Below are positions 1 to 64,000 of a stretch of DNA of 64,000 nucleotides, in pieces (positions within the stretch are counted from its first letter, which is position 1; the number at the start of each line of letters is the position of its first letter). The stretch is from Chthonomonas sp. (GTDB lineage: Bacteria > Armatimonadota > Fimbriimonadia > Fimbriimonadales > Fimbriimonadaceae), in assembly GCA_016788115.1 (NCBI GenBank), contig JAEURR010000007.1, positions 216,488 through 280,487 of the forward strand, in the 5' to 3' direction. The notes below the pieces were generated by a model that made no database searches, was not told where the DNA came from, and saw only the letters and a list, made by a program, of their open reading frames with translations. Position numbers and translations under genes: made by a program.

Positions 1-540
1 CCCTTCTCTTGCTGCGGCAAGGTTTCTCGGGGCCCAGCGATGCGTCTGGGCCATCGCTAGGGCAGCCTCCTCGCGCGAGCACGGGTACGGCGGGCACACG
101 TCCAGCGCCATGCTGATATCGACCCCCAGCGCCCCCTGAATCTGGATCGAGCGCTCGGGCGACATGAAGAGCTCGCTCCCGTCCAGGTGCGAACGGAACC
201 GAACCCCCTCGTCGCTGAGCGTCCGCTTGTGCGCCAAGCTCATGACCTGGTAGCCGCCGGAGTCCGTTAGGATCGCTCCGCGCCACCCCATGAAGTCGTG
301 TAACCCCCCAAAGCGCTCGATGAGCGATTCGCCGGGGCGAAGCGCCAAGTGATAGGTGTTCGAGAGGACGAGCTCAAACCCGAGGAGTTCGAGCTCTTGG
401 GCAGACAAGGTCTTGACCGTTGCCTGGGTTCCGACCGGCATGAAACACGGAGTCTCGACGGTGCCATGAGGGGTGTGAAGTCGTCCGCGCCGCGCGCCCG
501 TGTGCGGGCAAACTTTGAGAAGCTCGAAGTGGACGGACAC
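1..540 (-). CDS. tgt: tRNA-guanine (queuine) transglycosylase, truncated by window edge
   Basis: The first 180 residues of Tgt, the enzyme that exchanges guanine-34 for preQ1 in the anticodon of Asp, Asn, His and Tyr tRNAs. The translated N-terminus reads MSVHFELLKVCPHTGARRGR and continues through TPHGTVETPCFMPVGT and LTDSGGYQVMSL, the conserved stretch holding the active-site Asp. A later part contains the family VDISMALD region. The start is a GTG at 540, two bases after the stop of the upstream TPR gene, so translation is probably coupled. The C-terminal zinc-binding half lies beyond base 1. Family assignment is firm; only the exact start is uncertain. Confidence 0.93.
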   Translation of the reverse strand, partial: MSVHFELLKVCPHTGARRGRLHTPHGTVETPCFMPVGTQATVKTLSAQELELLGFELVLSNTYHLALRPGESLIERFGGLHDFMGWRGAILTDSGGYQVMSLAHKRTLSDEGVRFRSHLDGSELFMSPERSIQIQGALGVDISMALDVCPPYPCSREEAALAMAQTHRWAPRNLAAAREG

Positions 541-542
541 GC

Positions 543-890
543 CTAAGGACAGTAGATCGCCTGTCGCGCGGCGTCCTCGTTCGTGGGGTCCCGCCGCAGC
601 AGCTCTTTAAACTGCTCGCAAGCCTCGTCCATCTCGCCCAGCATCATCAGCGTCATCGCCATGTCATAGCGGGCCTTGTCGTGGTTCGGATTCGCGGCCA
701 CGACCTGACGGAGAGTTTGAAGCGAACCATCGAAGTCCCCTTCGAAGCCTTGGATGAGGCCGATCTGCCAATGGGCATCGTAGTGGTTGGGGTCTTCGCC
801 CAGCACCTGTTGAAGGTGCCGACGGGCATCGTCGTAGCGCCCTTCGCAACGCGCCGCAAATCCAAGTTGAAACTGCTCGGTGATGCTCAT
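543..890 (-). CDS. small TPR-repeat protein
   Basis: A 115-residue protein made almost wholly of tetratricopeptide repeats, about three of them, with the typical alternation of small and aromatic residues (for example YDAHWQIGLIQGFEGDFDGS). There is no signal peptide and no membrane segment, so it is probably a cytoplasmic protein-protein adaptor. It lies between ftsH and tgt on the same strand and ends two bases before the tgt start codon. An extended -10-like element sits about 24 bases upstream, so it may lead a two-gene transcript. The partner cannot be read from the sequence. Confidence 0.8.
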   Translation of the reverse strand: MSITEQFQLGFAARCEGRYDDARRHLQQVLGEDPNHYDAHWQIGLIQGFEGDFDGSLQTLRQVVAANPNHDKARYDMAMTLMMLGEMDEACEQFKELLRRDPTNEDAARQAIYCP

Positions 891-913
891 TCGAACGTGC
901 CCTTAGCGTCGAG

Positions 914-922
914 AGTATATCA
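914..922 (-). promoter_or_regulatory. extended -10 element upstream of the TPR-tgt pair
   Basis: On the minus strand the sequence reads TGATATACT, a TGN motif followed by a 5/6 match to TATAAT, about 24 bases before the TPR start codon. No convincing -35 hexamer lies at the usual distance, which is typical of extended -10 promoters. Confidence 0.4.
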
Positions 923-942
923 CACGCTGTTGGGCAGGAGAT

Positions 943-963
943 GCGGGGGTAATGTTCCCCCGC
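943..963 (-). terminator. hairpin after ftsH
   Basis: A perfect 7-bp GC-rich stem (GCGGGGG with CCCCCGC) around a 7-base loop, 20 bases past the ftsH stop. It lacks a following U-tract on the minus strand, so it may attenuate or protect the transcript end rather than act as a strong intrinsic terminator. Confidence 0.4.
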
Positions 964-983
964 TAACTATTTGCCGCCGCAAT

Positions 984-2918
984 TTACGCGGGCTCGAAGC
1001 GGGGTGGCCCCACGCGCTGACTCGTGCCATTCGAGTCCGAGCTCTCGTCTTCGCTGTCCTTCGACTGGACTTCTGCTGCGGGCGTGAACTCGGGAAGCTT
1101 CTCCCCGGCCATGACTACCAAGAAGTCGTCACGGTTCAGTGTCTCGCGCACGAGTAGCTCTTGCACAAGCGTATCGAGCTTGTCGCGGTGCTCTGTCAGG
1201 ATCTGTGTCGCGCGCTGGTGACACTTCTCCACGATCGCGCGCACTTCCTCGTCGATCGCCTTGGCGACGTCTTCTGAGTAGTCCTGCTCTTCCGAGTAGT
1301 CCCGCCCGAGGAACGGATTCTGCGTGCGTCGGCCAAGGGCGAGCGTGCCCAGTCGGTCGCTCATACCGTACTGACAAACCATCGCTCGTGCGATCCGGCT
1401 GACCCTCTGCAGGTCGTTGCTAGCGCCGGTGTAGATTCGGCTGTAAACCACCTCTTCGGCCACGCGACCACCCAGCAGCGCAGTGATGTCATCGAGTAGC
1501 TCTTCCTCGCTTACGAGGAATTTATCCTCGGTCGGCAAGTGCCAGGTCGAGCCAAGCGACATGCCGCGTGGAAGAATCGTGACCTTGTGAACTGGATCGC
1601 AAAATTCAAGCAGTTCGCCCACGACTGCATGGCCTGCCTCGTGATAGGCGATCACTTCGCGCTCCTGCGCATTCATGACTCGGCTTCGCCGCTCAGGTCC
1701 GCCCATCACGCGATCTAGCGCGTCGTTCATGTCGGCCATGGCGATGCGGGTCTTGTTGCGGCGTGCGGCGAGCAGGGCGGCTTCGTTGAGCGAGTTCGCC
1801 AAGTCCGCGCCGGTGAAACCGGGTGTGCGCCGCGCGAGCGTAGTCAGGTCCACATCCACATCCAGCGGCTTGCCTTTCGCGTGGATCTTTAGGATCGCCT
1901 CGCGGCCATTGCAGTCGGGCGAGTCCACCACCAATTGGCGGTCGAAGCGCCCTGGGCGCAGCAGCGCCGGGTCGAGAACGTCCGGCCGGTTCGTCGCGGC
2001 GATCATGATGACGCCGGAATTCGGATCGAAACCGTCCATTTCCACGAGCAACTGGTTCAGCGTCTGTTCGCGCTCGTCGTGTCCACCGCCCAAGCCTGCA
2101 CCGCGCTGACGTCCCACTGCGTCGATTTCGTCCACAAAGATGAGGCACGGACGATGGGCCTTGGCGGTCTCGAACAGGTCCCGGACACGCGCTGCGCCTA
2201 CGCCGACGAACATTTCGACAAAGTCCGAACCGGAGATGTGATAGAACGGCACGCCAGCTTCGCCAGCGATCGCGCGGGCGAGGTGGGTCTTACCCACGCC
2301 GGGAGGGCCGGTTAGCAGGATGCCCTTCGGGATTTTCGCCCCGAGCGCGACGTACTTCTTGGTGTTCTTCAGGTAGTCGACGATCTCGAAAAGCTCTTGC
2401 TTGGCTTCGTCAATACCCGCCACGTCGTCGAAGGTGACTTTGGTGCCGCTTTCGCCCACTCGCTTGGCGCGGCTGCGACCGAAGTTCATCGCCTGATTGC
2501 CGCCGCTCTGAGCGGGGCGGATCACGAAGAACCACATGGCGAGGAGCAACAGGATCGGCACCGCCAGGTACGAGGCGAGCATGATGAACGACTGTGTCTG
2601 CGGGGGAGGGATGACGCCGTAGTCCACGCCGCCCGCTTCCATGCGCTTCTTCAGGTCTTCACCGGAGTTCGAATCGGGGGAGAATGCGACAACCTCGTAG
2701 CTGCGTCCATCGGTCAGCTTGCCCGTGATGGATTTTTCTTGCCACTGAGCGTCCTTGACTTGGCGGTTGTCGACCGCTTCCATGAACTTGCTCGTGGTGA
2801 ACTTGACCGGCCCGGTGCCACCGAAAAGCTGCTTGTTCTCACCGAATACGTTCAACAGCATGATCGCCACAAAGACGATCACCATGGTCCAGACTATCGA
2901 TTTGACGGATTTGTTCAA
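984..2918 (-). CDS. ftsH: ATP-dependent zinc metalloprotease FtsH
   Basis: Membrane-anchored AAA+ protease that extracts and degrades damaged or regulatory membrane proteins. The 644-residue product has a transmembrane segment near residues 8-26, a periplasmic domain, a second membrane segment near 110-130, then the AAA module with Walker A GPPGVGKT (Lys210), Walker [11 protein letters not shown] and the second region of homology. The zinc motif HEAGH is at residues 426-430. The C-terminus is acidic and low in complexity. The start is probably TTG at 2918, preceded by an AGGAAG-like site. It follows tilS on the same strand, the conserved tilS-ftsH order, but the hpt gene often found between them is absent. 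Confidence 0.98.
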
Positions 2919-2993
2919 ATGCGCTTCCTAAGTTAGACTTCCTCTACATCCATACGTTCCGAAGGCTGCGAACGTTCAGTTTCATTATGGCGC

Positions 2994-4376
2994 TTACGAT
3001 TCTCGCATGGGTCCAAAGGTGATCCTGACCGCTGGCTGCGGCCAAGCGCTCATCTTCACCCGTTCGGCGAGCGTGACCCCTGGGATCCAGATAGGTCCGC
3101 CCATATCACAAAGTATCGGCAAGCGGCGGCGTGCTGCCAGGGTGAGCTTTGCGTCGGCCAAGATATCGAGGACCCTCTTCTCGGCTCCGAGTCCGAGCGG
3201 GGAGAGCCGATCGGTCGGCTCAGCGGACTTGAAATATAGGTTGCCGATCACCGTCTTTGGGTCGACCGTCGCCACCAGTCGACTCGTCGAGGGGCCGTCT
3301 GCGTGCACGTTTTCTGCGGTGAACTGCCAACCAAACACTTCCGCGACCGTCTCGCCGGGCACGGTCAGTTTGAATCGGAACGGCTCAGTCGGGTGCAGTT
3401 GGCGCAGGTGTAGCTTCACGTCATCGAGTTCGGCCACGACCGCCCCCCCTTCGAAAGTGATCGATCCGGTCCCCTGCCTCACCAGCAGATCTTCGATCCC
3501 ACGAATCTGGTCGTATGTGGCGGTTGCGCCGAGCGCATTGGCCGCGAGCCGAACGGCGCGGCGAACGAGCACTGCTGGAAGCGCCTCGATGTGGGGGCGG
3601 TGAAGGGCAACCTCACAATCGTGCGTCAAAAACGGCATCGGCTCGTTCAGCGGAAACTCCGCTCGCTCGAGCGCGGCCGCGGCGGCTCCGTCCAAAAACG
3701 CATCTTCCTCCGCTACCAGCGCGGTCGTCCGGGCTACCGCTTCCACCACGCTTGGGTTCAGCACTTGAAGCTCAGGCACGACGCGCTTTCGCAGCCGAGC
3801 GCGGGCAAATTGAATGTCGTCGTTGGTCGAATCGTGCAGCCGCGGAATCTCGTGCGCGTTGCAGTACTCTTTGATCTCGTCCCTCGAAAAGCTGAGGAAG
3901 GGCCGTACAATCCTTCCGCGCCGAGCTGGGATGCCTCCGAGACCTCGTAGACCTGCCCCCCGGACGAGGTTCATCAGGACTGTTTCGAGCTGATCGTCGC
4001 GATGGTGCGCGGTTGCGATCAGATGACAACCGGTTTGCCTCGCGGACTGCTCCAGGAACTCATAGCGAGCTTCCCTGCCTGCTTCTTCGATGCCGATCGA
4101 GCGATCGCGGGCTAGGCGGGGGACGTCTGCTTTTCCACTGACGAACGGAATCCCGAGCGACTCACACCATCGGGCGCAATGCTCAAGGTCGGCATCGGCC
4201 TCGGGACGCTGGCCGTGGTGCAAATGCGCGGCGACGATCTCAATACCAAGTGCGTGCAGCGCGTGGGTCAGACAGGCAGAATCGGTGCCTCCACTCAGGG
4301 CGACAAGGACGCTCGATCCTGGCGGAATCAGCCCCGTGCCTTCGAGGTGATCGCGCAACCGCTCGATGAAGGTCAT
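2994..4376 (-). CDS. tilS: tRNA(Ile)-lysidine synthase
   Basis: TilS adds lysine to C34 of the minor tRNA-Ile so that it reads AUA. The PP-loop motif SGGTDS is close to the N-terminus, followed by HLHHGQRPEAD and the ATAHHRDDQLETVLMNLVRG segment typical of the family. The C-terminal TilS domain is present, giving about 460 residues. An upstream GTG at 4403 is also open, but ATG 4376 gives the usual spacing of N-terminal residues before the PP-loop. It diverges from mgtE, leaving under 90 bases for both promoters. Confidence 0.95.
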   Translation of the reverse strand: MTFIERLRDHLEGTGLIPPGSSVLVALSGGTDSACLTHALHALGIEIVAAHLHHGQRPEADADLEHCARWCESLGIPFVSGKADVPRLARDRSIGIEEAGREARYEFLEQSARQTGCHLIATAHHRDDQLETVLMNLVRGAGLRGLGGIPARRGRIVRPFLSFSRDEIKEYCNAHEIPRLHDSTNDDIQFARARLRKRVVPELQVLNPSVVEAVARTTALVAEEDAFLDGAAAAALERAEFPLNEPMPFLTHDCEVALHRPHIEALPAVLVRRAVRLAANALGATATYDQIRGIEDLLVRQGTGSITFEGGAVVAELDDVKLHLRQLHPTEPFRFKLTVPGETVAEVFGWQFTAENVHADGPSTSRLVATVDPKTVIGNLYFKSAEPTDRLSPLGLGAEKRVLDILADAKLTLAARRRLPILCDMGGPIWIPGVTLAERVKMSAWPQPAVRITFGPMRES

Positions 4377-4462
4377 AGTGAGCCAATTTTGGCCGATGGA
4401 CACGCACTTGCGCGGAGAGATACACTCTCTTATGCGTGCCGCAACGCGTCGCGTACTTGACC

Positions 4463-5842
4463 ATGAACCTTAAGCTCACCCCCCTGGTCACGCGATTGCG
4501 GTCTTTGCTGCATGTTCGCGACCGAAAGGTGATCCGTGAGGAGCTGAGCGATGTTCACGTCGCCGACCTCGCGGAAGGTTTTGTGCGTCTCGAAGTCGAA
4601 GAGGGTCTGCAACTTCTCAAGGAGTTTGAGCCTGACCGCGCCGCCGAACTACTCAGCGAGCTTCCCACCTCCACCGCTCGCCTGTACCTGGCCGAGCTTC
4701 CGGACTTCACCCTCGCGCATTACATCGACATTTTGCCGATGGACGACGCCCTCGACCTGCGCGAGGACATCGGTGAAGAGCGTTTCGATGCCCTGCTCAA
4801 CGTCATTCCAAGCGAGGACGCGCAAGAGATTCGTCGCCTGCTCGCGTACCCGGAAGGGAGCGTCGGGCGGATCATGACGGAAGCGTTCTTTGAGGTCTCC
4901 GCGGACGCGACCATGGCCGACGTGCTCGAAGACATCCGCCGATCACCCGCCGACAAGTACGAGATGGTCAACGACCTATACGTTCTCGGCGAGCTTGACC
5001 GACTCCTCGGCGTTTTCAGCCTCCGCAAGGCGATCCGATCACGGCCCGACACGACCGCGCGAGAGTTGATGAATGAAGAGGTCATCTCCGCCCGGGCGAC
5101 CGACCCCGCCGAACATGCGGCGCGCGAGCTCGCTCGTTATGGCTATTATTCTCTACCCATCTTAGACGATATGGGCAAGATGGTCGGAATACTTACTGGC
5201 GACGACGCGCAGCACATCATCCGAGAGGCCGATACCGAAGACGTCCTGAAGCTGGGTGCGGTTGTCGGTTCTGCGGATGCGTACTTGTCACTCAGCCCCT
5301 GGCAGTTGTATCTCCGACGCGTCCCCTGGCTACTCGGTCTGTTCCTCGCCGAAACCCTGACGGGTCTGGTTCTTCGCCACTATTCGCACGAGGCAAACGG
5401 TCATCCCGATAAGCTCAGCAACTACGCTCAGTTGGTGGTGTTCTTGCCGCTGATCATCGGTGCGGGCGGCAATAGCGGTTCGCAAACCACCACCACCATT
5501 ACGCGCGCCCTGGCAGTTGGCGAGATCCGACCCGCCGATACGCTCCAAGTTATCTGGCGCGAATTGTCGGCCGCGATCATGATTGGGGCGACTCTGGGAA
5601 TCGTAGGTTATGTCCGCGCGATCTTCTGGGGCAGCGAGCCTCACGTCTGCTACGTCGTCGGCGCAGCCCTCCCACTCATCGTCATTTGGGCGAGCACGGT
5701 CGGCTCGGTGCTTCCGATCACCGCCCGCCGAGTCGGCATCGATCCGGCGGTCATGAGCGCTCCCTTCATCTCGACCTTCGTGGACGCCACGGGACTGATC
5801 ATCTACTTCGAACTTGCGCGGCGCATCGTCGGCGCATGGTAA
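4463..5842 (+). CDS. mgtE: magnesium transporter MgtE
   Basis: Mg2+ channel/transporter of about 459 residues. It has the N-terminal superhelical MgtE_N domain (residues 25-125), paired CBS domains (about 130-255) that sense cytosolic Mg2+, and a C-terminal block of five membrane helices. The pore signature GNSGSQ is near residue 336. The start is placed at ATG 4463 because the family usually begins about 20 residues before the first MgtE_N helix; a GTG at 4436 would add nine residues. No M-box riboswitch is visible in the short upstream region, which it shares with divergent tilS. Confidence 0.95.
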   Translation: MNLKLTPLVTRLRSLLHVRDRKVIREELSDVHVADLAEGFVRLEVEEGLQLLKEFEPDRAAELLSELPTSTARLYLAELPDFTLAHYIDILPMDDALDLREDIGEERFDALLNVIPSEDAQEIRRLLAYPEGSVGRIMTEAFFEVSADATMADVLEDIRRSPADKYEMVNDLYVLGELDRLLGVFSLRKAIRSRPDTTARELMNEEVISARATDPAEHAARELARYGYYSLPILDDMGKMVGILTGDDAQHIIREADTEDVLKLGAVVGSADAYLSLSPWQLYLRRVPWLLGLFLAETLTGLVLRHYSHEANGHPDKLSNYAQLVVFLPLIIGAGGNSGSQTTTTITRALAVGEIRPADTLQVIWRELSAAIMIGATLGIVGYVRAIFWGSEPHVCYVVGAALPLIVIWASTVGSVLPITARRVGIDPAVMSAPFISTFVDATGLIIYFELARRIVGAW

Positions 5843-5864
5843 TTAGGCCCGTAAGGCACGAATT

Positions 5865-5870
5865 TATACT
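5865..5870 (+). promoter_or_regulatory. -10-like hexamer upstream of the S41 protease
   Basis: TATACT lies 90 bases before the S41 start codon in the 118-base gap after mgtE. A poor -35 match (TTAGGC) is 16 bases further upstream. Weak evidence. Confidence 0.3.
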
Positions 5871-5960
5871 TTCCCTGCAACATTCCGGATAGAGTTCGCA
5901 GTAAGTTAAACCAATGAATGTTTCAGGCGTCAAACCCTGGAGCACCCACACCAAAGGACC

Positions 5961-7235
5961 ATGAAGAAATTCAGCCGATCTGCATTTGCCGCTCTCTTGA
6001 GCGTCGCCGCCCTCCCCGCGTTTGCGCAGCCGGATCCCGTCAAACCCGCCCAGACGCTCACCGCCGAGGAGAAGCAGGAGATTCTCGATGATGTCAGCAC
6101 CGTGATCCTGAAGTTCGCCTATGTCCCCGGCATCGACTTCAGCAAGTGGCCCGAAATTCTCGCGGCTCAGAAGGACCGGATCGACAAGGCCACCGATGCG
6201 TTCAGCTTTGCCAATGCCGTGAACCAGGCACTCAATCGTTTCTCGGCGAGCCACATTGTCCTCAACACGCCCGAAGCGGCGACGGCCATGGTTCGACAGG
6301 AGTTTGTCGGGCTCGGCATTCAGCCGATGCCGTCCAACGACGGAATCTTGATCAACTACGTGTTTCCTCGATCGGCCGCCGATGAAGTCGGACTCGAGAT
6401 CGGCGACATCATCATGGAAGCCGATGGCAAAGCGCTCAAGACCACGGAAGCCCTCCGCGGCACCGAAGGATCCAAGGTCACGATCAAGGTCAAGAAGCGC
6501 AATGGCACAATCCAGACCCACACGGTCACCCGCAAGAAGTTTTCGACCCGCCGACCCGAGACGTTGACCTGGGTCAACCCAAACGTGGCCAAGCTCGAGA
6601 TTCCGAGCTTCATGAGCTACAGCTACGAGACGGTCGGCAAGCTCATGGGCGAAGCACAGCGTGCCAAAGCGCTCATTGTGGACCTCCGCGGCAATGGCGG
6701 CGGCCAGGTGATCGCCCTGCTCCACCTTTGCGGCTACTTTGTCCCCACCGACACCGTGATGGGCGCATGGGTGACCAAGGACTTGGTCAACACCTACACG
6801 AAGGAGACCAACGGCAGCGGCACAGATCTTAGCGGCATGCTCAAATACGCGTTGGACAAGAATAGCCGGGCACTCGTTCGCCCCAATGCCGTTGGTAAGA
6901 CGCAGTACAAGGGTGAAGTCATCGTCCTGATCGACGGTGGGACCGGTAGCGCCAGCGAGATGTTCGCCGCCGCGATGAAGGAGAACCGCAGCGCGCAAGT
7001 GATCGGCTCAAAGTCCGCCGGCGCAGTGCTCGCTTCGCGGCTTTATCCGATCAAGCATGAGTTCATGATCCAGTATCCGTTCCAGGACTACATCACGGTC
7101 AAGGGGTTGCGGCTCGAGGGTAACGGCGTCGAGCCGACCATCAAGTCGGCGGGTCGTGCACGACTGACCGAGTCTGACCCAGGCGTTAGCGCTGCCCTGC
7201 TATTCCTGCGCAACACAAAGGTCATTACGGACTAA
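5961..7235 (+). CDS. secreted S41-family (C-terminal processing-like) protease with PDZ domain
   Basis: A 424-residue exported serine protease. A signal peptide ends near residue 22 (AALPAFAQ). A PDZ domain covers about residues 110-195 and the tail-specific protease domain about 205-400. The nucleophile is Ser330 in DGGTGSASE. The position of the catalytic Lys of CtpA-type enzymes is not lysine here: the matching stretch is GSKSAGAV, as in the subgroup of S41 proteins related to tricorn and IRBP. The start has an AAAGGA site 6-10 bases upstream. The substrate is unknown. It ends with a 4-base overlap with the convergent DUF1460 gene. Confidence 0.9.
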   Translation: MKKFSRSAFAALLSVAALPAFAQPDPVKPAQTLTAEEKQEILDDVSTVILKFAYVPGIDFSKWPEILAAQKDRIDKATDAFSFANAVNQALNRFSASHIVLNTPEAATAMVRQEFVGLGIQPMPSNDGILINYVFPRSAADEVGLEIGDIIMEADGKALKTTEALRGTEGSKVTIKVKKRNGTIQTHTVTRKKFSTRRPETLTWVNPNVAKLEIPSFMSYSYETVGKLMGEAQRAKALIVDLRGNGGGQVIALLHLCGYFVPTDTVMGAWVTKDLVNTYTKETNGSGTDLSGMLKYALDKNSRALVRPNAVGKTQYKGEVIVLIDGGTGSASEMFAAAMKENRSAQVIGSKSAGAVLASRLYPIKHEFMIQYPFQDYITVKGLRLEGNGVEPTIKSAGRARLTESDPGVSAALLFLRNTKVITD

Positions 7236-8062
7236 CCTTTCGGTTCCAGCGGCCGGACGACCGAGATCCCTGGGATCTTCGGATTCTGGTTGAGGTATTC
7301 AGAGATGGAGGTGTCGAGAGTCACCTCCTTCTTTGCGGATGAGGCGTGCATGAAGTGCGGGACACCGTCTTTCACCAGGATCATGCCCACGTGGGCATAA
7401 TCCAGACCTTCGCGCGTGTCCACCAATGCGACAATGTCGCCAGACTGGAGTTTGCTCGCACTCTCGGCAACGCGATCGCGCGGGACATACCATGGCCGCA
7501 CCAGTGTGAGTTCAGCTTCGATCCTCTTGAGTTGGGGCACAAGTTCTGGATGCACGGCAAGCTGTTTGTAGCTGGCTGAGTGCGACGACATGAAGTACAA
7601 CGGGCGGTCGAGCTTTTTCGCTCCGGGCAACGTCGCCGAGAGGTCTTCGACGACCCCTTTCTTCAGGTTGTCGCGAATCCAATCCGTCGTATAGTGCAAC
7701 CGTGAGAGATACCCGTCGACCTTGCCTCCGCGGTACCGGGTGTAGGTCACCTCGCGCAGCACGCCCTCTGCCGTCAGTGGGCCCCGCGCCATTGCCCGGG
7801 CCAGACCCAAACTCGACTCCATAAACGTCACGCAGTCGAGCCCCTTCAGCGTCACCACGCATGCCTCCTGGTCCGCACTCTGGTCAAGCGTCGCACCGAC
7901 GTACGGCGTCCCGATGAACAGCTGCCCGATGTTCGCCATCCGCACGCCGACCGGGAGCTTCTGCCATTGGTGGTGCTCCGCAGTGGAGGTGACCTCTTGA
8001 AGAATCTGAGAGCCCTCGAACTGGGCGTTGACGAGAGAGATGGACAGCAGCGCGGAGAGCAT
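7232..8062 (-). CDS. DUF1460 (N-acetylmuramoyl-L-alanine amidase-like) exported protein
   Basis: A 276-residue protein of the DUF1460 family, NlpC/P60-like papain-fold enzymes thought to cleave muropeptides. The motif LDCVTFME gives the probable nucleophile Cys near residue 77, and a later SHS/DYAHVGMI region supplies the His part of the fold. A short hydrophobic N-terminus (LSALLSISLVNAQ) looks like a signal peptide. ATG 8062 is preferred over the upstream TTG 8080 because it starts just four bases after the stop of the preceding membrane-protein gene. A role in peptidoglycan turnover is inferred from the family. Confidence 0.85.
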   Translation of the reverse strand: MLSALLSISLVNAQFEGSQILQEVTSTAEHHQWQKLPVGVRMANIGQLFIGTPYVGATLDQSADQEACVVTLKGLDCVTFMESSLGLARAMARGPLTAEGVLREVTYTRYRGGKVDGYLSRLHYTTDWIRDNLKKGVVEDLSATLPGAKKLDRPLYFMSSHSASYKQLAVHPELVPQLKRIEAELTLVRPWYVPRDRVAESASKLQSGDIVALVDTREGLDYAHVGMILVKDGVPHFMHASSAKKEVTLDTSISEYLNQNPKIPGISVVRPLEPKG

Positions 8063-8066
8063 GCTT

Positions 8067-9377
8067 CTATTGTAAGGCAAGAGGCTCCGAAATCTCGCGA
8101 TGCTCCGACCGAAGCCAGAAAACTGCCTGGACCAAGAAGTCCGTCAAGATGCTGGTGTAGACGGACACCGAGCCCACCACCCAACCTGGGTACCCCATTG
8201 TCACCAAGAGCATCAAAGACGCTTGTAGCACGACCGTGCTCGCGCCTATGCTCCACAGTCGCGCAAGCGTCACATGGGCCGAAGTAAGCCGCCCACGGAC
8301 GTAGCTCGTCGCGGCCGAAATGACGGGGATGAGGGCCATGGCGAGCAGTGCATAGTGCGCCACCAACGCCGTGTCGGGAGATGTATGCAGCACCCGCTCG
8401 AAGACCCATCGGTCAAGTCCCGAGATCGCAAAACCCAACTGCAACGCACTGAGAACCAGCCCGAGATTGAGGCAGAAGCGCCGAAGGAGTGTCGCCGCCT
8501 GACGATTTGTGCCGAGCGAGATGATGACCTCAGGAAGCGCAAACGTCATCGTGCGAAACGACCATGCAATGCTCGAACACACCTGCCATGCGGCCATCTG
8601 GAGGATGCTGTCGTGAGTACGGGCCAGCGCCGCTGAGATCAACGAGATACTCGCAAGTTGCACAAAGGTCGCTCCCGTCAGCGGAGTATGGAATTTCAGC
8701 ACCGCGCGCAGATCCAGCGGTCGTTCATCGGCGGGCGCGGAAGTCTGAATCTCGACCGCGCTCTTGCTGGCAAAGTGAACGAACAGGGCCTCGACGACGA
8801 CCGAGCTGACAATGGCGGCGGCGGCGACCTGAATGCCAGGCAACTTCGTCAGGGACGCCAATCCAAAGCCGACCGACGCGATTGTGAGTAGCCGCAATCC
8901 CGTGCCAAGGCTGATCGCTCGCGTCAGGCCGTTGCGGATCATGATGCCTTGCCGATACCTGCGCCAGCCAATCGCTGCGCTCCAGGGCAACATGATCACC
9001 AGCGCTGGCAACAGGATGTCGCGCAACGCCTGGGGGAGCTGCATCACGTCCATCAGCCATCCGTAAGCAGGGGTCGCCACTAGCAAGAGGTGGGCGGCGG
9101 TGCACAAACCCATCATCAGGAGGGTGAACCGACTGAGAACGCTCAGCCGCTGGGCATCGGAACCCAGTGCAGTGGAGGTGGTGAGCAGGTCAATGACCGG
9201 AGACTCAAGCATCAGGCAGATCGCCATCAGCGCCAGTAATGCTGCCGTGTGGAGTTTAGGCTCTGCCCCCCGAGACAGGATCGACACGGCCACCGGCGAT
9301 TCGGCCGCCATGAGCAACCAGGAGAGCGCGAGAGGTGTGTAGACCGTGATCACGCGGCGCAACGTGAGTTCGATCAT
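8067..9377 (-). CDS. polytopic membrane protein, MATE/MOP flippase-like
   Basis: A 436-residue protein with about 12 predicted membrane helices and few charged residues outside the loops. The layout, with helices in two halves and a conserved-looking WRRYRQGIMIRNG loop in the first half, resembles the MOP flippase superfamily (MATE, polysaccharide flippases, ANKH-like proteins). I cannot assign a substrate. It is probably co-transcribed with the DUF1460 gene immediately downstream. A terminator hairpin just upstream isolates it from the sigma-factor gene. Confidence 0.65.
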   Translation of the reverse strand: MIELTLRRVITVYTPLALSWLLMAAESPVAVSILSRGAEPKLHTAALLALMAICLMLESPVIDLLTTSTALGSDAQRLSVLSRFTLLMMGLCTAAHLLLVATPAYGWLMDVMQLPQALRDILLPALVIMLPWSAAIGWRRYRQGIMIRNGLTRAISLGTGLRLLTIASVGFGLASLTKLPGIQVAAAAIVSSVVVEALFVHFASKSAVEIQTSAPADERPLDLRAVLKFHTPLTGATFVQLASISLISAALARTHDSILQMAAWQVCSSIAWSFRTMTFALPEVIISLGTNRQAATLLRRFCLNLGLVLSALQLGFAISGLDRWVFERVLHTSPDTALVAHYALLAMALIPVISAATSYVRGRLTSAHVTLARLWSIGASTVVLQASLMLLVTMGYPGWVVGSVSVYTSILTDFLVQAVFWLRSEHREISEPLALQ

Positions 9378-9400
9378 TGCGCCAAAGCGTACCTGTCATT

Positions 9401-9439
9401 GAAAAAAGCCTTGCGGTTTGAGGGGTGAGACCGCAAGGC
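9401..9439 (-). terminator. intrinsic terminator of the ECF sigma gene
   Basis: A perfect 10-bp stem (GCCTTGCGGT with ACCGCAAGGC at 9408-9417 and 9430-9439) is followed on the minus strand by six Ts (9407-9402). It lies 37 bases past the sigma-factor stop codon. Confidence 0.85.
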
Positions 9440-9475
9440 AATGTTGGGAGTGTTGGCTTGTTGCTTACGGCACTG

Positions 9476-10099
9476 TCAAACGCAACCAAAGCATGGGCTC
9501 GGAGAGGTGAGGAGCCCTCGAGTCGAACGCTCGCGCTCTTTGTTGGCGGCTTCGAGATGCGATTTGAGCTTTTTGTGTGCCCGGTGAAGTCGTGATCGCA
9601 CCGTTCCGACGGGGATTCCCAGCGAAGCGGCGATATCTTGATAAGTCATTTGCTCGACGTCGGCCAAGATCACCAATGTTCTCTGATCCGGCTTCAAGCT
9701 TTCGAGGGCGCGCGCCAGGTCGTCGTCCAGCGAGTTCATCAGCAACGCTTCCTCAGGATTAGGCCCGTAGGCCGGCGCTTGCAAGTGTAGGTCGCTGTCC
9801 ACTCCGTCGGCCCTCACCGGCGAGTCGTAGCTGACTGTACTCACGCGGCGGCGGCGACTGCGAACCAGATCCAAGAAAAGTCGGGTGACGATTCGGAAAA
9901 TCCAATTCTCGAACGGTCGGTCGCCTTCGTACTTGTCGAACCCACGATAGGCTCTGAAGAACGCCTCTTGCGTGAGATCTTCTGCGTCAGCCCGATCTCC
10001 GCTCAGTCGATAGGCCAAGTTGAAGACCTTCTTGTACGACTGTCGCATCATATCAGGGAAATCGCGCTCAAGTACCGAGTTGTTTTCCATTGCCTGCAT
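9476..10099 (-). CDS. ECF-type RNA polymerase sigma factor
   Basis: A sigma-70 family factor of about 207 residues with only regions 2 and 4. Region 2 contains YRLSGDRADAEDLTQEAFF and the FENWIFRIVTRLFLD segment; region 4 holds the helix-turn-helix MTYQDIAASLGIPVGTVRSR. The longest open frame starts at 10174, but ATG 10099 or 10090 begins just before the conserved region. A C-terminal tail of about 20 residues ends in cysteines (CFGC). No anti-sigma gene follows: the gene ends at a terminator, so control must come from elsewhere or from the tail. Confidence 0.9.
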   Translation of the reverse strand: MQAMENNSVLERDFPDMMRQSYKKVFNLAYRLSGDRADAEDLTQEAFFRAYRGFDKYEGDRPFENWIFRIVTRLFLDLVRSRRRRVSTVSYDSPVRADGVDSDLHLQAPAYGPNPEEALLMNSLDDDLARALESLKPDQRTLVILADVEQMTYQDIAASLGIPVGTVRSRLHRAHKKLKSHLEAANKERERSTRGLLTSPSPCFGCV

Positions 10100-10207
10100 A
10101 GTTCTGTACCGATTGGTATTGATTGCAACGCATGGTAGACGGTCCCAGTTCCAGAAAAATGCGGGCACAGACAAAAAAGTACAGATTCCGTCGACAGAAG
10201 TCGTTCG

Positions 10208-11194
10208 TTACGACTTCACTTCAGCGGGTGCAACTTTGTACTGTTCGATGTGCTTGAGACAGGCGGCCCGGATACGTGCGCGAATTCGATTGATGAACGC
10301 CGCGCGCTCGGTGACCGAGATTGCGCCTCGTGCATCCAGCACGTTGAATACGTGGCTACATCGAAGCGCAAGATCGAGCGCCGGATAGGCCATGCCCTCC
10401 GGGCCATCGCCCGCCTGGGCGTGTACCGTGCGCAGCGCTTCGCGCTGCTCCGCAGGGTACGGACACTCACCCACTTGCAGTATCCCGAGATCCTGCTCCC
10501 AGAAACACGGCGCTTCGATGACGCGCTTCGATTCCGCCTCGTAGAGGTCGAAAAGCGTGTACAGCATCTCGGTACTGGCGAAATCGAAGTTGTAGATGTT
10601 GTTCTGCATCTCCAACTGGAAATCTACATTGCGGTACGAGGTGGATTCATTCCACATCATGCCGTCCCAGAAACTGTTCTGGTTGTTGAGCATCAGGACC
10701 CACCGCTCGAGCCCGAGCGTGATCTCCGCGCAGACCGGCTTGCACTCGATTCCACCCATCTGCTGGAAGAACGTGAACTGGGTGATCTCGGTCCCGTTCA
10801 ACCACACTTCCCAGCCGACTCCTGCCGCTCCGGCCGCCTGGCTCTCCCAGTCGTCTTCGACGAGCCGGACGTCGTTCTTGCTCGTGTCGAATCCAACTGC
10901 GTCAAGGCTACCCATGTACAGATCCACGATGTTCTCCGGTGACGGCTTCATGATGATCTGGTACTGGTAGTACCGCTGGGATCGCATCGGGTTGCGCGTA
11001 TAACGACCGTCCGCTGGACGTCGGCTCGGCTGCACATAGGCCACATTCCAGGGGTCAGGCCCCAAGCACCGCAGAGTCGTGGCCGGGTGCATGGTTCCTG
11101 CTCCCACCTCCATGTCGTAGGGCTGGAGAATGGCACATCCTTGCTGGGACCAGTACTCGTCGAGCTTGAAAATGAGATCTTGAAGCGTGACCAT
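10208..11194 (-). CDS. glyQ: glycyl-tRNA synthetase alpha subunit
   Basis: Catalytic subunit of the bacterial alpha2beta2 glycyl-tRNA synthetase, 328 residues, slightly longer than the usual 290-310. The N-terminus has the family hallmark LDEYWSQQGCAILQPYDMEVGAGT followed by PSRRPADGRY and RYYQYQIIMKPSP. A GGGAG ribosome site precedes ATG 11194. The beta subunit gene glyS, normally directly downstream, is not here: the next gene is the sigma factor. The enzyme needs GlyS, which must be encoded elsewhere in the genome. Confidence 0.97.
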   Translation of the reverse strand: MVTLQDLIFKLDEYWSQQGCAILQPYDMEVGAGTMHPATTLRCLGPDPWNVAYVQPSRRPADGRYTRNPMRSQRYYQYQIIMKPSPENIVDLYMGSLDAVGFDTSKNDVRLVEDDWESQAAGAAGVGWEVWLNGTEITQFTFFQQMGGIECKPVCAEITLGLERWVLMLNNQNSFWDGMMWNESTSYRNVDFQLEMQNNIYNFDFASTEMLYTLFDLYEAESKRVIEAPCFWEQDLGILQVGECPYPAEQREALRTVHAQAGDGPEGMAYPALDLALRCSHVFNVLDARGAISVTERAAFINRIRARIRAACLKHIEQYKVAPAEVKS

Positions 11195-11288
11195 GGCGGG
11201 TGCTCCCTATTGTGATGCATCGGGCGCCAGGGCTGCAGAGCGGAAAAGCTCTCAAGTTTCTTCAGGTTTCGCCCGATGCTCTTAGCAT

Positions 11289-11639
11289 ATGCGTTGCTTC
11301 GTTATAGCCTTAGCGGTTGCGGTTGCCACCCTCTTGCCTGCGGAATCTCCCGGACAGGTCACCTCGCGCGCGCTCACCGACACTCCGGTCCAGGCGAGCC
11401 CATTCGAGCCGTCCGTACCTACCGGACGTCGCTTAGATCCCAGCGAGCCGCACACGCTCACAGCGTTGCTGTATCTGCTCGTGCCAGGGGCCCTGCTGAT
11501 GCTGCGCAAGACGACGCGGAAGGAACTCGCTCGTCGTGTGGTAGTCACCATGGAAGAGCAGACTCCGACGCATCCGTGCCCAACCGCAGTGGTGAATCTG
11601 CCCGAAGCCCAATTGGGCCGAAGCCGCCGAATCGGTTAA
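11289..11639 (+). CDS. small exported/membrane protein, unknown function
   Basis: A 116-residue frame with an N-terminal signal-like segment (FVIALAVAVATLLPAESPGQ) and one further hydrophobic stretch (about residues 58-71) followed by RKTTRKE. The layout suggests a secreted stalk with a C-terminal membrane anchor and a short cytoplasmic tail. It is not recognised. It overlaps the end of the convergent HD-GYP gene by four bases, a typical tight packing. No Shine-Dalgarno is seen. Confidence 0.45.
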   Translation: MRCFVIALAVAVATLLPAESPGQVTSRALTDTPVQASPFEPSVPTGRRLDPSEPHTLTALLYLLVPGALLMLRKTTRKELARRVVVTMEEQTPTHPCPTAVVNLPEAQLGRSRRIG

Positions 11640-13258
11640 GCCGCGCGGCGATGCTGCACGCTGGCTCGGATTCCAAGCTTCTCCGCATCAGAGATGCGCA
11701 GGAAAGCCTGGATGACAGCGGGATCGAAGTGCGATCCTGAATTCTCAATGAGATAGCTCGTCACGCGCTCTTCAGACCACGCCTCGCGGTACGGTCGGTC
11801 GCTGCGCAGTGCATCCCAGACGTCCACAACCGCGAAGATTCGTGCAGAAAGCGGGATCTGTTCACCCTTGAGCTTGTAAGGATATCCAGTGCCATCCCAC
11901 TTCTCATGGTGGTACAGCGGGATGTCGAGCGCGGGCCGCAGGAAGGCGATCGGTTCGAGCATCTGGTACGCGTAGATCGTGTGCTGCTCCATCACGTGGC
12001 GTTCTTCCTCGGTCAGCTTGCCCGGTTTGAGCAGAATGCTATCCGGAATGCCCATCTTGCCGATGTCGTGCAGAAGCGCGCCGCGGCGCAGATTGGTCAT
12101 GTCGTCGCCCTCGATCATGAACTCGTGGGATAGGCGAACAGTCATCGCAGTCACACGGCGACAGTGGCCTTCGGTCTCTTGATCGCGGAATTCCAATGCA
12201 CGGGACCAACCTTCGATGGTCGCTTCGTACGCGTCTCGGAGTTCGGCGGTGCGCTCGTTGACCCGCTTCTCAAGCATGTCCTTCGTCTTGGCGATCGCGT
12301 CCCTCTGGAGCACGAACTGCGCCATCAGGCTTGCCAACTGCTCGAACTCTGCACCGGCCTTCTCAATGTCGCTCAGCGCGGTGAGTTCCCCGTGGGTCAT
12401 TGCCTCGGACACGCGCTTCAGCGGAGTCGTTACCCAGCGCACCATCGCCGTGATGATCACGCCGAAAACCGTCATCGCGAAGATCGCGAAAATGAACAGG
12501 GCGTTGTTCGTCGCCTTGGTCATGAGAGACGTCACATTGTTCTTATCATCGAAGTAGACGACCGCGAGATCGTTACCGTCGATCCCTGGCATGCGATACG
12601 GAGCCGCAACGTCGGTCTTCTTCACATCCCCGATCGGTACGACGCGGACCGTTGTGCCCGTGATCTGGCCGAGGTCGGCCATGTAGCCATTCTTCTCCCA
12701 TCGACGACCCACGAGCAATGCGCCCGAGGAACGACCCGAAGCATCAATGATCTTGGCTCCCCGCATCTCGATGAAGACCCCGTCTCGCACCCGAGCGAAG
12801 TAGTGGACCGAACGGCTGGCATCGCTAAACAGCGATTTCAGCGCCGCCGCGTTGGCAGGAAACGCCCCCTTATCGCGGTCGGACACCTTGAAGTCCACCT
12901 TCTCACCGTTCTTGGAAACGACCCAAACCGCATCCGCCCCCGCCTGGACAATGTCGCCGACCACACCTCGTGTGTAGTCGGTCGACACCCCACGGCTGAC
13001 GTCGCGCATGAGCTTGCTATCGGTGGCGTTGTCAATCACCATCCGTTCAAGCTGTGCCCCGAAGAAGTCGACAAACTTGTCGAGCTGCTTGTTACGGGTT
13101 GCGGCGTTCTGGGACAGGAGGTCGTGAGCACGCTTCTGCTCAGAAAGGCGCCAAACCACGACGCCAGCCAGAAAGAGCACAGCGACGCCCGTGATCAAAA
13201 GCATCAGCTTCTGACTCACCGGCATCCGTGTCGGTCTGACTACTCCAATGTGTCCCAA
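11636..13258 (-). CDS. membrane sensor with HAMP-like segment and HD-GYP phosphodiesterase domain
   Basis: A receptor of about 540 residues likely to hydrolyse cyclic di-GMP in response to an external signal. A membrane helix near residues 18-37 is followed by an extracytoplasmic sensor of about 190 residues (CHASE4-like by shape), a second helix near 250-270, a HAMP-like linker and coiled coil, then the HD-GYP domain. Its catalytic residues are visible: LLHDIGK with His397-Asp398 and HHEKWDGTGYP, the GYP motif. The TTG at 13258 follows GGTGAG at five bases; ATG 13225 is an alternative. The PilZ protein at 52873 is a possible c-di-GMP effector in the same genome. Confidence 0.9.
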   Translation of the reverse strand: MGHIGVVRPTRMPVSQKLMLLITGVAVLFLAGVVVWRLSEQKRAHDLLSQNAATRNKQLDKFVDFFGAQLERMVIDNATDSKLMRDVSRGVSTDYTRGVVGDIVQAGADAVWVVSKNGEKVDFKVSDRDKGAFPANAAALKSLFSDASRSVHYFARVRDGVFIEMRGAKIIDASGRSSGALLVGRRWEKNGYMADLGQITGTTVRVVPIGDVKKTDVAAPYRMPGIDGNDLAVVYFDDKNNVTSLMTKATNNALFIFAIFAMTVFGVIITAMVRWVTTPLKRVSEAMTHGELTALSDIEKAGAEFEQLASLMAQFVLQRDAIAKTKDMLEKRVNERTAELRDAYEATIEGWSRALEFRDQETEGHCRRVTAMTVRLSHEFMIEGDDMTNLRRGALLHDIGKMGIPDSILLKPGKLTEEERHVMEQHTIYAYQMLEPIAFLRPALDIPLYHHEKWDGTGYPYKLKGEQIPLSARIFAVVDVWDALRSDRPYREAWSEERVTSYLIENSGSHFDPAVIQAFLRISDAEKLGIRASVQHRRAA

Positions 13259-13434
13259 AGTAACTCACCCAAACCCATACTGCCAGCATCCCTGCACGGC
13301 TTCCCCGATGGGTCTTGCCTATTAACTTCCACACACTGGCGCGAACACTAGCTCGCATAAATACCTGCATCGCGCTGCATAAACTGGGACGCCCATTGCA
13401 AAGAAACCTGTAGTTGCGTAAGATGGATGGCTGA

Positions 13435-14439
13435 ATGCAGGAGATTGTCGACATCGAAGTTCGAGCCTCGAGCGCGGTTGCAGAAGCGCCAAATCTGGCA
13501 GCCCTCAAGCAGTGCGAGTCAGACTTCCTCGGTAAGAAAGGGTCGCTGATGCTGCTCATGAATAAACTGGGTTCTCTGGACCCCGATGCACGGCGTGAGT
13601 TTGGCAAGAACCTCAACGAGGCGCGCGGTCGGGTCCAGGCCGCGATTGATCAGCGCCACTCCGAACTCAAAGCTCGCGAGCAGGCCGCTCAGTTTGAGTC
13701 CGAGCGGATCGATATCACGATGCCTTCCCGGCCCCTGGCGGTGGGCCACGAGCACGTCTTGCAACTCACGATCAACCGGATCAAGCGCGTCTTCGTCGGC
13801 CTCGGCTTTGAGTACGTGGAATCGCCCGAGCTCGAACAGTTCAAGTACAACTTCACCGCGCTGAACTACCCGCTCGACCATCCAGCGATGGACGATCAAG
13901 ACACGTTCTACGTGACCGACGACCTGCTGCTGAGAACTCAGATGACCGCCGTCCAAGGCCGGATGTTCGAGACGCGCAAGCCTCCGTTCCGGTTCTTCGC
14001 CGTAGGCCGTACGTTCCGGAATGAAGCGGTTGACCGAACCCATAGCCACACCTTCCACCAGGTGGACGCGTTCATGGTGGACGAGAAGGTCTCTATGGCA
14101 AACCTGAAGGGGACGCTGGGAGCGTTCGCACGCGCCATGTTTGGCGAGGACGTGAATGTTCGGTTCCGACCCGACTTCTTCCCGTTCGTCGAACCCGGGG
14201 TGGACTATGCGATCTCGACTCCCAAGCTATTCAATGGTCGCTGGGTAGAACTCGGCGGCGCGGGGCTCATCCACCCGAAGATCCTGCAGAGCTACGGGAT
14301 CGACATTGATCGGTACTCGGGGTTTGCGTTCGGGCTGGGTGTCGAGCGGATCCCGATGATGGCCCACGGCGTGGACGATCTCCGGTTGTTCCTGGAGAAC
14401 GATCTGCGGTTCCTGGAGCAGTTCCGCGACGAGCTCTAA
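13435..14439 (+). CDS. pheS: phenylalanyl-tRNA synthetase alpha subunit
   Basis: Catalytic alpha subunit of the alpha2beta2 enzyme, 334 residues, near the usual 330-345. It has the N-terminal coiled coil (residues 1-85), the transition MPSRPLAVGHEHVL, and class II motifs: motif 2 in FRFFAVGRTFRNEAVDRTHS and motif 3 in GFAFGLGVERIPMM. Substrate-pocket residues in the HTFHQVDAF and FPFVEPG segments are intact. The gene stands alone: pheT does not follow, and the next gene, holA, is convergent with a 4-base overlap. The partner must be encoded elsewhere. Confidence 0.97.
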   Translation: MQEIVDIEVRASSAVAEAPNLAALKQCESDFLGKKGSLMLLMNKLGSLDPDARREFGKNLNEARGRVQAAIDQRHSELKAREQAAQFESERIDITMPSRPLAVGHEHVLQLTINRIKRVFVGLGFEYVESPELEQFKYNFTALNYPLDHPAMDDQDTFYVTDDLLLRTQMTAVQGRMFETRKPPFRFFAVGRTFRNEAVDRTHSHTFHQVDAFMVDEKVSMANLKGTLGAFARAMFGEDVNVRFRPDFFPFVEPGVDYAISTPKLFNGRWVELGGAGLIHPKILQSYGIDIDRYSGFAFGLGVERIPMMAHGVDDLRLFLENDLRFLEQFRDEL

Positions 14440-15509
14440 GCGCGCCTGCCCATCGTATCGCAGCACGCCAAGATCAGGCTCTCCAGCGTCTCCAGCGCAT
14501 CGACGCTTGGTAAAACCCCTTTCAGCCTTGCGTCCGCTTCGGAGAGGTGATTCAGGCACTGTTCGGCTTGGGCCTTGCTCACATTCTTTGCCGACTGAAT
14601 TGCCCGATTCCGTGCCCAGGGATTCTCGGTTCCCAAGTTCGGTTTTTTGGGAAAGTGCGCGATGATCGACTCTGACGGTGCGCCGGGATTGATGCCCGCA
14701 TCAATGCAAGCCCGCGCCTGCCAGATCAGTTTGAACTGCCGCGCGAGGTTAGGCAAAATGCTGCGATTCGCCGCTTCGTCTGCCTTGGTCGCGCTTGAGA
14801 CCATGACTCGTAGCTGACGGAGCGCCTGACCCGGCTGCCCAGCAACCACTGCATCGGCGAGCTTGAAGACGTTCCACTCCCGGCTGGGGGTCGCGGCTGC
14901 CAATACGTCGGTCTCGCGGACTTCCAAGCTTGGCTCGACATAGATGCACAGTTTCTCAAGCTCCGAGATGCAGCGACTATAGCTTCCGCCGCACATCTCG
15001 GCCAGCGCGGTCGCTGCAGGAGGGGTGAGCTGCTTCCCGGCTTCTTTTGCGGCCTCCCGAAGCGCGCTCTGAAGCTTGCCCGCGTCCTTCAGCGAACAAT
15101 CGATCACCGACCCGCCTGCCTTAGTCACCACGGATTGCCATGCTTGCCCAACGGTCCCTAGTTTGCGAGCGCGGTCGTCATCGGCCGTCATCTCCTCATC
15201 GGCCACGAGCACGATCAGCGCGGTCGGGGGCAACCCGGCGAGTCCTGGCTGCCAGTCCGCAGCCGTCTCGCGCGTGCGAAGCAAGTTACGAACGACGACC
15301 GTTCGACGGTCCCCCATAAAGGGCACGGTGCCCGCACTCCCGATCCATTCCGCCGGGGTGCTGGTGTCGCCCTGGACAAACTCGGTGTCGAACTCGTCGG
15401 TGCCCGCCAATCGCAGCAGTTCTGACAATGCCTGCCGACGCAAGACCTCTTCATCGCCGCGAATCAGGACGACTCGCGAGGCCACCGATTTCTCCACCCC
15501 TAGGTTCAT
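14436..15509 (-). CDS. holA: DNA polymerase III delta subunit
   Basis: Delta subunit of the clamp loader, which opens the beta clamp. The 357 residues carry the family pattern VVLIRGDEEVLRRQALSELL at the N-terminus, the VPFMGDRRTVVVRN strand of the first domain, and the helical C-terminal collar. Start at ATG 15509 is supported by a TGATG junction in which the stop of the upstream transglutaminase gene and this start share a base, so the two are translationally coupled; an open start at 15533 is less likely. A replication gene attached to an envelope operon is unusual. Confidence 0.93.
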   Translation of the reverse strand: MNLGVEKSVASRVVLIRGDEEVLRRQALSELLRLAGTDEFDTEFVQGDTSTPAEWIGSAGTVPFMGDRRTVVVRNLLRTRETAADWQPGLAGLPPTALIVLVADEEMTADDDRARKLGTVGQAWQSVVTKAGGSVIDCSLKDAGKLQSALREAAKEAGKQLTPPAATALAEMCGGSYSRCISELEKLCIYVEPSLEVRETDVLAAATPSREWNVFKLADAVVAGQPGQALRQLRVMVSSATKADEAANRSILPNLARQFKLIWQARACIDAGINPGAPSESIIAHFPKKPNLGTENPWARNRAIQSAKNVSKAQAEQCLNHLSEADARLKGVLPSVDALETLESLILACCDTMGRRA

Positions 15510-17545
15510 CACTTCTGGCGCGACTCCTGCCAACGTTGTACCGCCGATCGAGCCTCTCGGGCCGCCGCTTCGTCGGAGTCTGCCGCTCGGGCGAAAAATA
15601 GGCGCTCAAAGATCAAGTACGTCTCGCGAGACACTGGGTCGTTCGATCCAACCCGGTCCAAGTACTCCAGCATCGTTTCGCCCATGCGACGCGGCTTCCC
15701 GGTTGACTTCTCGAGTCGTCGCTGGAACAGCAGGTACTGCTTGTTAACCAGCGAGGCACGTGCCCGGACTCCCTTTGGCTGGAACGAATCGAACAGCGAG
15801 CGGATCACCAACCCTAGACCCGCAACCGCCGCGACGATGAGCAGCGCGCTTTGGAAGATCTTCGACCAGTCCGACCTGGACTGCTGCTCTTCCTGGTCGG
15901 TCACGTCTTCGGCGTAGGCGGTGGCGTCGAAAGCGACCCAGCCGATCTCCTCGAAGTACACCTCGGCCCACATGTGGTAGTCCGAGTCCTTGACGGTATA
16001 ATAGCCTCGTTCGTCCCGCTGGGGATCGCGCATCAGCAGTCCCGTGGCGATGCGCGTCGGCAAGCCCGCCGCCCGCGCCAGCGAAGCAAATGCGCTCGCA
16101 AAGAGATCGCAATATCCCAGCTTTGAATCGAATAGGAAGTGGTCCACTACATTCTTGCCTGTGGGTACTGCGGGTGCGTTGAGCGAATACCTACAGTTGT
16201 CCCCGATGTACTGCATGATCCGTTCGGCTTTCTCGGCATCGGCGGTCGCGCCATCCGTGATTTCCAGTGCAAGACTTCGGACTTCGGGCGACACCCAGGT
16301 CACGTCGTAGAAAATCGACTGATTATTGAGCGGCGGTGCGGTGGTACTGCGATCCCCGACCGCCCCATCAAACACTCTGACGGTTGCGCTGTACTCGGTC
16401 GGCACGGGTAGCTCCACAACCTCTACTGTCCCGTCCGGGTTGATCCTTAGTTTCCCTCTCTCCAAGCTCAGCGTGAGCGGTTCACCAGGCAAGTTAAGCG
16501 GACTTGCCGAGCCCCTCAAGACCTTATAGGAGAAGTCAATTGCTTGTCCCTGGGGCATGATCGAATCCACGTCGTACGGCTCCGCCTCGCGGCGACTGCT
16601 CGGCCCGGTCCCGAGGAAGGGGCGAACGCCTCGTGCCGAAGTCAAGCGGCTCCACCCCGTGCCCGAGAATCGGTCGAAAGTGCCCGATCTGAGCAGCCTC
16701 GGATGGTCGACTTTGACCTTGCCGACTGGAGTGTTGAAGAAACTCGCAGGCCCACGACCGACCTGATAGCTGTCGTTCGTGTTGTTCCCCACGTTCGCCG
16801 ACGCTGGCCTCGGCAAGTTGTTGGGAACGTTCACGCGCAGGGCTTGAGTGATCGGCTCGATCGTCGTGCGGATCGCGGGCGCGCCAAGCGCACTCATCAT
16901 GATGATGACAAGCGCGGAGATCACCGCCCACTCCGGCCCGGCCATCCAGCGCCAAGCTCCGGACTGCATCACGTGCTTGACGACGTCCTCCGACGTGAGG
17001 GTCTCCGATGAGGACGGTTCCAGTGCCTCTTCGGCTTGAATCACCATCCTGCGCGCGTGCGAACGGAAGAAAAGCGTTGCAGTGCAGATGAGGAAAATAA
17101 AGAAGAATAAGCTTGCTAACTTGAACGTATCAAAGGCACCGACCAACCCAAAGATCGCGATGCATGGGACCGCTTGGAAGCACAGGGTGGAGTCTCGCCA
17201 CGCCACGATTCCGCACACCATGACAGTCCAGGTAAAAATACCAGCCATGATGATTTGCCACGGGTACCCGGGGGGAGGGAGTAGCTCATTCAGCGGTCTT
17301 GCGAATGCGACCATCGCGATGGCGACGAGGGCATACAGAAATCCGCTGGTCATGGTGGTGAACTTGAGCGGCAACGAGGTACGCAGTGCGTGGCCGACAA
17401 GCGCCGCGAGGACAGACCCGATCGCGAACACCATCGCGAAGGTGTCTTGACCAATGGACGCCAGGCTTGAGTAAGCCGCAAGCCCCGCGGCGAGCCCCAT
17501 GAGCAGGTGATCGAGGATCGTAATGTGTTGGGTGATTCCCTTCAT
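15509..17545 (-). CDS. transglutaminase-like membrane protein (TgpA-type, DUF3488/transglutaminase core)
   Basis: A 678-residue inner-membrane protein. The N-terminal half has about seven membrane helices (residues 10-245 with a loop), then a large extracytoplasmic region with a transglutaminase core. The catalytic triad is visible: Cys479 in LGYCDLFASAF, His524 in DYHMWAEVYFEEIGW and Asp540 in VAFDAT. A last membrane helix lies near 565-585 and is followed by a cytoplasmic DUF4129-like tail. This is the third gene of a moxR-DUF58-tgpA set, a widespread association of unclear job, perhaps protein cross-linking or folding at the envelope. It overlaps DUF58 by four bases. Confidence 0.9.
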   Translation of the reverse strand: MKGITQHITILDHLLMGLAAGLAAYSSLASIGQDTFAMVFAIGSVLAALVGHALRTSLPLKFTTMTSGFLYALVAIAMVAFARPLNELLPPPGYPWQIIMAGIFTWTVMVCGIVAWRDSTLCFQAVPCIAIFGLVGAFDTFKLASLFFFIFLICTATLFFRSHARRMVIQAEEALEPSSSETLTSEDVVKHVMQSGAWRWMAGPEWAVISALVIIMMSALGAPAIRTTIEPITQALRVNVPNNLPRPASANVGNNTNDSYQVGRGPASFFNTPVGKVKVDHPRLLRSGTFDRFSGTGWSRLTSARGVRPFLGTGPSSRREAEPYDVDSIMPQGQAIDFSYKVLRGSASPLNLPGEPLTLSLERGKLRINPDGTVEVVELPVPTEYSATVRVFDGAVGDRSTTAPPLNNQSIFYDVTWVSPEVRSLALEITDGATADAEKAERIMQYIGDNCRYSLNAPAVPTGKNVVDHFLFDSKLGYCDLFASAFASLARAAGLPTRIATGLLMRDPQRDERGYYTVKDSDYHMWAEVYFEEIGWVAFDATAYAEDVTDQEEQQSRSDWSKIFQSALLIVAAVAGLGLVIRSLFDSFQPKGVRARASLVNKQYLLFQRRLEKSTGKPRRMGETMLEYLDRVGSNDPVSRETYLIFERLFFARAADSDEAAAREARSAVQRWQESRQK

Positions 17546-18735
17546 GGCAGCGCCACCACCGGAGGCATCAGTACCACCTTGGTGCCCGCCATTCTCAGGT
17601 TGGCAAGGAAGTCCGGATCGAGTGCGGGTTTCACTCGCGACTGAGGATCAAACTCAAGCGGATCGTAGACGAGGCACACCGTTTCCGCGACGTCTAGCTT
17701 CGCGAGCACCTCGGGCAGCTCCGGGTCGGCGACTGCGATGGAGACATACACGGTCCCGGTCCCAGCCAGGGTCTTCGCGCACTCCCGAATCTCTTGGGCG
17801 ACCGAGACGGGTACTGGCGCGTCGAACTCGGCGAGCACCTCGTTGATGCGACGAATCTTGTCACCATACGGCTCTCCCGGCTGATTCCGGAGTCCGAGCG
17901 CCGGGAACTCAAGCGTCGCGCCCATCTTCAGAAACTCTTCGCACAAGTAGACCCAGTGTCCGCACATCGCTTCGAGCGTCGTGATGACCTTGCCCACCTC
18001 GGTACCGGCTTCGCGTTGGATGAAAATCGATGCGCTCAGGTCCGATCCGACTTCGAACTCCTTCACCATGATCGACCGGCCCCGCGCGCTGCTGAGCCAG
18101 TGGATCGAGCGCAGCGGGTCACCCGGGGCGTACTCCCTGATGCCGCGCGGCTCCAACCCCGAACCTCGAAATTTGCCGGTATCAGACTCCACAAATCCTC
18201 CCGATCCCCCTGCTGGCCTCAAGCCAAGGTTCGTCGGGATTCGCGCCGGATAGACGATGAGCTCCGTGGGTTCCGTCCGCAGGCTCCGCGCCATCGTGAC
18301 CAAGCCCAAGGCGTCGGTCCCAAAGACAACCACCGTACTCCAGCGGTACTTCCCTCTGCGCGCAGGACGGAAACTGTAGCGTGTCTGGATCGGCTGATCG
18401 AAGCTCGGGGCGACCGGCAAGCTCGGACTGCGATCCGTCGTAATGAGCCGCTCCGGAAGCTGATCGTAAACGGTGATCAGCGGTCGCTTGGTGCGATGAT
18501 CGCTGACCACCGTCATGCTCACCGTGACCAGGTCGCCACTGTGCACCGCGGGTGGAATCACGCGTTCGATATGCAGCCCGCGCACCGCCAACCATGCCTG
18601 CAGGCGGCACGCCAAGATCGTCGCGACCATCGCCGTCGCCATGTAGAAGAGGGCAGGCGAATTGATCAAGACGGCCATGATGATCAGAAAAACTGCTGAC
18701 CACGGGGGCACGATTCGGGCAATCCGAGAGAACAT
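17542..18735 (-). CDS. DUF58 domain protein
   Basis: A 397-residue protein with two N-terminal membrane helices (residues 8-45), an Ig-like region, then the DUF58 domain with its signature GDPLRSIHWLSSARGRSIMV. The remaining part has a von Willebrand A-like fold pattern, though a complete MIDAS motif is not obvious. DUF58 proteins are thought to work with MoxR ATPases in the folding or activation of envelope proteins. The gene is three bases downstream of moxR and overlaps the transglutaminase gene by four, so all three should form one transcript. Confidence 0.9.
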   Translation of the reverse strand: MFSRIARIVPPWSAVFLIIMAVLINSPALFYMATAMVATILACRLQAWLAVRGLHIERVIPPAVHSGDLVTVSMTVVSDHRTKRPLITVYDQLPERLITTDRSPSLPVAPSFDQPIQTRYSFRPARRGKYRWSTVVVFGTDALGLVTMARSLRTEPTELIVYPARIPTNLGLRPAGGSGGFVESDTGKFRGSGLEPRGIREYAPGDPLRSIHWLSSARGRSIMVKEFEVGSDLSASIFIQREAGTEVGKVITTLEAMCGHWVYLCEEFLKMGATLEFPALGLRNQPGEPYGDKIRRINEVLAEFDAPVPVSVAQEIRECAKTLAGTGTVYVSIAVADPELPEVLAKLDVAETVCLVYDPLEFDPQSRVKPALDPDFLANLRMAGTKVVLMPPVVALP

Positions 18736-18738
18736 TGA

Positions 18739-19692
18739 TTAGGCAGAAACGGGCAGCGGAACCGGGACCGAATCGAGCAACTGTGCGACGATCTGTTCGT
18801 TGGTCATGCCGCGAGCTCGCACTTCACCTCGCGCGATGATGCGGTGCGACAGGACCATGGCCGCGACCGACTTCACGTCCTCAGGGCGGACATAGTCGCT
18901 GCCCGCTAAGAGCGCTGCTGCTTGGGCCGCATGCGAGAGCATAAGGCTTCCACGGGGGGATGCGCCAACCACCAACAAACTGTGGCCGCGCGTCGCGCGG
19001 ACAATATCGACGACGTACTGGCGAATTGCTTCGCTCACGTGGACCTCACGGACTCCCGCCTGACAAGCGACCATTCTCTCGGGATCGCACACCTGCTGAA
19101 CCGATTCGAGCGGGTGGCTGGTCTGCTGGCCTCGCACGATTTCCATCTCAGCGTCGCGGTCGGGATAGCCCAGGCTCAAGCGCCCAAAGAAACGGTCGAG
19201 CTGAGCCTCGGGAAGCGGATAGGTGCCGGTCATCTCAATGTTGTTCTGCGTGGCGATGACGAAGAACGGTTGCGGGAGCTTGCGCGTTATACCGTCGGTC
19301 GAGACCTGCCGCTCTTCCATGGCTTCCAGGAGCGCGGCTTGGGTCTTGGGAGTCGCGCGGTTCACCTCGTCGACGAGGACGATGTTGCCGAACACCGGCC
19401 CCGGGCGGAACTCAAATGTTCCATCGTGCTGATGGTACATCGAGGTTCCCGTGATGTCGCTGGGCAACAGGTCGGCGGTGAACTGGACGCGCAGAAACTC
19501 GCCACCAATCGTCTTGGCAAGCGCTTTGGCCAAGGTCGTCTTCCCGACCCCCGGGATGTCTTCCAGGAGCAGGTGGCCATTGCACAGAAGTGCGAGGACC
19601 GCACGACGAATGACCTCGTCCTTACCGACGATGGCCTTTTCGACTTCGTGAATCATGGATTGAGCGAGCGATGATATCTCTGCGGGCTTCAA
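18739..19692 (-). CDS. MoxR-family AAA+ ATPase
   Basis: A 317-residue AAA+ chaperone-like ATPase. Walker A GVGKTTLAKALA is near residue 48, Walker B IVLVDEVNRATPKTQ near 108, and the sensor-1 ATQNN is present. The AAA lid domain completes the protein. The start is probably TTG 19692 with a GGAGA site seven bases upstream. It leads the moxR-DUF58-transglutaminase-holA operon. MoxR partners usually carry VWA-like domains, here the DUF58 protein. Confidence 0.93.
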   Translation of the reverse strand: MKPAEISSLAQSMIHEVEKAIVGKDEVIRRAVLALLCNGHLLLEDIPGVGKTTLAKALAKTIGGEFLRVQFTADLLPSDITGTSMYHQHDGTFEFRPGPVFGNIVLVDEVNRATPKTQAALLEAMEERQVSTDGITRKLPQPFFVIATQNNIEMTGTYPLPEAQLDRFFGRLSLGYPDRDAEMEIVRGQQTSHPLESVQQVCDPERMVACQAGVREVHVSEAIRQYVVDIVRATRGHSLLVVGASPRGSLMLSHAAQAAALLAGSDYVRPEDVKSVAAMVLSHRIIARGEVRARGMTNEQIVAQLLDSVPVPLPVSA

Positions 19693-19763
19693 ATAGCGTC
19701 TCCGTTTTAACTATTACGTTGCCATTGTGACGGAGATTCGCTGGCTCAAGGTTTGCCTTCAGG

Positions 19764-21095
19764 TTAAAGCAGCTCTCTCAGCGGTCCGGTACTGTCTCCG
19801 ATCTTGTCCATGTTTGCACCAAACCGGCTCAGCATCGACACGAAGAGGTTCGTCATCGGCGTGCCGGGGACGAATTGCAAGTGACGTCCCCCCTTCAGGC
19901 TTGAGCCACCTTTGCCCGCGAGCAAAATCGGAAGATCGTCGTGGTTATGGCGGTCGCCATCGCTAATGCCGCCGCCGTAGACGAGCAGCGTATTGTCCAA
20001 GAGCGTGCTATCACCCTCGCGGATCGACTGCATCTTGTTCAGCACGTAGGCCAGTTGCGCGACATGGAACTCGTCGATCCGGCGCTTGGCTTCGAGCCGG
20101 TGCGGGTCCTTCCCGTGGTGCGACATCTCGTGGTGGCCGTCACTCACGCCGATCATCGGGTACGCCCGGTTCGAGCCTTCGTTGGCAAACATAAGCGTCG
20201 CGATGCGAGTGAGGTCCGATTGGAAGGCGAGGATCATCATGTCCCCCATGAGTCGGATGTGCTCGCCGAAGTCTCCGGGGATACCCGCAGGCGTGGGGCC
20301 AACCTGTGCCCGACTCGCCTGAGTCTGCTCGAACCGTTCCATCCGGATCTCGATTTCTCGCACCGCGGCCAAATACTCTTGAAGCTTGTGACGGTCGCGT
20401 TGGCCCAGTTTGCTTTCGAGCGCGGTCGCCTCAGCTGAGGCATAGTCCAGAACACTCGCGCGGAGAGCGCGACGGCGAGCCTGCGCCTCGGGCCCCTGGT
20501 CTGCACTCCCGAAAAGCCGTTCGAATACCAGTCGTGGGTTGATCTCTTTGGCGACCGGCGAGGTAGAGCTGGACCAGCTCACGGAGCTGGAGTAGGCGCA
20601 CGAGTAGCCGCTGTCGCAGTCCCCGGACTGGGCACCGCGCTCGCAACCAAGCTCTAGGCTCGCAAATTGGGTGAGGTGACCCCGTTGCTGGGCAGCGAGC
20701 TGGTCGGCGCTGACTCCAACGTAGATGTCCGAGCCGTTCGTCTTTTTCGGTTGGCACCCGGTCAGCCAGGCTGCGGTGCTGCGGGCGTGGTCGCCAGGTC
20801 CGTCCCCATTCGCCTCGGCGTGTCGCTGCGCCAAGCCCGAAAGGATATTGAGCTGGTTTCGCACCGGATTGAGCGGCGACAGGAGCGGGGGCAGATCAGT
20901 CAACGCCCCGGCTGTCGCGGGTCGCCACGCGTCCATGCTCATGCCGTTCGGCACGAAGAGAAACGCCATGCGCACCGGTGCCTTTGGCGCAGAAACCGCG
21001 AGCGCTGTGAGCGGCATCATCGCTTCGAGCATAGGCAGCGCGATGGCGGATCCCATGCCACGCAGGACGGTTCGACGAGAGAGTGGTGCACTCAT
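19764..21095 (-). CDS. DUF1552 exported protein
   Basis: A 443-residue protein of the DUF1552 family, whose function is unknown. The N-terminus has a twin-arginine-like signal (SRRTVLRGMGSAIALPMLEAM). Family-typical features include FLFVPNGMSMDAWRP, the HARSTAAWLTG stretch, and the C-terminal LLVYGGGISDGDRHNHDDLP. In planctomycete-type genomes this family sits beside DUF1592/DUF1588 cytochrome-like proteins, as it does here four bases downstream of one. An alkaline phosphatase-like or metal-binding fold has been suggested for related DUF1501 proteins; that is not shown here. Confidence 0.88.
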   Translation of the reverse strand: MSAPLSRRTVLRGMGSAIALPMLEAMMPLTALAVSAPKAPVRMAFLFVPNGMSMDAWRPATAGALTDLPPLLSPLNPVRNQLNILSGLAQRHAEANGDGPGDHARSTAAWLTGCQPKKTNGSDIYVGVSADQLAAQQRGHLTQFASLELGCERGAQSGDCDSGYSCAYSSSVSWSSSTSPVAKEINPRLVFERLFGSADQGPEAQARRRALRASVLDYASAEATALESKLGQRDRHKLQEYLAAVREIEIRMERFEQTQASRAQVGPTPAGIPGDFGEHIRLMGDMMILAFQSDLTRIATLMFANEGSNRAYPMIGVSDGHHEMSHHGKDPHRLEAKRRIDEFHVAQLAYVLNKMQSIREGDSTLLDNTLLVYGGGISDGDRHNHDDLPILLAGKGGSSLKGGRHLQFVPGTPMTNLFVSMLSRFGANMDKIGDSTGPLRELL

Positions 21096-21099
21096 GATC

Positions 21100-23343
21100 T
21101 TAGGGGTTGCCTCCGCCCGTCTTCAAGAAGAGCGGGCTCTTAACGAGTTCCTGGACAAAGCTTGAGAATCGATACTGCGATTTGGCGGCAGCCGCGGCGA
21201 TGCGTCGGTGCTCGGCCAGGTCCGCTGGGGTGGGGCCGCGACCCAGCGCATAGGTCGCCAACCGCTCGGTGAAGTTGGTCGCGAAGAGGTCAACCCGATC
21301 CATGAGCAACTTTCGCAGGCCCTGGGGGCCCAGAAACTCCGTTCCGTCGTCGAGCTTCCCCGAGGCATCGATGGCGAACTTTCCGTCGACAGTGCGCCAT
21401 CGCCCCACCGGGTCGAAGTTCTCCAAGCTGAATCCGATGGCGTCCATCTGTTTGTGGCAGTTCGCGCAGGCCGGATTCGAACGGTGTGCCGCGAGTCGAT
21501 CGCGGATGCTCGTGGCGGCCACGACTGCGGGCGCATCATTGAGTACCCCAACACCGGGCGGAGGGGGCGGCGGCGGGGTGCCGAGGAGGTTCTCCAGCAC
21601 GAACTTGCCACGCTTCACCGGCGAAGTGCGGGTCGGGTTACTCGTGAGCGTCAGAATGCTCGCCTGGCCCAAGATTCCGCGTCGATCTGCTGAAGAGACG
21701 CTGACCCTCCGAAAACTGGTACCGGTCACGTCGGGCATACCGTAGAGTTGACCCAGTTCCCCATTCACAAAGGTGACCTGTCCGTCGAGAATCTCGGTTA
21801 CCGGTCGGTCATTGCGCACGATGTAGTCGAAGAAGCGGGTGGTCTCCTCGATCATCGACTTCACCAGCGATTGCGGCGCGGGACCGGCGACCGACTTGTC
21901 GGGCACGTGGCTTTGTAGCTTGCGCAACTGCAACCACTGCCCCGCAAACTCGGTGGATAGCGAGCGCGACTTAGGGTCCAAAATCATCCGGGCTACTTGT
22001 CGATCCAGTTCTTCGGGTTGCAGCAAGCTTCCATCCGCTGCACGGGCGTAGAGAGTATCGTCGGGCATGCTCGCCCAGAGGAAGTAGCTCAGCCGCGACG
22101 CAAGCTCGTACGCATCGAGCGGCCGAGACGCACCCGTCCCCTGCTCGATCCGGAAGAGGAATCGCGGGCTAGACAGCACCGAGGCGATCGCGGCGCGCAT
22201 TCCGTCCTCCCACTCGGTGAACTTCCTCGCCTGCGCCTCAAGTGCATCCAATTGATCTGCAGTGACTGGCCGACGCCACGCTTTGGCCGCAAACTGCTCG
22301 ATGGTCCGCCGAGTGATCGCACGGACATTGCCAGCGTCCGGCCGCTGCGCGAAAGCGCCCCCAGCGCTCGCCGTGCCTCGTAAGGGGCCGACGATCTTAA
22401 CTTGATGTAAGACAAGGTTGCGATCGGCCTTCGCACCGGGACTGAAAAAGTCGTTATCGAATGAGACGCCCAAGACGTTGGGACCCTTACCCATGCGGAC
22501 CACAACGGATACGACCATCCGCTGGTCCCGAGTTGCGCTGATGTCGAATGTTTTGATTTTCTCGCCGTTGAGCCAACACGACATCCGGCACGGCTCGTCG
22601 CCTGCTTGGTCTCCGTCCGCCGTGAGCTCCAGCCGATAGTCTCCCCCGACAAGCGTTTGGACCATGAGCTCACCCACCCCGTTCTTGTAGAACATACGCG
22701 AGTCACTCCCCAACGGAGAGCTGCTTGTCTTCGAGTCGAATTCAACTCCAGCGTGTACAAACTCCTTCTCGGAGGTATCGGGCACGAGTCGGCTGCTGAT
22801 GGTGATCGCGGCGTCAATATACTTCTCCATCAACAGTGGCGAAAGAGTAAGCACATCGCCATTCTGATCAAAGCCATACCCCACGTCGTCAGCCGGGAAA
22901 TCGTCTGCAAGCTTCAGATCCAATCCGGTGAGGTCGCGAATCGTGTTGTTGTACTCCGCGCGATTGAGCCTTCGCATCGTCACGCGTGGGGCCTCTGCGC
23001 TCAGGGAGGACTCCAAGAATCTCACCAGCGCCGAACGCTCGGCTGGCGTCGGCTGTTTCGCTCCCTTGGGAGGCATGTGGCCAGACTGGACTGCGCGCAG
23101 AGCCCGGCCATACAGCGTTGGGTTGGCCCGGATCTGCGCGACCGTTGGGTTGAGTGGCAAGGCAACATTCGCCGGTGCGAGGGCCTTGCCGTGGCAAGGC
23201 GAGCAGTACTGGTTCATCACCTGGCCACCAGACACGGGAGCCTGGAATGAGGCGGTGCTACCCAGCAACGAACCAGGGATCCACAATGCCCCAACAAGCA
23301 TCAAAGGGCCGATCGATCTGCTCACTGTTTTGATGCGAACCAC
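21100..23343 (-). CDS. secreted cytochrome-like DUF1587/1592/1588/1585 protein
   Basis: About 747 residues in the planctomycete-cytochrome multi-domain arrangement. An N-terminal CSPCHG heme-type motif near residue 50 is followed by the MPPKG stretch, DUF1587 (RRLNRAEYNNTIRDLTGLD), a carbohydrate-binding-like beta region, DUF1595/1592, DUF1588 and DUF1585, with a second CxxCH in CANCHKQMDAIGF. It is predicted to be exported. The longest frame begins at 23436, but GTG 23343 gives a clean signal peptide and lies six bases after a GATAAT hexamer, so I place the start there. It pairs with the DUF1552 gene. Possible roles in extracellular polymer oxidation are conjecture. Confidence 0.88.
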   Translation of the reverse strand: MVRIKTVSRSIGPLMLVGALWIPGSLLGSTASFQAPVSGGQVMNQYCSPCHGKALAPANVALPLNPTVAQIRANPTLYGRALRAVQSGHMPPKGAKQPTPAERSALVRFLESSLSAEAPRVTMRRLNRAEYNNTIRDLTGLDLKLADDFPADDVGYGFDQNGDVLTLSPLLMEKYIDAAITISSRLVPDTSEKEFVHAGVEFDSKTSSSPLGSDSRMFYKNGVGELMVQTLVGGDYRLELTADGDQAGDEPCRMSCWLNGEKIKTFDISATRDQRMVVSVVVRMGKGPNVLGVSFDNDFFSPGAKADRNLVLHQVKIVGPLRGTASAGGAFAQRPDAGNVRAITRRTIEQFAAKAWRRPVTADQLDALEAQARKFTEWEDGMRAAIASVLSSPRFLFRIEQGTGASRPLDAYELASRLSYFLWASMPDDTLYARAADGSLLQPEELDRQVARMILDPKSRSLSTEFAGQWLQLRKLQSHVPDKSVAGPAPQSLVKSMIEETTRFFDYIVRNDRPVTEILDGQVTFVNGELGQLYGMPDVTGTSFRRVSVSSADRRGILGQASILTLTSNPTRTSPVKRGKFVLENLLGTPPPPPPPGVGVLNDAPAVVAATSIRDRLAAHRSNPACANCHKQMDAIGFSLENFDPVGRWRTVDGKFAIDASGKLDDGTEFLGPQGLRKLLMDRVDLFATNFTERLATYALGRGPTPADLAEHRRIAAAAAKSQYRFSSFVQELVKSPLFLKTGGGNP

Positions 23344-23416
23344 AGTACTATTATCAACGAACATCGGGCGTGGACGCGTCACCACGCTCCAGTTGCGCCC
23401 AGATTGGAAGGATCCA

Positions 23417-24319
23417 ATGCCCGAACTCCCCGACATCGAACTCTATGCGGCTGCACTGCGACAACGGATCGTAGGCCAGCCGCTGCAGCAGTCGACGGTT
23501 AAAAGTCTATTCGCCTTGCGGTCAGTCGAGCCTCCGATGTCGGCACTCGCTGGCGCAGTTAGTAAGGATATCTTACGATTCGGCAAACGACTAGTATTTG
23601 TCTTCGACGCGCCTGCGGTGATGGTCACCCACCTCATGCTCGCCGGACGGCTCTTATGGGATGCGAAGCCGACATCCCTGGGCAAGGCGCTCCTCGCAAG
23701 CTGGCAGTTCCCGACGGGCACTTTGTACCTGACCGAGGCGGGCACGAAGCGGAGGGCCTCAATCACCCTCTTTCCGAATCTGGAGGCAGCAAGAGGCGCC
23801 ATTCCGGCTGCGCTCGAGCCGTTGGAGTGTACGGAACAGGAGTTCCTTAAGGCGGTTGGTGCCAGCAGCCGCACCCTCAAGCGAGCACTCATTGACCCAG
23901 CGACTCTCAGCGGTATAGGCAATGCTTACTCGGACGAGATTCTCCATCATGCAAGGCTCTCACCCGTCAGGCTAACGAATCATCTGGATAACCAAGAATG
24001 GTCTCGACTTTACTGCTCGACCCAGCATGTCCTCGGCCAAGCAATGCAGCACCTCAAGGACCACTTTGGCGATCGCTTTCCAGGCCGGGGCCAGATCACC
24101 GCATTTCGGCCTGAGTTCGCCGCCCACGGCAAGTTCGGTCAACCGTGTCCGGTGTGTGGAGTCCCCATTCAGCGGATCCGCTATGCCGAGAACGAGACCA
24201 ATTACTGCCCGCGGTGCCAGAACGAGGATCGTCTGCTCTCGGATCGGTCACTCGCCCGATTGCTCAAGGCAGATTGGCCCCGGACGGTCGAAGAGTTACT
24301 TGAGGGCAAACAGCGCTAG
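23417..24319 (+). CDS. Fpg/Nei-family DNA glycosylase
   Basis: Base-excision repair glycosylase and AP lyase of 300 residues that removes oxidised bases. The catalytic N-terminus is MPELPDIELY after Met removal, with the nucleophilic Pro and the adjacent Glu. The helix-two-turn-helix region includes IDPATLSGIGNAYSDEIL. A C-terminal zinc finger has CPVCG and CPRCQ. The residues between the cysteine pairs (RIRYAENETNYCPRCQ) differ from classical MutM, so I do not choose between Fpg and Nei. An excellent GGAAGGA site precedes ATG 23417. The longer open frame upstream overlaps the divergent cytochrome gene and is not coding. Confidence 0.92.
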   Translation: MPELPDIELYAAALRQRIVGQPLQQSTVKSLFALRSVEPPMSALAGAVSKDILRFGKRLVFVFDAPAVMVTHLMLAGRLLWDAKPTSLGKALLASWQFPTGTLYLTEAGTKRRASITLFPNLEAARGAIPAALEPLECTEQEFLKAVGASSRTLKRALIDPATLSGIGNAYSDEILHHARLSPVRLTNHLDNQEWSRLYCSTQHVLGQAMQHLKDHFGDRFPGRGQITAFRPEFAAHGKFGQPCPVCGVPIQRIRYAENETNYCPRCQNEDRLLSDRSLARLLKADWPRTVEELLEGKQR

Positions 24320-25491
24320 GCGCCGAGCTTGCCTGAGCCTTCGAGCGCGGCTTCGTACATCGCCAGTCGGGCGTGCATCTCAGCAAGGGTCGTTCGGTCG
24401 ATTCCTTCCGCGCCCTTGCGCAGAAGCTCGATGGCCTCGCGCTGGATTGTCACCGCTTTTCGGAGGTTGCCCATGCGGTAGTGCAGCAGAGCGGCCGTGT
24501 CCTTCACAAGCGCCGTTTCGGTGGGCTGCTCCTTGATAAGGGTCAAGGCTCGTTCGGCAAACTCCAGCGCCATCTTGTAGTTTGGCTCTTTCAGTTGGCC
24601 GTAGAATTCTTGAGCGATGTACCAAGCCATGGTGTTCAGCTGGACCCAGTTGTCCTTATAGATGCCGTCAGCTAGCTTACGGCCGTAATCGTAGGCCCGC
24701 TTCTCATCGACGTACAGGAGTGCATCGTAGCGCATGATTCCGATCTGAGATTCGAAGAGCGGGTGCTCTTCGAGCACCTTATCCAGTGTGGCCAAAACTG
24801 TCTTTAAGTCCTTCGACGCGTATGCCTCCTGCAGCTGGGTACTCACGGCCGACATCGCCTTGCGATAGTCGATTCTCGCGAGTTTCTGATCGAGGCCCTT
24901 CATCGCGAGCTCCCGTTCCTTCGCGACGTCCCACTTGCCCGCAACGACTTGGCCAAGCACCTTATCGAGCGTGGCGGGAGTACCGATCCATGCGAGAATG
25001 CCGTTCTGGTCGACGATGTACACCAGCGGAATTGTCTCCTGGGCTGCCGCATAGACCCAGTTTTCGAGCATCCAGTTCTTCTCGGTATCCACCACTATGG
25101 GAAATCGGATCTTGGAGTCCATGGTCTGGACGTACGATTTCACACCGCCCACGATGTCTTGCGTACCCGAGGAAGACTGCTTCTCCCATACAGCCACGCC
25201 GACCATGTCCACCTTCGAGGCGTACTTTTCGGCGAGCTGGCTCATGCGCGGCATCTCCGATCGACAGATGGGGCACCAAGTGGCGAAGAACTCGACGACG
25301 GTTACACGACCACTTTTGAATGATTCAAATCCGGAGTCTTTTACCAGTCGGGTGACCTGGATGTTGGGCGCTTTGTCGCCCACCATCAGCAACCCGGCAG
25401 GTGTTTGGGCTCGGGCCAGAGCCGCCACGCCCACTGCCCACAAGACGACCGCTACCGTCCTGATGCGCGTGTTCCAGATCGCCGTTCGCAT
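24316..25491 (-). CDS. exported TlpA/thioredoxin-like protein with C-terminal helical repeats
   Basis: About 391 residues. A signal peptide ends near ARAQ, then a thioredoxin-fold domain (about residues 35-175) carries the redox motif WCPIC and the cis-Pro loop IPLVYIVD. The rest is helical with TPR-like repeats ending in a region rich in Glu and Ala. It probably acts as a periplasmic thiol-disulfide or redoxin protein; the repeats may dock a partner. ATG 25491 is chosen because GGAG lies seven bases upstream. It overlaps the convergent glycosylase gene by four bases. Confidence 0.85.
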   Translation of the reverse strand: MRTAIWNTRIRTVAVVLWAVGVAALARAQTPAGLLMVGDKAPNIQVTRLVKDSGFESFKSGRVTVVEFFATWCPICRSEMPRMSQLAEKYASKVDMVGVAVWEKQSSSGTQDIVGGVKSYVQTMDSKIRFPIVVDTEKNWMLENWVYAAAQETIPLVYIVDQNGILAWIGTPATLDKVLGQVVAGKWDVAKERELAMKGLDQKLARIDYRKAMSAVSTQLQEAYASKDLKTVLATLDKVLEEHPLFESQIGIMRYDALLYVDEKRAYDYGRKLADGIYKDNWVQLNTMAWYIAQEFYGQLKEPNYKMALEFAERALTLIKEQPTETALVKDTAALLHYRMGNLRKAVTIQREAIELLRKGAEGIDRTTLAEMHARLAMYEAALEGSGKLGA

Positions 25492-25588
25492 TTTTGTCTC
25501 CAAGTCAATACTGTACTACAGCACGGATTCGTGAGTAAATTCCCTTGTCTTTGAAGCAATGCCACGTTTCGGTGGCCAAAATGAGATC

Positions 25589-26419
25589 ATGCCCCATGCC
25601 GTCGTGATCAAGCCGGACCAGTCCATCGACCTTGCCAAGTTCGACACTTGCGAGAAAGGTGGGCTCGATAAGGAGACCGCTCAGGCGAAAGTCGCTGAGC
25701 TCGGCAAACGACTGACCGAGCTTCAAGAGCTCATGTACGCCGCGGGTCGGAACAGCCTCTTAGTCTTGTTTCAGGGGCGAGATACCGCAGGTAAGGACGG
25801 TGCAATCAATCGAATGCTCGACTTCGTAAACGTGCAAAGCGCGCGGGTCGCTGCATTCAAAGTCCCGACTCCCGTCGAGCTTGCCCACGATTTCCTGTGG
25901 CGGGTGCACCAAGAGACGCCCGGCAAAGGCGGCATCACTGTTTTCAACCGCTCTCATTACGAAGACGTCCTGGTGGTGCGAGTGCATGAACTCGCGCCGA
26001 AGGAAGTGTGGTCCAAGCGGTACGAGCACATCAACAACTTCGAGCGTATCCTTACGGATAGCGGCACCATCCTGATCAAGTTCTGTCTGTGGATCAGCAA
26101 AGACGAGCAAGAGCAGCGGCTCCTTGACCGCGAGCAAGACCCGACGAAGAGTTGGAAACTTTCAGTCGGCGATTGGAAAGAGCGGGAGAAGTGGGACGAC
26201 TACACCGCCGCGTATGAAGACGTGCTCAAGCGGTGCAGCCCGGAGAACGCGCCATGGCGACTCATCGCCGCAGACCACAAGTGGTACCGCGACCTCGCCG
26301 TGATGGAGACACTGATCTCTGCGCTTGAGCCTTATGAAGCTGGTTGGCGAAAGCACCTTGAGGAGATCGGCGTAAAGGCGAGAGCCGAGCTCGAGGCGTT
26401 TCGCGCCGCCGTTCCCTAG
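25589..26419 (+). CDS. polyphosphate kinase 2 family protein (polyphosphate:nucleotide phosphotransferase)
   Basis: A 276-residue PPK2 enzyme that transfers phosphate between polyphosphate and nucleotides. Walker A is GRDTAGKDG, Walker B-like is FNRSHYEDVLVVRV, and the lid module WKLSVGDWKEREKWDDY follows. The FNRSHYEDV form is the one found in the class III-like polyphosphate:AMP/ADP phosphotransferases, so AMP or ADP is the likely acceptor. ATG 25589 is preferred over 25559, because the family starts shortly before the IDLAKFDT region. It is a single-gene unit. Confidence 0.92.
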   Translation: MPHAVVIKPDQSIDLAKFDTCEKGGLDKETAQAKVAELGKRLTELQELMYAAGRNSLLVLFQGRDTAGKDGAINRMLDFVNVQSARVAAFKVPTPVELAHDFLWRVHQETPGKGGITVFNRSHYEDVLVVRVHELAPKEVWSKRYEHINNFERILTDSGTILIKFCLWISKDEQEQRLLDREQDPTKSWKLSVGDWKEREKWDDYTAAYEDVLKRCSPENAPWRLIAADHKWYRDLAVMETLISALEPYEAGWRKHLEEIGVKARAELEAFRAAVP

Positions 26420-28770
26420 GGAGGGGTCGTCTCGGTTCCGCCGCCGTCAAACGAGCCGTCAAAGAACTTCATCATCGGCGACTTCCGGAATGCAGCCCTT
26501 TTGGCTTCGAGCTTTGCTTGCTGCTCCGCCGTCAGATCCTTCAGCCCCACGATCTTAGCGCTTGACGCATGCTGGTCGTCGACGAGCCGCTCCGAAACCT
26601 TTATCCCCGGGGCCAGATCCAACACGATATTGATAATGTTGCGGTCTCCAAGCTTGAACTTGTCCATTGCGGGCATGAACGCCGCCATCTGCGCGAACAT
26701 CTTGGTCTCCGACATCACCTGCATCATCGCCAGTTCGCTCGAACCCAGCGCGCCCATCATGCGCGACATCGGATTGTCCTGATCCGCCAAAACGATGCTG
26801 AAGTCTTGCTCAATGTTCAGCTTCAGGGTCCCGTTGCTGGGTACGCCGTTGGGCAGTGCCTCGGTCGGCTCGTTTCGGTAGTCGGTCATCTTCTGCGGCA
26901 TCCACATGACCATCATCTTCATGAAGTCATCTTGATCCGTCTCCTTCCCGGGATCGTCCACTTTGATCATGGGTGGCGCGCCAAAGACGAGCTTTCGGAC
27001 AGTGGCCATTTGCGTTTGCGAGAGCACGTTGAAAGGAATCCCCTCACCGCGCTTCAGTTGGTCTCGCTGCGCGTTGCTGAGCGACCCGTACAGGCGAAGG
27101 ATGTCCCAGTTCGTGAGGCCACCGGTCATGGAGCCCATCGCACCCGGAACGAACTGCATGCAATACCGGCCTGAAACCGCTGACAGGGTCGGTGATGGAC
27201 TGGTCGCTGCGTAAGTAGCGTAGTCGTCGATGTTCGCAACCCCCTTTTCGGTGGCTGCCGCGACCAGTTTGGTAAGCCCGGCGCGATCCACTTGATCGCG
27301 CCGCGCCGCAATCCAACTCGCGGGCCGTGCGCCCAGCCAGTTGCCCGACTGATCCACGACGACTGCGTCATTCTCACGGAGCGCGGTGTAGTAGTTCTGC
27401 GCCATCGTCTCGGGCCGAGCAAAGCTCATCACGCCCCCGGAGTCCAACCCATCCGGCAAATTTACGATGACTTGCCAGTCGTTCAGCTTGGCGATCGTCG
27501 CCAACGCGTCCCCGTGCACGAAACTCAGCGGGTCGTACATGTCGGGTCGAGACAGAATCGCGCGCGCCTTCGGGTCGATCTTAGCTGAGCCACCTTCGGT
27601 GAACATGGTCATCGGATTGAGTGAGCTCACGAGTTTGGACTCTTCACTTTGTTCGATCTTTCCATCCTTGATCGGGTACTTCGGCGGCTCAGGCTTTCGC
27701 TCCTCTGGCTTCTTTCCCGGAATGGGCACGCCCGCATCTTCGGCGATATCCTCGACCGCTTCCATCACCCGCTCGGATTCGGAGTAGTCCTGCAGGGGCA
27801 TCTCTGCCGAAGCGACGATCTCACCCTTCGTGTTGAAAACGACGAGTTCGAGCTGCATCGTGCCGCCACCGTCCATGAACCAGTTCATTCCGCCCCCGCC
27901 ACCATTGGAAACCACCAAGTTGATCTTCGCAGGAGGAGTCGCCAGTCCCTGACGAGGTCGGTTCATCCCCATCATCTCTGCCCACGGTCCAAGCTGCTCC
28001 ATCATTTCCGCTCGCTCAGCCGGATTCTCCTTAGCGGCCTTCCCTTCCGCGTCTGCAAGTTTGTTGTGCTCGGCGAGGAAGGTGGCGACCAGTTGGCTCT
28101 GGATCGTCATCGGGCGCTGCATGCGGGTCGGCGAAGTCGAGTACACGACTCGCGAACCCTCTTCGATCATGGCTAGGTCGGCCGGTCGGAGCGTCAAGGC
28201 GACTTTCGACAAGAGGGTGTTCTCAGGTGAATCGCCGCCTCCGAACATTCGACTTACTGTTTGTCTCGCCTCCGGAGCATCATTGGTGTCGGGTGCCGAG
28301 TTTCCTTGTTCAGCCTCGGCAGCCGCGCGCTTCAGCATCCGCTGAGTCTCTTCCTTCTCCTGTGACTCGCGAAGTCCCTTCAGAACGCGCGTGAAGTATG
28401 CGGCTCGCGCAGCGCGCAGCTCGTTCTCGACGCGATTCATCGCTGCGGGGTCATCAATCAAATGCTTGGATCCGTCGGGGTCCGTTCGCCATCGGCCGCC
28501 CGAGTACCGCGCAATGCGCTCCATCACTTCGGAAACCGGAGCATCCTTGACGTGAACGAAGAACACGTCGGCGGCGAGCGCGGGGGCAACCTCTAGCGTC
28601 TGCCCAGTGAGTGTGCCTAGTTGCGAAACCACTACCGACAGCGGTTTCGCTTTCGCGTCCAACGTGACCGAGTCCACCGACTCTAGGATCAAGTTAGCGT
28701 GGGCAAAGGCTGCAATCGCGATCGGCATGATGCCGAATCCAACCCGGCGAAGAACCGCGCATGATTTCAT
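26416..28770 (-). CDS. large exported protein with STN-like N-terminal domain, unknown function
   Basis: A 784-residue protein with a signal peptide (about residues 1-26, ending AHA) followed by a 75-residue stretch LDAKAKPLSVVVSQLGTLTG...VSEVMERIA. This has the look of the secretin/TonB short N-terminal (STN) domain: a beta-alpha-beta unit that binds partners in the periplasm. The remainder is Met- and Pro-rich in places, with long charged helices and no motif I recognise. A TACAAT hexamer five bases before ATG 28770 and no Shine-Dalgarno suggest a leaderless mRNA. It lies downstream of a prepilin gene but is separated from it by a terminator. Confidence 0.8.
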   Translation of the reverse strand: MKSCAVLRRVGFGIMPIAIAAFAHANLILESVDSVTLDAKAKPLSVVVSQLGTLTGQTLEVAPALAADVFFVHVKDAPVSEVMERIARYSGGRWRTDPDGSKHLIDDPAAMNRVENELRAARAAYFTRVLKGLRESQEKEETQRMLKRAAAEAEQGNSAPDTNDAPEARQTVSRMFGGGDSPENTLLSKVALTLRPADLAMIEEGSRVVYSTSPTRMQRPMTIQSQLVATFLAEHNKLADAEGKAAKENPAERAEMMEQLGPWAEMMGMNRPRQGLATPPAKINLVVSNGGGGGMNWFMDGGGTMQLELVVFNTKGEIVASAEMPLQDYSESERVMEAVEDIAEDAGVPIPGKKPEERKPEPPKYPIKDGKIEQSEESKLVSSLNPMTMFTEGGSAKIDPKARAILSRPDMYDPLSFVHGDALATIAKLNDWQVIVNLPDGLDSGGVMSFARPETMAQNYYTALRENDAVVVDQSGNWLGARPASWIAARRDQVDRAGLTKLVAAATEKGVANIDDYATYAATSPSPTLSAVSGRYCMQFVPGAMGSMTGGLTNWDILRLYGSLSNAQRDQLKRGEGIPFNVLSQTQMATVRKLVFGAPPMIKVDDPGKETDQDDFMKMMVMWMPQKMTDYRNEPTEALPNGVPSNGTLKLNIEQDFSIVLADQDNPMSRMMGALGSSELAMMQVMSETKMFAQMAAFMPAMDKFKLGDRNIINIVLDLAPGIKVSERLVDDQHASSAKIVGLKDLTAEQQAKLEAKRAAFRKSPMMKFFDGSFDGGGTETTPP

Positions 28771-28775
28771 AACCC

Positions 28776-28781
28776 ATTGTA
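28776..28781 (-). promoter_or_regulatory. -10 hexamer placed for leaderless transcription
   Basis: TACAAT on the minus strand ends five bases before the ATG of the STN-like gene. Transcription would begin at or next to the start codon. No clear -35 box was found. Confidence 0.4.
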
Positions 28782-28840
28782 CGTCCACCAAGCTCGCAAG
28801 GTTGACCGGTTCAGATCAAAAATGTGCAAGAAGTCCCGGC

Positions 28841-28877
28841 AACAAAAGACCCTCTGGCGAACAGTGCGCCAGAGGGT
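28841..28877 (-). terminator. intrinsic terminator of the prepilin gene
   Basis: A perfect 11-bp stem (ACCCTCTGGCG with CGCCAGAGGGT, 28849-28859 and 28867-28877) with a 7-base loop, 22 bases past the prepilin stop. On the minus strand it is followed by CTTTTGTT. Confidence 0.85.
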
Positions 28878-28898
28878 TGAGGCGATTCAGACCTCAGA

Positions 28899-29840
28899 TT
28901 ATTCGACCGGGGTCGTGGTGCCTGGCTTGTTGATCACGCCTCCACCTGCCGTGTACGCGCGCTTGCCCCACAGGAATCGGCTCGGGTTGAGCGTGTCGCT
29001 GAGCGTTCGGAACTTCGCGCTGGTGTCGGACATCGCGTAGTTCGCACCCGCGCCGAATCGCGTCGGGGCTGTGTACGTGATGTGCGAGAGACCGGCAGCT
29101 GGCGTGCCACCCGTGCAGCTCTTGATGTCTGCCTGAGCGCGCGTCACGCTAATAGCGTAGTAGGTGCTAAGGCCAACTTCCGCCGCTGCTTCACCGGCGA
29201 ACGGTGCGCCGTTGTCTGCGAGCAAGATCGCGTTGGTCGATCGGTGCGTCTTGAACGCCGCACCCGAAGCAACCGAAGAACCGTTGATACAGGCCGGAAC
29301 GTCAGTCATCGGAGCGATCAAGATCGTTCCCGATGCGTCTTCGATGACGCTCGTGCTCACCACGCGCATGGGGTCCGCGGTTCGGCGCTTGCGCGGCATC
29401 ACCAAGGAGTTGACGGTGTAGCTCAGGCGCGGCGCCTGGTTGTCTTGGACCGTCGGATACTGGGCCGTCTGACCCGCAGGCGAACCGAAGCCACGGTTGT
29501 TGCCGATGTAGTTCGTCGGTGCGAGACCATTCAGCTTGTCGCCGGGGCTGATGAAGATCTGCAAGTTCTTCACGTAAGGCTGCAGGGTGCCGGACCACTG
29601 CGTGTAACCACCCGTCGCGTCGAGGTCGTTGTTGTAGAAATAGGCCTGCGAGTAGGTGTCGTCAGCATCGCCCAAGTAAAGCTGAATGGCCGTGCCAATC
29701 TGCTTCATGTTGCTGAGGTCCGAGGTCTTCTTCGCGGCGGCCTTGGCTTGTGCGAAGACCGGGAACAGGATAGCAGCCAGGATTGCGATGATCGCAATAA
29801 CAACGAGCAACTCAATGAGAGTAAAAGCTTTTCGATTCAT
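28899..29840 (-). CDS. DUF1559-type prepilin (type II secretion/type IV pilin-like)
   Basis: A 313-residue pseudopilin-like protein. The leader [20 protein letters not shown] is the standard prepilin peptidase site and hydrophobic spine, with processing expected before Phe6, and is followed by [27 protein letters not shown]. The C-terminal part is a DUF1559 head domain with a Gly/Ala-rich, Cys-containing region (CINGS, CTGG). This head type is greatly expanded in Planctomycetes and Armatimonadota. A GGAGGAG site precedes ATG 29840. It may form short surface fibres or act in secretion. Confidence 0.93.
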
Positions 29841-29913
29841 GAGAACTCCTCCAGCGGGCTAACCAACGGCTTCGCCCAAGCACCAAGGAGAATTCTGAGG
29901 CTGGGCCAGTGCC

Positions 29914-29952
29914 GTTAACCGGGCCATAACGAAACATTGACGAACGGTTAAC
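29914..29952. repeat. inverted GTTAACCG sites upstream of the prepilin gene
   Basis: GTTAACCG at 29914-29921 and its inverse CGGTTAAC at 29945-29952 lie 31 bases apart, centre to centre, roughly three helical turns, 75-115 bases upstream of the prepilin start. Each core GTTAAC is itself palindromic. This looks like a paired operator. Confidence 0.45.
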
Positions 29953-30016
29953 ACAGGGCCAGCGCCGCACGGGAGTTCCAATTCCGTGGCGTCGGGCAGG
30001 TTGCTTACGCAGCTAC

Positions 30017-30053
30017 AAACAAAAGAGGCCCCGGACGATTGACGCCCGGGGCC
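30017..30053 (-). terminator. intrinsic terminator of clpC
   Basis: An 8-bp GC stem (GGCCCCGG at 30027-30034 with CCGGGGCC at 30046-30053) lies 18 bases past the clpC stop and is followed on the minus strand by TCTTTTGTTTG. Confidence 0.8.
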
Positions 30054-30070
30054 GCAGATCGGCGCGGATC

Positions 30071-32584
30071 TTAGCCCGCGGTTCCGGCCTTTTCTTTCTT
30101 CTTCGGCGGCTTTTGTTCCTTCTTGACGAAGACCACTTGCTCGCCGTCCAACTCGGCCAACACGGAGTCGCCCTCGGTGAAGCGGCCCAGCAGCAGCTCT
30201 TCGCTGATCGGGTCTTCGATGAAGCGCTGGACGGCGCGGCGCAGAGGTCGGGCACCCATGTTCGGGTCGTAGCCCTTGTCCACCAGCAGGTCCTTGACCG
30301 CATCGCTGAGCTCCAGCGTGATGCCCATCTGCTTGGCCGACTCGTTGACTCGGCGCATGTACAGGTCGGCGATCTCGAGGATCTCCTCTCGCTTCAGATG
30401 CTGGAATACGATGACTTCGTCAACTCGGTTGATGAACTCAGGTCGGAAGGTCTTCTTCATCTCGTCCAGCATGCGCCGCTTCATGTTCTCGTACACCTTC
30501 GGATCGCTCGGATCCTCTCGCGTATCGGCGAAACCGAGGCGGCTGTCAAGCTCGATCGGCCGTACGCCGACGTTACTCGTCATGATAATGATCGTATTTC
30601 GGAAGTCCACCTGTCGGCCTTGCGAGTCGGTCAAGTGACCGTCTTCCATGACCTGCAGCAGGATGTTGAAAACGTCCGGGTGGGCCTTCTCAATCTCGTC
30701 GAGCAGGACGACGCTGTACGGGTTGCGGCGAACCTGTTCGGTTAGCTGGCCACCCTCATCGTATCCCACATAGCCCGGAGGCGCGCCCACCAGTCGGCTG
30801 ACCGAAAACCGCTCCATGTACTCGCTCATGTCGATGCGAATCATGTTCGATTCCTTGTCAAACAGGTAGGCGGCCAGGGCCTTGGCGAGCTCGGTCTTAC
30901 CGACACCCGTGGGGCCGAGGAAGATGAACGAACCCATGGGCCGCTTCGGATCGCGCAGACCTGAGCGGCTGCGGCGAATCGCTCGCGAAACGGCCGAGAC
31001 GGCGTCGTGCTGACCGATGATCCGCTCGTGGAGGTCGTCCTCCATGCGCAGAAGCTTGGCCGACTCGCTCTCCTTGACCATGTTCACCGGGATACCGGTC
31101 CAACTCTGGACAATGAGCGCGATCTCGTGATCCGTGACGATGGCAGGGCCCTTCTCTTCGGCCATCCACAGATCCTCGCGGTTCGCGATCGACTCTTCGA
31201 GCTCTTCGATTTCCGTTTGGAGCTTGAGAGTCGCGTCGTCGGTCTCGCTCTTGCGTCGCAGGTGGTCGAGTTCGGACTTCATCTTGCTCGCCTTCACGCG
31301 GTCCTGTCGGACGTCGAGCGGAGGCAGGCTCATCTGCAGTCGAACGCGGCTGGCAGCTTCATCGATCAGGTCGATGGCCTTGTCAGGCAAGCTGCGATCA
31401 GTGATATATCGCTGCGAAAGCTGCACCGAAGCGATCAGCGCATCGTCCGTGATTTCCACGTTGTGGTGAACCTCGTAGCGCTCGCGCAGACCCTTCAGGA
31501 TGTCGGTTGCCTCTTCCTCGTTCGGTTCGCGCACCTTCACAGCTTGGAAGCGTCGTTCCAGCGCCGCGTCACGCTCAATGTACTTGCGGAACTCTTCCTG
31601 GGTCGTCGCGCCGACGCATTGCAGTTCGCCTCGTGCCAGAGCAGGCTTCATGATGTTGCTGGCGTCGATGGCCCCTTCGGCGGCGCCCGCTCCAACCAGC
31701 GTGTGAAGCTCGTCGATGAAGAGAATCACTTGGCCCTCGGACCGGCGGACCTCTTCCATGACCTTCTTCATGCGCTCTTCAAACTCACCGCGGTACTTCG
31801 TGCCCGCGACCAAGCCGGCAAGGTCCAGCGCAATGATTCGCTTGTCGGCGAGCAAGTCGGGAACGTCGCCCTGCACGATTCGCAGCGCAAGCCCTTCGGC
31901 GATGGCGGTCTTGCCGACACCGGGTTCGCCGATCAAGCACGGGTTGTTCTTCGTGCGTCGGCTAAGGATCTGCATGACGCGCTCGATTTCAGATTGGCGG
32001 CCCACCACGGGGTCCAGCTTGCCTTCGCGGGCAAGGTCGGTCAAATCGCGGCCAAATTCGTCCAACGTAGCGGTCTTCTGGCCACCGCTCGAGCGCTCCG
32101 AGCTACTGCTGCTGGATCGGCTCGACCCGGTGGAGCGTCCGCCGCTCGACTCGTTGTCTTGCAGCGCCAGGACTTCGCGTCGCGCTCGTTCAAGCTCGAC
32201 TCCCAGCTTTGCCAGGACTCGTCCAGCGAGGCCATCGCCTTCGCGGATCAGGCCGAGGAGCAAGTGCTCAGTGCCGATGTAATTGTTGTTGAGATTCCGC
32301 GCCTCATCGTAAGCCAAATCGATCACGCGCTTGGCTCGCGGGGTCAGCGTCATCTCCTGACTCGGACGTGCATCACCGCGCGGAAGCTGCTTCTCGACTT
32401 CTTGTCGAATGCGGCTCAGGCTGACGCCCAGTTTCTCCAGGACACGGGCCGCGACACTGTCGGACTCGCGTACTAGCCCCAGCAGGAGATGTTCGGTGGA
32501 GACATATCCTTCGCCGAATTTTTGCGCCTCTTCCTGGGCGAAGAAAACGACCTTGCGTGCTCTTTCAGTGAATCGTTGCCACAT
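30071..32584 (-). CDS. clpC: ATP-dependent Clp protease ATP-binding subunit ClpC
   Basis: An 837-residue Hsp100 unfoldase that feeds substrates to ClpP. Two Clp_N repeats (residues 1-145) are followed by a Ser-rich linker, AAA domain 1 (Walker [14 protein letters not shown], Lys near 224), a short middle domain of the ClpC rather than ClpB type (about 410-490), AAA domain 2 ([13 protein letters not shown], Lys near 561) and the D2-small domain. The tail is Lys-rich ([12 protein letters not shown]). The ClpC-type operon partners ctsR, mcsA and mcsB are absent; the gene stands alone with its own terminator. Confidence 0.97.
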
Positions 32585-32658
32585 TGTGTATTTGCCTTAT
32601 GGTTCCCGGGCTGTTTCCGAGAGACCTTTCTCTCATTACGCCGCAGATGCCTTTGTCT

Positions 32659-32677
32659 ATTCGATGGGTAATCGAAT
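32659..32677. repeat. perfect 7-bp inverted repeat in the clpC upstream region
   Basis: ATTCGAT, 5-base spacer, ATCGAAT, about 75 bases upstream of the clpC start. Size and symmetry fit a dimeric repressor operator. Confidence 0.4.
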
Positions 32678-32693
32678 CGAAATGTTCAGTCCG

Positions 32694-32710
32694 TTTGACC
32701 TTCATGGTCC
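32694..32710 (-). promoter_or_regulatory. CtsR-like box, imperfect
   Basis: On the minus strand the sequence GGACCATGAAGGTCAAA matches the second heptamer of the CtsR operator (GGTCAAA) perfectly and the first at four of seven positions with correct spacing. No ctsR gene is in the window. Confidence 0.25.
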
Positions 32711-32723
32711 CTAGACACATTGC

Positions 32724-32741
32724 TAGGTTACCCGTAGCCTA
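32724..32741. repeat. near-perfect inverted repeat upstream of clpC and MCE genes
   Basis: TAGGTTAC, 2-base spacer, GTAGCCTA: eight-base arms with one mismatch, compact like a regulator site. Confidence 0.35.
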
Positions 32742-32895
32742 ACGAATCCGCCATCGCGTCCGTTAGCGTAATCCTCGGCAAACGTGTCGCGCATCGCTAG
32801 GGTCTCCACACGCGTGAGTGTCAACTGATCCGCCACGACGCGGAGCCCAGACGTACCTCAGTCGCCCAACTATCCAATCTCGGGCACAACCTGGC

Positions 32896-32901
32896 TAAAA
32901 T
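32896..32901 (+). promoter_or_regulatory. -10 hexamer placed for leaderless transcription of the MCE gene
   Basis: TAAAAT ends five bases before ATG 32907. There is no Shine-Dalgarno. Confidence 0.4.
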
Positions 32902-32906
32902 GCCGT

Positions 32907-34337
32907 ATGCAAAGCGCATCGAAGGTCGGCACGTTGGTCCTGGTTTTCGGGGGGCTCATGCTCGGGTCGTACGCGATCCTGCAGCGGAGCATCTTCGCGC
33001 CAAAGAGCGATCAGTACTTCGCCGAGTTCGCCGATGCGGGCGGAGTGACCGTCGGCGCACGAGTCCTGCTCGCGGGGGTGAACATCGGGAGCGTCTCAAA
33101 GGTTGAGCTCGTCGGCGGCAACCGCGCCAAGCTCACCCTGGACGTCGCGCAAGGCACGCAGATTCCCCAAGGCACCGTGGCCGTGCTCCCCACCGCGCTC
33201 ATCGGCATCGGCGATCGCCAGATCGAACTGACACCACCTGTGAAGACCGGCGGATACCTAACAAGCGGGGCCACCCTAATTGGATCAATGAAGTCGCCGC
33301 TCGATGCATTTGCCCCGGACAGCGGCACCACCGTGGCGGCCATGGAGCAGACCCTCAAGAGCGCGACCAAGACCATGGATGCCATGACCAAGCTCCTGTC
33401 AGACCAGTCACTCAAATCGGACGTTCAGGCGCTCATGCAGCAGAGCGCTGCGACCGCTGCCGCCTTTGGCAAGCTTGCCGCACGCTTTGACCAGACCCTT
33501 TCGCAGAATCAAGCCGCCATTCGCGAGATGATGCGCAACGGATCGGCCATCAGCGGCGACCTCGCGCAAATGAGCCGCAAGTTCTCAAGCTACGTTCAGA
33601 GCGGCAAGCTCCAAGGCGGCGTGGACGCCCTCATGGAGCAGATGAATGGCGCGCTCACCGAGGGCCGCGGACTGGTCGCCGATATGCGCAAGGCAATGAA
33701 CGACCCCGCCGTCCAAGACAACATAAAAGGGATCCTCGCCAACGCGAACACGATGAGCAAGACCGGGACCGAGATCGCCGAGAACGCGAAGATTCTGACC
33801 GGCAAGGGAGTCGATTTTGCCGATGAAGCGACCTCGCTGATGAAGAAGGCAAACAAGCTTGCCGATGAGGCGAGCGACCTCTTCGCCGAGCTCAAGAAGA
33901 AGATCATCGGCGGCGGAGCGTCCGGCCTGACCGGTGCCCTGCGCAAGATCGAGCTCAGCGCGGACGCCCACCGCGAGAGCAAACCGGACCGGTGGCGAAC
34001 CGACCTCGGCGTCAAGATCCCAATCAGTTCCAAGGAAAACGTTCACTTCGGCCTGTGGGACGCATTCGAGTCTAACAAACTCAACCTGCAACTCGGCTCC
34101 CCCTTCGGCAAGAATGGCGAACTGCGCTACGGCGTCTACGCCAGCAAGCCTGGCGCGGGAATCAACATGCCGCTGGGCAACTCGATGGCGTTACGCGGAG
34201 ACGTCTTCGGGGTGAACCGCACGCGGTTCGATGCCCGGCTTGAATACAAATTCACCAAGAACGCCGTCGGCTGGGTCGGAGCAGATCGCATCTTCGACCG
34301 GAACACCCTCAGCGTTGGATTTGGAATTCGGCGCTAG
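32907..34337 (+). CDS. MCE/MlaD-family protein with barrel-like C-terminus
   Basis: A 476-residue lipid-transport protein. One membrane helix (residues 7-27) is followed by the MCE domain (about 37-115; GVTVGARVLLAGVNIGSVSKVEL), then a long helical stretch rich in Ala, Met and Lys (about 130-340), then about 110 residues of short alternating strands ending NTLSVGFGIRR. MCE proteins form hexameric channels in the periplasm. The helical region could form the needle and the tail an outer-membrane beta-barrel, as described for MlaD of Veillonella. No MlaE permease or MlaF ATPase gene is adjacent. Confidence 0.85.
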   Translation: MQSASKVGTLVLVFGGLMLGSYAILQRSIFAPKSDQYFAEFADAGGVTVGARVLLAGVNIGSVSKVELVGGNRAKLTLDVAQGTQIPQGTVAVLPTALIGIGDRQIELTPPVKTGGYLTSGATLIGSMKSPLDAFAPDSGTTVAAMEQTLKSATKTMDAMTKLLSDQSLKSDVQALMQQSAATAAAFGKLAARFDQTLSQNQAAIREMMRNGSAISGDLAQMSRKFSSYVQSGKLQGGVDALMEQMNGALTEGRGLVADMRKAMNDPAVQDNIKGILANANTMSKTGTEIAENAKILTGKGVDFADEATSLMKKANKLADEASDLFAELKKKIIGGGASGLTGALRKIELSADAHRESKPDRWRTDLGVKIPISSKENVHFGLWDAFESNKLNLQLGSPFGKNGELRYGVYASKPGAGINMPLGNSMALRGDVFGVNRTRFDARLEYKFTKNAVGWVGADRIFDRNTLSVGFGIRR

Positions 34338-34350
34338 GCGCGGGTACACT
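34321..34350 (+). promoter_or_regulatory. possible rplI promoter
   Basis: TTGGAA, an 18-base spacer and TACACT, overlapping the end of the MCE gene and about 60 bases before the rplI start. Moderate match only. Confidence 0.3.
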
Positions 34351-34408
34351 CTGAGATCGCGTTTGACCTTGGCACCGACCAGGGCCTAACTCAACAGGAG
34401 GACAGACC

Positions 34409-34945
34409 ATGAAAGTAATTCTCAGACAGACAGTTCCAAATCTCGGCAAAGCCGACCAAATCGTGACCGTCAAGGACGGATACGCACGCAATTACCTCTT
34501 CCCGCGCGGCCTCGCCACCGTTGCCGATCGCTCGCAGATCAAAGCGCTCGAAATTCGAAACACCCGGCTAGCGGACAAGATCGCCGCGAACAAGGCCCAA
34601 GCCGAAGACCTCAAGACCAAGATCGAAGGCACCGAAGTGCGACTCGAAGGCAAGGTCGGCAAGGACTCCGGCAAGTTGTTCGGCGCAATCACCGCGCAGG
34701 ACATCGCCGACGCTCTCAAGAAGGCCACTGGTGTGACCGTCGAGAAGAAGCAGGTTGGTCTGCTCGAGCCAATCAAGCGGCTCGGCACCCAGCGACTTTC
34801 GATCGATCTGCACCGCGATGTCGATGCCCACATCACGGTCGTTGTGTTCGACCCCGAAGCCCCGGTTGAGGCACCTGCCGCTACGGAAGTTGCTGCAACC
34901 GATGATGTTGCGGCCGAACCGGAAGCGGAAGCCGTCGAAGCCTAA
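34409..34945 (+). CDS. rplI: 50S ribosomal protein L9
   Basis: L9 binds 23S rRNA and stabilises reading frame. The N-terminal domain MKVILRQTVPNLGKADQIV and the DGYARNYLFPRGLA signature are unambiguous, followed by the long connecting helix and the C-terminal domain. At 178 residues it is about 30 longer than typical because of an Ala/Glu/Val-rich acidic tail after residue 148. A strong AGGAGG site lies upstream. The usual neighbours rpsF, ssb and rpsR are absent. A terminator follows at once. Confidence 0.97.
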   Translation: MKVILRQTVPNLGKADQIVTVKDGYARNYLFPRGLATVADRSQIKALEIRNTRLADKIAANKAQAEDLKTKIEGTEVRLEGKVGKDSGKLFGAITAQDIADALKKATGVTVEKKQVGLLEPIKRLGTQRLSIDLHRDVDAHITVVVFDPEAPVEAPAATEVAATDDVAAEPEAEAVEA

Positions 34946-34963
34946 GCTTCACCAAGAGACGTT

Positions 34964-35000
34964 AGATCCCTGCTAGCATCGCGCTAGCAGGGATCTTATT
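34964..35000 (+). terminator. intrinsic terminator after rplI
   Basis: A perfect 14-bp stem (34964-34977 with 34983-34996) and 5-base loop, 18 bases past the rplI stop, followed by TATT. It may also serve the convergent esterase gene that ends at 35012. Confidence 0.85.
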
Positions 35001-35011
35001 ATGCCCAATCG

Positions 35012-35971
35012 TTATAGCTTGGACAAAAACTCGAAGTTGGCATCCACCGCGCCGGGGAGTCCCTCGTGGCTGTGATTGGGATAAATCACTATGCTCTTGG
35101 GGCCGGTCAACTTGTTGTAGGCGGCAAACTGGGTGCTCGGAGGGCAGATCGTATCCATGAGGCCGGTGAGCATTCGCACCTCTCCCTTGATCCGCGGAGC
35201 GAGGTGCTGGACGTCGATGTACCCGAGCTGCATCCAGATCTCTTGGATTCGCGCATGAGTCGGGTCGAAGCTCCGCAAGAAGTAGCGCAGCTCATCATAG
35301 GCGTCTTTGGCCAAGTCCATCGCCCAGACCCGCTGGTAGTCCGCGAGGAACGGGTACGCCGAAACACAACGAGTCACGAACGGGGACAATGCCGCGCATG
35401 CTAGCGAGAGCCCCCCGCCTTGGGACCAACCGATGGTCCCGATGCGACTGCCATCCGTATCGTCTTGGCTCGCGGCGATCCGTGCCAACTGTGCGCAGTC
35501 CAAGAAAATGGATCGGTATAGCATTTTACTCGGCTCATCACCTAATCCGCGTACGATGTGGCCGCGTAGGGTCGTCCCGCGCACCCCGCCTACATCCTCG
35601 CTGCGCCCGCCTTGGCCACGGACATCGAGCGACCACGCACTGAAGCCCGCATGAACCCACTTTGCGAGGTCGATCCACTCTCCGCTCTGCATGCTGTAGC
35701 CGTGGAACTCGATCACTGCGGGGGACTTTGCCGGACGCATGACAGGCCGGACGTGTTTCGCGTAAATGCGCGCACCACCCACTCCGGTGAACCAAGCGTC
35801 AAAGCACTCGACCCCCGGGATGTGCGGCCCCGCGGATTCGAGGCAGACCTCGGTGCCGAGTTTGTCGAGCTCCGCCAGCCCGGCATCCCAGAAGGAGTCG
35901 AAATCAGATGGACGCGGATTGGTGCCTTGGTACGACTGGAGCTCATCAAGGGGCATGTCAACGAGTGGCAT
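35012..35971 (-). CDS. CE7-family acetyl esterase (acetyl xylan esterase/cephalosporin-C deacetylase type)
   Basis: A 319-residue alpha/beta-hydrolase that removes acetyl groups from small acetylated sugars. The nucleophile is Ser183 in the CE7 motif GWSQGGG, the acid is Asp in GLMDTICPPST and the base is His in NHSHEG. The RGQGG motif near residue 120, diagnostic of CE7, is present. No signal peptide, so it is cytoplasmic and would act on imported oligosaccharides. It follows the secreted repeat protein by six bases in an operon led by a LacI regulator, which fits induction by a sugar. Confidence 0.92.
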   Translation of the reverse strand: MPLVDMPLDELQSYQGTNPRPSDFDSFWDAGLAELDKLGTEVCLESAGPHIPGVECFDAWFTGVGGARIYAKHVRPVMRPAKSPAVIEFHGYSMQSGEWIDLAKWVHAGFSAWSLDVRGQGGRSEDVGGVRGTTLRGHIVRGLGDEPSKMLYRSIFLDCAQLARIAASQDDTDGSRIGTIGWSQGGGLSLACAALSPFVTRCVSAYPFLADYQRVWAMDLAKDAYDELRYFLRSFDPTHARIQEIWMQLGYIDVQHLAPRIKGEVRMLTGLMDTICPPSTQFAAYNKLTGPKSIVIYPNHSHEGLPGAVDANFEFLSKL

Positions 35972-35977
35972 GCTCGA

Positions 35978-36712
35978 CTACTCCCTCCAGTTGATGCTGT
36001 AGTTGCGGTCCTTTGCCCGGCCCGCTAGCGAGATCCGATAGAAGTTATCGAACTCGCGCTGGATGAAGAGCGTTCCGCTGCCGGTGGCTCGCTGATCGCC
36101 AAAGGCGTCGGTCACGGTGAGGGCCACGTCGTTCCCGCGCCACTTCCAGGTGCCATTCACCTGGATCGACTTGTTTCCGCGAAACTTGATGCTGAAGTTG
36201 CCATCGCGGTTTAACGACACGATCGCGGTCTTGGCTTGGTTGCTCGATTCGCCCTGAAGCTGGAAGCTTCCTGACCCATCGCGAGTCCGATTCAGGCTAA
36301 GAAATCGACCCAGGCCGGGGCCCGCATCGGCTTTGATCTGGCTGGAGAAATCGACCGAGAAGCTTTGGCCCTTCGTGGAACCGTTGAGGAGGAGCCGCTC
36401 CAGACTGCCATCCAGCGCGATCACCACGGAGCCCGTACCGACCGCGCCATTGCTGCCGAACCCTTTCTCGATCTTGAGCGAGTACTGTCGGTCACGGTCT
36501 TTGCGCCAGGTCCCGAAGAATTGGTCGGTGCGGCGCGCTTCGATTTCGATCATGAAACTGCCGCCCTGACGAAGATCGACGTTCACCCGTTTGATCCCCT
36601 CTTCGACCGTGCGGCCAATCTTGAGCGTGCCCGCTCCACCCGTACGTGCACCCACCTGCGCGACGGCAAAAACGACAAGGCACGTGCATGCCAACCAAAC
36701 CCAAGCTCTCAT
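35978..36712 (-). CDS. exported beta-rich protein with internal duplication, unknown function
   Basis: A 244-residue protein with a signal peptide (WVWLACTCLVVFAVAQ) and about 220 residues predicted as beta strands. Two segments of about 55 residues align with each other: one starting GTWRKDRDRQYSL and one starting GTWKWRGNDVALT; both proceed through FG, a GSG or GTGS stretch and end in a serine plus aromatic. No family is recognised. It lies between the LacI regulator and the esterase. A TAAGAT hexamer six bases before the ATG suggests a leaderless start. Confidence 0.75.
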   Translation of the reverse strand: MRAWVWLACTCLVVFAVAQVGARTGGAGTLKIGRTVEEGIKRVNVDLRQGGSFMIEIEARRTDQFFGTWRKDRDRQYSLKIEKGFGSNGAVGTGSVVIALDGSLERLLLNGSTKGQSFSVDFSSQIKADAGPGLGRFLSLNRTRDGSGSFQLQGESSNQAKTAIVSLNRDGNFSIKFRGNKSIQVNGTWKWRGNDVALTVTDAFGDQRATGSGTLFIQREFDNFYRISLAGRAKDRNYSINWRE

Positions 36713-36718
36713 GGCTCT

Positions 36719-36724
36719 ATCTTA
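36719..36724 (-). promoter_or_regulatory. -10-like hexamer for leaderless start
   Basis: TAAGAT on the minus strand ends six bases before ATG 36712. It would allow transcription separate from the LacI gene. Confidence 0.35.
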
Positions 36725-36728
36725 TCCG

Positions 36729-37760
36729 CTACCGGGATGATTCGCGTTCGATCAATTCCATCGGAAACTCGATCGACCGACTGGGCAGCGACCCATTCTC
36801 AATGCGCTCCATCAGCCACGTCCACGATTGGTTCACGATTTGCTCGACCGGTATCTGCACCGTCGAGATGGGAACCCGGTAGTCCTCCGACTCGGGCAAG
36901 TTTCCGTATCCCCAGATTCGACAGTCGTCCGGAATCCGGTAGCCCGCGCCAAACGCAACACGAGCGACATTGATCGCCAGTCCATCGGAGAACGCCACGA
37001 TGCCCTCGGGCAACCTGTGCTCATCAAGGAAGCTGCTCAGCGCTGAGGCGGTCGAGAGTCGGGTTTCCTCTTCAATCTCGATCACAAGAGGCTGAAGTCC
37101 CGCCTCTTTCATCGCGGCAAGGTAACCCGTGTGGCGCCGCTCTTCTGGGTACACCTGAACCACCCATTTCAACGTGACGTGCGCAACCTCTCGGCACCCG
37201 TTCTTGATAAGATCTAGGGTTGCCGACTTTGCCGCATCATAAACGTCGAATCCAACCGCGTCGCCGTTCTCGTAAAGTTCGGTCCCCATCACCACGACTG
37301 GGGTCGAGAGATTTGACTTGTCCGCCCGGAATGCGGCGATTGCCGGCCCTGCGTCTACGGCAAACACACCGTCCACGGGCCAGTCCGGAAGGCGCGTTAT
37401 CGGTTCAGCTCCGTGGGCTCGAGGGTTATCCAAAGCCGTGATCATCACGTTGTAGCCCGCCGCTTCAGCCCGGGTGGTGATCGCTCGCAAGGCGCGCAAG
37501 TGGTTTGCGGTGACGCGATCAAGCGACATCCACACCGCCACGACGTTCGATCTGCCCGACTTCATCGCCTGGGCAATTCGGTTGGGTCGGTACCCTACCT
37601 TCTCTGCCGCGAGAACGACTCTCTGTCGGGTCGACTCCGGCAGGCGAACACTCGCCGTGTCCGACAAGACGTGCGAAACGGTCTGGACAGAAACGCCCGC
37701 CTCAGCCGCGACGTCGGCGAGGGTCACCCGCGAGTTACTGCTCTGTATACGTTTTGACAT
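36729..37760 (-). CDS. LacI-family transcriptional regulator
   Basis: A 343-residue repressor. The N-terminal helix-turn-helix and hinge (VTLADVAAEAGVSVQTVSHVL, then GYRPNRIAQAMKSGRSNVV) are textbook LacI. The periplasmic-binding-like effector domain covers about residues 65-335. It probably controls the esterase cluster just downstream and perhaps itself. The effector, presumably a sugar, cannot be named. The start lacks a Shine-Dalgarno; a GATAGT hexamer sits four bases before the ATG. Confidence 0.93.
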   Translation of the reverse strand: MSKRIQSSNSRVTLADVAAEAGVSVQTVSHVLSDTASVRLPESTRQRVVLAAEKVGYRPNRIAQAMKSGRSNVVAVWMSLDRVTANHLRALRAITTRAEAAGYNVMITALDNPRAHGAEPITRLPDWPVDGVFAVDAGPAIAAFRADKSNLSTPVVVMGTELYENGDAVGFDVYDAAKSATLDLIKNGCREVAHVTLKWVVQVYPEERRHTGYLAAMKEAGLQPLVIEIEEETRLSTASALSSFLDEHRLPEGIVAFSDGLAINVARVAFGAGYRIPDDCRIWGYGNLPESEDYRVPISTVQIPVEQIVNQSWTWLMERIENGSLPSRSIEFPMELIERESSR

Positions 37761-37799
37761 ACGAACTATCTTGCTTGGGTCTGGGAGTAACGCTGGAGA

Positions 37800-38279
37800 T
37801 TAGCGTGGGAAGTCCGATGCCGTGACGATGAGGTGAGCCTGTCCGTGGTGGTAGCCGGGATGAAACGCCAGGCGAGCCAAAGCACCGTGGCCGGTGATCA
37901 TGGGTCCAAGCGCGCTCTTGATTTCATGCCGCAGCAGCTCCTCGCTCGGATGTCGGAGAATTGGCTCGGCCGTGGCGCGAGCCCGAGCCAGCATTGAGTT
38001 CACCAGTTCCGGCGTGATGTCGCCCGCAGCGTATGGAAAAGGACCCTCGTCCACAACCCCCTCTGTCGCACAACGCTTCAGTTGCTCTAGCTCCGCCTGT
38101 TCGACGCCCGTAAGCTGTTCGATAAACCAAACTTCGACGCCCGCAACGTGCAACGCGGACTGCCCGATCGAAAGCGCATGGTCGTGGATCTGCCAATTCA
38201 ACTGAGGTTGGCTCAAGTTTCGGACAGCCTCATCGAATCGCCCACGACAAATTTCGTACGATGCGTGAAATGTCGTCAT
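37800..38279 (-). CDS. DinB-family protein
   Basis: A 159-residue four-helix protein of the DinB/YfiT superfamily, which binds a metal through three histidines and often acts in thiol-dependent transfer reactions. Candidate ligands are the His in ALHVAGVEVWF and the two in FHPGYHHGQAHLI. A GGAAAG site precedes the ATG. It follows groES on the same strand; a 78-base gap separates them. Substrate unknown. Confidence 0.85.
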   Translation of the reverse strand: MTTFHASYEICRGRFDEAVRNLSQPQLNWQIHDHALSIGQSALHVAGVEVWFIEQLTGVEQAELEQLKRCATEGVVDEGPFPYAAGDITPELVNSMLARARATAEPILRHPSEELLRHEIKSALGPMITGHGALARLAFHPGYHHGQAHLIVTASDFPR

Positions 38280-38357
38280 CTTTCCGGTCTACCCCACAAG
38301 AAAAGACGGCGGCGAACGTTTATCGTTCGCCGCCGCCAACTTTTACGGACGAGCCCC

Positions 38358-38654
38358 TTAATTCTTGATGATTGCGTAGATCTGGTCTTCGTCCAGGATC
38401 GTCACATCGCGACCTTCGAGAGTCACTTCGTTTCCGCCGTACTTACTGAAGAGCACACGGTCGCCAACCTTGACCGTGAGTTCGTTGCGGCCACCGTTGT
38501 CGAGCGTTCGACCGGAACCGACGGCGACGACTTTGCCTTCTTGCGGCTTCTTCTTCGCGCTGTCAGGGAGGAAGATGCCGCCCGCCGTCTTCTCTTCGGC
38601 TTCGAGCACTTCAACGACGACCTTATCACCCAGAGGTTTGATATCCATTGCCAT
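38358..38654 (-). CDS. groES: co-chaperonin GroES
   Basis: The 98-residue lid of the GroEL folding chamber. It begins [16 protein letters not shown] and has the mobile loop [15 protein letters not shown] and the [23 protein letters not shown] end. The start ATG 38654 has a GAAGGAGA site. groEL is not downstream as usual; the next gene is the DinB protein. Expression is set by a promoter overlapped by a CIRCE operator, so HrcA should repress it in the absence of heat stress. The hrcA gene is outside the window. Confidence 0.97.
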
Positions 38655-38707
38655 GTGGTCTGATGTCTCCTTCGAACGGTGCGCGACGCACCGCTGATTA
38701 CTGTTGC

Positions 38708-38737
38708 ATTTTGGCACTCTCGACCCGAGAGTGTCAA
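38708..38737 (-). promoter_or_regulatory. groES promoter
   Basis: On the minus strand TTGACA (38737-38732), an 18-base spacer and CAAAAT (38713-38708). The -35 hexamer and spacer lie inside the CIRCE element, so operator binding would block the polymerase directly. Confidence 0.6.
38711..38737. promoter_or_regulatory. CIRCE operator (HrcA binding site)
   Basis: TTGGCACTC, a 9-base spacer and GAGTGTCAA: the consensus is TTAGCACTC-N9-GAGTGCTAA. Arm length and spacing match exactly, with one mismatch per arm to the consensus. It sits 57 bases upstream of the groES start codon. Confidence 0.85.
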
Positions 38738-38782
38738 TCAGTCTCGCGACAATCGGTGCACGAGCCATACTTAAAAGAGCGT

Positions 38783-39991
38783 ATGGCTGGCCTCAAATCG
38801 ATACTCCCCGCAATCCTCGGACGGAAAATCACTCCGACCAACGTGTACCGGGGAATCCTGGACCTGACCCCGCTCCGCAAGGCGTTCGTCTGGCTCAAGC
38901 CCGAGCGCGCTATCACTACCGTGACACCGGTCCACAGCGAGATCGAGATCGTCAGTTTCCCGTGCCCGCACACGCCTGGCGTCAAGTACTTCGATGTGCT
39001 CCCTGGCGAACGCGGCCTGCGCCGAGTGTCCGACTTCGGCACCCCCGAGGACAAACAGGCGCTCTACGAACGCATCGAGCGGAAGCACGAGACAAAGGAC
39101 TATTTGAGCCGCGCGATGCGCGTCGTGCTGCTCGAAAATGTCGATGTCTTCCTGCCGGAGGGCACGGTGACCCTCAACGGCAAGATTGTCGAGGAGGCGT
39201 GCACCTCGGTTCGCACGGCTTTGCGACCAAGCTACTACCTAGACCGGATGAGGCTCAAGAAGTTCAAGATTCCTGGAGACCGCATCTTCTTGCCGATCCT
39301 CCACTGGCGCGCCTACGGCCACTGGACCACCGACCTATTGACCCGGATCGACACTCTTGAACGATGCCCTGAAGTCCCCAAGGTCCCGTACCTCTTCCCC
39401 GACAATCCCGCGCAGTTTCATCTGGCCAGTCTCAAGGCCGCAGGAATCACTGAGGATCAGCTCGACAGGCGCCCGCCGGGCCGGTATCGCGTGGAGCGAT
39501 TGTGGCTCCCGGTGCGCATCATGGAGCACAACAACACACACCCCAAGGCGTTCGAGTGGCTGCGGAAGCGGATTCTTCCAAACGTACCGCTCACCCGATC
39601 GGGCCGCCGCGTGTTGATCTCGCGCGCAGATGCGACCTGGCGTCGGATGGTCAATGAAGATGCGCTGATGGAAGCCTTGGCCCCATGGGGGTTCGAGCGA
39701 ATCATCCTCGGGAAGCTTTCATGGGAGGACCAAGTGCGCGTGTTTGCCGAAGCCGAACTGGTGATGGGTCCGCACGGCGCGGGCATGGCGAGCATCGTTT
39801 ACTCGCCGCCAAACGCCACCCTGGTTGAGTTCTTCACGCCGACCTTGATCGACAACACCTTTGTATTCTGCGCGCACGTGGGTGGCCTCAAGCATGGCGT
39901 CATCTTTGGCGAGGACGTGGGCCGCGACATGCACATCCCTGTCGAGAAAGTCCTCGCTATCCTCGACGAGATCGGGCTGAGTCGAGCTTAG
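38783..39991 (+). CDS. glycosyltransferase family 61 (DUF563) protein
   Basis: A 402-residue GT61-type enzyme. The C-terminal core has the family pattern [17 protein letters not shown], the [33 protein letters not shown] stretch and LVEFF. GT61 enzymes transfer xylose, arabinose or GlcNAc onto glycans or glycoproteins. The open frame starts at 38648, overlapping the CIRCE/groES promoter, so I place the start at ATG 38783, where the protein-like sequence begins. The gene diverges from groES and stands alone. The acceptor is unknown. Confidence 0.85.
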
Positions 39992-40067
39992 GCCCGTAAT
40001 CGTACGGGATTCATGCAGAACTTGCACCAGAGTCGCATAAAAAGCCCGATTGTTATGCACATAAGAC

Positions 40068-40097
40068 TTGCGTTCTCGGGGTAGCCCGGCTTATACT
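40068..40097 (+). promoter_or_regulatory. promoter of the PEP-CTERM gene
   Basis: TTGCGT, an 18-base spacer and TATACT (5/6), about 60 bases before the start codon in a 164-base gap without genes. Confidence 0.45.
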
Positions 40098-40155
40098 GAA
40101 GACGTGCATTGGCTGGGGTTACCGGTCGGCATGTGTTTTCTTAAAGGAGCAATCA

Positions 40156-41028
40156 ATGAAACTGACTTCCCGATTTGGGCTGTTCGCCCTTGTCTTGGGC
40201 GCGGCTGCCGCATCGAATGCCGTCGTCTATAGCTTGTCAACGTTCAACCAGACGCTGACCGGCGGCGCAACCACCGTCTCGACTGTCAACCCAAACATGT
40301 ACACCGCCGACATGACCAAGGTCATCAAGCCGGGCACGCTTGGCGCGGGCGGGTTTGCAGAGATGCGAATGCGCGTGGACATCAACGCCGCAGCAGCCAA
40401 TGCCAGCAGCATCAACAACATCATGACTTTCGGCTTTGGCCACAAGGTCATCGCTGAGAACACGAACACCGCCGCGGCTCGTCTCGGCGCGCTCGGCAAC
40501 TCGAGCAACGGTAGCAACAACTGGGGCGCCCCCATCATGTACTACCGAGACACCGACTTCGGCACGCGCACTGCCTTCAACAAGCAGTACCGCACGACAG
40601 GGATCTCGTCCTCTCCGTTCGACACGGGCAAGTTCACCGCATTCCCCAAGGACGATGCGAGCAACACCGCAGCCGCTATTGGATCGAAGCTGGATATCAA
40701 GGTCCGCGTGAACACGTCGGGCGCATTCACGCTTTCCGTTCGACACCTTGATGTGAACGGCAACGTACTGCCAACCTCGGCACTGTTCGGCTCTTCACCG
40801 CTCGCGAACCCGCAGATCATGTCTTCGACGATCAACTTCAGCGGCACCGGTCTGCTGTCGAACATGAGCGAGTTCGTGCCCATCATCCGGTACGACACGG
40901 GCTACAACACCGCCGCGGGATGGGAAGTTCGCTTCTCGAACGTCGAGCTCGAAGTTGTTCCCGAGCCGGCCACGCTGGCCGCACTGGGCCTCGGCGCTGC
41001 ACTCATCCTGCGACGCCGCAAGAAGTAA
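40156..41028 (+). CDS. PEP-CTERM sorting-domain surface protein
   Basis: A 290-residue exported protein. An N-terminal signal peptide ends near residue 22 (AAAASNAVV). The C-terminus has the sorting signal: VPEP, a short hydrophobic helix, and the basic tail RRRKK, recognised by an exosortase that anchors or releases exopolysaccharide-linked proteins. The middle is Thr/Ser/Asn-rich beta structure with no recognised domain. An AAAGGAG site precedes ATG 40156. Own promoter and terminator, so monocistronic. No exosortase gene is in the window. Confidence 0.92.
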   Translation: MKLTSRFGLFALVLGAAAASNAVVYSLSTFNQTLTGGATTVSTVNPNMYTADMTKVIKPGTLGAGGFAEMRMRVDINAAAANASSINNIMTFGFGHKVIAENTNTAAARLGALGNSSNGSNNWGAPIMYYRDTDFGTRTAFNKQYRTTGISSSPFDTGKFTAFPKDDASNTAAAIGSKLDIKVRVNTSGAFTLSVRHLDVNGNVLPTSALFGSSPLANPQIMSSTINFSGTGLLSNMSEFVPIIRYDTGYNTAAGWEVRFSNVELEVVPEPATLAALGLGAALILRRRKK

Positions 41029-41060
41029 CCCCACTAGAACCAACCGTTTGCGTTAACGGT

Positions 41061-41094
41061 GGGCCGCCCCAATTGGGGCGGCCCCGGTCATTTT
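41061..41094 (+). terminator. intrinsic terminator of the PEP-CTERM gene
   Basis: A perfect 10-bp GC stem (GGGCCGCCCC with GGGGCGGCCC) closed by AATT, followed six bases later by TTTT. Confidence 0.85.
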
Positions 41095-41144
41095 GTGGAG
41101 ATCCGTGCGCGACGAACCGCAGCGCACGGACGTCATCAAAGTGT

Positions 41145-41441
41145 ATGGCTGACGAGCAAACCGGCCTGCCCAGCGAGCCGATTAGTGTTTTTCCGGTACT
41201 GTCCATGGTGATCGAGCAGATGTCCAGCATCGCTTGGCAAAAGCTTGGGCTGCAGCACGACCCGTTCGTCGGCGGACTTCACAAGAATTTGCCAGAAGCG
41301 CGCATTGCCATCGACGCCGTCGCCGCGCTGATTCCGTTGCTTGAGCCGTCACTGGACGAGTCCGATAAACGCCAAGTGCAGACGCTACTGAGAGATTTGA
41401 GAGTCAATTACGTGAACCACAGCGGAGGAGAGGACTCATAA
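41145..41441 (+). CDS. DUF1844 protein
   Basis: A 98-residue protein of the DUF1844 family, small helical proteins of unknown function. The pattern SMVIEQMSSIAWQKLGL, then ARIAIDAVAALIPLLEPSLDESDKRQVQTLLRDLRVNYV, is characteristic. The longer open frame from 40920 overlaps the PEP-CTERM gene and terminator, so ATG 41145 is taken. It precedes a small helical protein and a GNAT gene on the same strand, possibly one transcript. Confidence 0.8.
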   Translation: MADEQTGLPSEPISVFPVLSMVIEQMSSIAWQKLGLQHDPFVGGLHKNLPEARIAIDAVAALIPLLEPSLDESDKRQVQTLLRDLRVNYVNHSGGEDS

Positions 41442-41455
41442 ACGTCTTTACCGCC

Positions 41456-41959
41456 ATGAACGGCGCACGCCAGCGAGCCTCGGGACTTGTCCGAACGTTC
41501 ACTCGGTTGCCTCTTCGGGTACGCGCCGCAAGGCTTGACGTTGCCCGACGGAATGAGGCAAAGGCGGACGTCGCTCCACGAGCGCTCGCGGAGCGACGCG
41601 AAGACTTGCTCGCGTTCTACGGGCGCTATGAAGACCTCATCGAGGTGCTGTGCGACGCGTCCCAGTACGGGCCCGAGGCCAAGCTTGAAGTGCGGTATCA
41701 GGACACACGCGGGTGGATGCTGAAACACTACAGCACCCTGCGCGTTTCGGTACTACGCTACATCGAGCCCGCAGATGGCCCGGAAGCGAGCGCTCTCCAA
41801 TTGCACGGCCGATCCGCGGACCCGTTCGAATCCCTCTTTGCGGCCTCGAATCTTGAGGAGTTTCTCCGGGAAGACGACGGCAACATGATCTCGAGGATCA
41901 TGCGCACGCGCACGGCGCTCAGCCTGTACAGCGACCACCTCAGGCAACAAGTTTCCTAG
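41456..41959 (+). CDS. helical protein of unknown function
   Basis: A 167-residue protein, Arg-rich at the start and predicted mainly alpha-helical. No family is recognised and there is no signal peptide. It lies 14 bases after the DUF1844 gene and 13 before the GNAT gene, so the three are likely co-transcribed, although the GNAT gene also seems to have its own -10 box. The N-terminal 30 residues (RQRASGLVRTFTRLPLRVRA) are basic and might bind nucleic acid or membrane. Confidence 0.65.
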   Translation: MNGARQRASGLVRTFTRLPLRVRAARLDVARRNEAKADVAPRALAERREDLLAFYGRYEDLIEVLCDASQYGPEAKLEVRYQDTRGWMLKHYSTLRVSVLRYIEPADGPEASALQLHGRSADPFESLFAASNLEEFLREDDGNMISRIMRTRTALSLYSDHLRQQVS

Positions 41960-41960
41960 C

Positions 41961-41966
41961 CATAAT
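41961..41966 (+). promoter_or_regulatory. -10-like hexamer for leaderless start of the GNAT gene
   Basis: CATAAT ends six bases before ATG 41973. Confidence 0.35.
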
Positions 41967-41972
41967 GAAGGC

Positions 41973-42911
41973 ATGGTACGCGCGTTACGATTGTCCGACG
42001 CGGACGCCTGCCTCACGCTCTGGAATCGGGTGTCCCCCGCCAAGTTTGCCATCGACGCCGCGCAGTTGTCGATCAACGTCTTCGGCTCGCCGCTCTGGCT
42101 AACCGATCTCTCCTTTGCGATCGGAGATCCGCTCACTGCCTTTGCGGTTATGAAACGCTCTGGGTTTGGGATGTATCCCGGCCCCGAGGAGTCGTGGCTT
42201 CATCTCAGTTGCCTCGTTTATGAGGACCCGCACGACGGTGCCCAGCTTCTGGATGCGATCCTGAATGTGGCCCACGCCCGGGCCGCGACCAAGCTCTTCT
42301 ACGGGCAGGACTTGCGACACTTCTGGCCAGGGGTGCCCGAAGAGATGCCCGCCCTCAAGGAGTTGCTCGCCTCGCGCGGGTTCCAAGCAGGCGACACGAA
42401 CGTCGATCTCGAACGAGACATGAAGGAGTACATGGCCCCCGAGAACGTCTACGCGCGGATCGGCGATGCCCAGTTGCGAGCCTGCAGCGTAGCGGATGTG
42501 CCGCTCCTAGAAGAGTTCCTCAAGCGCGAGTTCCCGCGGCGCTGGTGGTACGACGTCATGAACAAGATTGAGATCGAGGGCCGACCCGAGTGCGTGTTCG
42601 GGGTCTTTGTGGACGGCGTCTGCGAAGGGTTCGCGATCACCCACGAGGACGGCTGCAAGATGCCCATCGGCGGTGCGGTTTGGCACGTGGACATGGGTCC
42701 GGGCTGGGGATCGCTGGGTCCAATCGGAGTGAGCGAACGAGTGCGCGGCCGGGGGCTGGGTAACGCCATCCTCGCATTCGGGCTCGAAGGGCTGAGAGAT
42801 CGGGGCGTGCGCCAGTGCATCATCGACTGGACGACCCTCGTCGACTTCTACGGTCTGCACGGCTTCAAGCCGACCCGGATCTACACACCGTTCTCGATCG
42901 ATCTCGCCTAG
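41973..42911 (+). CDS. GNAT-family N-acetyltransferase, two-domain
   Basis: A 312-residue protein with two GNAT-like halves. The C-terminal half has the acetyl-CoA binding motif A (LGPIGVSERVRGRGLGNAIL; the R-G-x-G turn) and a YGLHGFKPTRIY end. The N-terminal half (residues 1-150) keeps the fold pattern but has no clear R/Q-x-x-G-x-G motif and may be inactive or bind substrate. The substrate is unknown. It overlaps the convergent sucC gene by four bases. Confidence 0.85.
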   Translation: MVRALRLSDADACLTLWNRVSPAKFAIDAAQLSINVFGSPLWLTDLSFAIGDPLTAFAVMKRSGFGMYPGPEESWLHLSCLVYEDPHDGAQLLDAILNVAHARAATKLFYGQDLRHFWPGVPEEMPALKELLASRGFQAGDTNVDLERDMKEYMAPENVYARIGDAQLRACSVADVPLLEEFLKREFPRRWWYDVMNKIEIEGRPECVFGVFVDGVCEGFAITHEDGCKMPIGGAVWHVDMGPGWGSLGPIGVSERVRGRGLGNAILAFGLEGLRDRGVRQCIIDWTTLVDFYGLHGFKPTRIYTPFSIDLA

Positions 42912-44062
42912 CGATAGGCGAGTTCGACCACTTTGGCAGCGGCTTCTTGCATCGTCGCCGCCCCGGTGAGCTTGTCGCTGCCCTTCAGGATTTCCAGACC
43001 TTCCGCTGCGGCCGTACCGTCAATGCGCACTACGACGGGAACTCGCACGTCGATCTGATCGAACGCGCTGAGCACACCCTTGGCGACTTCATCGCCGCGC
43101 GTGATACCGCCGAAGATGTTGATCAGGACACCCTTCACGTTCTCGTCCATCATCAGGATCTCCATGCAACCCTTCACGCGCTCGGCGTTAGCTCCGCCTC
43201 CGACGTCTAGGAAGTTCGCGGGGGTACCACCGGCTGCCTTCACTTCGTCCATGGAGCACATCACTAGCCCCGCGCCGTTGCCCATGATGCCAATGTCGCC
43301 ACCAAGTCGAACGTAAGCGATGCCCCGCCGCGTAGCCTCGGCCTCGATCGGGTCCTCCGCACTGTCATCGGCGGTTGCCGCGTACTCCTTGTGGCGGAAG
43401 AGGGCGTTCTCATCGATGCTCACCTTGGCATCGGCGGCGATCAGCTTCCCTTCCGGCGTCAGCGCGCATGGGTTGATTTCGATCAGGTCGGCGTCCGACT
43501 CTAGGTAGGCCTTGACCAACTGCTTGATCATGGAGACCATCTGTCCCTGAGCCTTGGCGGGGATGTTCGCCTTCTGGACGGCTGCGCGGACCTGATAGTC
43601 GGAGAGGCCCCACTGCGGATCCACATGCAGCCGCACGATGGCATCGGGATTCTTCTCCGCGACTTCCTCGATCTCCATTCCGCCTTCGCGCGAGATCATC
43701 ACCACAAGCTTTGCAGCGGCGCGGTCGGTCAGAACGCTCAGGTAATACTCCTCGGCAATGTCGATAAGCTCGCCCACGAGCACGCGCTCGACGATCATGC
43801 CCTGCGGGTTCTGGATGCTGACCAAGCGCTTCCCGAGCAGTCCCTGAGTGAATTCAGAAGCCGCCTTGGCGTTGTCGAACAGCTTCACGCCGCCCGCCTT
43901 GCCACGTCCTCCCATGAGCACTTGCGCTTTGACCACGACCTTGCCGCCGAGACGGTTAGCGATTTCGAGCGCCGTTGCGGCGTCTTGCGCAACATCACCG
44001 GCTGGAACCGGCACCCCGTAGCGGGAGAGAAGATCTTTTGACTGATACTCGTGCAACTTCAT
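42908..44062 (-). CDS. sucC: succinyl-CoA ligase (ADP-forming) beta subunit
   Basis: TCA-cycle enzyme subunit of 384 residues, converting succinyl-CoA to succinate with ATP or GTP formation. It begins MKLHEYQSKDLLSRYGVPVP, has the ATP-grasp signature VVVKAQVLMGGRGKAGGV and the beta-specific C-terminus (VGGGANAERV, INIFGGITRGDEVAKGV). The alpha-subunit gene sucD, normally directly downstream, is not present: the convergent GNAT gene ends there. It must be encoded elsewhere. Confidence 0.97.
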   Translation of the reverse strand: MKLHEYQSKDLLSRYGVPVPAGDVAQDAATALEIANRLGGKVVVKAQVLMGGRGKAGGVKLFDNAKAASEFTQGLLGKRLVSIQNPQGMIVERVLVGELIDIAEEYYLSVLTDRAAAKLVVMISREGGMEIEEVAEKNPDAIVRLHVDPQWGLSDYQVRAAVQKANIPAKAQGQMVSMIKQLVKAYLESDADLIEINPCALTPEGKLIAADAKVSIDENALFRHKEYAATADDSAEDPIEAEATRRGIAYVRLGGDIGIMGNGAGLVMCSMDEVKAAGGTPANFLDVGGGANAERVKGCMEILMMDENVKGVLINIFGGITRGDEVAKGVLSAFDQIDVRVPVVVRIDGTAAAEGLEILKGSDKLTGAATMQEAAAKVVELAYR

Positions 44063-44129
44063 GGGCTGAAGTCCAAAGGGTACCCGACGCTCGAAGTTGG
44101 GTATTTTGGCGCGACCCTAGCGATTTCTC

Positions 44130-44159
44130 TTGGAAAATTGCCCATTTGTCTGGTACATT
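44130..44159 (+). promoter_or_regulatory. promoter of the RRM gene
   Basis: TTGGAA, an 18-base spacer and TACATT with a TGG extension (extended -10). A leader of about 80 bases would follow, a length seen in cold-shock messages. Confidence 0.45.
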
Positions 44160-44244
44160 AGGGTCGGCTCTGAAACGATTGGCGGAAGTCTGTGCCTTGT
44201 GCTCCTGACTGTATCCTTCCATCCGAATAGCGCCAGGAGAAACA

Positions 44245-44655
44245 ATGGCAAAATCCCTATACGTGGGCAATCTTTCGTACTCGGCTACGGAAGGCGACCT
44301 TATTCAAGCATTCGAGAAGTTCGGCGCAACCGTTGCCCGAATCGTTCAAGGTCGCGGCTTCGGCTTCGTCGAAGTTCCCGATGATCAGGCAGACGCAGCA
44401 ATCGAAGCCCTGCACGGCAGCCAGATGATGGGCCGAACCCTTACCGTTAACGAGGCACGACCGCGCGAGCCGCGAGAGGCCCGTGGCGGCGGTGGTGGCG
44501 GCTACGGCGGCGGCGGCGGTGGTGGTCGCAGCGGTGGCGGCTATGGCGGCGGCGGCGGTGGCGGCTATGGCGGCGGCGGTGGTGGTCGCAGCGGTGGTGG
44601 CGGTGGTCGCAGCGGCGGTGGTCGCGGCGGCAACGATCGCGGCGGACGCTGGTAA
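44245..44655 (+). CDS. glycine-rich RRM RNA-binding protein
   Basis: A 136-residue protein with one RNA recognition motif (residues 3-76). RNP2 is LYVGNL and RNP1 is GRGFGFVEV. From about residue 80 it is nearly pure Gly with Tyr, Arg and Ser (repeats such as GGGYGGG and GGGRSGG). This is the bacterial/plant GRP layout, associated with cold adaptation and RNA chaperone activity. AGGAG lies upstream of ATG 44245. The Gly-rich tail could drive condensation with RNA. Confidence 0.93.
   Translation: MAKSLYVGNLSYSATEGDLIQAFEKFGATVARIVQGRGFGFVEVPDDQADAAIEALHGSQMMGRTLTVNEARPREPREARGGGGGGYGGGGGGGRSGGGYGGGGGGGYGGGGGGRSGGGGGRSGGGRGGNDRGGRW
44485..44650 (+). repeat. GGC-rich tandem repeat encoding the glycine tail
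   Basis: Imperfect copies of GGCGGCGGTGGTGGTCGCAG and related units. Such tracts change length by slippage, so the tail may vary between strains and assemblies. Confidence 0.7.
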
Positions 44656-44673
44656 GCAGCAGCCTCGACTTAC

Positions 44674-44709
44674 GACGGAAGGCACCTCAGGGTGTCTTTC
44701 GTCATTTTT
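44674..44709 (+). terminator. intrinsic terminator of the RRM gene
   Basis: A 13-bp stem with two G-U pairs (44674-44686 with 44691-44703), 4-base loop, and a following ATTTTT. Confidence 0.85.
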
Positions 44710-44797
44710 GGGGCACTGCCCCGACCGATTCGGTGTCAAACAACTTGGACACCACAACGCGATGCCACTAAGAGAACTGCAGACTCAACGAGGACCC

Positions 44798-45400
44798 ATG
44801 CGGGACGTCACCGAGAGCCCCGATCACCAGCCCCAATGGATCATCATTGCGGGCCCAAACGGTTCCGGCAAGTCGACGACCGCGAACCTCTTGCTGCCTC
44901 CATCCATGACGTTCGTCAACGCGGACATGATTGCGCAGTCGATTTCGGGTGTCGCCACGACGACTGCGGACCTGCGCGCTGGGCGCTTACTCGTCAACCT
45001 GCTTGACGAGCTAGAGTCCGACCGCCTCGACTTTGCAGTGGAGACGACGCTGGCCACGCAGAAGCTCATCCCTCGACTCCAGCGCTTGCAAGGCGATGGG
45101 TACGAAACCCACCTGATCTTCATGTGGCTGGAATCGCCCGAATTGGCGGTCGAACGCGTGCGTTCCCGAGTCCGAATGGGGGGTCACGACGTCCCCGAGG
45201 ATACGGTGCGCCGACGCTATGCCCGCGGCCTGAGACACTTTTTTGACTCGTATTGGGAGGCAGTTGACCATTGGCGGATGTATGATAATTCGAGGTTGAA
45301 CGATCCGGTCCGCATCGCTTCGGGGGGAAGGGCCCGGTCATTGGAAGTCAACCAACCCAGCAAGTGGGATCGAATTGTCGAGGAGTTTCGCCGTGGGTGA
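44798..45400 (+). CDS. zeta-toxin-like P-loop kinase
   Basis: A 200-residue P-loop protein. Walker A is GPNGSGKST near residues 18-26; NADMIAQ supplies a zeta-like metal or substrate site; FAVETTLA and the region LIFMWLESPELAVERVRSRV with RRYARGLRHFF match the zeta toxin/AAA_33 kinase group. Zeta toxins phosphorylate UDP-N-acetylglucosamine and stall wall synthesis. ATG 44798 follows a GAGG site; an upstream in-frame ATG 44762 is possible. It overlaps the small gene downstream by eight bases. Toxin activity is not shown by sequence. Confidence 0.82.
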   Translation: MRDVTESPDHQPQWIIIAGPNGSGKSTTANLLLPPSMTFVNADMIAQSISGVATTTADLRAGRLLVNLLDELESDRLDFAVETTLATQKLIPRLQRLQGDGYETHLIFMWLESPELAVERVRSRVRMGGHDVPEDTVRRRYARGLRHFFDSYWEAVDHWRMYDNSRLNDPVRIASGGRARSLEVNQPSKWDRIVEEFRRG

Positions 45401-45590
45401 TCAAGACAAGCAACAGCTAAACGAGATCTTGCACGACGACCACAAGGCCGATGCCACCGTCAAACGGGCCATCGCCGAGGGGTTGCGTGAGAACAAGCTG
45501 CGCGGCAACAAAGTAGCCGTTTGGAATGGCCAAGAGGTCGTGCTCGTCGAGCCCGACGGCATCGACGAAGACGGACGCCCGGCCCCATAA
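45393..45590 (+). CDS. small acidic protein paired with the zeta-like kinase
   Basis: A 65-residue protein reading MGDQDKQQLNEILHDDHKAD at its start and including the KRAIAEGLRENKLRGNKVAVWNGQEVVLV core. The WNGQEVVLVEPDGI element resembles small proteins that neighbour zeta-like kinases in other bacteria (recollection, not checked), where they would act as antidotes. GTG 45393 has a GAGGAG site seven bases upstream, inside the kinase gene. Here it follows the kinase rather than preceding it. Confidence 0.7.
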   Translation: MGDQDKQQLNEILHDDHKADATVKRAIAEGLRENKLRGNKVAVWNGQEVVLVEPDGIDEDGRPAP

Positions 45591-45623
45591 TCAGGCCCGT
45601 TCGAGTATCCTTCCCGACGCGCT

Positions 45624-47585
45624 ATGCCCCGACTCTTTGCTCACGGCAACGGCCGGATGCTTGTCCAAACAGACCGTTTCGGCATCATCCGCGACCTCTA
45701 CACCCCGCACGTCGGTCTTTGGAATCACCTCAGCGGCCACCCAATTCGGGTCGGCATCTGGGTCGATGGCGCGTTTGTATGGCTGGAGGATCACGCCTGG
45801 AACCGCGAGGCGAGTTTCTCGGCCGGGGCCGTCGGCACCCTGAGGCTGCACCACGGTGCACTCCAGATTGACCTCGTCATCGAGGATGTAATGCTGCCCG
45901 AAGACCGAATTTTCTTGCGGCGATTCTCGTTCACCGATACCGCAAACCTGCCCCGCGAGGTGCGCCTGTTCCAAACTGCGGACACGCGGCTCGCAGAAAC
46001 CGACATCGGCGATACCGCCTTCTACCACCCAGGGCTCGAAGGGATGGTCCACTTCAAAACCACGCATGCCCTGCTCTTCGGCGGTACGACGGATCTCGGA
46101 TCTATACATCAATACTCTACTGGAGTTAAAGATTTCGCTGGCCACGTCGGCACGTGGCCCCAAGCCGAACGAGGCGAGCTGGATATGCGCGCGATGGACC
46201 AGGGTTCGGTTGACAGCACCCATAGCTTGCGCCTGGATGTTCCGGCCGGAGGCACTGCCGCCGCGCAGACCTGGATCATGGGCGGACACGACTTTGCCGA
46301 CCTCGCCCAGCTTCGATCGAAACTGCGGAAAGTCGGATTCAGTACCGCCTTTGCCGAGGCCGATTCGCATTGGTCAGGCTTCGTTGGCCGCGCCGATCTC
46401 GCCGATCATGCCCTGAGCGACCGGGTGCGCACGTTGGTCGAGCAAAGCCTGCATTACGTCCGCACCCAAACGAACCATAACGGCGCAATCCTCGCTGCAA
46501 ACGATAGCGACATCCTCCGGTCGAACCGGGCGACCTACAGCTACATGTGGCCCCGCGACGGGGCGCTTGTCGCGCTAGCAATGGACGACGCCGGCTACCC
46601 CGGCTATGCAGCAGGCCACTTGCACTTCTGCATGCCGCTGATCTCTGAGTCGCAACCCTTCTTCTTGCACAAGTACTCGCCCGATGGCTCGTTTGGAGCG
46701 ACTTGGCACCCGTGGATCATCGACGGCACCCCAGAGGTTCCGTTCCAGCAAGACGAGACTTCTCTCACCGTACTGTCGGCCGTTCGACTGTTGGAGCGAG
46801 AACCCCACCGACCCGACGCCGGTGAGCTCTTCGACCGACTCGTCGCCTTGCCTGCCGACTTCATCGCACGCGCCGTGGACGAGCAGACCGGCCTTCCGGT
46901 GCCTAGCTACGATCTGTGGGAAGAGAGGCGCGGTATCCACTGCTACACGCTCGCAACCAACATTGCCGCGCTTCGCGCAGCCGCGGGGCTCACCAACGAC
47001 TCGACCCAAGCCACCCGGTGGTCGAGGGTCGCCGAGTCTCAGCTTGCTGCCATGCTGAAGCACCTCGTAGACCCCGCTTCGGGACGGCTGCTCCGCTGTC
47101 TGTCCGGCGGCAAGGATCCGCAGCCCGATTCCACCGTCGATTCCGCATGTTTGGCTGTCGGCCTCCTGGGCGTCCTGCCATGGGATCACCCGGCCATGGT
47201 TGCCTCCTACCAGGCAGTGACGGAAATGCTCCTCATGAAGACCGGCATCCGGGGCGTGGCGCGGTACGAGAACGATTACTACTTCCGCCGCGACCACGAC
47301 ATGCCCGGCAACCCATGGATCATTTGCACCATGTGGCTCGCCCAGGCCCAACTGCAACAGGCGAGAACGCTCGATGAGGTTCGCGAGGCGGCGCTGTGGC
47401 TCGATTGGGCCGCAGACCGGGCCGAATCGACTGGCGCGCTCAGTGAGCAGTTTCACCCGCATTCAGGCGAGCCGCTGTCGGTTTGCCCGCTCACTTGGTC
47501 ACATGCCGAGGTCATCCGGACAGCCGCGTTGGTCTCGCGTCGGACGATTGAACTCTCGCATAAGGGGAACGCTCGGCCAGTCTGA
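45624..47585 (+). CDS. glycoside hydrolase family 15 protein (glucoamylase/glucodextranase-like)
   Basis: A 653-residue enzyme. The N-terminal 240 residues are a beta-supersandwich (NGRMLVQTDRFGIIRDLYTPHVG), the rest an (alpha/alpha)6 barrel. GH15 marks include YSYMWPRDGALVALAMDDAGY, the general acid Glu in YDLWEERRGIH, and the general base Glu in GALSEQFHPHSGEP, followed by PLTWSHAEVI. No signal peptide, so it is a cytoplasmic exo-acting glucosidase on malto-oligosaccharides, trehalose or glycogen. A TATCCT lies 12 bases upstream of ATG 45624; no Shine-Dalgarno is seen. Confidence 0.92.
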   Translation: MPRLFAHGNGRMLVQTDRFGIIRDLYTPHVGLWNHLSGHPIRVGIWVDGAFVWLEDHAWNREASFSAGAVGTLRLHHGALQIDLVIEDVMLPEDRIFLRRFSFTDTANLPREVRLFQTADTRLAETDIGDTAFYHPGLEGMVHFKTTHALLFGGTTDLGSIHQYSTGVKDFAGHVGTWPQAERGELDMRAMDQGSVDSTHSLRLDVPAGGTAAAQTWIMGGHDFADLAQLRSKLRKVGFSTAFAEADSHWSGFVGRADLADHALSDRVRTLVEQSLHYVRTQTNHNGAILAANDSDILRSNRATYSYMWPRDGALVALAMDDAGYPGYAAGHLHFCMPLISESQPFFLHKYSPDGSFGATWHPWIIDGTPEVPFQQDETSLTVLSAVRLLEREPHRPDAGELFDRLVALPADFIARAVDEQTGLPVPSYDLWEERRGIHCYTLATNIAALRAAAGLTNDSTQATRWSRVAESQLAAMLKHLVDPASGRLLRCLSGGKDPQPDSTVDSACLAVGLLGVLPWDHPAMVASYQAVTEMLLMKTGIRGVARYENDYYFRRDHDMPGNPWIICTMWLAQAQLQQARTLDEVREAALWLDWAADRAESTGALSEQFHPHSGEPLSVCPLTWSHAEVIRTAALVSRRTIELSHKGNARPV

Positions 47586-47602
47586 ACGGGTTTAATCTGT
47601 CG

Positions 47603-48727
47603 GTGAAAGCAGTTACCCTGAATCGAGTGCTCACGGTCCTGACCTTTGTGGGTATCTACATTGCGGGCTACCTTTCGCTGAGCCACATGATGGGGAAGGC
47701 CATTCCCTGCGGCGCGAGCGGTGGTTGCGCCGCAATCGCTTCTCACCCTTCCTCGAAGATCGGTAACATTCCCGTCGCCGTTTTCGGTCTCATGGCGTAT
47801 CTCCTGCTCATGGCGCTCGCCGTCGCCCGCAGCCGCGCCGATCGTCCCGCCGCGAACACCTTGAATCGCCTTGGATTCTGGATTTCAGGAACAGGCACTC
47901 TCGTCAGCATTGGTCTGACTCTCTTCTCTTTCGTCGCGATCCAGCCGTGCGCGTGGTGCCTCGCCTCGGCGATCACGATGACGCTGATCTTCCTTCTGCA
48001 CGCCTTCCTGCTTAATCAGCCCGACCAAGTGACGCCAACTTGGAACATGGACCGAACCGTCGCGGGCGTCTGCTTCATCTTGGCAATAGGCGGGCTTGGA
48101 ATGGGTGCAGCCCAGCTCAGCCGAGCCGGGGACTACGCCGTCGACGCGAACCAAGCGATCAAGTCCCTCCTCCCCGAAAACTTCGTGATCGATCCCGCTA
48201 TCCACCTCCAGGGTGATCCGAAGGCGAAGGTCACGGTGGTGGAGTTTGCCGACTTCTTCTGCCCCAGTTGCCGGGAAGCATTTCCCAAGCTCAAAGGAGC
48301 ATTCCGCCAGTACGGCGGGAAACTGCGCGTCGGGTTCACCCCGTTTCCGATGTACACGCTCCAAGGGCACGAGCAGTCGCTCCCTGCGAGCCTGGTCGCG
48401 CTTGAGGCGGGAAAGAAAGGAAACTACTGGGCGGCCGTCGAACTGTTTTTCACAACGCCGACCGAGCAGATGGCCTCCATGGAGCAGATCCTGGGGATGG
48501 CTCGCAACCTTGGACTTGATGCCACCGCGCTAGGGGAGCGGATCGCCAAGGCGGACGATTCGCTGATCGACCCGCTGAGCAAGATCATGGAGTACGCCAC
48601 CAGCAAGGGCGTAGACCGAACCCCCACATTCATCGTTTTTGCCGAGGGAGTCCCGCCTCGATACGTAGCAAGAGATCTGACCGAAACCCTGAACTCGTCC
48701 CCCTATCGCGAGCTCCTAGCACCGTAA
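47603..48727 (+). CDS. VKOR-DsbA fusion (vitamin K epoxide reductase domain plus thioredoxin domain)
   Basis: A 374-residue inner-membrane thiol-oxidation protein. The N-terminal half has about five membrane helices with the VKOR cysteine pairs: the loop CGASGGC near residues 36-42 and the catalytic CAWC near 115. The C-terminal half is a DsbA/DsbG-like thioredoxin domain facing outward with FADFFCPSC and a cis-Pro RTPTFIVF. Together they would make disulfide bonds in exported proteins in one molecule, replacing DsbA and DsbB. GTG 47603 follows TAATCT by four bases. Its stop overlaps mnmA by one base. Confidence 0.93.
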   Translation: MKAVTLNRVLTVLTFVGIYIAGYLSLSHMMGKAIPCGASGGCAAIASHPSSKIGNIPVAVFGLMAYLLLMALAVARSRADRPAANTLNRLGFWISGTGTLVSIGLTLFSFVAIQPCAWCLASAITMTLIFLLHAFLLNQPDQVTPTWNMDRTVAGVCFILAIGGLGMGAAQLSRAGDYAVDANQAIKSLLPENFVIDPAIHLQGDPKAKVTVVEFADFFCPSCREAFPKLKGAFRQYGGKLRVGFTPFPMYTLQGHEQSLPASLVALEAGKKGNYWAAVELFFTTPTEQMASMEQILGMARNLGLDATALGERIAKADDSLIDPLSKIMEYATSKGVDRTPTFIVFAEGVPPRYVARDLTETLNSSPYRELLAP

Positions 48728-49821
48728 TGGCGAAGAAGAAAGAGACAGTACTCGTCGCCATGTCCGGCGGCGTAGATAGCAGCGTGGTGGCCGCGATCCT
48801 TGCAGAACGTGGCTACGACGTCATTGGCGTGACCATGCAGATCTGGCAGGAGAGCCAGCGCGACCCACGCCACGCGGGATGCTGCTCGCTCGGGGCTGTC
48901 GAAGACGCCCGGCGCGTTGCGCGCGTGCTCGGAATCCCGCACTATGTTGTCAACTTCAAGGATCAATTCCGCAACACGGTGATTCAGTACTTCATCGACG
49001 AATACACCGCTGGTCGCACGCCAAACCCCTGCGTTCAGTGCAACAAGAAGGTCAAATTCGAGGCGCTCATGGACACGATGCGAGACCTCAATTGCGACCG
49101 GATCGCGACTGGCCACTATGCCCGAGTGCGGCGCAACAGCCAGGGTAAGTACCGTCTCCTCCGTTCCAAAGGCGGTGCGAAGGACCAAAGCTACGTGCTT
49201 TACATGCTTGGCCAGGAGCAGCTCCGGGCGGCCATGTTCCCTCTTGGCGAGCTCGACAGTAAGGCCGAGACCCGGACCATGGCTGAGCGATACGGCCTCT
49301 CAGTCGCGCATAAGCCCGACTCCCAGGAGATCTGCTTTGTGAGCGAGGCTGGCGGATACACGGAATTCCTGCGCAAGGAGCGGCCCGAGACTTTCGCGCC
49401 CGGCCAACTCGTGGACAGCGCAGGTCGGACTCTCGGGCAGCACGAGGGAGTGGCGGGATTCACCGTCGGTCAGCGGCGCGGAATCCAGCTCACGGTCGCA
49501 AATGGTCGCCCCTTGTATGTCCTCAAGCTGGACCCCAAGCAAAATCGCGTGGTCGTCGGCCATGAAGAGGAGCTCCTCCAGCGCGAAGTCGAGCTCCTCG
49601 ACGTCTCATGGAACGAGTCGTTCCGGTTGGATGAGCCGATGCGTGTAACCGCCAAGATCCGTTACAACATGGCACCGCAGCGCGCAATGCTCATCCCCGG
49701 CCCTCAGCCCTTGATACGGTTCGCCGAGCCGATCCGCGCAGTCACTCCGGGTCAGATCGCGGTCGCATTCCGAGGTGAATCGGTGGTCTGCGGCGGCACA
49801 ATCGCAGCACCGAAATCCTGA
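48727..49821 (+). CDS. mnmA: tRNA-specific 2-thiouridylase MnmA
   Basis: A 364-residue enzyme that thiolates U34 of Glu, Gln and Lys tRNAs. It has the PP-loop SGGVDSS, the catalytic CNKKVKF region with the first active Cys in NPCVQCN, GHYARV, and the second Cys in QEICFV. The C-terminal beta-barrel domains are intact. The start ATG 48727 shares its A with the TAA of the upstream VKOR-DsbA gene (TAATG), so translation is coupled. A second tRNA-modifying gene pair in the window with tgt and tilS. Confidence 0.97.
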   Translation: MAKKKETVLVAMSGGVDSSVVAAILAERGYDVIGVTMQIWQESQRDPRHAGCCSLGAVEDARRVARVLGIPHYVVNFKDQFRNTVIQYFIDEYTAGRTPNPCVQCNKKVKFEALMDTMRDLNCDRIATGHYARVRRNSQGKYRLLRSKGGAKDQSYVLYMLGQEQLRAAMFPLGELDSKAETRTMAERYGLSVAHKPDSQEICFVSEAGGYTEFLRKERPETFAPGQLVDSAGRTLGQHEGVAGFTVGQRRGIQLTVANGRPLYVLKLDPKQNRVVVGHEEELLQREVELLDVSWNESFRLDEPMRVTAKIRYNMAPQRAMLIPGPQPLIRFAEPIRAVTPGQIAVAFRGESVVCGGTIAAPKS

Positions 49822-49862
49822 GGGACTTTTCATGCATCACCATTTTGGGCTAAGGTGCACCT

Positions 49863-52800
49863 ATGCCTCGTGCCGTTCGTTTTTTTGCGCTCGCTCCTCT
49901 TCTCTTCGTCGTCGCCACCACATCGCAGGCCCAAGTCGATCCTGACCTCTACGCTGGCCTGCAGTGGCGTGAGATTGGTCCTTGGCGTGGGGGGCGCTCG
50001 ACCGCAGTCACCGGCGTCGTGGGTCGTCCGAAAGAGTTCTATGCGGGATTCACCGGCGGGGGTATCTGGAAATCGGTCGATGAAGGCGAGAACTGGCTCA
50101 ACGTCTCGGACAAGTTCTTGCGCAAGAGCGGATCGGTCGGGTGCATCGACGTCAGCTTGAGCAATCCGGACATTGTCGTTGCGGGGATGGGCGAGAACGC
50201 CCCGCGTGGCAACATCACCCACGGCGATGGCGTTTGGCGGTCCGAAGACGCGGGCGCAACGTGGAAGAATATCGGCCTACAGGACACGCAGACCATCGGT
50301 CGCGTTCGGATCCATCCCACCGATCCGAACACGATCTACGTCGCGGCGATGGGACACATTTACGGCCCCCACCCCGACCGAGGGGTCTACAAGACCACCG
50401 ACGCAGGCAAAACCTGGAAGAAGATCTTGTTCGCGAACGATCGCACCGGCGCGGTGGACATCTGCCTGGAACCAAAGAACCCAAACGTCGTTTACGCTAC
50501 CACCTGGGAAATTTGGCGCACGCCGTTCTTCTTGAACTCCGGCGGTCCCGAGTGCAGACTCTGGAAATCGACAAACGGCGGAGACACCTGGACCGACTTG
50601 AGCCGCGCGCCGGGCCTGCCCCAGTCGGGACTCCTGGGCAAGATTTGCATCGATGTCTCGCCCGTCGATCCCAAGCAAGTGTGGGCCACCGTCGAGCACG
50701 CCGATAAGGGCGGCCTGTATCGATCGAACGATGCGGGAGCAACCTGGACGCTGGCGAGCGGCAGTAGCGCGATACAGCAACGACCCTGGTATTTCTACCG
50801 TGTCATTGCGGACACGAAAGACAAGGAAACGGTCTACGTCCTGAATGTCATGATCCACAAATCCACCAACGGCGGGAAGCAGTTCTCCAGCCTCGTCGCT
50901 GGCCATGTGGACAACCACGACCTGTGGATCGACCCAAGCGACAACAAGCGCATCATCAGCGCCAACGATGGCGGCGCGGCGGTCAGCATTGATGCGGGGC
51001 GTGCCTGGTCCAAGCAAGACTTCCCCACCGCGCAGTTCTATCACGTCTCGGCGGACAACGCCCTGCTCTATCGCTTGTTAGGTTGCCAGCAAGACAATAG
51101 CTCGGTGCGGATCTCCACGCGCGTCTTTGGTGGATTGATCGACGAAGACGCCTGGACTTCGAGCGCCGGGGGCGAGAGCGGCTACATGGTCGCCGACCCG
51201 CTGAATCCCGATGTGGTCTTCGGAGCGAACTACGGGGGCTACTTGGAGCGGCAGAACCATGCGCTCAATATCAGCCGTGACATTAGCGCATGGCCTGAGC
51301 AACTGACCGGCCAGGGCGTCGAGTCGATCCGCCACCGATTCCAATGGACCTTCCCCATCGTCTTCTCGCCGCACGACCCGCGCACCATGTACGTGGGCTC
51401 GCAGCATGTGTTGCGAAGCACAGACTACGGTGGATCATGGCACTCGATTTCGCCTGATTTGACCACGAACGACAAATCGAAACAGGTTGCAAGCGGCGGG
51501 CCGATCACGCGCGACAACACCGGCGTCGAAGTCTATTGCACGGTCTTCACGATTGCAGAGTCGCCGCTGAAGCGGGGCATGATCTGGGCCGGATCCGACG
51601 ATGGATTGGTCCACGTAACGAACAATGCGGGAGGTTCGTGGACAAACGTCACACCGAAGCAGATGCCGAAGAATGGTCTTTGCAGCATGGTGGAAGCATC
51701 GCCGCACCGCGTTGAGACCGCGTTCCTCGCGGTGGACAACCACGAAAACGACGATCTCCGACCGTACATCTTCATCACCACCGACGGCGGCAAGTCGTGG
51801 TCAAATCAGACGACCGGCATTCCGAGCGACACTTACGTCCGTGTGGTGCGCGAAGACCCCGTGGTGGTAGGCATGCTGTACGCGGGGACCGAGTCGGGCG
51901 TATACGTAAGCTTCAACGGCGGCGCGAACTGGCAGTCGCTGCAGACAAACTTGCCCGTCGTACCAATTCACGATCTGATCATCAAAGCGGACGACCTGTG
52001 CGCTGCGACGCATGGACGCTCGTTCTGGATCTTGGACAACCTCGTGAGCCTGCGCCAGATGATCGGGCGAAAAAAGGACCAGGTCAGTCTCTTCGCACCG
52101 AAGCCCGCCAATCCGATCAACTTCGGGCTGGGTCGCGTTGTTCCAGCAACGACTGCTGGCCGAAATCCGCAGGGCGCGATGGTGATCGACGCCTACTTCC
52201 CCGCTGCTCCCAAGAGTTGCAAGCTGGAAGTCGTGGATGCGGCAGGCGAGGTAGTCAATACGTCCGAGCCGAGGCCCACCGCAGGGTTCAATCGTTGGTC
52301 GGTGACACCCCGCTATCGAGGGGTCACGCTCACCGGCGTACGCATGTGGGGCGGCGGTCCATCTAGCATCAAGGCACCTCCCGGAAACTACACCGTGCGG
52401 CTCACGACAGACGAAAAGACCCTGACAGTTCCCATCCGATGGAATCGCGACCCCCGGTTTGATTCGACGGACGCCGACCTGATGGAGCAATTCCGGTTTT
52501 CGCGGCAGATCAGCAACCGCGCGGCCGAAGGGTTCTTGGCTCTAACCAGCCTGCGTCGCGATCGGGACCGAATCAACCGCTTGGCGAAAACCGAGGAGCA
52601 GAAGGCTGCCGCCAAGCCTGCACTCGATGCCCTCAAGGCAGTCGAGGACATCCTGGATCAAGTCAATGCCGAGAACAGCCAAGACTTCTTGAACCACCCG
52701 GTGAAGCTGATTAACAAGCTCTCCTCGCTGGTTGGAGTCGTGCAAAGCGGTTGGTATGCGCCGACCAAGCCTAGCTACGAAGTGTTTGCCATGCTCGACG

Positions 52801-52883
52801 CCGACCTCGCCCGGGTGCTTGCGGATTACAAGACGGCTTCGGAGAAGTTAGTGCGACCGCTACTCGTGGAGCTTACGAAGTAG
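49863..52883 (+). CDS. secreted VPS10/BNR-repeat beta-propeller protein
   Basis: A 1006-residue exported protein. A signal peptide ends near residue 22 (TTSQAQ). It then has many Asp-box (BNR) repeats of the S-x-D-x-G-x-T-W form: SVDEGENW, SEDAGATW, TTDAGKTW, STNGGDTW, SNDAGATW and others, forming a large propeller as in sortilin/VPS10 and sialidase-like proteins. A C-terminal 200-residue helical/beta part ends the protein. Such proteins are annotated glycosyl hydrolases, but catalytic residues are not evident. A TAAGGT hexamer six bases before ATG 49863 suggests a leaderless start. It overlaps the convergent PilZ gene by 11 bases. Confidence 0.9.
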   Translation: MPRAVRFFALAPLLFVVATTSQAQVDPDLYAGLQWREIGPWRGGRSTAVTGVVGRPKEFYAGFTGGGIWKSVDEGENWLNVSDKFLRKSGSVGCIDVSLSNPDIVVAGMGENAPRGNITHGDGVWRSEDAGATWKNIGLQDTQTIGRVRIHPTDPNTIYVAAMGHIYGPHPDRGVYKTTDAGKTWKKILFANDRTGAVDICLEPKNPNVVYATTWEIWRTPFFLNSGGPECRLWKSTNGGDTWTDLSRAPGLPQSGLLGKICIDVSPVDPKQVWATVEHADKGGLYRSNDAGATWTLASGSSAIQQRPWYFYRVIADTKDKETVYVLNVMIHKSTNGGKQFSSLVAGHVDNHDLWIDPSDNKRIISANDGGAAVSIDAGRAWSKQDFPTAQFYHVSADNALLYRLLGCQQDNSSVRISTRVFGGLIDEDAWTSSAGGESGYMVADPLNPDVVFGANYGGYLERQNHALNISRDISAWPEQLTGQGVESIRHRFQWTFPIVFSPHDPRTMYVGSQHVLRSTDYGGSWHSISPDLTTNDKSKQVASGGPITRDNTGVEVYCTVFTIAESPLKRGMIWAGSDDGLVHVTNNAGGSWTNVTPKQMPKNGLCSMVEASPHRVETAFLAVDNHENDDLRPYIFITTDGGKSWSNQTTGIPSDTYVRVVREDPVVVGMLYAGTESGVYVSFNGGANWQSLQTNLPVVPIHDLIIKADDLCAATHGRSFWILDNLVSLRQMIGRKKDQVSLFAPKPANPINFGLGRVVPATTAGRNPQGAMVIDAYFPAAPKSCKLEVVDAAGEVVNTSEPRPTAGFNRWSVTPRYRGVTLTGVRMWGGGPSSIKAPPGNYTVRLTTDEKTLTVPIRWNRDPRFDSTDADLMEQFRFSRQISNRAAEGFLALTSLRRDRDRINRLAKTEEQKAAAKPALDALKAVEDILDQVNAENSQDFLNHPVKLINKLSSLVGVVQSGWYAPTKPSYEVFAMLDADLARVLADYKTASEKLVRPLLVELTK

Positions 52884-53544
52884 CAGGACTGGTGTGCGCG
52901 GGGATTGGGGGCAGATCGTCTGCAAACCTGATCCTCGTGCACGTCCCCTGGCCCTCATCGTAGGCGACGGGGATACAGTCAATGATCCAGCCGAGTACAT
53001 TTGCCCCCAACTCGGGGATGCGCACGCGCACGACGTCACCCGCGTTGAAGGTCCCTTTGCTTAGGAACTTCCCGCCTCGGATCGAGACGTCAACCAGTTC
53101 CGCGGGCTCTTCGTTCAGGAGCGCTTCGGTCCCCGCATAACGCACGATACGGTTGCTCTCTCGGCGGTTCACCACTGACGGTGCTTCCGGCTTTTCGAGA
53201 ATGAACGAGTGTCGGCGCGGGTCACGGGAGATGACTTCGGTGTGGAAGAGGACGACCTTGTCTTGGACCGGTGCTTCGATGATCAGCTCTTGGCCCACTC
53301 GCAACGGGACAAAGTGGCTGCGTTGCAGTGGGGCGCTGACCTCTAAATGCCCTTCGCGCCACCCGATGAATCGGGCACGATACACGCCGCATTCAGATTT
53401 CACCCGCACCACTGCCTCGGGGGCGATACCCTCAAGGAAGTGGCGACGGCCGCGAAGCCGGTATTGAGTGACTACGTATCCGAATGCCATGGCGAGGACA
53501 AAACTTAGCGCAAAGAACTGCAGCGTTTGGAGTATCGACTCCAT
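52873..53544 (-). CDS. membrane-anchored PilZ-domain protein
   Basis: A 223-residue protein with one N-terminal helix (residues 8-27), a YcgR-N-like beta domain (about 40-115) and a PilZ domain (about 125-215). The c-di-GMP site is visible: RRESNRIVRY followed by DVSIRGGKF, matching the RxxxR and D/NxSxxG motifs. It should change conformation on c-di-GMP binding at the inner membrane. An AGGAATAGGA site precedes ATG 53544. It is the last gene of a four-gene cluster whose other members are repeat-rich unknowns and an HTH protein. Confidence 0.9.
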   Translation of the reverse strand: MESILQTLQFFALSFVLAMAFGYVVTQYRLRGRRHFLEGIAPEAVVRVKSECGVYRARFIGWREGHLEVSAPLQRSHFVPLRVGQELIIEAPVQDKVVLFHTEVISRDPRRHSFILEKPEAPSVVNRRESNRIVRYAGTEALLNEEPAELVDVSIRGGKFLSKGTFNAGDVVRVRIPELGANVLGWIIDCIPVAYDEGQGTCTRIRFADDLPPIPAHTSPATS

Positions 53545-53553
53545 TCCTATTCC

Positions 53554-55050
53554 TCATTTGCCGCCGAATTCTTGATCCATTGCCTCGCGAATCCGGGCGA
53601 AATACTGGAGTGCCTCGCCAAGACTCAGAGTCGCTTCGGCACCCATGTCGGAATCGCCGCTCGACGCAAAGTTTGCAAGCTCACTCGTGGCTTGCATGAG
53701 CAAATCTTGTGCCAATCGTCGGAGATCGTGCGATTTCTGATGCGCAGACGGCGGCTGGACTCCGCGCATGAACCCTGCCAGGCCCTTCGCGATTGCCTGA
53801 AGCTTCGTGGCTTTTGCAATCGCCTCGGGGGTGCGAGGGCGGCCAGTTGCGTGCTGCAAAGCATCGCGCGCCATGTCGGAGACGGTCACCATGCGCCGGT
53901 CGATCGCTGCCATCGCCCAGCGATACGTGTTATCGTAGTCGCGGGGCTTCAAGCCCCCGGCTTCGGCCATCGACTGAGACATCTGCGGCTCGTTGCCTTG
54001 CATCGCCGCCAATGTGGCCAGTCCCATCGCAGCCTCAAACGACGGTGAAAGCTTGATCGACTCCCGGAACGCCGCCTCGGCTTTGACCATGTCGTCCAAT
54101 GCCAGATACACCTTCGCCTGGGCAAGCTGACTCAGTGCAGTGTTCCCCTCGCGCGCTCTCAAATCGTTCAGAAGCGACTGAGCCTGCGACGGGTCCCCGA
54201 GCTCAACCCAAACCTCTGCCGCGAGCAGTAGGAACTCTCGGTTGGCCACACTCAGCGAAGCAAACCGTTGCGCTTCATCGGCCGCCTCTGCCCGGAGTCC
54301 GCGTGCCAGGAGCAGCTGAACCAAGAGTCGTCGATACTCCGGTTCGAGCGGATTCGTGTCGATCGAACGACGCAGCGAAACGATCGCCTCAGTCACCAAC
54401 CCTTGGCGCATGAGCGCCTGAATCGACGTCAGGACCTTCGTCTTGTCAGGCAGAACCGGATCGTTGTTCTTCGGGTCGACAGGGGGCTGGACCGGATCGT
54501 GCCGCGGAGTCACCGGAGCATCGTCAGCCGGGAGAGCGCTCGCTTGCAGACCCTTGAACGGTCCCTGATCGAGCAATATCCGCCACGTGTTCGCGAGTGT
54601 CATGCCCGCGGACTGCCAGTCTGCGACGCCATCCACCTGCGCCTTGAACTGTTTCGTATCGGTCCAGACCGGACGAGCACCCGAAGGTCGGTAGAGCATC
54701 GCACCGCCGTTCGCGGCACCCTCGGACTTCACGCCAGTCACGACCAAGATGTAGTCGGCCTTGACGGCGCGAGCGACCGTTTGTAGCTCGGTGATCGACG
54801 GGGCCTTCGAGTTTGGGGCTTGCCCCGCGGCCTTCCACTGCTGGAAAAGCCGATCCTCCGACCCCCAGGCAACCGCGCGAACTTTGCGCGCTTCGTTCAG
54901 TTGCTGCGCCATCGAAGCCTGAACCGCGATGTTCGGATCCCGATCGTCCTCGACTGCGGCAAGCTGCTGATAAACGATGACCGTCGGGGTGGCATAGCCA
55001 GCAACGGGCACCGAGAAAACCGCAAAGAGGGCAACGGGAGCGAGGCGCAA
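53554..55050 (-). CDS. exported TPR protein, unknown function
   Basis: A 498-residue protein with a signal peptide (PVALFAVFSVPVAGYA) and a first domain of about 140 residues that looks like CsgG/penicillin-binding-activator lipoproteins: a nucleotide-fold-like pattern with QQLNEARKVRAVAWGS and DYILVVTGVKSEG. Then come about six TPR-like repeats to the end. A TTG start at 55050 is supported by AGGAGG four bases upstream, inside the upstream gene's stop region. Predicted periplasmic scaffold. Confidence 0.8.
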   Translation of the reverse strand: MRLAPVALFAVFSVPVAGYATPTVIVYQQLAAVEDDRDPNIAVQASMAQQLNEARKVRAVAWGSEDRLFQQWKAAGQAPNSKAPSITELQTVARAVKADYILVVTGVKSEGAANGGAMLYRPSGARPVWTDTKQFKAQVDGVADWQSAGMTLANTWRILLDQGPFKGLQASALPADDAPVTPRHDPVQPPVDPKNNDPVLPDKTKVLTSIQALMRQGLVTEAIVSLRRSIDTNPLEPEYRRLLVQLLLARGLRAEAADEAQRFASLSVANREFLLLAAEVWVELGDPSQAQSLLNDLRAREGNTALSQLAQAKVYLALDDMVKAEAAFRESIKLSPSFEAAMGLATLAAMQGNEPQMSQSMAEAGGLKPRDYDNTYRWAMAAIDRRMVTVSDMARDALQHATGRPRTPEAIAKATKLQAIAKGLAGFMRGVQPPSAHQKSHDLRRLAQDLLMQATSELANFASSGDSDMGAEATLSLGEALQYFARIREAMDQEFGGK

Positions 55051-55051
55051 A

Positions 55052-56245
55052 CTAGCCTCCTAGCACCTGGAGCGCAGTCCGGCAGGCGGCGAGCGCCGCA
55101 CGAGACGAATCGTCGTTGCGACGCTCGTACGCGGCGATTGCGCGGCGGTAGCACTCCTTGGCGTCACTCTTCCGACCCAGCTTTTCGTAGCACTGGGCCA
55201 GTCGTTGGTTGATCGAGCCCGCGTCTCCGCCCGCACTCAACGCCTTCTCGTAGGCGTCCGCCGAACCCGCATAGTCACCCGTCGCGTAGCGCTGGCGCGC
55301 CACTCGTACCAGGTTTGCCGCGTCCCCACCGAGGCTCTCGCTGCCACCAACTGGCCTCGAACCCGAGTCCTTTGAAGGCGTGATCTCGATGATGCCGGGC
55401 GGGCGCTTGACCTCTGCTGGCTTCGAGCCGTCCGTCTTGGTGCTGGTGACCGGGCCTGGATCCGGGTCGCGCGATTCGACCTTTGGGTTTGTGTCGGCCG
55501 GTCGATCGTTCGGAACAATCTTGATTGGGCCGATCGGCATCGGCTCAACCGTCGGTGGACCGGAGCGCGCAGCCGCAGGAAGCGTGCCGTCCGCGCTAGT
55601 GCGCGTTGCGACCGGAGCGCTGGCCTCGGTTCGTTGGGGTTCAGGCTGGCTTGCGGTTTCGGAGCCTCGATCGACCGGCGTCGCAGTTCCTGCACCCTGC
55701 GTCATCGCGCCAGCGGCAGTTGGCGTTGCTTGTTGCACGACCGGCTGATTGGGTTGCGAATCGGTTACTGGAACCGACTGTCCACGGAGGGCCAATGCTG
55801 CGCCGACGCACCCGACCAGTACCATCGCCGCGAGTCCCGCGCCGAGAGCGGCACCCTTTCTTGGTGGCGGAGCCGCCAAGGACTTTCCTTGCAACTGGTT
55901 GCGCAGGTGGGTCAGCTTGATCCGGTCCAGGGGAGAATCGGGATGGAGCTCAGCGACGTGCTCGTACGCATCAAGTGCCAGAGCGAGTTCGCCGAGCCGT
56001 TCCTGCGCGTCCCCCAGGAGAGCGTACGCTTCGTAGCAGCCGGGGTGATGGGCGAGCGCTTCTTTGGCGGTGAGCACGGCCTCTTCGGCCCGCCCCTCCT
56101 CAAGCATCTCTTTGCCCGCGGACAGCAATGCACCCAGTTCAGTCTCCGCTGCGGCGATGGCCTCGGAATCCAAGGGAGATCCACACGATCGACAGAATCG
56201 ACTGTCGAGCGTGCTGGTTTTCGAACATGCGGAACAAGTCACCAT
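55052..56245 (-). CDS. zinc-ribbon, TPR and membrane-anchor protein
   Basis: A 397-residue protein. A double-Cys zinc ribbon CSACSKTSTLDSRFCRSC at the N-terminus is followed by a TPR pair (about 30-110), one membrane helix near residues 130-150 (GAGLAAMVLVGCVGAALAL), a low-complexity Pro/Thr/Ala linker of about 140 residues, and C-terminal TPRs. The cytoplasmic zinc ribbon and periplasmic TPRs would link both sides of the membrane. The frame is open upstream to 56488, but ATG 56245 fits the zinc ribbon. It ends one base before the next gene's start. Confidence 0.85.
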   Translation of the reverse strand: MVTCSACSKTSTLDSRFCRSCGSPLDSEAIAAAETELGALLSAGKEMLEEGRAEEAVLTAKEALAHHPGCYEAYALLGDAQERLGELALALDAYEHVAELHPDSPLDRIKLTHLRNQLQGKSLAAPPPRKGAALGAGLAAMVLVGCVGAALALRGQSVPVTDSQPNQPVVQQATPTAAGAMTQGAGTATPVDRGSETASQPEPQRTEASAPVATRTSADGTLPAAARSGPPTVEPMPIGPIKIVPNDRPADTNPKVESRDPDPGPVTSTKTDGSKPAEVKRPPGIIEITPSKDSGSRPVGGSESLGGDAANLVRVARQRYATGDYAGSADAYEKALSAGGDAGSINQRLAQCYEKLGRKSDAKECYRRAIAAYERRNDDSSRAALAACRTALQVLGG

Positions 56246-56285
56246 AGGCACATCACCGGTCAGGGCGGCGCACCCTGGATTGTAC

Positions 56286-56717
56286 CTAGCGCCGCTTCGC
56301 GAACCGACCACGCCGGATCTCGGCCTGATAGACCTCGGACAGCCCGGCGTACGGATAGACGTATTCAGACCGGCAAATCTTCTTGAGTGCCTGACGAAAA
56401 ATGTTCTGCGCACCCTGTTTACTGTGCCCTGCCTCGCGACCGATCTCTTCGAAAGTCCACCCGCTGATCCGCTTGAAAAAGATGTCATGCTGACGCGCGG
56501 TCAAGGCGGCCAGCCGGCCGATGATCAGCCACTCGCGACGCAGCAGATAGCCTGCCGACGGGTCCAATTTTCCCAGCGGCAGCCGAATCTCGCGCCGTGT
56601 CGCCATTTTCAGCTTTCTTTCGAAACTCTCCTCTCCATAGTGCGGACACCGGGGGTCCCGCTCCACCAACGATAGGAGGCTATCGGCCACAACAGAGAGC
56701 CTATTGGTACGAATCAT
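56286..56717 (-). CDS. helix-turn-helix DNA-binding protein, sigma region 4-like
   Basis: A 143-residue protein with a C-terminal helix-turn-helix: RISGWTFEEIGREAGHSKQGAQNIFRQALKKI, close in form to region 4.2 of sigma factors and to FixJ-like regulators. The N-terminal part contains a CPHYG motif without a second Cys pair. It heads the cluster with the zinc-ribbon, TPR and PilZ genes, 40 bases upstream, and may regulate it. A strong GAGGTGAG site precedes ATG 56717, and a TTACTAGTAA palindrome lies 30 bases further upstream, a possible self-operator. Confidence 0.75.
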   Translation of the reverse strand: MIRTNRLSVVADSLLSLVERDPRCPHYGEESFERKLKMATRREIRLPLGKLDPSAGYLLRREWLIIGRLAALTARQHDIFFKRISGWTFEEIGREAGHSKQGAQNIFRQALKKICRSEYVYPYAGLSEVYQAEIRRGRFAKRR

Positions 56718-56747
56718 TGCTCACCTCATTACTATACATTTGTCTAC

Positions 56748-56757
56748 TTACTAGTAA
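56748..56757. repeat. 10-bp palindrome upstream of the HTH gene
   Basis: TTACTAGTAA, perfectly palindromic, flanked by CTA and TAG on the two sides. It lies in the divergent region between the HTH gene and gcvT and could be an operator for the HTH protein. Confidence 0.35.
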
Positions 56758-56826
56758 TAGGATCGGGCCGAATTTGTCAACCACAGAACGCGTCGATTGG
56801 GCCGAGACGGTTGGTATCCTTGGGGC

Positions 56827-57912
56827 ATGAACGAGCTCTCCCTCCGCACTCCGCTCCATGCAGCTCACGTTCGAGCGAGCGGCAAGATGGTCACCTTCGC
56901 CGGGTACGACATGCCCGTGCAATATGATGGAGGCATCATCGCTGAGTCCAAAGCCGTGCGCACCGGAGCGGGCATGTTTGACGTCTCCCACATGGCAAGA
57001 CTGAACTTGGTGGGAGAGCGCGTTTTTGAGTACCTGGAATGGGTCACCACCAATGACGTCAGCAAATTGAGCGACGGCGTCGGCCAGTACTCGCTGCTGC
57101 CCAATGACCAGGGCGGCGTGGTGGACGACATCATCGTCTACCGGCTGCGCGAGCACGAGTACGTGATGGTCGTGAATGCTGCGAACCACGCCAAAGACGT
57201 GGCGTGGCTCAACCGTCAGAACCAGTTCGACGTGCAGATGACCGACAACACCGACGCCAGCGCGATGATCGCAGTGCAGGGACCCCGTGCGACGGAGATC
57301 CTCGCAGGGCTATCCGGCGACGGCGAAGCCATGAGAGCCGCCCCGCTCTTCGGACTGTTAAACACCCAGATCTCGGGCGTGTCCGTACTCGCCGCCCGCT
57401 CGGGTTACACGGGCGAGGACGGCTTCGAGTTGATCTGCCCGGCCGAGGAATCGGAGAAGCTCTGGAATGCGCTCGTCGAGGCGGGCGTTGTACCTTGCGG
57501 GCTCGGCGCACGCGATGTGCTCCGGGTCGAGGCTGGGCTGCCTCTCTACGGTCACGAACTGACCGACGAGCTCAGCCCCCTGACCGCCGGGTTGGGTTGG
57601 GTGATATCCAAGACAAAGTCGTTTGTTGGCGCGGAGTTCGTGCAGGCCGCGCGTGCGTCCGGCACGCCGACGAAGCTTTTCGGAATTAAGATGAACTCGC
57701 GGCGCATCCCTGCGCCCGATATGGTCGTATCCGCCGGTGGCCGGCAGATCGGCTCCATGAGCAGCGGCGTTTACTCGCCCTTGCTGGAGTGCGGGATTGG
57801 CTTCGCGTTCCTCGCTCCGGACACCACGATTGGCCAAGAAATCACCGTGAATATTCGCGGCGCCGAGGAGCCAGGTTCAGTGGTCCAAAAGCGATTCATG
57901 AAACGAGGCTGA
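56827..57912 (+). CDS. gcvT: glycine cleavage system T protein (aminomethyltransferase)
   Basis: A 361-residue enzyme that moves the methylene from the lipoyl arm of H protein to tetrahydrofolate. It begins LRTPLHAAHVRASGKMVTFAGYDMPVQY, has FDVSHMARLNLVGE, the YTGEDGFEL folate-binding stretch and LGARDVLRVEAGLPLYGHEL. All are family hallmarks, and the C-terminal barrel is intact. ATG 56827 follows GGGG at five bases; the open frame starts at 56797. gcvH and gcvP do not follow; small unknown genes do. Confidence 0.96.
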   Translation: MNELSLRTPLHAAHVRASGKMVTFAGYDMPVQYDGGIIAESKAVRTGAGMFDVSHMARLNLVGERVFEYLEWVTTNDVSKLSDGVGQYSLLPNDQGGVVDDIIVYRLREHEYVMVVNAANHAKDVAWLNRQNQFDVQMTDNTDASAMIAVQGPRATEILAGLSGDGEAMRAAPLFGLLNTQISGVSVLAARSGYTGEDGFELICPAEESEKLWNALVEAGVVPCGLGARDVLRVEAGLPLYGHELTDELSPLTAGLGWVISKTKSFVGAEFVQAARASGTPTKLFGIKMNSRRIPAPDMVVSAGGRQIGSMSSGVYSPLLECGIGFAFLAPDTTIGQEITVNIRGAEEPGSVVQKRFMKRG

Positions 57913-57961
57913 TAAGTCTGAAAATTTCGGCGTAGACTTCCAATAGCAAACTTAGCAAGCT

Positions 57962-58270
57962 ATGTCGCAGACACTTTTACAACCGATTCTGGGGCTCGAT
58001 GTTGAGTTCCCAAACACCCTGTACCTCATCCACCATCCGGCGAGTGACAAGTACGGTTGCTACTTCCATGATGGGGTCAACGGGCTCGCCTGCTTCAGTC
58101 AGCAGTCGGGAGCGATTCGGTTCGCGGAGTTCATCGACATGGTCGGGATGGTGTGTCTCGAGGTCTCTTTTGACGAGGCACGAGAAATCGCCAAGCAGCG
58201 CCCCATGCCCATCGTGAGCCTGATGCTCCTGGACAATCTGGATGCTCCCAAGATCCACTACGTCCGCTAG
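57962..58270 (+). CDS. small protein of unknown function
   Basis: A 102-residue protein with an alpha/beta pattern and no signal peptide or membrane segment. The FDEAREIAKQRPMPIVSLMLLD stretch resembles a short strand-turn-helix element. No family is recognised. It lies 49 bases after gcvT. Codon use and length support a real gene. Confidence 0.7.
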   Translation: MSQTLLQPILGLDVEFPNTLYLIHHPASDKYGCYFHDGVNGLACFSQQSGAIRFAEFIDMVGMVCLEVSFDEAREIAKQRPMPIVSLMLLDNLDAPKIHYVR

Positions 58271-58393
58271 GTCCTGCTATTTGAGCGTGAATCTCGCAAG
58301 CCTCCGAGCCTTTGGCGGCAATATTGCGTCCTAGAAAGGAAACAAACGGGCCTCGATTCTCGTCGGGGAAATCGTCAACGGAGACAAAACCCT

Positions 58394-58696
58394 ATGTTCA
58401 GACTACTGTACTGGATCGTTGAAGAGGTTCGACCGGATGGGTCGAGCAGCGCCACTGGAATCTACACGAGCATCCACGATTTGAAGGAGAAAGGTCTCCG
58501 TCGAATCGACGGAGATGCCAACGCCCTTCGCCTGTCGCTGGTCAAAGTCGATAGCATGAAGGCTCCACTTGGAGTTTGGATGGCGGACGACGCGCGCCAA
58601 CTCGAAGCCGACATGCAGGCTTACATCGAGACTGGCGAATTCACATCGAGCATGGTTGAAGACCTACTCGAAGCCTTCTCGGCGACAACGCGCTAA
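58394..58696 (+). CDS. small protein of unknown function
   Basis: A 100-residue protein, beta-rich first half (LYWIVEEVRPDGSSSATGIY) and helical second half ending SSMVEDLLEAFSATTR. It is not recognised. A GGAG site lies nine bases before ATG 58394. The PfkB kinase gene follows 14 bases after its stop, so the two may be co-transcribed. Confidence 0.7.
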   Translation: MFRLLYWIVEEVRPDGSSSATGIYTSIHDLKEKGLRRIDGDANALRLSLVKVDSMKAPLGVWMADDARQLEADMQAYIETGEFTSSMVEDLLEAFSATTR

Positions 58697-58710
58697 ACTA
58701 AGCGCTAATA

Positions 58711-59631
58711 ATGCTCGTCTACGGGACCGTCTGCCTGGATCGCATCCGCCACGTCGTGAGCCTCCCCAAGAAGGGTGGCTACGCCGAGATACTCCGCGAG
58801 CATCAGATGCTGGGCGGCGAAGCTTCGAACACCGCATGCGCGCTCAGCGCTTGGGGTCAGAAATTCGAGCTGTTCGGCAACGCCCTCGGTATCGGGCACC
58901 AGTCCGACTTCGTGCGGCAGTGTCTCGCCGATCGCGGGTTGCTGCTCGTGAGCCCGGACAACGCGGACCATCCCGCCCCGTTCTGCGACATCTACGTCAC
59001 CGCCGATGGAGACCGTACGATCTACGGCTTTGGGTTCTTGAGGATGGAAGACGAAGTCGATCCATCCCTCGCTCCGTACCAGCGAGGCGAGTGGTTCACC
59101 TCTGAGCCCAATCACGGGCTCGCAGCGTGCCGAGCCATCGAATTAGCTGCTGCCGCGGGCATGAAGATTTACCTGCAAGATTTCGTCTTGCCGGGTCAGC
59201 CCATCCCGGCCGGTTGCGTACTTCAGAGCAGTACTGACTGGGCTGGCAAGCGCGGCAACATCCAGAAGAACCTGCAGTGGGTGGAGGGCTTTGCCAAAGA
59301 GCACCATTGCACCACGATCCTCAGCGACGGACCCAACGGGTTCACCCTGGCGCTACCCGACGGCAGCGCGCACGCCTTTCCACCCTTCCCGTGTCCAATG
59401 GTCGTGGACTCAACGGGCGCGGGCGACGTGTTTCGGGCGGGCATGCTCTTCGGACTTGATCAAGGCTGGCCACTCGGTCGCTGCCTTGCCTACGCCTCCG
59501 CAGCGGGGTGTCTCAATTGCCGCGATTGGGGCGGGAACCAGGGTATCCCCTCTCGCGAGGAGATTGAGGAGCTGATTCGCGCAAACCCCAGCGTGGCTCG
59601 TCACTATGAATTTGACCTTTCGGTATGCTGA
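58711..59631 (+). CDS. PfkB-family carbohydrate kinase
   Basis: A 306-residue sugar or nucleoside kinase of the ribokinase fold. It has the N-terminal glycine motif MLGGEASNTACALSAWG and the C-terminal signature DSTGAGDVFRAGMLFGL, whose GAGD is the anion hole and catalytic Asp. The substrate cannot be named from the sequence. ATG 58711 has no clear Shine-Dalgarno. It is followed by mntR, which is probably regulated separately. Confidence 0.9.
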   Translation: MLVYGTVCLDRIRHVVSLPKKGGYAEILREHQMLGGEASNTACALSAWGQKFELFGNALGIGHQSDFVRQCLADRGLLLVSPDNADHPAPFCDIYVTADGDRTIYGFGFLRMEDEVDPSLAPYQRGEWFTSEPNHGLAACRAIELAAAAGMKIYLQDFVLPGQPIPAGCVLQSSTDWAGKRGNIQKNLQWVEGFAKEHHCTTILSDGPNGFTLALPDGSAHAFPPFPCPMVVDSTGAGDVFRAGMLFGLDQGWPLGRCLAYASAAGCLNCRDWGGNQGIPSREEIEELIRANPSVARHYEFDLSVC

Positions 59632-59647
59632 ACTCACCACCTGCGCC

Positions 59648-60058
59648 ATGAACCGTTACGAACGCACGCGCCTGGATCACAGCAGCGAAATCGCCGAAGA
59701 CTACGTGGAGTTGATCGCGTCGCTCATCGTTGAGAAGGGCGAGGCACGAGTGGTCGATGTGGCCAGCCGACTGGGGGTCTCCCAAGCGACGGTCTCAAAG
59801 ACGCTGCAGCGGCTCAGCCGCGAAGGGCTGCTGCGTAGCGAGCCGTACCGCTCGATCTTTCTCACCGATGCGGGTCACGATGTCGCCCGCAAGTCCCGCG
59901 AGCGGCACGAACTCGTAGTGGCGTTCTTGATCGCGCTGGGAGTCTCGCGCGAGGCCGCCCAGGCCGACGCCGAAGGGATTGAGCACCATGTGAGCGCAGA
60001 AACGCTCGCTCGTATGGCCGATTTCTGCTCAATGAAAGGCGTCGAACACGGCATTTAG
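59648..60058 (+). CDS. mntR: manganese-responsive regulator MntR
   Basis: A 136-residue DtxR/MntR-family repressor most like the enterobacterial MntR. The winged HTH contains ARVVDVASRLGVSQATVSKTLQRLSREGLL, and the metal and dimer region reads KSRERHELVVAFLIALGVS then ADAEGIEHHVSAETL, holding the Glu/His ligands. It should repress Mn uptake genes when Mn2+ is bound; none lie in the window. ATG 59648 is preferred over the longer frame at 59606, which overlaps the kinase. Confidence 0.93.
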   Translation: MNRYERTRLDHSSEIAEDYVELIASLIVEKGEARVVDVASRLGVSQATVSKTLQRLSREGLLRSEPYRSIFLTDAGHDVARKSRERHELVVAFLIALGVSREAAQADAEGIEHHVSAETLARMADFCSMKGVEHGI

Positions 60059-60089
60059 AACCGCAAATGTTAGATCTTACGCGCAGCTC

Positions 60090-60118
60090 TTGCCATCTCC
60101 AGGCAAGTTTGCTATAGT
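60090..60118 (+). promoter_or_regulatory. strong promoter of the DUF1579 gene
   Basis: TTGCCA, a 17-base spacer and TATAGT, with TGC forming an extended -10. It is 50 bases before the start codon. Confidence 0.75.
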
Positions 60119-60167
60119 AACTAAATGTCTACGTCGCTGCTCGCGGCGCTAGCGAGGAGAAATCAAT

Positions 60168-60722
60168 ATGTTAACGACTCTTGTTGCGTCGTGTTGCGTC
60201 CTGGCATCGGCTACCGTCGAGCCCACTCCAGCAGAAATGGCGGAGGCGATGAAGCCACCCAAGGAGATGGCGGTTCTGCAGTCGATGGTCGGCAAGTTCA
60301 AAGCCAACATGGGCTACTTCTGGGGCATAAACGAGTCCAAAGGGACGAGTTCCATGTCCAACCAGATGATCCTCAATGGCCGCTATCTGCAGTGCATGGT
60401 GGACTACACCGAAACGACGATGGGAACCCAGAGTGGTCTTTTGCTGATGACGTACGACGCAAAGGCGAAGCAGTTTCGCGGCGACTGGCGCGATTCGACC
60501 ACCGGGACCGTCCTGCAAATGTCGGGGCCAGGAGACAAGAATGGCTTCACGGCGACGAGTGAATTTGCAGAAGACCCCATGATGGGCGGACGGATGCAGG
60601 TTGTCGCAAAGTACGAGTTCAAGCCGAAAGGGGTGATCCATTTCAGGTTGGACATGCGTGCGGAAGCGGACCAGTCCAAGTGGATGAAGCTCATGGAAGG
60701 CGACTACACGCGCACGAAGTAA
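60168..60722 (+). CDS. DUF1579 exported protein
   Basis: A 184-residue protein of the DUF1579 family, lipocalin-like small-molecule-binding folds of unknown role. A short signal peptide (ASCCVLASA) precedes a PAEMAEAMKPPKEM helix and a beta domain beginning MVGKFKANMGYF with GLLLMTYDAKAKQFRGDW. A GAGGAGA site precedes ATG 60168, and a strong promoter lies upstream. It may be secreted or lipid-anchored; a lipobox is not clear. Confidence 0.85.
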   Translation: MLTTLVASCCVLASATVEPTPAEMAEAMKPPKEMAVLQSMVGKFKANMGYFWGINESKGTSSMSNQMILNGRYLQCMVDYTETTMGTQSGLLLMTYDAKAKQFRGDWRDSTTGTVLQMSGPGDKNGFTATSEFAEDPMMGGRMQVVAKYEFKPKGVIHFRLDMRAEADQSKWMKLMEGDYTRTK

Positions 60723-60738
60723 CGCTCAAAAACGTAGA

Positions 60739-61362
60739 ATGGGCGAGATGAGTCTGAAAATTCGCCTCGCCCACGACTTCCTTTGCCCATGGTGCTGGAT
60801 CAGCGTTTCGCAAGTGCGAACGCTCACCCAGGAGTTTGATATCGAGGTCGAATGGGAGGGATTCGAGCTCTTCCCGGAGGCCCTGGAATGGCCCGAAGAC
60901 GCTGGACCCGCGCCCGTGGAGAATCCGGACAAACCGAAGACGCCGTCCCGTCTCGGGCTCGCCTACGCGGCCGAAAACATGGACGCCCCCAAGGCTGTGC
61001 GCCCCGAGCACATGCGAACGCACAACGCGCTCCAGGCCGTCGAGTACGCCAAGACCGAAGGCGACCCGTTCCCGTTCATCGAGCGTCTGTACTCCGCTTA
61101 CTGGGAGAAGGGGCTCGAGATCAACCAACTTGAAGTGCTCAAGCTTCTCGCGCAGGGACTGATCCACGACGTGGAGGCGATGCTGGGGGCCGTGGCAAAC
61201 CGCCAGTTCGCCGACCGCATCGTCGGGTTCGACGACGACGCCTACGCTGCCGGAGTTTACAACGTCCCAACCTTCTTCATTGCTGGCGAGCGGTATGCGG
61301 AGCAACCGACCCGTACCCTCCGGACCGCCATCCGTAACGCTATCACTCCAACCCATGTCTGA
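60739..61362 (+). CDS. DsbA-family (FrnE-like) thiol oxidoreductase
   Basis: A protein of about 205 residues with the DsbA fold: IRLAHDFLCPWCWISV at the N-terminus supplies the CPWC redox motif, a helical insertion spans residues 60-150, and the cis-Pro loop VPTFFI is near 175. FrnE-like proteins are cytoplasmic polyketide-type or oxidative-stress oxidoreductases. ATG 60739 and ATG 60748 are both open. Its stop overlaps the next gene by eight bases (ATGTCTGA), so translation is coupled. Confidence 0.9.
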   Translation: MGEMSLKIRLAHDFLCPWCWISVSQVRTLTQEFDIEVEWEGFELFPEALEWPEDAGPAPVENPDKPKTPSRLGLAYAAENMDAPKAVRPEHMRTHNALQAVEYAKTEGDPFPFIERLYSAYWEKGLEINQLEVLKLLAQGLIHDVEAMLGAVANRQFADRIVGFDDDAYAAGVYNVPTFFIAGERYAEQPTRTLRTAIRNAITPTHV

Positions 61363-61999
61363 TGCGCCGTACGAACACTTGCGGCTCCCTCCCGCCCAAG
61401 CAGACCGTCCGACCGTCATCATGAACATGATCACGACGATCGATGGCAAGATAGTCACGGGCACACGCGAAGAAGCCGTGATGGACTTGGGCTCCGACGT
61501 CGATCATGATGCCATGCGCCAATTGCACGCTGCGGTGGATGCCGTCATCATCGGTGCCGGTTCGCTCAGGGCCACCCCCGGGATCTGGTACGAGGACCGA
61601 TTGGTTCGCATCGTTGTGTCGCGTTCCGGCGATCTCCCCCCTCGGCCCAAATTCTTCAATGGCCGGGCGTTCGTCGCGGGTCCAGTCAAGCACCCCGTGC
61701 ATCCGACGCTCCCGTTCTGCGGCGATGTCTCCGCACTCCTGCAAACCCTCCGACAGGTCCACGGAATTGAACGGCTGCTTGTCGAGGGCGGCTCCGAATT
61801 GAACGCCCTCTTCTTGCAGGCCGGGGTCGTCGACGAAGTGTTCATGACCCTCGCGCCGAAGATCAAGCTCGGACGCGATGTGCCGACGCTCGCGGACGGC
61901 GAGCCGCTTTCGCGCGAAGATGTCCAACAGTGGGAACTCATCTCAGTGCTACCGATCGGCAACGAAGTCTTTTTGCGCTACCGTCGGGAGGAGCGCTAA
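61355..61999 (+). CDS. RibD C-terminal-like (dihydrofolate reductase family) reductase
   Basis: A 214-residue protein of the RibD_C family, which reduces riboflavin precursors or related substrates with NADPH. The start PTVIMNMITTIDGKIV, the DAVIIGAGSLRATPGIWY segment and the LLVEGGSELNALFLQAGVVDEVF signature match. The RibD deaminase half is absent. The partner DsbA-like protein and this reductase overlap and may be coupled, but no riboflavin gene is nearby. ATG 61355 is set by the overlap; the open frame begins at 61280. Confidence 0.88.
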   Translation: MSDAPYEHLRLPPAQADRPTVIMNMITTIDGKIVTGTREEAVMDLGSDVDHDAMRQLHAAVDAVIIGAGSLRATPGIWYEDRLVRIVVSRSGDLPPRPKFFNGRAFVAGPVKHPVHPTLPFCGDVSALLQTLRQVHGIERLLVEGGSELNALFLQAGVVDEVFMTLAPKIKLGRDVPTLADGEPLSREDVQQWELISVLPIGNEVFLRYRREER

Positions 62000-62002
62000 C
62001 CC

Positions 62003-63160
62003 ATGGCCAAGCGACTGAGCACCAACCCACTTGCGCCCAAGGTCTACCTGCTCCGCGAAACGGGCAAGACGGTTCCTTTGACGCTTGTGATCGTGCTCGC
62101 CGTGATGCTTATCGCGGGCATTGTGAGCATGATCAATTCCATTCCGCTGAGCATCCGTACCATCTACAGCTACTCAGCACTTTACGCCGGGTTCACCCCG
62201 CGGGGCGATGCCAGCCGTACCCCCGAAATCCGGCAGCGCATCGAGAAAGAGTCTCCCGTACCGCTGGGTAGAGTCATGACCGCCCGAGCCAGCGAAGCGG
62301 TGGTCAAGAGCATCGTAGGAAAGTGGCCGTTCGTCATTCTCGGACTCGAGCAATCCGACATGGACTACTACCTACAGGCGATGGACACCAAGTCCATCGA
62401 CGGTCGGAAGCCGCGCCCCGGTACGCCAGAGGCCCTCATCAGCGAGCCGCTTGCCAGGAACCTCGGGCTCAAGCTCGGATCCACATTGCTCGGTCCGACC
62501 ATCGACGAGAGTTTCTCGCCCATGCCCGTCAAGGTGGTCGGTATCGCGCAGACCAACAAGTGGGTCGCGATGGTCCCGATCGAGTACCACCGGCTGTACC
62601 ACTTCCCTCCCATCGACGTCCTCGCGGTCTTCACGAAGGACCCCGCGCAGCAGCCTGAGTTCGACTCGTGGGCACTCGAAGCCTTCAAGGGTGAGCGGAC
62701 GCGCGTTTTTGTCTACGAGGATCTCGACAAGGACACAACCGAGATGTTCAACATCCTGTATCGGATTCTCAACGTGGTTATCGGCGCGCTGGTGCTCGTG
62801 ATCACTTTCATGATGGGCATGCTCATGAACATCTACCAGTCGCAGAGGTTGCAAGAGTTTGGTCTGCTCCAGGCGCTGGGATACACACGATCGGCACTTC
62901 TACGTCGCGTCTTGGGTGAAGCAGCAATGGTCGTGATCGGCGGATGGCTCCTCGGTGTCCTCACGGCTTTCGGACTCCTCAATCTCGTGAAGCGCATCCT
63001 AATGGACCCGCAGGCGTTCGCACTCGACCCGCTAGATCGCACCGCCTACTTGTATTCCATTCCGGTCCCCATCGCGATCTTGGTAGTGGCGGGGCTCACG
63101 GTGATGATCCGCTTCCGCAGGTTTGACCCGGTGGGCGTAGTCGAGAGGAGGCTTGTATGA
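62003..63160 (+). CDS. ABC transporter permease (FtsX/MacB-like)
   Basis: A 385-residue membrane protein. One N-terminal helix (residues 25-47), an extracytoplasmic domain of about 210 residues and three helices near the C-terminus (260-285, 305-335, 350-375) with the FtsX core (LLQALGYTRSALLRRVLGEA) define the MacB/LolCE type. Such permeases move lipoproteins, peptides or signals without classic pore transport. It ends with an ATGA overlap with the ATPase gene, forming a transporter operon. Confidence 0.9.
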   Translation: MAKRLSTNPLAPKVYLLRETGKTVPLTLVIVLAVMLIAGIVSMINSIPLSIRTIYSYSALYAGFTPRGDASRTPEIRQRIEKESPVPLGRVMTARASEAVVKSIVGKWPFVILGLEQSDMDYYLQAMDTKSIDGRKPRPGTPEALISEPLARNLGLKLGSTLLGPTIDESFSPMPVKVVGIAQTNKWVAMVPIEYHRLYHFPPIDVLAVFTKDPAQQPEFDSWALEAFKGERTRVFVYEDLDKDTTEMFNILYRILNVVIGALVLVITFMMGMLMNIYQSQRLQEFGLLQALGYTRSALLRRVLGEAAMVVIGGWLLGVLTAFGLLNLVKRILMDPQAFALDPLDRTAYLYSIPVPIAILVVAGLTVMIRFRRFDPVGVVERRLV

Positions 63161-63804
63161 TCCGCGCTTCCGATGCATCCTTGGTGTACTCCGATCACGG
63201 CAAAGAAGTCTTCGCGTGCAAGGCGGTCGGCCTGGAACTCCACGAGGGTGAGTTCGTGGGCATCCTCGGCCCCTCTGGGTCGGGCAAGAGTTCGCTACTT
63301 TTCTTACTTTCAGGACTGAAAACTCCTACTAGCGGGCAAATATCGCTCGATAATCAAGACATCAATCAACTTTCCGACGCCGCGCGCAGTGCCCTACGGC
63401 TGAAATCGTTCGGCTTCGTTTTCCAGTACCCGTACCTGCTCGGGTACCTCAGCGCGCTCGAGAATGTACTGCTCGCTCGTCCCGGCGAGGACCGCCGGGA
63501 CGAGGCCCTAGAGTTGCTTGAGGAGCTGGGGATCGGCCAAAAGTCCCATCGGAAGCCGCATGAACTCTCCGGCGGTGAGCGTCAACGCGTGTGCGTTGCC
63601 AGGGCACTCTTGGGTTCACCGCGAGCCATCTTTGCGGACGAGCCCACTGCGGCGCTCGATCACAAGAATGGAACTCAGGTAGTCGAGCTTTTGAACCAGC
63701 ATCGGGGCTCGGGCACGCTCATCATGGTCACCCACGACCCCTCCATGCTGGCCCAAGCCGACCGAATCATCCAGATCTCCGATGGCGAAATTGTCCACCA
63801 CTGA
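63157..63804 (+). CDS. ABC transporter ATP-binding protein (LolD/MacB-type)
   Basis: A 215-residue ATPase. Walker A is GPSGSGKSS, the Q-loop is FVFQYPYLLGYLSALENV, the signature is LSGGERQRVCVARALLG, Walker B is AIFADEPTAALD, and the H-loop is MVTHDPSM. It serves the FtsX-like permease encoded immediately upstream, with a 4-base overlap. The substrate is not known. Confidence 0.94.
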   Translation: MIRASDASLVYSDHGKEVFACKAVGLELHEGEFVGILGPSGSGKSSLLFLLSGLKTPTSGQISLDNQDINQLSDAARSALRLKSFGFVFQYPYLLGYLSALENVLLARPGEDRRDEALELLEELGIGQKSHRKPHELSGGERQRVCVARALLGSPRAIFADEPTAALDHKNGTQVVELLNQHRGSGTLIMVTHDPSMLAQADRIIQISDGEIVHH

Positions 63805-63846
63805 CACCGTTTCGATACCGGTTCTGCGAGTTTTCCCCAACTATTT

Positions 63847-63875
63847 TTGACTTCCGGCCTAACCTTTGGTACAAT
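63847..63875 (+). promoter_or_regulatory. strong sigma-70-type promoter at the right edge
   Basis: TTGACT, a 17-base spacer and TACAAT: five of six bases match in each hexamer, with ideal spacing. This is the best promoter match in the window. It points to the right. Confidence 0.8.
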
Positions 63876-63954
63876 GGACCTCTGCGGGACCCCCCACGGG
63901 AACAATTCGATCCTTTGGCCCGCCGAATCTCGGGAGCGAACATGCGCTAGCAGA

Positions 63955-64000
63955 ATGAATCTCACGTCGATCTTGTACGGTGACGGTGCCAAGCACCGGG
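63955..64000 (+). CDS. start of a gene cut by the window end
   Basis: ATG 63955 opens a frame reading MNLTSILYGDGAKHR, 80 bases after a strong promoter. Only 15 codons are visible. The N-terminus vaguely resembles that of SecA proteins, but this is too short to name. An earlier ATG at 63942 is followed by CGC and a stop, a two-codon mini-frame. Confidence 0.35.
   Translation, partial: MNLTSILYGDGAKHR

Follow-up and report, generated by a model that had tools for sequence, protein, structure and literature searches.

A barrel-tailed MlaD and a candidate dispersed MlaEFD lipid transporter in a family of Armatimonadota

The mlaD locus and its domain architecture

The window, by which we mean the whole 64,000-nucleotide (64-kb) stretch of DNA analyzed, contains an open reading frame that starts with ATG, occupies exactly positions 32907–34337 of the plus strand in the ORF list, and encodes a protein of 476 residues. 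This gene, its neighbors and the segments of its product are as follows:

30071..32584, minus strand: clpC-type AAA protease subunit, divergent and outside the Mla system (PF07724/PF02861)
32907..34337, plus strand: mlaD, elongated MCE/MlaD protein, 476 aa (ORF; PF02470, E = 5e-13)
32913..32987, plus strand: N-terminal membrane helix, residues 3–27 (AlphaFold2 helix, pLDDT about 45–50; hydrophobic sequence)
33006..33293, plus strand: MCE domain, residues 34–129 (Pfam match at 35–111; AlphaFold2 strands at 34–129; fold matches)
33321..33905, plus strand: helical stalk, residues 139–333 (six AlphaFold2 helices; hydrophobic periodicity)
33951..34331, plus strand: predicted C-terminal ten-stranded barrel, residues 349–475 (AlphaFold2; fold matches; alternating faces)
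34409..34945, plus strand: rplI, ribosomal protein L9, conserved neighbor of mlaD (ORF; 71 bases downstream of mlaD)

A Pfam profile search placed PF02470 (the Pfam MlaD family) on residues 35–111 with a score of 49.5 bits against a curated cut-off of 25.1, and no further Pfam family scored above its own cut-off on this protein. The same profile matched no other gene in the genome, which spans 2.4 Mb at 97% completeness. In the full-length AlphaFold2 model, for which the alignment input consisted of eight family sequences, a helix at residues 3–27, which would act as an inner-membrane anchor, is followed by MCE strands at 34–129, helices at 139–333 and ten strands at 349–475. Pfam and AlphaFold2 thus bear out the plan given by the initial annotation, namely an N-terminal helix, one MCE domain, about 200 residues of helix and a strand tail; the tail is strand-rich up to the C-terminus as described, but at about 127 residues and ten strands it slightly exceeds the 110 residues first assigned to it. 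The best Foldseek matches of the model were to Mycobacterium smegmatis Mce1, and alignment of the modeled MCE domain (residues 31–129) with Mce1 chain 8fed_F gave a Z of 15.2 and an rmsd of 1.9 over 97 residues, while residues 32–128 aligned with Escherichia coli MlaD (5uw8_B) at Z 14.4 and an rmsd of 2.2 Å over 95 residues. A promoter and terminator scan around mlaD returned nothing beyond chance.

Two further genes in the window deserve mention in their own right. One, at 26416–28791 on the minus strand, encodes a 791-residue protein with no Pfam matches and adjoins a gene for a prepilin-like protein. The other, at 44483–45400 on the plus strand, encodes a zeta-toxin-type P-loop kinase domain after a long alanine/valine low-complexity stretch, and its real start probably lies further in.

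The predicted C-terminal barrel

Modeled by itself, the tail folded into ten antiparallel strands with a mean pLDDT of 91.8 and a pTM of 0.80; within the full-length model, its block-mean pLDDT was 75–89 (residues 349–475). Searches of the tail sequence against PDB, Pfam and NCBIfam gave no significant matches, so its identification as a barrel rests on structure and residue pattern. In the PDB, Foldseek ranked designed transmembrane barrels and outer-membrane domains of OmpA/OprF/Ail type highest, at E values of about 1e-3, and 10-stranded outer-membrane barrels were among the best structural matches. With VIA-align, in which Z differences below 1 count as ties, the tail aligned with Pla at Z 14.6 (3.0 Å over 131 residues), with a Legionella porin at Z 13.9 (3.0 Å over 129) and with the designed barrel TMB10 at Z 13.6 (2.6 Å over 126).

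The residue pattern was analyzed on 47 phylum sequences (46 and the query), with strand limits taken from the AlphaFold2 model. Separation of hydrophobic and polar faces along the ten strands reached 1.67, whereas shuffled sequences averaged 0.67 and peaked at 1.21; none of 5000 shuffles scored as high. The hydrophobic face is 80% nonpolar, 4% charged and variable (2.51 bits), whereas the opposite face is 59% polar, 38% charged and more conserved (1.99 bits). A variable nonpolar face with a conserved polar one is what would be expected of a barrel whose outer side faces lipid and whose lumen is polar, and it strongly supports that arrangement for the model; the strictly alternating hydrophobic and polar residues are likewise consistent with an outer-membrane barrel. 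The barrel predicted by the initial annotation is accordingly upheld, by ten modeled strands and a face pattern beyond chance. The tail could instead be a soluble periplasmic lipid-binding barrel of nitrobindin- or lipocalin-like type, and VIA-align does pair it with nitrobindin-type barrels at Z of about 11 and with DUF3598-type barrels at about 12; outer-membrane and designed transmembrane barrels nevertheless score higher, and the distribution of conservation is the reverse of that expected around a hydrophobic core. We therefore consider a soluble fold improbable and retain the outer-membrane barrel as the preferred reading.

Granted such a barrel, its contribution may still be modest. It may simply anchor or space the complex, with lipid released from the stalk on the periplasmic side and no conduction by the barrel, a variant to which we assign an even chance. 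A monomeric ten-stranded barrel is narrow, as remarked in PMC10665443, where the majority of long MlaD proteins are also described as lacking a full barrel, and the charge on the polar face (38–41%) would fill the lumen. Against this, conservation of the tail seems greater than a plain anchor needs: it is alignable across the phylum, is among the most conserved portions of MlaD, and carries a GxWDAFESNK stretch that is invariant in the eight family members.

The helical stalk

Residues 139–333 show a hydrophobic period of 3.5 (z = 11.5 against shuffles), a heptad pattern extending over ~195 residues, and are modeled as six helices with pLDDT mostly below 50. Such periodicity is expected of coiled-coil-like helices, which could line a tunnel by analogy with other MCE proteins. 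A straight helix rises 1.5 Å per residue, and a straight stalk of about 195–220 residues could reach about 30 nm, sufficient for the periplasm.

Partner genes and the host envelope

The initial annotation described a solo MCE protein with the usual permease and ATPase genes absent nearby. Neither mlaE nor mlaF was found within the window, as stated, but the genome carries both at other loci, and a genome-wide search for them refuted the solo reading. A single MlaE permease gene lies at C6:382445–383071 (E = 1.4e-74) and matches the NCBIfam MlaE family model TIGR00056 above its cut-off. The MlaF-like ATPase is likewise represented by a single orthologue, at C6:124045–124746, which shares 55% identity with the MlaF encoded in the operon of another genome from its order and was the only hit below 1e-40 in the genome. 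Its match to the NCBIfam MlaF model falls below the strict cut-off, and the name MlaF therefore rests on orthology and the tree. The genome thus holds one copy each of mlaD, mlaE and mlaF at three separate, unclustered loci. We assume from this single copy number and from co-occurrence that MlaD pairs with the distant MlaE and MlaF, in a dispersed three-component MlaEFD system with an elongated, barrel-tailed MlaD. An ABC ATPase inside the window, at about 63220–63651, was also considered as MlaF and rejected: it adjoins a MacB/FtsX permease and is not an MlaF-like match.

MlaA and MlaC were absent from the six genomes searched, and the E. coli and Caulobacter positive controls were detected. 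The host is diderm, since its genome encodes LpxC, one TamB and one Omp85/BamA, the latter two adjoining each other; PMC4072686 also infers that Fimbriimonas ginsengisoli, a member of the class Fimbriimonadia, is diderm and has LPS genes. All eight MlaD relatives in the genome collection, at 34–56% identity, belong to Armatimonadota (Armatimonadetes, Chthonomonas and Fimbriimonadaceae bins), which places the closest homologues with a diderm host rather than with monoderms.

Gene neighborhoods and break-up of the cluster

Across 201 sampled phylum genomes, PF02470 was found in 190 and PF02405 in 193; among near-complete genomes the figures were 141/141 and 140/141. Distances between mlaD and mlaE were counted in sampled genomes with both positions listed, the family being a group that we take to be Fimbriimonadaceae. 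Outside it, 89 of 95 genomes have the two genes within 5 kb of each other, the remaining 6 having them on different contigs of fragmented assemblies, whereas inside it none of 23 genomes shows such proximity and same-contig distances are 0.3–2 Mb. The order mlaE-mlaF-mlaD-rplI occurs at five outgroup loci, including the sister family, and rplI follows mlaD within 0.6 kb at all 15 family-type loci with downstream sequence and at 5/6 outgroup loci; the divergent clpC also adjoins mlaD in several relatives. In the MlaE and MlaF trees, the family copies group with the operonic copies of the sister family, with bootstrap values of 74 and 95, the placement predicted if mlaE and mlaF were relocated rather than replaced. 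Gene order and trees together indicate that mlaE and mlaF left an ancestral mlaE-mlaF-mlaD-rplI cluster early in the family and that mlaD stayed; the isolation of mlaD is the outcome of this break-up.

These distributions also bear on whether the protein might after all work alone, as a passive lipid tether with no ABC transporter. That both partner genes are missing from the window and lie far away would suit such a role, but MlaD and MlaE are near-universal in the phylum, their genes are clustered outside the family, and the MlaE and MlaF of the family are vertically inherited. With single MlaE and MlaF genes recovered by whole-genome searches, we rejected a transporter-free function as highly improbable, and we favor the dispersed MlaEFD system. 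Cluster break-up seems general in the class Fimbriimonadia, judging by analogy from Fimbriimonas, in which rRNA genes are split and dnaN, recF and gyrB are scattered (PMC4072686). A literature search for mlaD together with rplI found nothing.

Several individual loci showed further features. In Armatimonadetes bin SZAS-4 (L009, 5491–10654), mlaD-rplI is followed about 3 kb downstream by mlaF in the opposite orientation, an arrangement that may be a break-up intermediate or the result of secondary rejoining. The relocated mlaF adjoins an acyl-ACP reductase/PigE N-terminal-like gene at eight family loci (L087, 1456–3310; L088, L090, L092, L093, L095, L097 and L009), which suggests a conserved, possibly lipid-related pair. 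At L003 (6350–15045), the only mlaE of the genome is flanked on one side by atpD and on the other by a flagellar fliF-fliG-fliH-fliI cluster accompanied by a lytic transglycosylase-like gene. At L086 (5082–7763), an apparent 893-residue MlaD fusion crosses unknown bases into an oxidoreductase-like protein and is probably an assembly join, not a genuine fusion.

Comparison with known Mla and Mce systems

The closest parallel is Veillonella parvula, whose MlaD, as described in PMC10665443 (Grasekamp et al. 2023), shares the N-terminal helix, the single MCE domain, the long helical region and the ten-stranded barrel, and whose MlaEFD likewise comes without MlaA or MlaC in a diderm Terrabacteria host. 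The present protein is longer (476 against 419 residues), and mlaD here stands apart from mlaE and mlaF, whereas in V. parvula an mlaEFD operon lies beside tolC and tamB. Functional data exist for the V. parvula system, in which mla mutants display signs that outer-membrane lipid asymmetry is lost, an effect suppressed by tamB mutations; the present system is known from sequence and models. The initial annotation had seen the Veillonella plan in another diderm lineage, and the same plan, a predicted ten-stranded barrel and a diderm host are indeed present; the plan is not new, however, since that study reported long MlaD with a C-terminal barrel, on 103 sequences, as widely distributed in diderm Terrabacteria. 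Its main text does not name Armatimonadota, and a literature search on Armatimonadetes with MlaD found no relevant paper.

Within the phylum, operonic MlaD proteins of other Armatimonadota (e.g. L017, L072 and L083) have the same plan and an alignable barrel at about 20–29% full-length identity; their genes form mlaE-mlaF-mlaD-rplI clusters, of which the present family kept only mlaD-rplI. E. coli MlaD, part of the MlaFEDB complex, shares the MCE domain (Z 14.4, 2.2 Å over 95 residues) but has 183 residues, without long stalk or barrel, and works with MlaA, MlaC and MlaB, the first two of which were not found here. M. smegmatis Mce1 shares the MCE domain and a long helical needle, but is described in PMC10665443 as a heterohexamer in which six proteins each contribute one strand to a common barrel.

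Proposed mechanism

We consider it likely that this mlaD belongs to a minimal MlaEFD lipid transporter, encoded by three genes that are scattered over the chromosome in this Armatimonadota family and comprising an inner-membrane anchor, a hexameric stalk conduit and an outer-membrane barrel. The N-terminal helix would anchor MlaD in the inner membrane, where its MCE hexamer ring would bind MlaE and MlaF, and six amphipathic stalks would form a hydrophobic conduit through the periplasm to the outer membrane, in which one ten-stranded barrel per subunit may dock. ATP hydrolysis by MlaF would move phospholipid from one membrane to the other, most likely inward, as has been proposed for Veillonella, so that the complex with its barrel-tailed MlaD would stand in for MlaA and MlaC. 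We infer the hexamer, the tunnel, outer-membrane insertion, assembly with MlaE and MlaF, substrate and direction, and by analogy retrograde phospholipid transport through a trans-envelope tunnel bridging both membranes.

The barrel might act as anchor, gate or assembly aid. According to PMC10665443, a single barrel is too narrow for a lipid, and an arrangement of six barrels in a ring seems unlikely. A more elaborate proposal, to which we give only a slim chance, holds both that the Fimbriimonadaceae barrel is a lipid gate, with the GxWDAFESNK strand-turn and charged lumen as an outer-membrane recognition site, and that the separation of mlaD from mlaE and mlaF allows the cell to tie MlaD levels to ribosome production via rplI.

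Significance

What is new here is modest: conservation of the barrel throughout the phylum, an invariant WDAFESNK motif in close relatives, and break-up of the operon. A lone mlaD gene does not equate to a missing transporter, and whole-genome searches can locate its partners. The 46 aligned, divergent barrel sequences besides the query offer material for hexamer modeling and for the question of barrel role left by the Veillonella study. Overall, the analysis broadens the range of the barrel-tailed, three-component Mla system to the whole of Armatimonadota and supports the published view that this system, rather than the six-part one of E. coli, is the common diderm design.

What the first reader, a model, noticed from the sequence alone, without database searches (positions are those of the whole stretch)
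44798..45590. Zeta-toxin-like kinase followed by an overlapping small acidic protein: reversed-order toxin-antitoxin candidate
The kinase has an intact Walker A and zeta-like motifs. The 65-residue partner starts at GTG 45393 inside the kinase gene with a GAGGAG site. In classical zeta systems the antitoxin comes first. The small protein's VAVWNGQEVVLV element is not the epsilon fold. The pair lies between a terminator and the GH15 gene, as an isolated two-gene unit.
Basis: partly seen in the sequence, partly recalled or inferred. Interest (0 to 1): 0.58.

Follow-up and report, generated by a model that had tools for sequence, protein, structure and literature searches.

The report
Zeta-like toxin with second-placed antitoxin
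Two overlapping genes look like a bacterial poison kinase followed by its small antidote, in the reverse of the usual gene order, and the same pair recurs in several bacterial phyla with an antidote that the family libraries searched here do not contain.

Summary
A 200-aa zeta-fold kinase (44798-45400, +; Pfam Zeta_toxin E 8e-12) overlaps by 8 nt a 65-aa acidic protein (45393-45590) without significant match in Pfam, NCBIfam, PADLOC or PHROGs. It is not a one-off: a profile of the small protein finds relatives directly downstream of, or fused to the C-terminus of, related kinases in Bacteroidota, Verrucomicrobiota, Pseudomonadota, Planctomycetota, cyanobacterial plasmids and the window's own (unnamed) phylum. 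Of 113 kinases of this clade, 88 have it downstream, 4 fused, none upstream; most of the other 21 have an unmatched overlapping small ORF by eye. Several loci keep the small gene beside a kinase remnant. The small protein is predicted as one long helix plus a beta-hairpin. The same domain appears, more weakly, upstream of distant zeta kinases, so gene order has probably switched. Best reading: a type II toxin-antitoxin module, toxin first, with overlapping genes and an uncatalogued antitoxin family. Toxicity, substrate and neutralisation are untested. 'Isolated unit' is half right: a terminator precedes the pair, none separates it from the GH15 gene 33 nt downstream.

The parts
44674..44703 (+). 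intrinsic terminator of the upstream RRM gene; 5' boundary of the unit
   Evidence: 13-pair stem plus T run; -22.2 kcal/mol, z -6.3
44790..44794 (+). GAGGA, possible ribosome-binding site of the kinase
   Evidence: sequence reading
44798..45400 (+). zeta-fold kinase, presumed toxin, 200 aa
   Evidence: Pfam Zeta_toxin E 8.4e-12; the model of a clade member matches zeta, PezT and AvrRxo1 folds; Walker A, D43 and ETT conserved
45380..45385 (+). GAGGAG, ribosome-binding site of the small gene, inside the kinase gene
   Evidence: sequence reading
45393..45590 (+). small acidic protein, presumed antitoxin, 65 aa, GTG start, 8-nt overlap with the kinase

Best explanation
A type II toxin-antitoxin module in toxin-first order. 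Shown by sequence: a kinase of zeta fold with an intact ATP site and catalytic-base position; directly after it, overlapping by 8 nt, a small protein of a conserved family predicted as one long helix plus a beta-hairpin; the two families sit together, in this order or as one fused polypeptide, in several phyla. Inferred: the free kinase phosphorylates a small cytosolic metabolite (UDP-GlcNAc as in zeta, or another nucleotide-type substrate) and stops growth. The small protein binds it, probably over the ATP site as epsilon does in zeta, and keeps it silent. The overlapping start couples antitoxin translation to toxin translation, so that each toxin made is followed by its inhibitor despite the reversed order. 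The fused forms carry the same inhibitor in cis, and orphan small genes are leftovers or anti-addiction copies.
For: Conserved linkage: of 113 clade kinases, 88 have the small family downstream, 4 fused at the C-terminus, 0 upstream; by eye nearly all of the 19 unmatched ones not at a contig edge have an overlapping small ORF. Independent test: profile A5 holds only sequences of the window's phylum and of cyanobacteria, yet 37 of 100 loci of other groups have a best hit at E<1e-3, all downstream or fused. Tree of 157 kinases: one branch parts 34 rows without the downstream family from 123 rows that hold all 99 with it (SH-aLRT 85). Fusions L023, L138, L181 and L038. Kinase remnants beside intact small genes: L119, L123, L126 and L227. 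Overlap in 91 of 99 by my start rule, 4 nt in 40 and 8 nt in 12. Plasmid-borne pairs in Nostoc, Geminocystis, Synechocystis and Parabacteroides. Kinase fold: zeta 1gvn Z 14.6, PezT 2p5t Z 14.1, AvrRxo1 4z8v Z 14.7. The small gene has more non-synonymous change than the kinase in 17 of 18 pairs.
Against: No toxicity, binding or enzyme data. The fold is shared with polynucleotide kinase at equal score (4gp7 Z 14.9), so fold alone does not show a toxin. In the fused model the small domain has pLDDT mostly under 50, so its docking is unknown. Small proteins without a kinase exist: 15 of 53 genomes in the window's phylum, of which 3 hold kinase remnants, 2 are cut by a contig end, 1 has it upstream of a distant zeta kinase, 3 are weak matches and 6 look like true orphans. 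On four cyanobacterial plasmids it stands without kinase before a pRiA4b ORF-3 family gene. No DNA-binding domain was found in the small protein, so classical autoregulation is not evident.
Confidence: 0.77

Rival explanations
1. A non-toxic metabolite or RNA-end kinase with a small regulatory or chaperone subunit: the pair is a two-subunit enzyme, not an addiction module.
For: The fold is equally close to polynucleotide kinase, and the best sequence-profile hit in the PDB is the Pnkp1 kinase of an RNA repair complex, E 1.2e-4. Fusions and fixed order also fit an enzyme with a stabilising subunit.
Against: Patchy presence, 46 of 291 genomes of the phylum; plasmid copies; kinase remnants beside intact small genes; Zeta_toxin is the best Pfam model.
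Confidence: 0.16
2. A plain epsilon/zeta or PezAT system whose antitoxin has merely diverged and moved to second place.
For: The kinase is zeta-like in fold and Pfam family.
Against: The small protein is predicted as one helix plus hairpin and no epsilon or PezA match was found. A sequence miss does not exclude very distant descent.
Confidence: 0.04
3. A relative of AvrRxo1:Arc1, the zeta-fold kinase of plant pathogens that also has its antitoxin second.
For: AvrRxo1 heads the Foldseek list (E 2e-8) and shares the toxin-first order (PMC4938570, passages, section 8).
Against: Arc1-like proteins are described as 3-4 short helices with the motif KExFD(x25-27)(Y/L)ExxYY (PMC4938570 section 8); that motif is absent from the small protein by reading, and no Arc1 chain is listed among the PDB matches of the small-protein profile up to E 10. 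The kinase here is 200 aa, AvrRxo1 421.
Confidence: 0.03

Closest known systems
epsilon/zeta (pSM19035) and PezAT
   Same: Zeta-fold P-loop kinase with a small protein partner (fold match). The zeta residues Asp67 and Thr118 (PMC3062530 section 9) have likely counterparts D43 and T84 here, by motif and inferred.
   Different: Antitoxin second, not first; partner predicted as helix plus hairpin; zeta Arg120, which contacts the UDP phosphates, has no obvious counterpart in the ETTLA motif (alignment by motif from memory, not tested).
AvrRxo1:Arc1
   Same: Zeta-fold kinase with the antitoxin gene downstream; best Foldseek hit.
   Different: Arc1 is described as all-helical, about 98 aa, with its own motif; the kinase is about twice as long.
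EzeT of E. coli
   Same: Zeta-type kinase and inhibitor in one chain, as in the fused members L023, L138 and L181.
   Different: In EzeT the antitoxin domain is N-terminal (PMC4803016 passages); here it is C-terminal, mirroring the gene order.
ParD-like/zeta pair Rv0367c-Rv0366c and the TASmania clusters A49 and A123 with T70
   Same: Zeta-family toxin with a non-epsilon antitoxin (PMC6362051 passages; PMC6504116 passages).
   Different: Antitoxin upstream and ParD-like: another antitoxin family and order.
Synechocystis PCC 6803 pSYSG, genes at 3660-4372 of NC_005231
   Same: A member of this clade: zeta toxin gene followed by the small gene with 4-nt overlap (small protein A5 E 1.3e-9).
   Different: A 2016 survey lists sll8001, sll8002, ssl8003, sll8004 and ssl8005 as TA-related genes that did not meet its criteria (PMC4963859 passage); I infer from gene order that ssl8003 and sll8004 are this pair. 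No test of it in the passages seen.

Membership tests
Type II toxin-antitoxin module | two adjacent, co-oriented small genes that co-occur across genomes | tested here: met
   37 of 48 kinase places have the small match directly downstream in the window's phylum; 88 of 113 clade kinases overall
Type II toxin-antitoxin module | partner is a protein under purifying selection | tested here: met
   dN/dS of the small gene 0.03-0.65 in 17 of 18 pairs, one pair saturated
Type II toxin-antitoxin module | toxin inhibits growth and the partner protein neutralises it | not testable with these tools
   needs expression experiments
epsilon/zeta - PezAT family | zeta-fold kinase with Walker A | tested here: met
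   PF06414; 1gvn Z 14.6 and 2p5t Z 14.1 for the clade member L023
epsilon/zeta - PezAT family | epsilon or PezA type antitoxin | tested here: inconclusive
   no such family among the matches; model is helix plus hairpin; distant kinship not excluded
epsilon/zeta - PezAT family | antitoxin gene first | tested here: not met
   kinase 44798-45400, small gene 45393-45590 on the same strand
epsilon/zeta - PezAT family | phosphorylates UDP-GlcNAc | not testable with these tools
   substrate unknown
AvrRxo1:Arc1 | zeta-fold kinase with downstream partner gene | tested here: met
   order; fold of L023 against 4z8q E 2e-8
AvrRxo1:Arc1 | motif KExFD(x25-27)(Y/L)ExxYY in the partner | tested here: not met
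   motif as given in PMC4938570 section 8; absent from the 65-aa sequence by reading
EzeT-type | inhibitor domain N-terminal in the same chain | tested here: not met
   separate gene here; fused relatives carry it at the C-terminus

The most novel reading that the evidence does not exclude
The helix-hairpin domain is a general, so far uncatalogued antitoxin of zeta-fold kinases that works from three positions: second gene, C-terminal fusion and first gene. Gene order has switched while the inhibitor stayed, and on some cyanobacterial plasmids the same small gene has been left, or re-paired, before a pRiA4b ORF-3 family gene.
Probability: 0.5. Interest if true: 0.66.

Novelty: new variant of a known kind. 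Interest (0 to 1): 0.52.

Why it matters
Zeta-like kinases are widely annotated as toxins, often beside an unnamed small gene. This identifies a partner family for a whole clade of them across several phyla, with natural fusions that give ready single-chain constructs. It also offers a direct test of how a toxin-first module avoids poisoning its own cell (gene overlap and translational coupling).

Tried and rejected
Chance ORF: rejected, because the small ORF is conserved, under selection and position-specific.

Known family for the small protein: Pfam, NCBIfam, PADLOC, PHROGs and PDB sequence searches gave nothing significant; the best Pfam lines (Bac_A_amyl_C 0.039, DUF7460 0.07, RelB_like_antitoxin 0.19) are taken as noise. 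Foldseek of its model found no PDB match below E 1.6; a missing match does not show a new fold.

Docking in the fused model: not usable, pLDDT mostly under 50 in the small domain. Viral contigs: direct searches found no relative; the alignment search found 7 distant ones, of which L082 looks fused (weak, E 0.2) and L083 has the small gene downstream. Plasmid and phage searches with the window's small protein: no match.

Kinship of the domain in upstream position: A5 hits L131 (E 3e-6) and L225 (E 3e-4) upstream of distant zeta kinases; L011 only 0.018. Profile-profile comparison gave 88% with L011 and L131 included and 72% with four others (the upstream sequences were picked by eye). I call it likely, not shown. 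Many other distant zeta kinases have unrelated upstream neighbours (some Phd-like by reading).

In print: searches did not bring up a paper on this pair; 'COG4185' had 0 papers. Most subscription journals are not held. I read only passages or single sections of the papers cited.

Limits of the counts: the genome searches return at most 30 loci each (30 of 45, 30 of 56, 30 of 47 places), the best-scoring ones, so the set leans to near relatives. Loci L001, L002, L012-L015, L027-L031, L034, L035, L088-L117, L145, L171 and L222 were left out as duplicates or other matches. In one search two further same-strand hits lay elsewhere in a locus. The Fisher p of 1.6e-27 for co-occurrence ignores relatedness. 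Label changes on the tree are 13 with HMM labels and 4 with by-eye labels, contig-edge rows not counted. The start-codon rule prefers starts near the kinase stop, so the overlap count is partly by construction. My label 'Armat' for the window's phylum in the scripts is a guess; no call names that phylum.

Full report
What is there. The kinase gene (44798-45400, +) and the small gene (45393-45590, +) are as described. The kinase matches Pfam Zeta_toxin (E 8.4e-12). The small protein matches nothing significantly. A strong terminator after the preceding RRM gene sits at 44674-44703. Downstream, a GH15-family gene starts at 45624 on the same strand, 33 nt after the small gene, and no terminator-like fold separates them, so the pair is isolated on its 5' side only.

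Near relatives. In 61 genomes (own, genus, family, order) 9 have the kinase. The 7 close ones, 53-100% identical, all have a small downstream ORF of one family that starts near or before the kinase stop, although a direct search with the window's small protein sees only 4 of them. The two distant ones (37% and 34%) do not.

Wider survey. Annotated plasmid copies in Nostoc, Geminocystis, Synechocystis and Parabacteroides show 'zeta toxin family protein' followed by a 'hypothetical protein' with 8- or 4-nt overlap. Searches with the 12-kinase alignment A3 found matches in 46 of 291 genomes of the window's phylum, 39 of 145 in the phylum of an Opitutaceae locus (Verrucomicrobiota), 41 of 198 in that of a Bacteroidales locus and 37 of 200 in that of a Rhodoferax locus. 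The small-protein profile A5 (29 rows) was run against 11,299 six-frame ORFs of these loci. Among 100 loci from Verrucomicrobiota (30), Bacteroidota (30), Pseudomonadota (30), Planctomycetota (3) and viral contigs (7), none of which fed A5, 37 have a best hit at E<1e-3, all directly downstream or at the kinase C-terminus. After iteration, 113 kinases scoring 160 bits or more divide into 88 downstream, 4 fused and 21 without a hit, 2 of these at contig ends. Reading the other 19, nearly all have an overlapping or abutting small ORF; L022 has none that I recognise, L203 has a broken frame and L082 looks fused. The 54 weaker kinases have 11 downstream, 1 fused, 1 upstream and 41 without a hit; the 12 downstream or fused ones are, by my reading, mostly partial copies of the same clade.

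Tree. On 157 kinases one branch parts 34 rows without the downstream family from 123 rows that include all 99 with it (SH-aLRT 85; the branch to 122 of them 93). Rows of different phyla are interleaved, which suggests horizontal transfer.

Signs of a toxin and its antidote. Kinase remnants stand beside intact small genes in L119, L123 and L126 and in Planktothrix L227, where a 43-residue C-terminal kinase piece, 72% identical to a Nostoc kinase, precedes the intact small gene. C-terminal fusions occur in L023, L138 and L181; L038 is fused in frame too, and L073 looks like a truncated kinase run into the small gene. L067 carries two copies of the small domain. Synonymous change exceeds non-synonymous change in both genes, and the small gene has more non-synonymous change than the kinase in 17 of 18 pairs.

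Against exclusivity. 15 of the 53 genomes with the small protein in the window's phylum lack a kinase at the threshold: remnants in G079, G113 and G072; contig ends in G077 and G114; an upstream position before a distant zeta kinase in G145; weak matches in G064, G097 and G217; apparent orphans in G089, G204, G161, G101, G066 and G214. On plasmids of two Nostoc, of Aulosira and of Tolypothrix the small gene, partly decayed in the last two, is followed by a pRiA4b ORF-3 family gene (PF07929 E 1.4e-13 in one Nostoc) and has no kinase.

Structure. The fused L023 protein gave a confident kinase domain and a poor small domain. The kinase domain matches AvrRxo1 (Z 14.7), zeta (14.6), PezT (14.1) and, equally, polynucleotide kinase (14.9). 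The window's small protein was predicted at mean pLDDT 82 as helix 2-37 and hairpin 41-44/49-52, with no PDB match.

Mechanism and substrate. In zeta, Asp67 is the proposed catalytic base, Thr118, Arg120, Glu100 and Thr128 contact UDP-GlcNAc, and antitoxin side chains block the ATP site (PMC3062530 section 9). Asp43 in FVNAD and Thr84 in ETTLA are invariant in A3 and are the likely counterparts of Asp67 and Thr118, by motif and inferred. No clear counterpart of Arg120 is seen, so UDP-GlcNAc should not be assumed. That the small protein blocks the ATP site is by analogy only.

Verdict. A real, widespread, reversed-order toxin-antitoxin candidate with an uncatalogued antitoxin family; the toxin is of a known kind. 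The biochemistry is open.

Noticed in passing
L228:1501-2941; L230:708-2148; L229:1501-2914; L231:1501-2893: On Nostoc, Aulosira and Tolypothrix plasmids a relative of the small protein stands before a pRiA4b ORF-3 family gene (8-nt overlap in Nostoc) with no kinase: a possible new partner or a relic.
   Followed up: partly
L067:366-873: A downstream small protein with two tandem copies of the domain.
   Followed up: no
L131:1475-2448; L225:801-1953: A relative of the small domain lies upstream of distant zeta-family kinases (antitoxin-first order).
   Followed up: partly
L016:422-844; L018:2252-3531; L231:1-1480: The cyanobacterial plasmid loci hold other TA-like genes nearby (VapC; DUF4433 and macro-domain genes).
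   Followed up: no
window 44483-44797: The kinase frame stays open far upstream through the Gly-rich RRM gene (a 305-aa ORF from GTG 44483); probably an effect of composition, not a longer kinase.
   Followed up: no
L002 (G000:C9:138497-138601): A second, weak Zeta_toxin match (23.3 bits) in the window's own genome inside a 453-aa frame.
   Followed up: no
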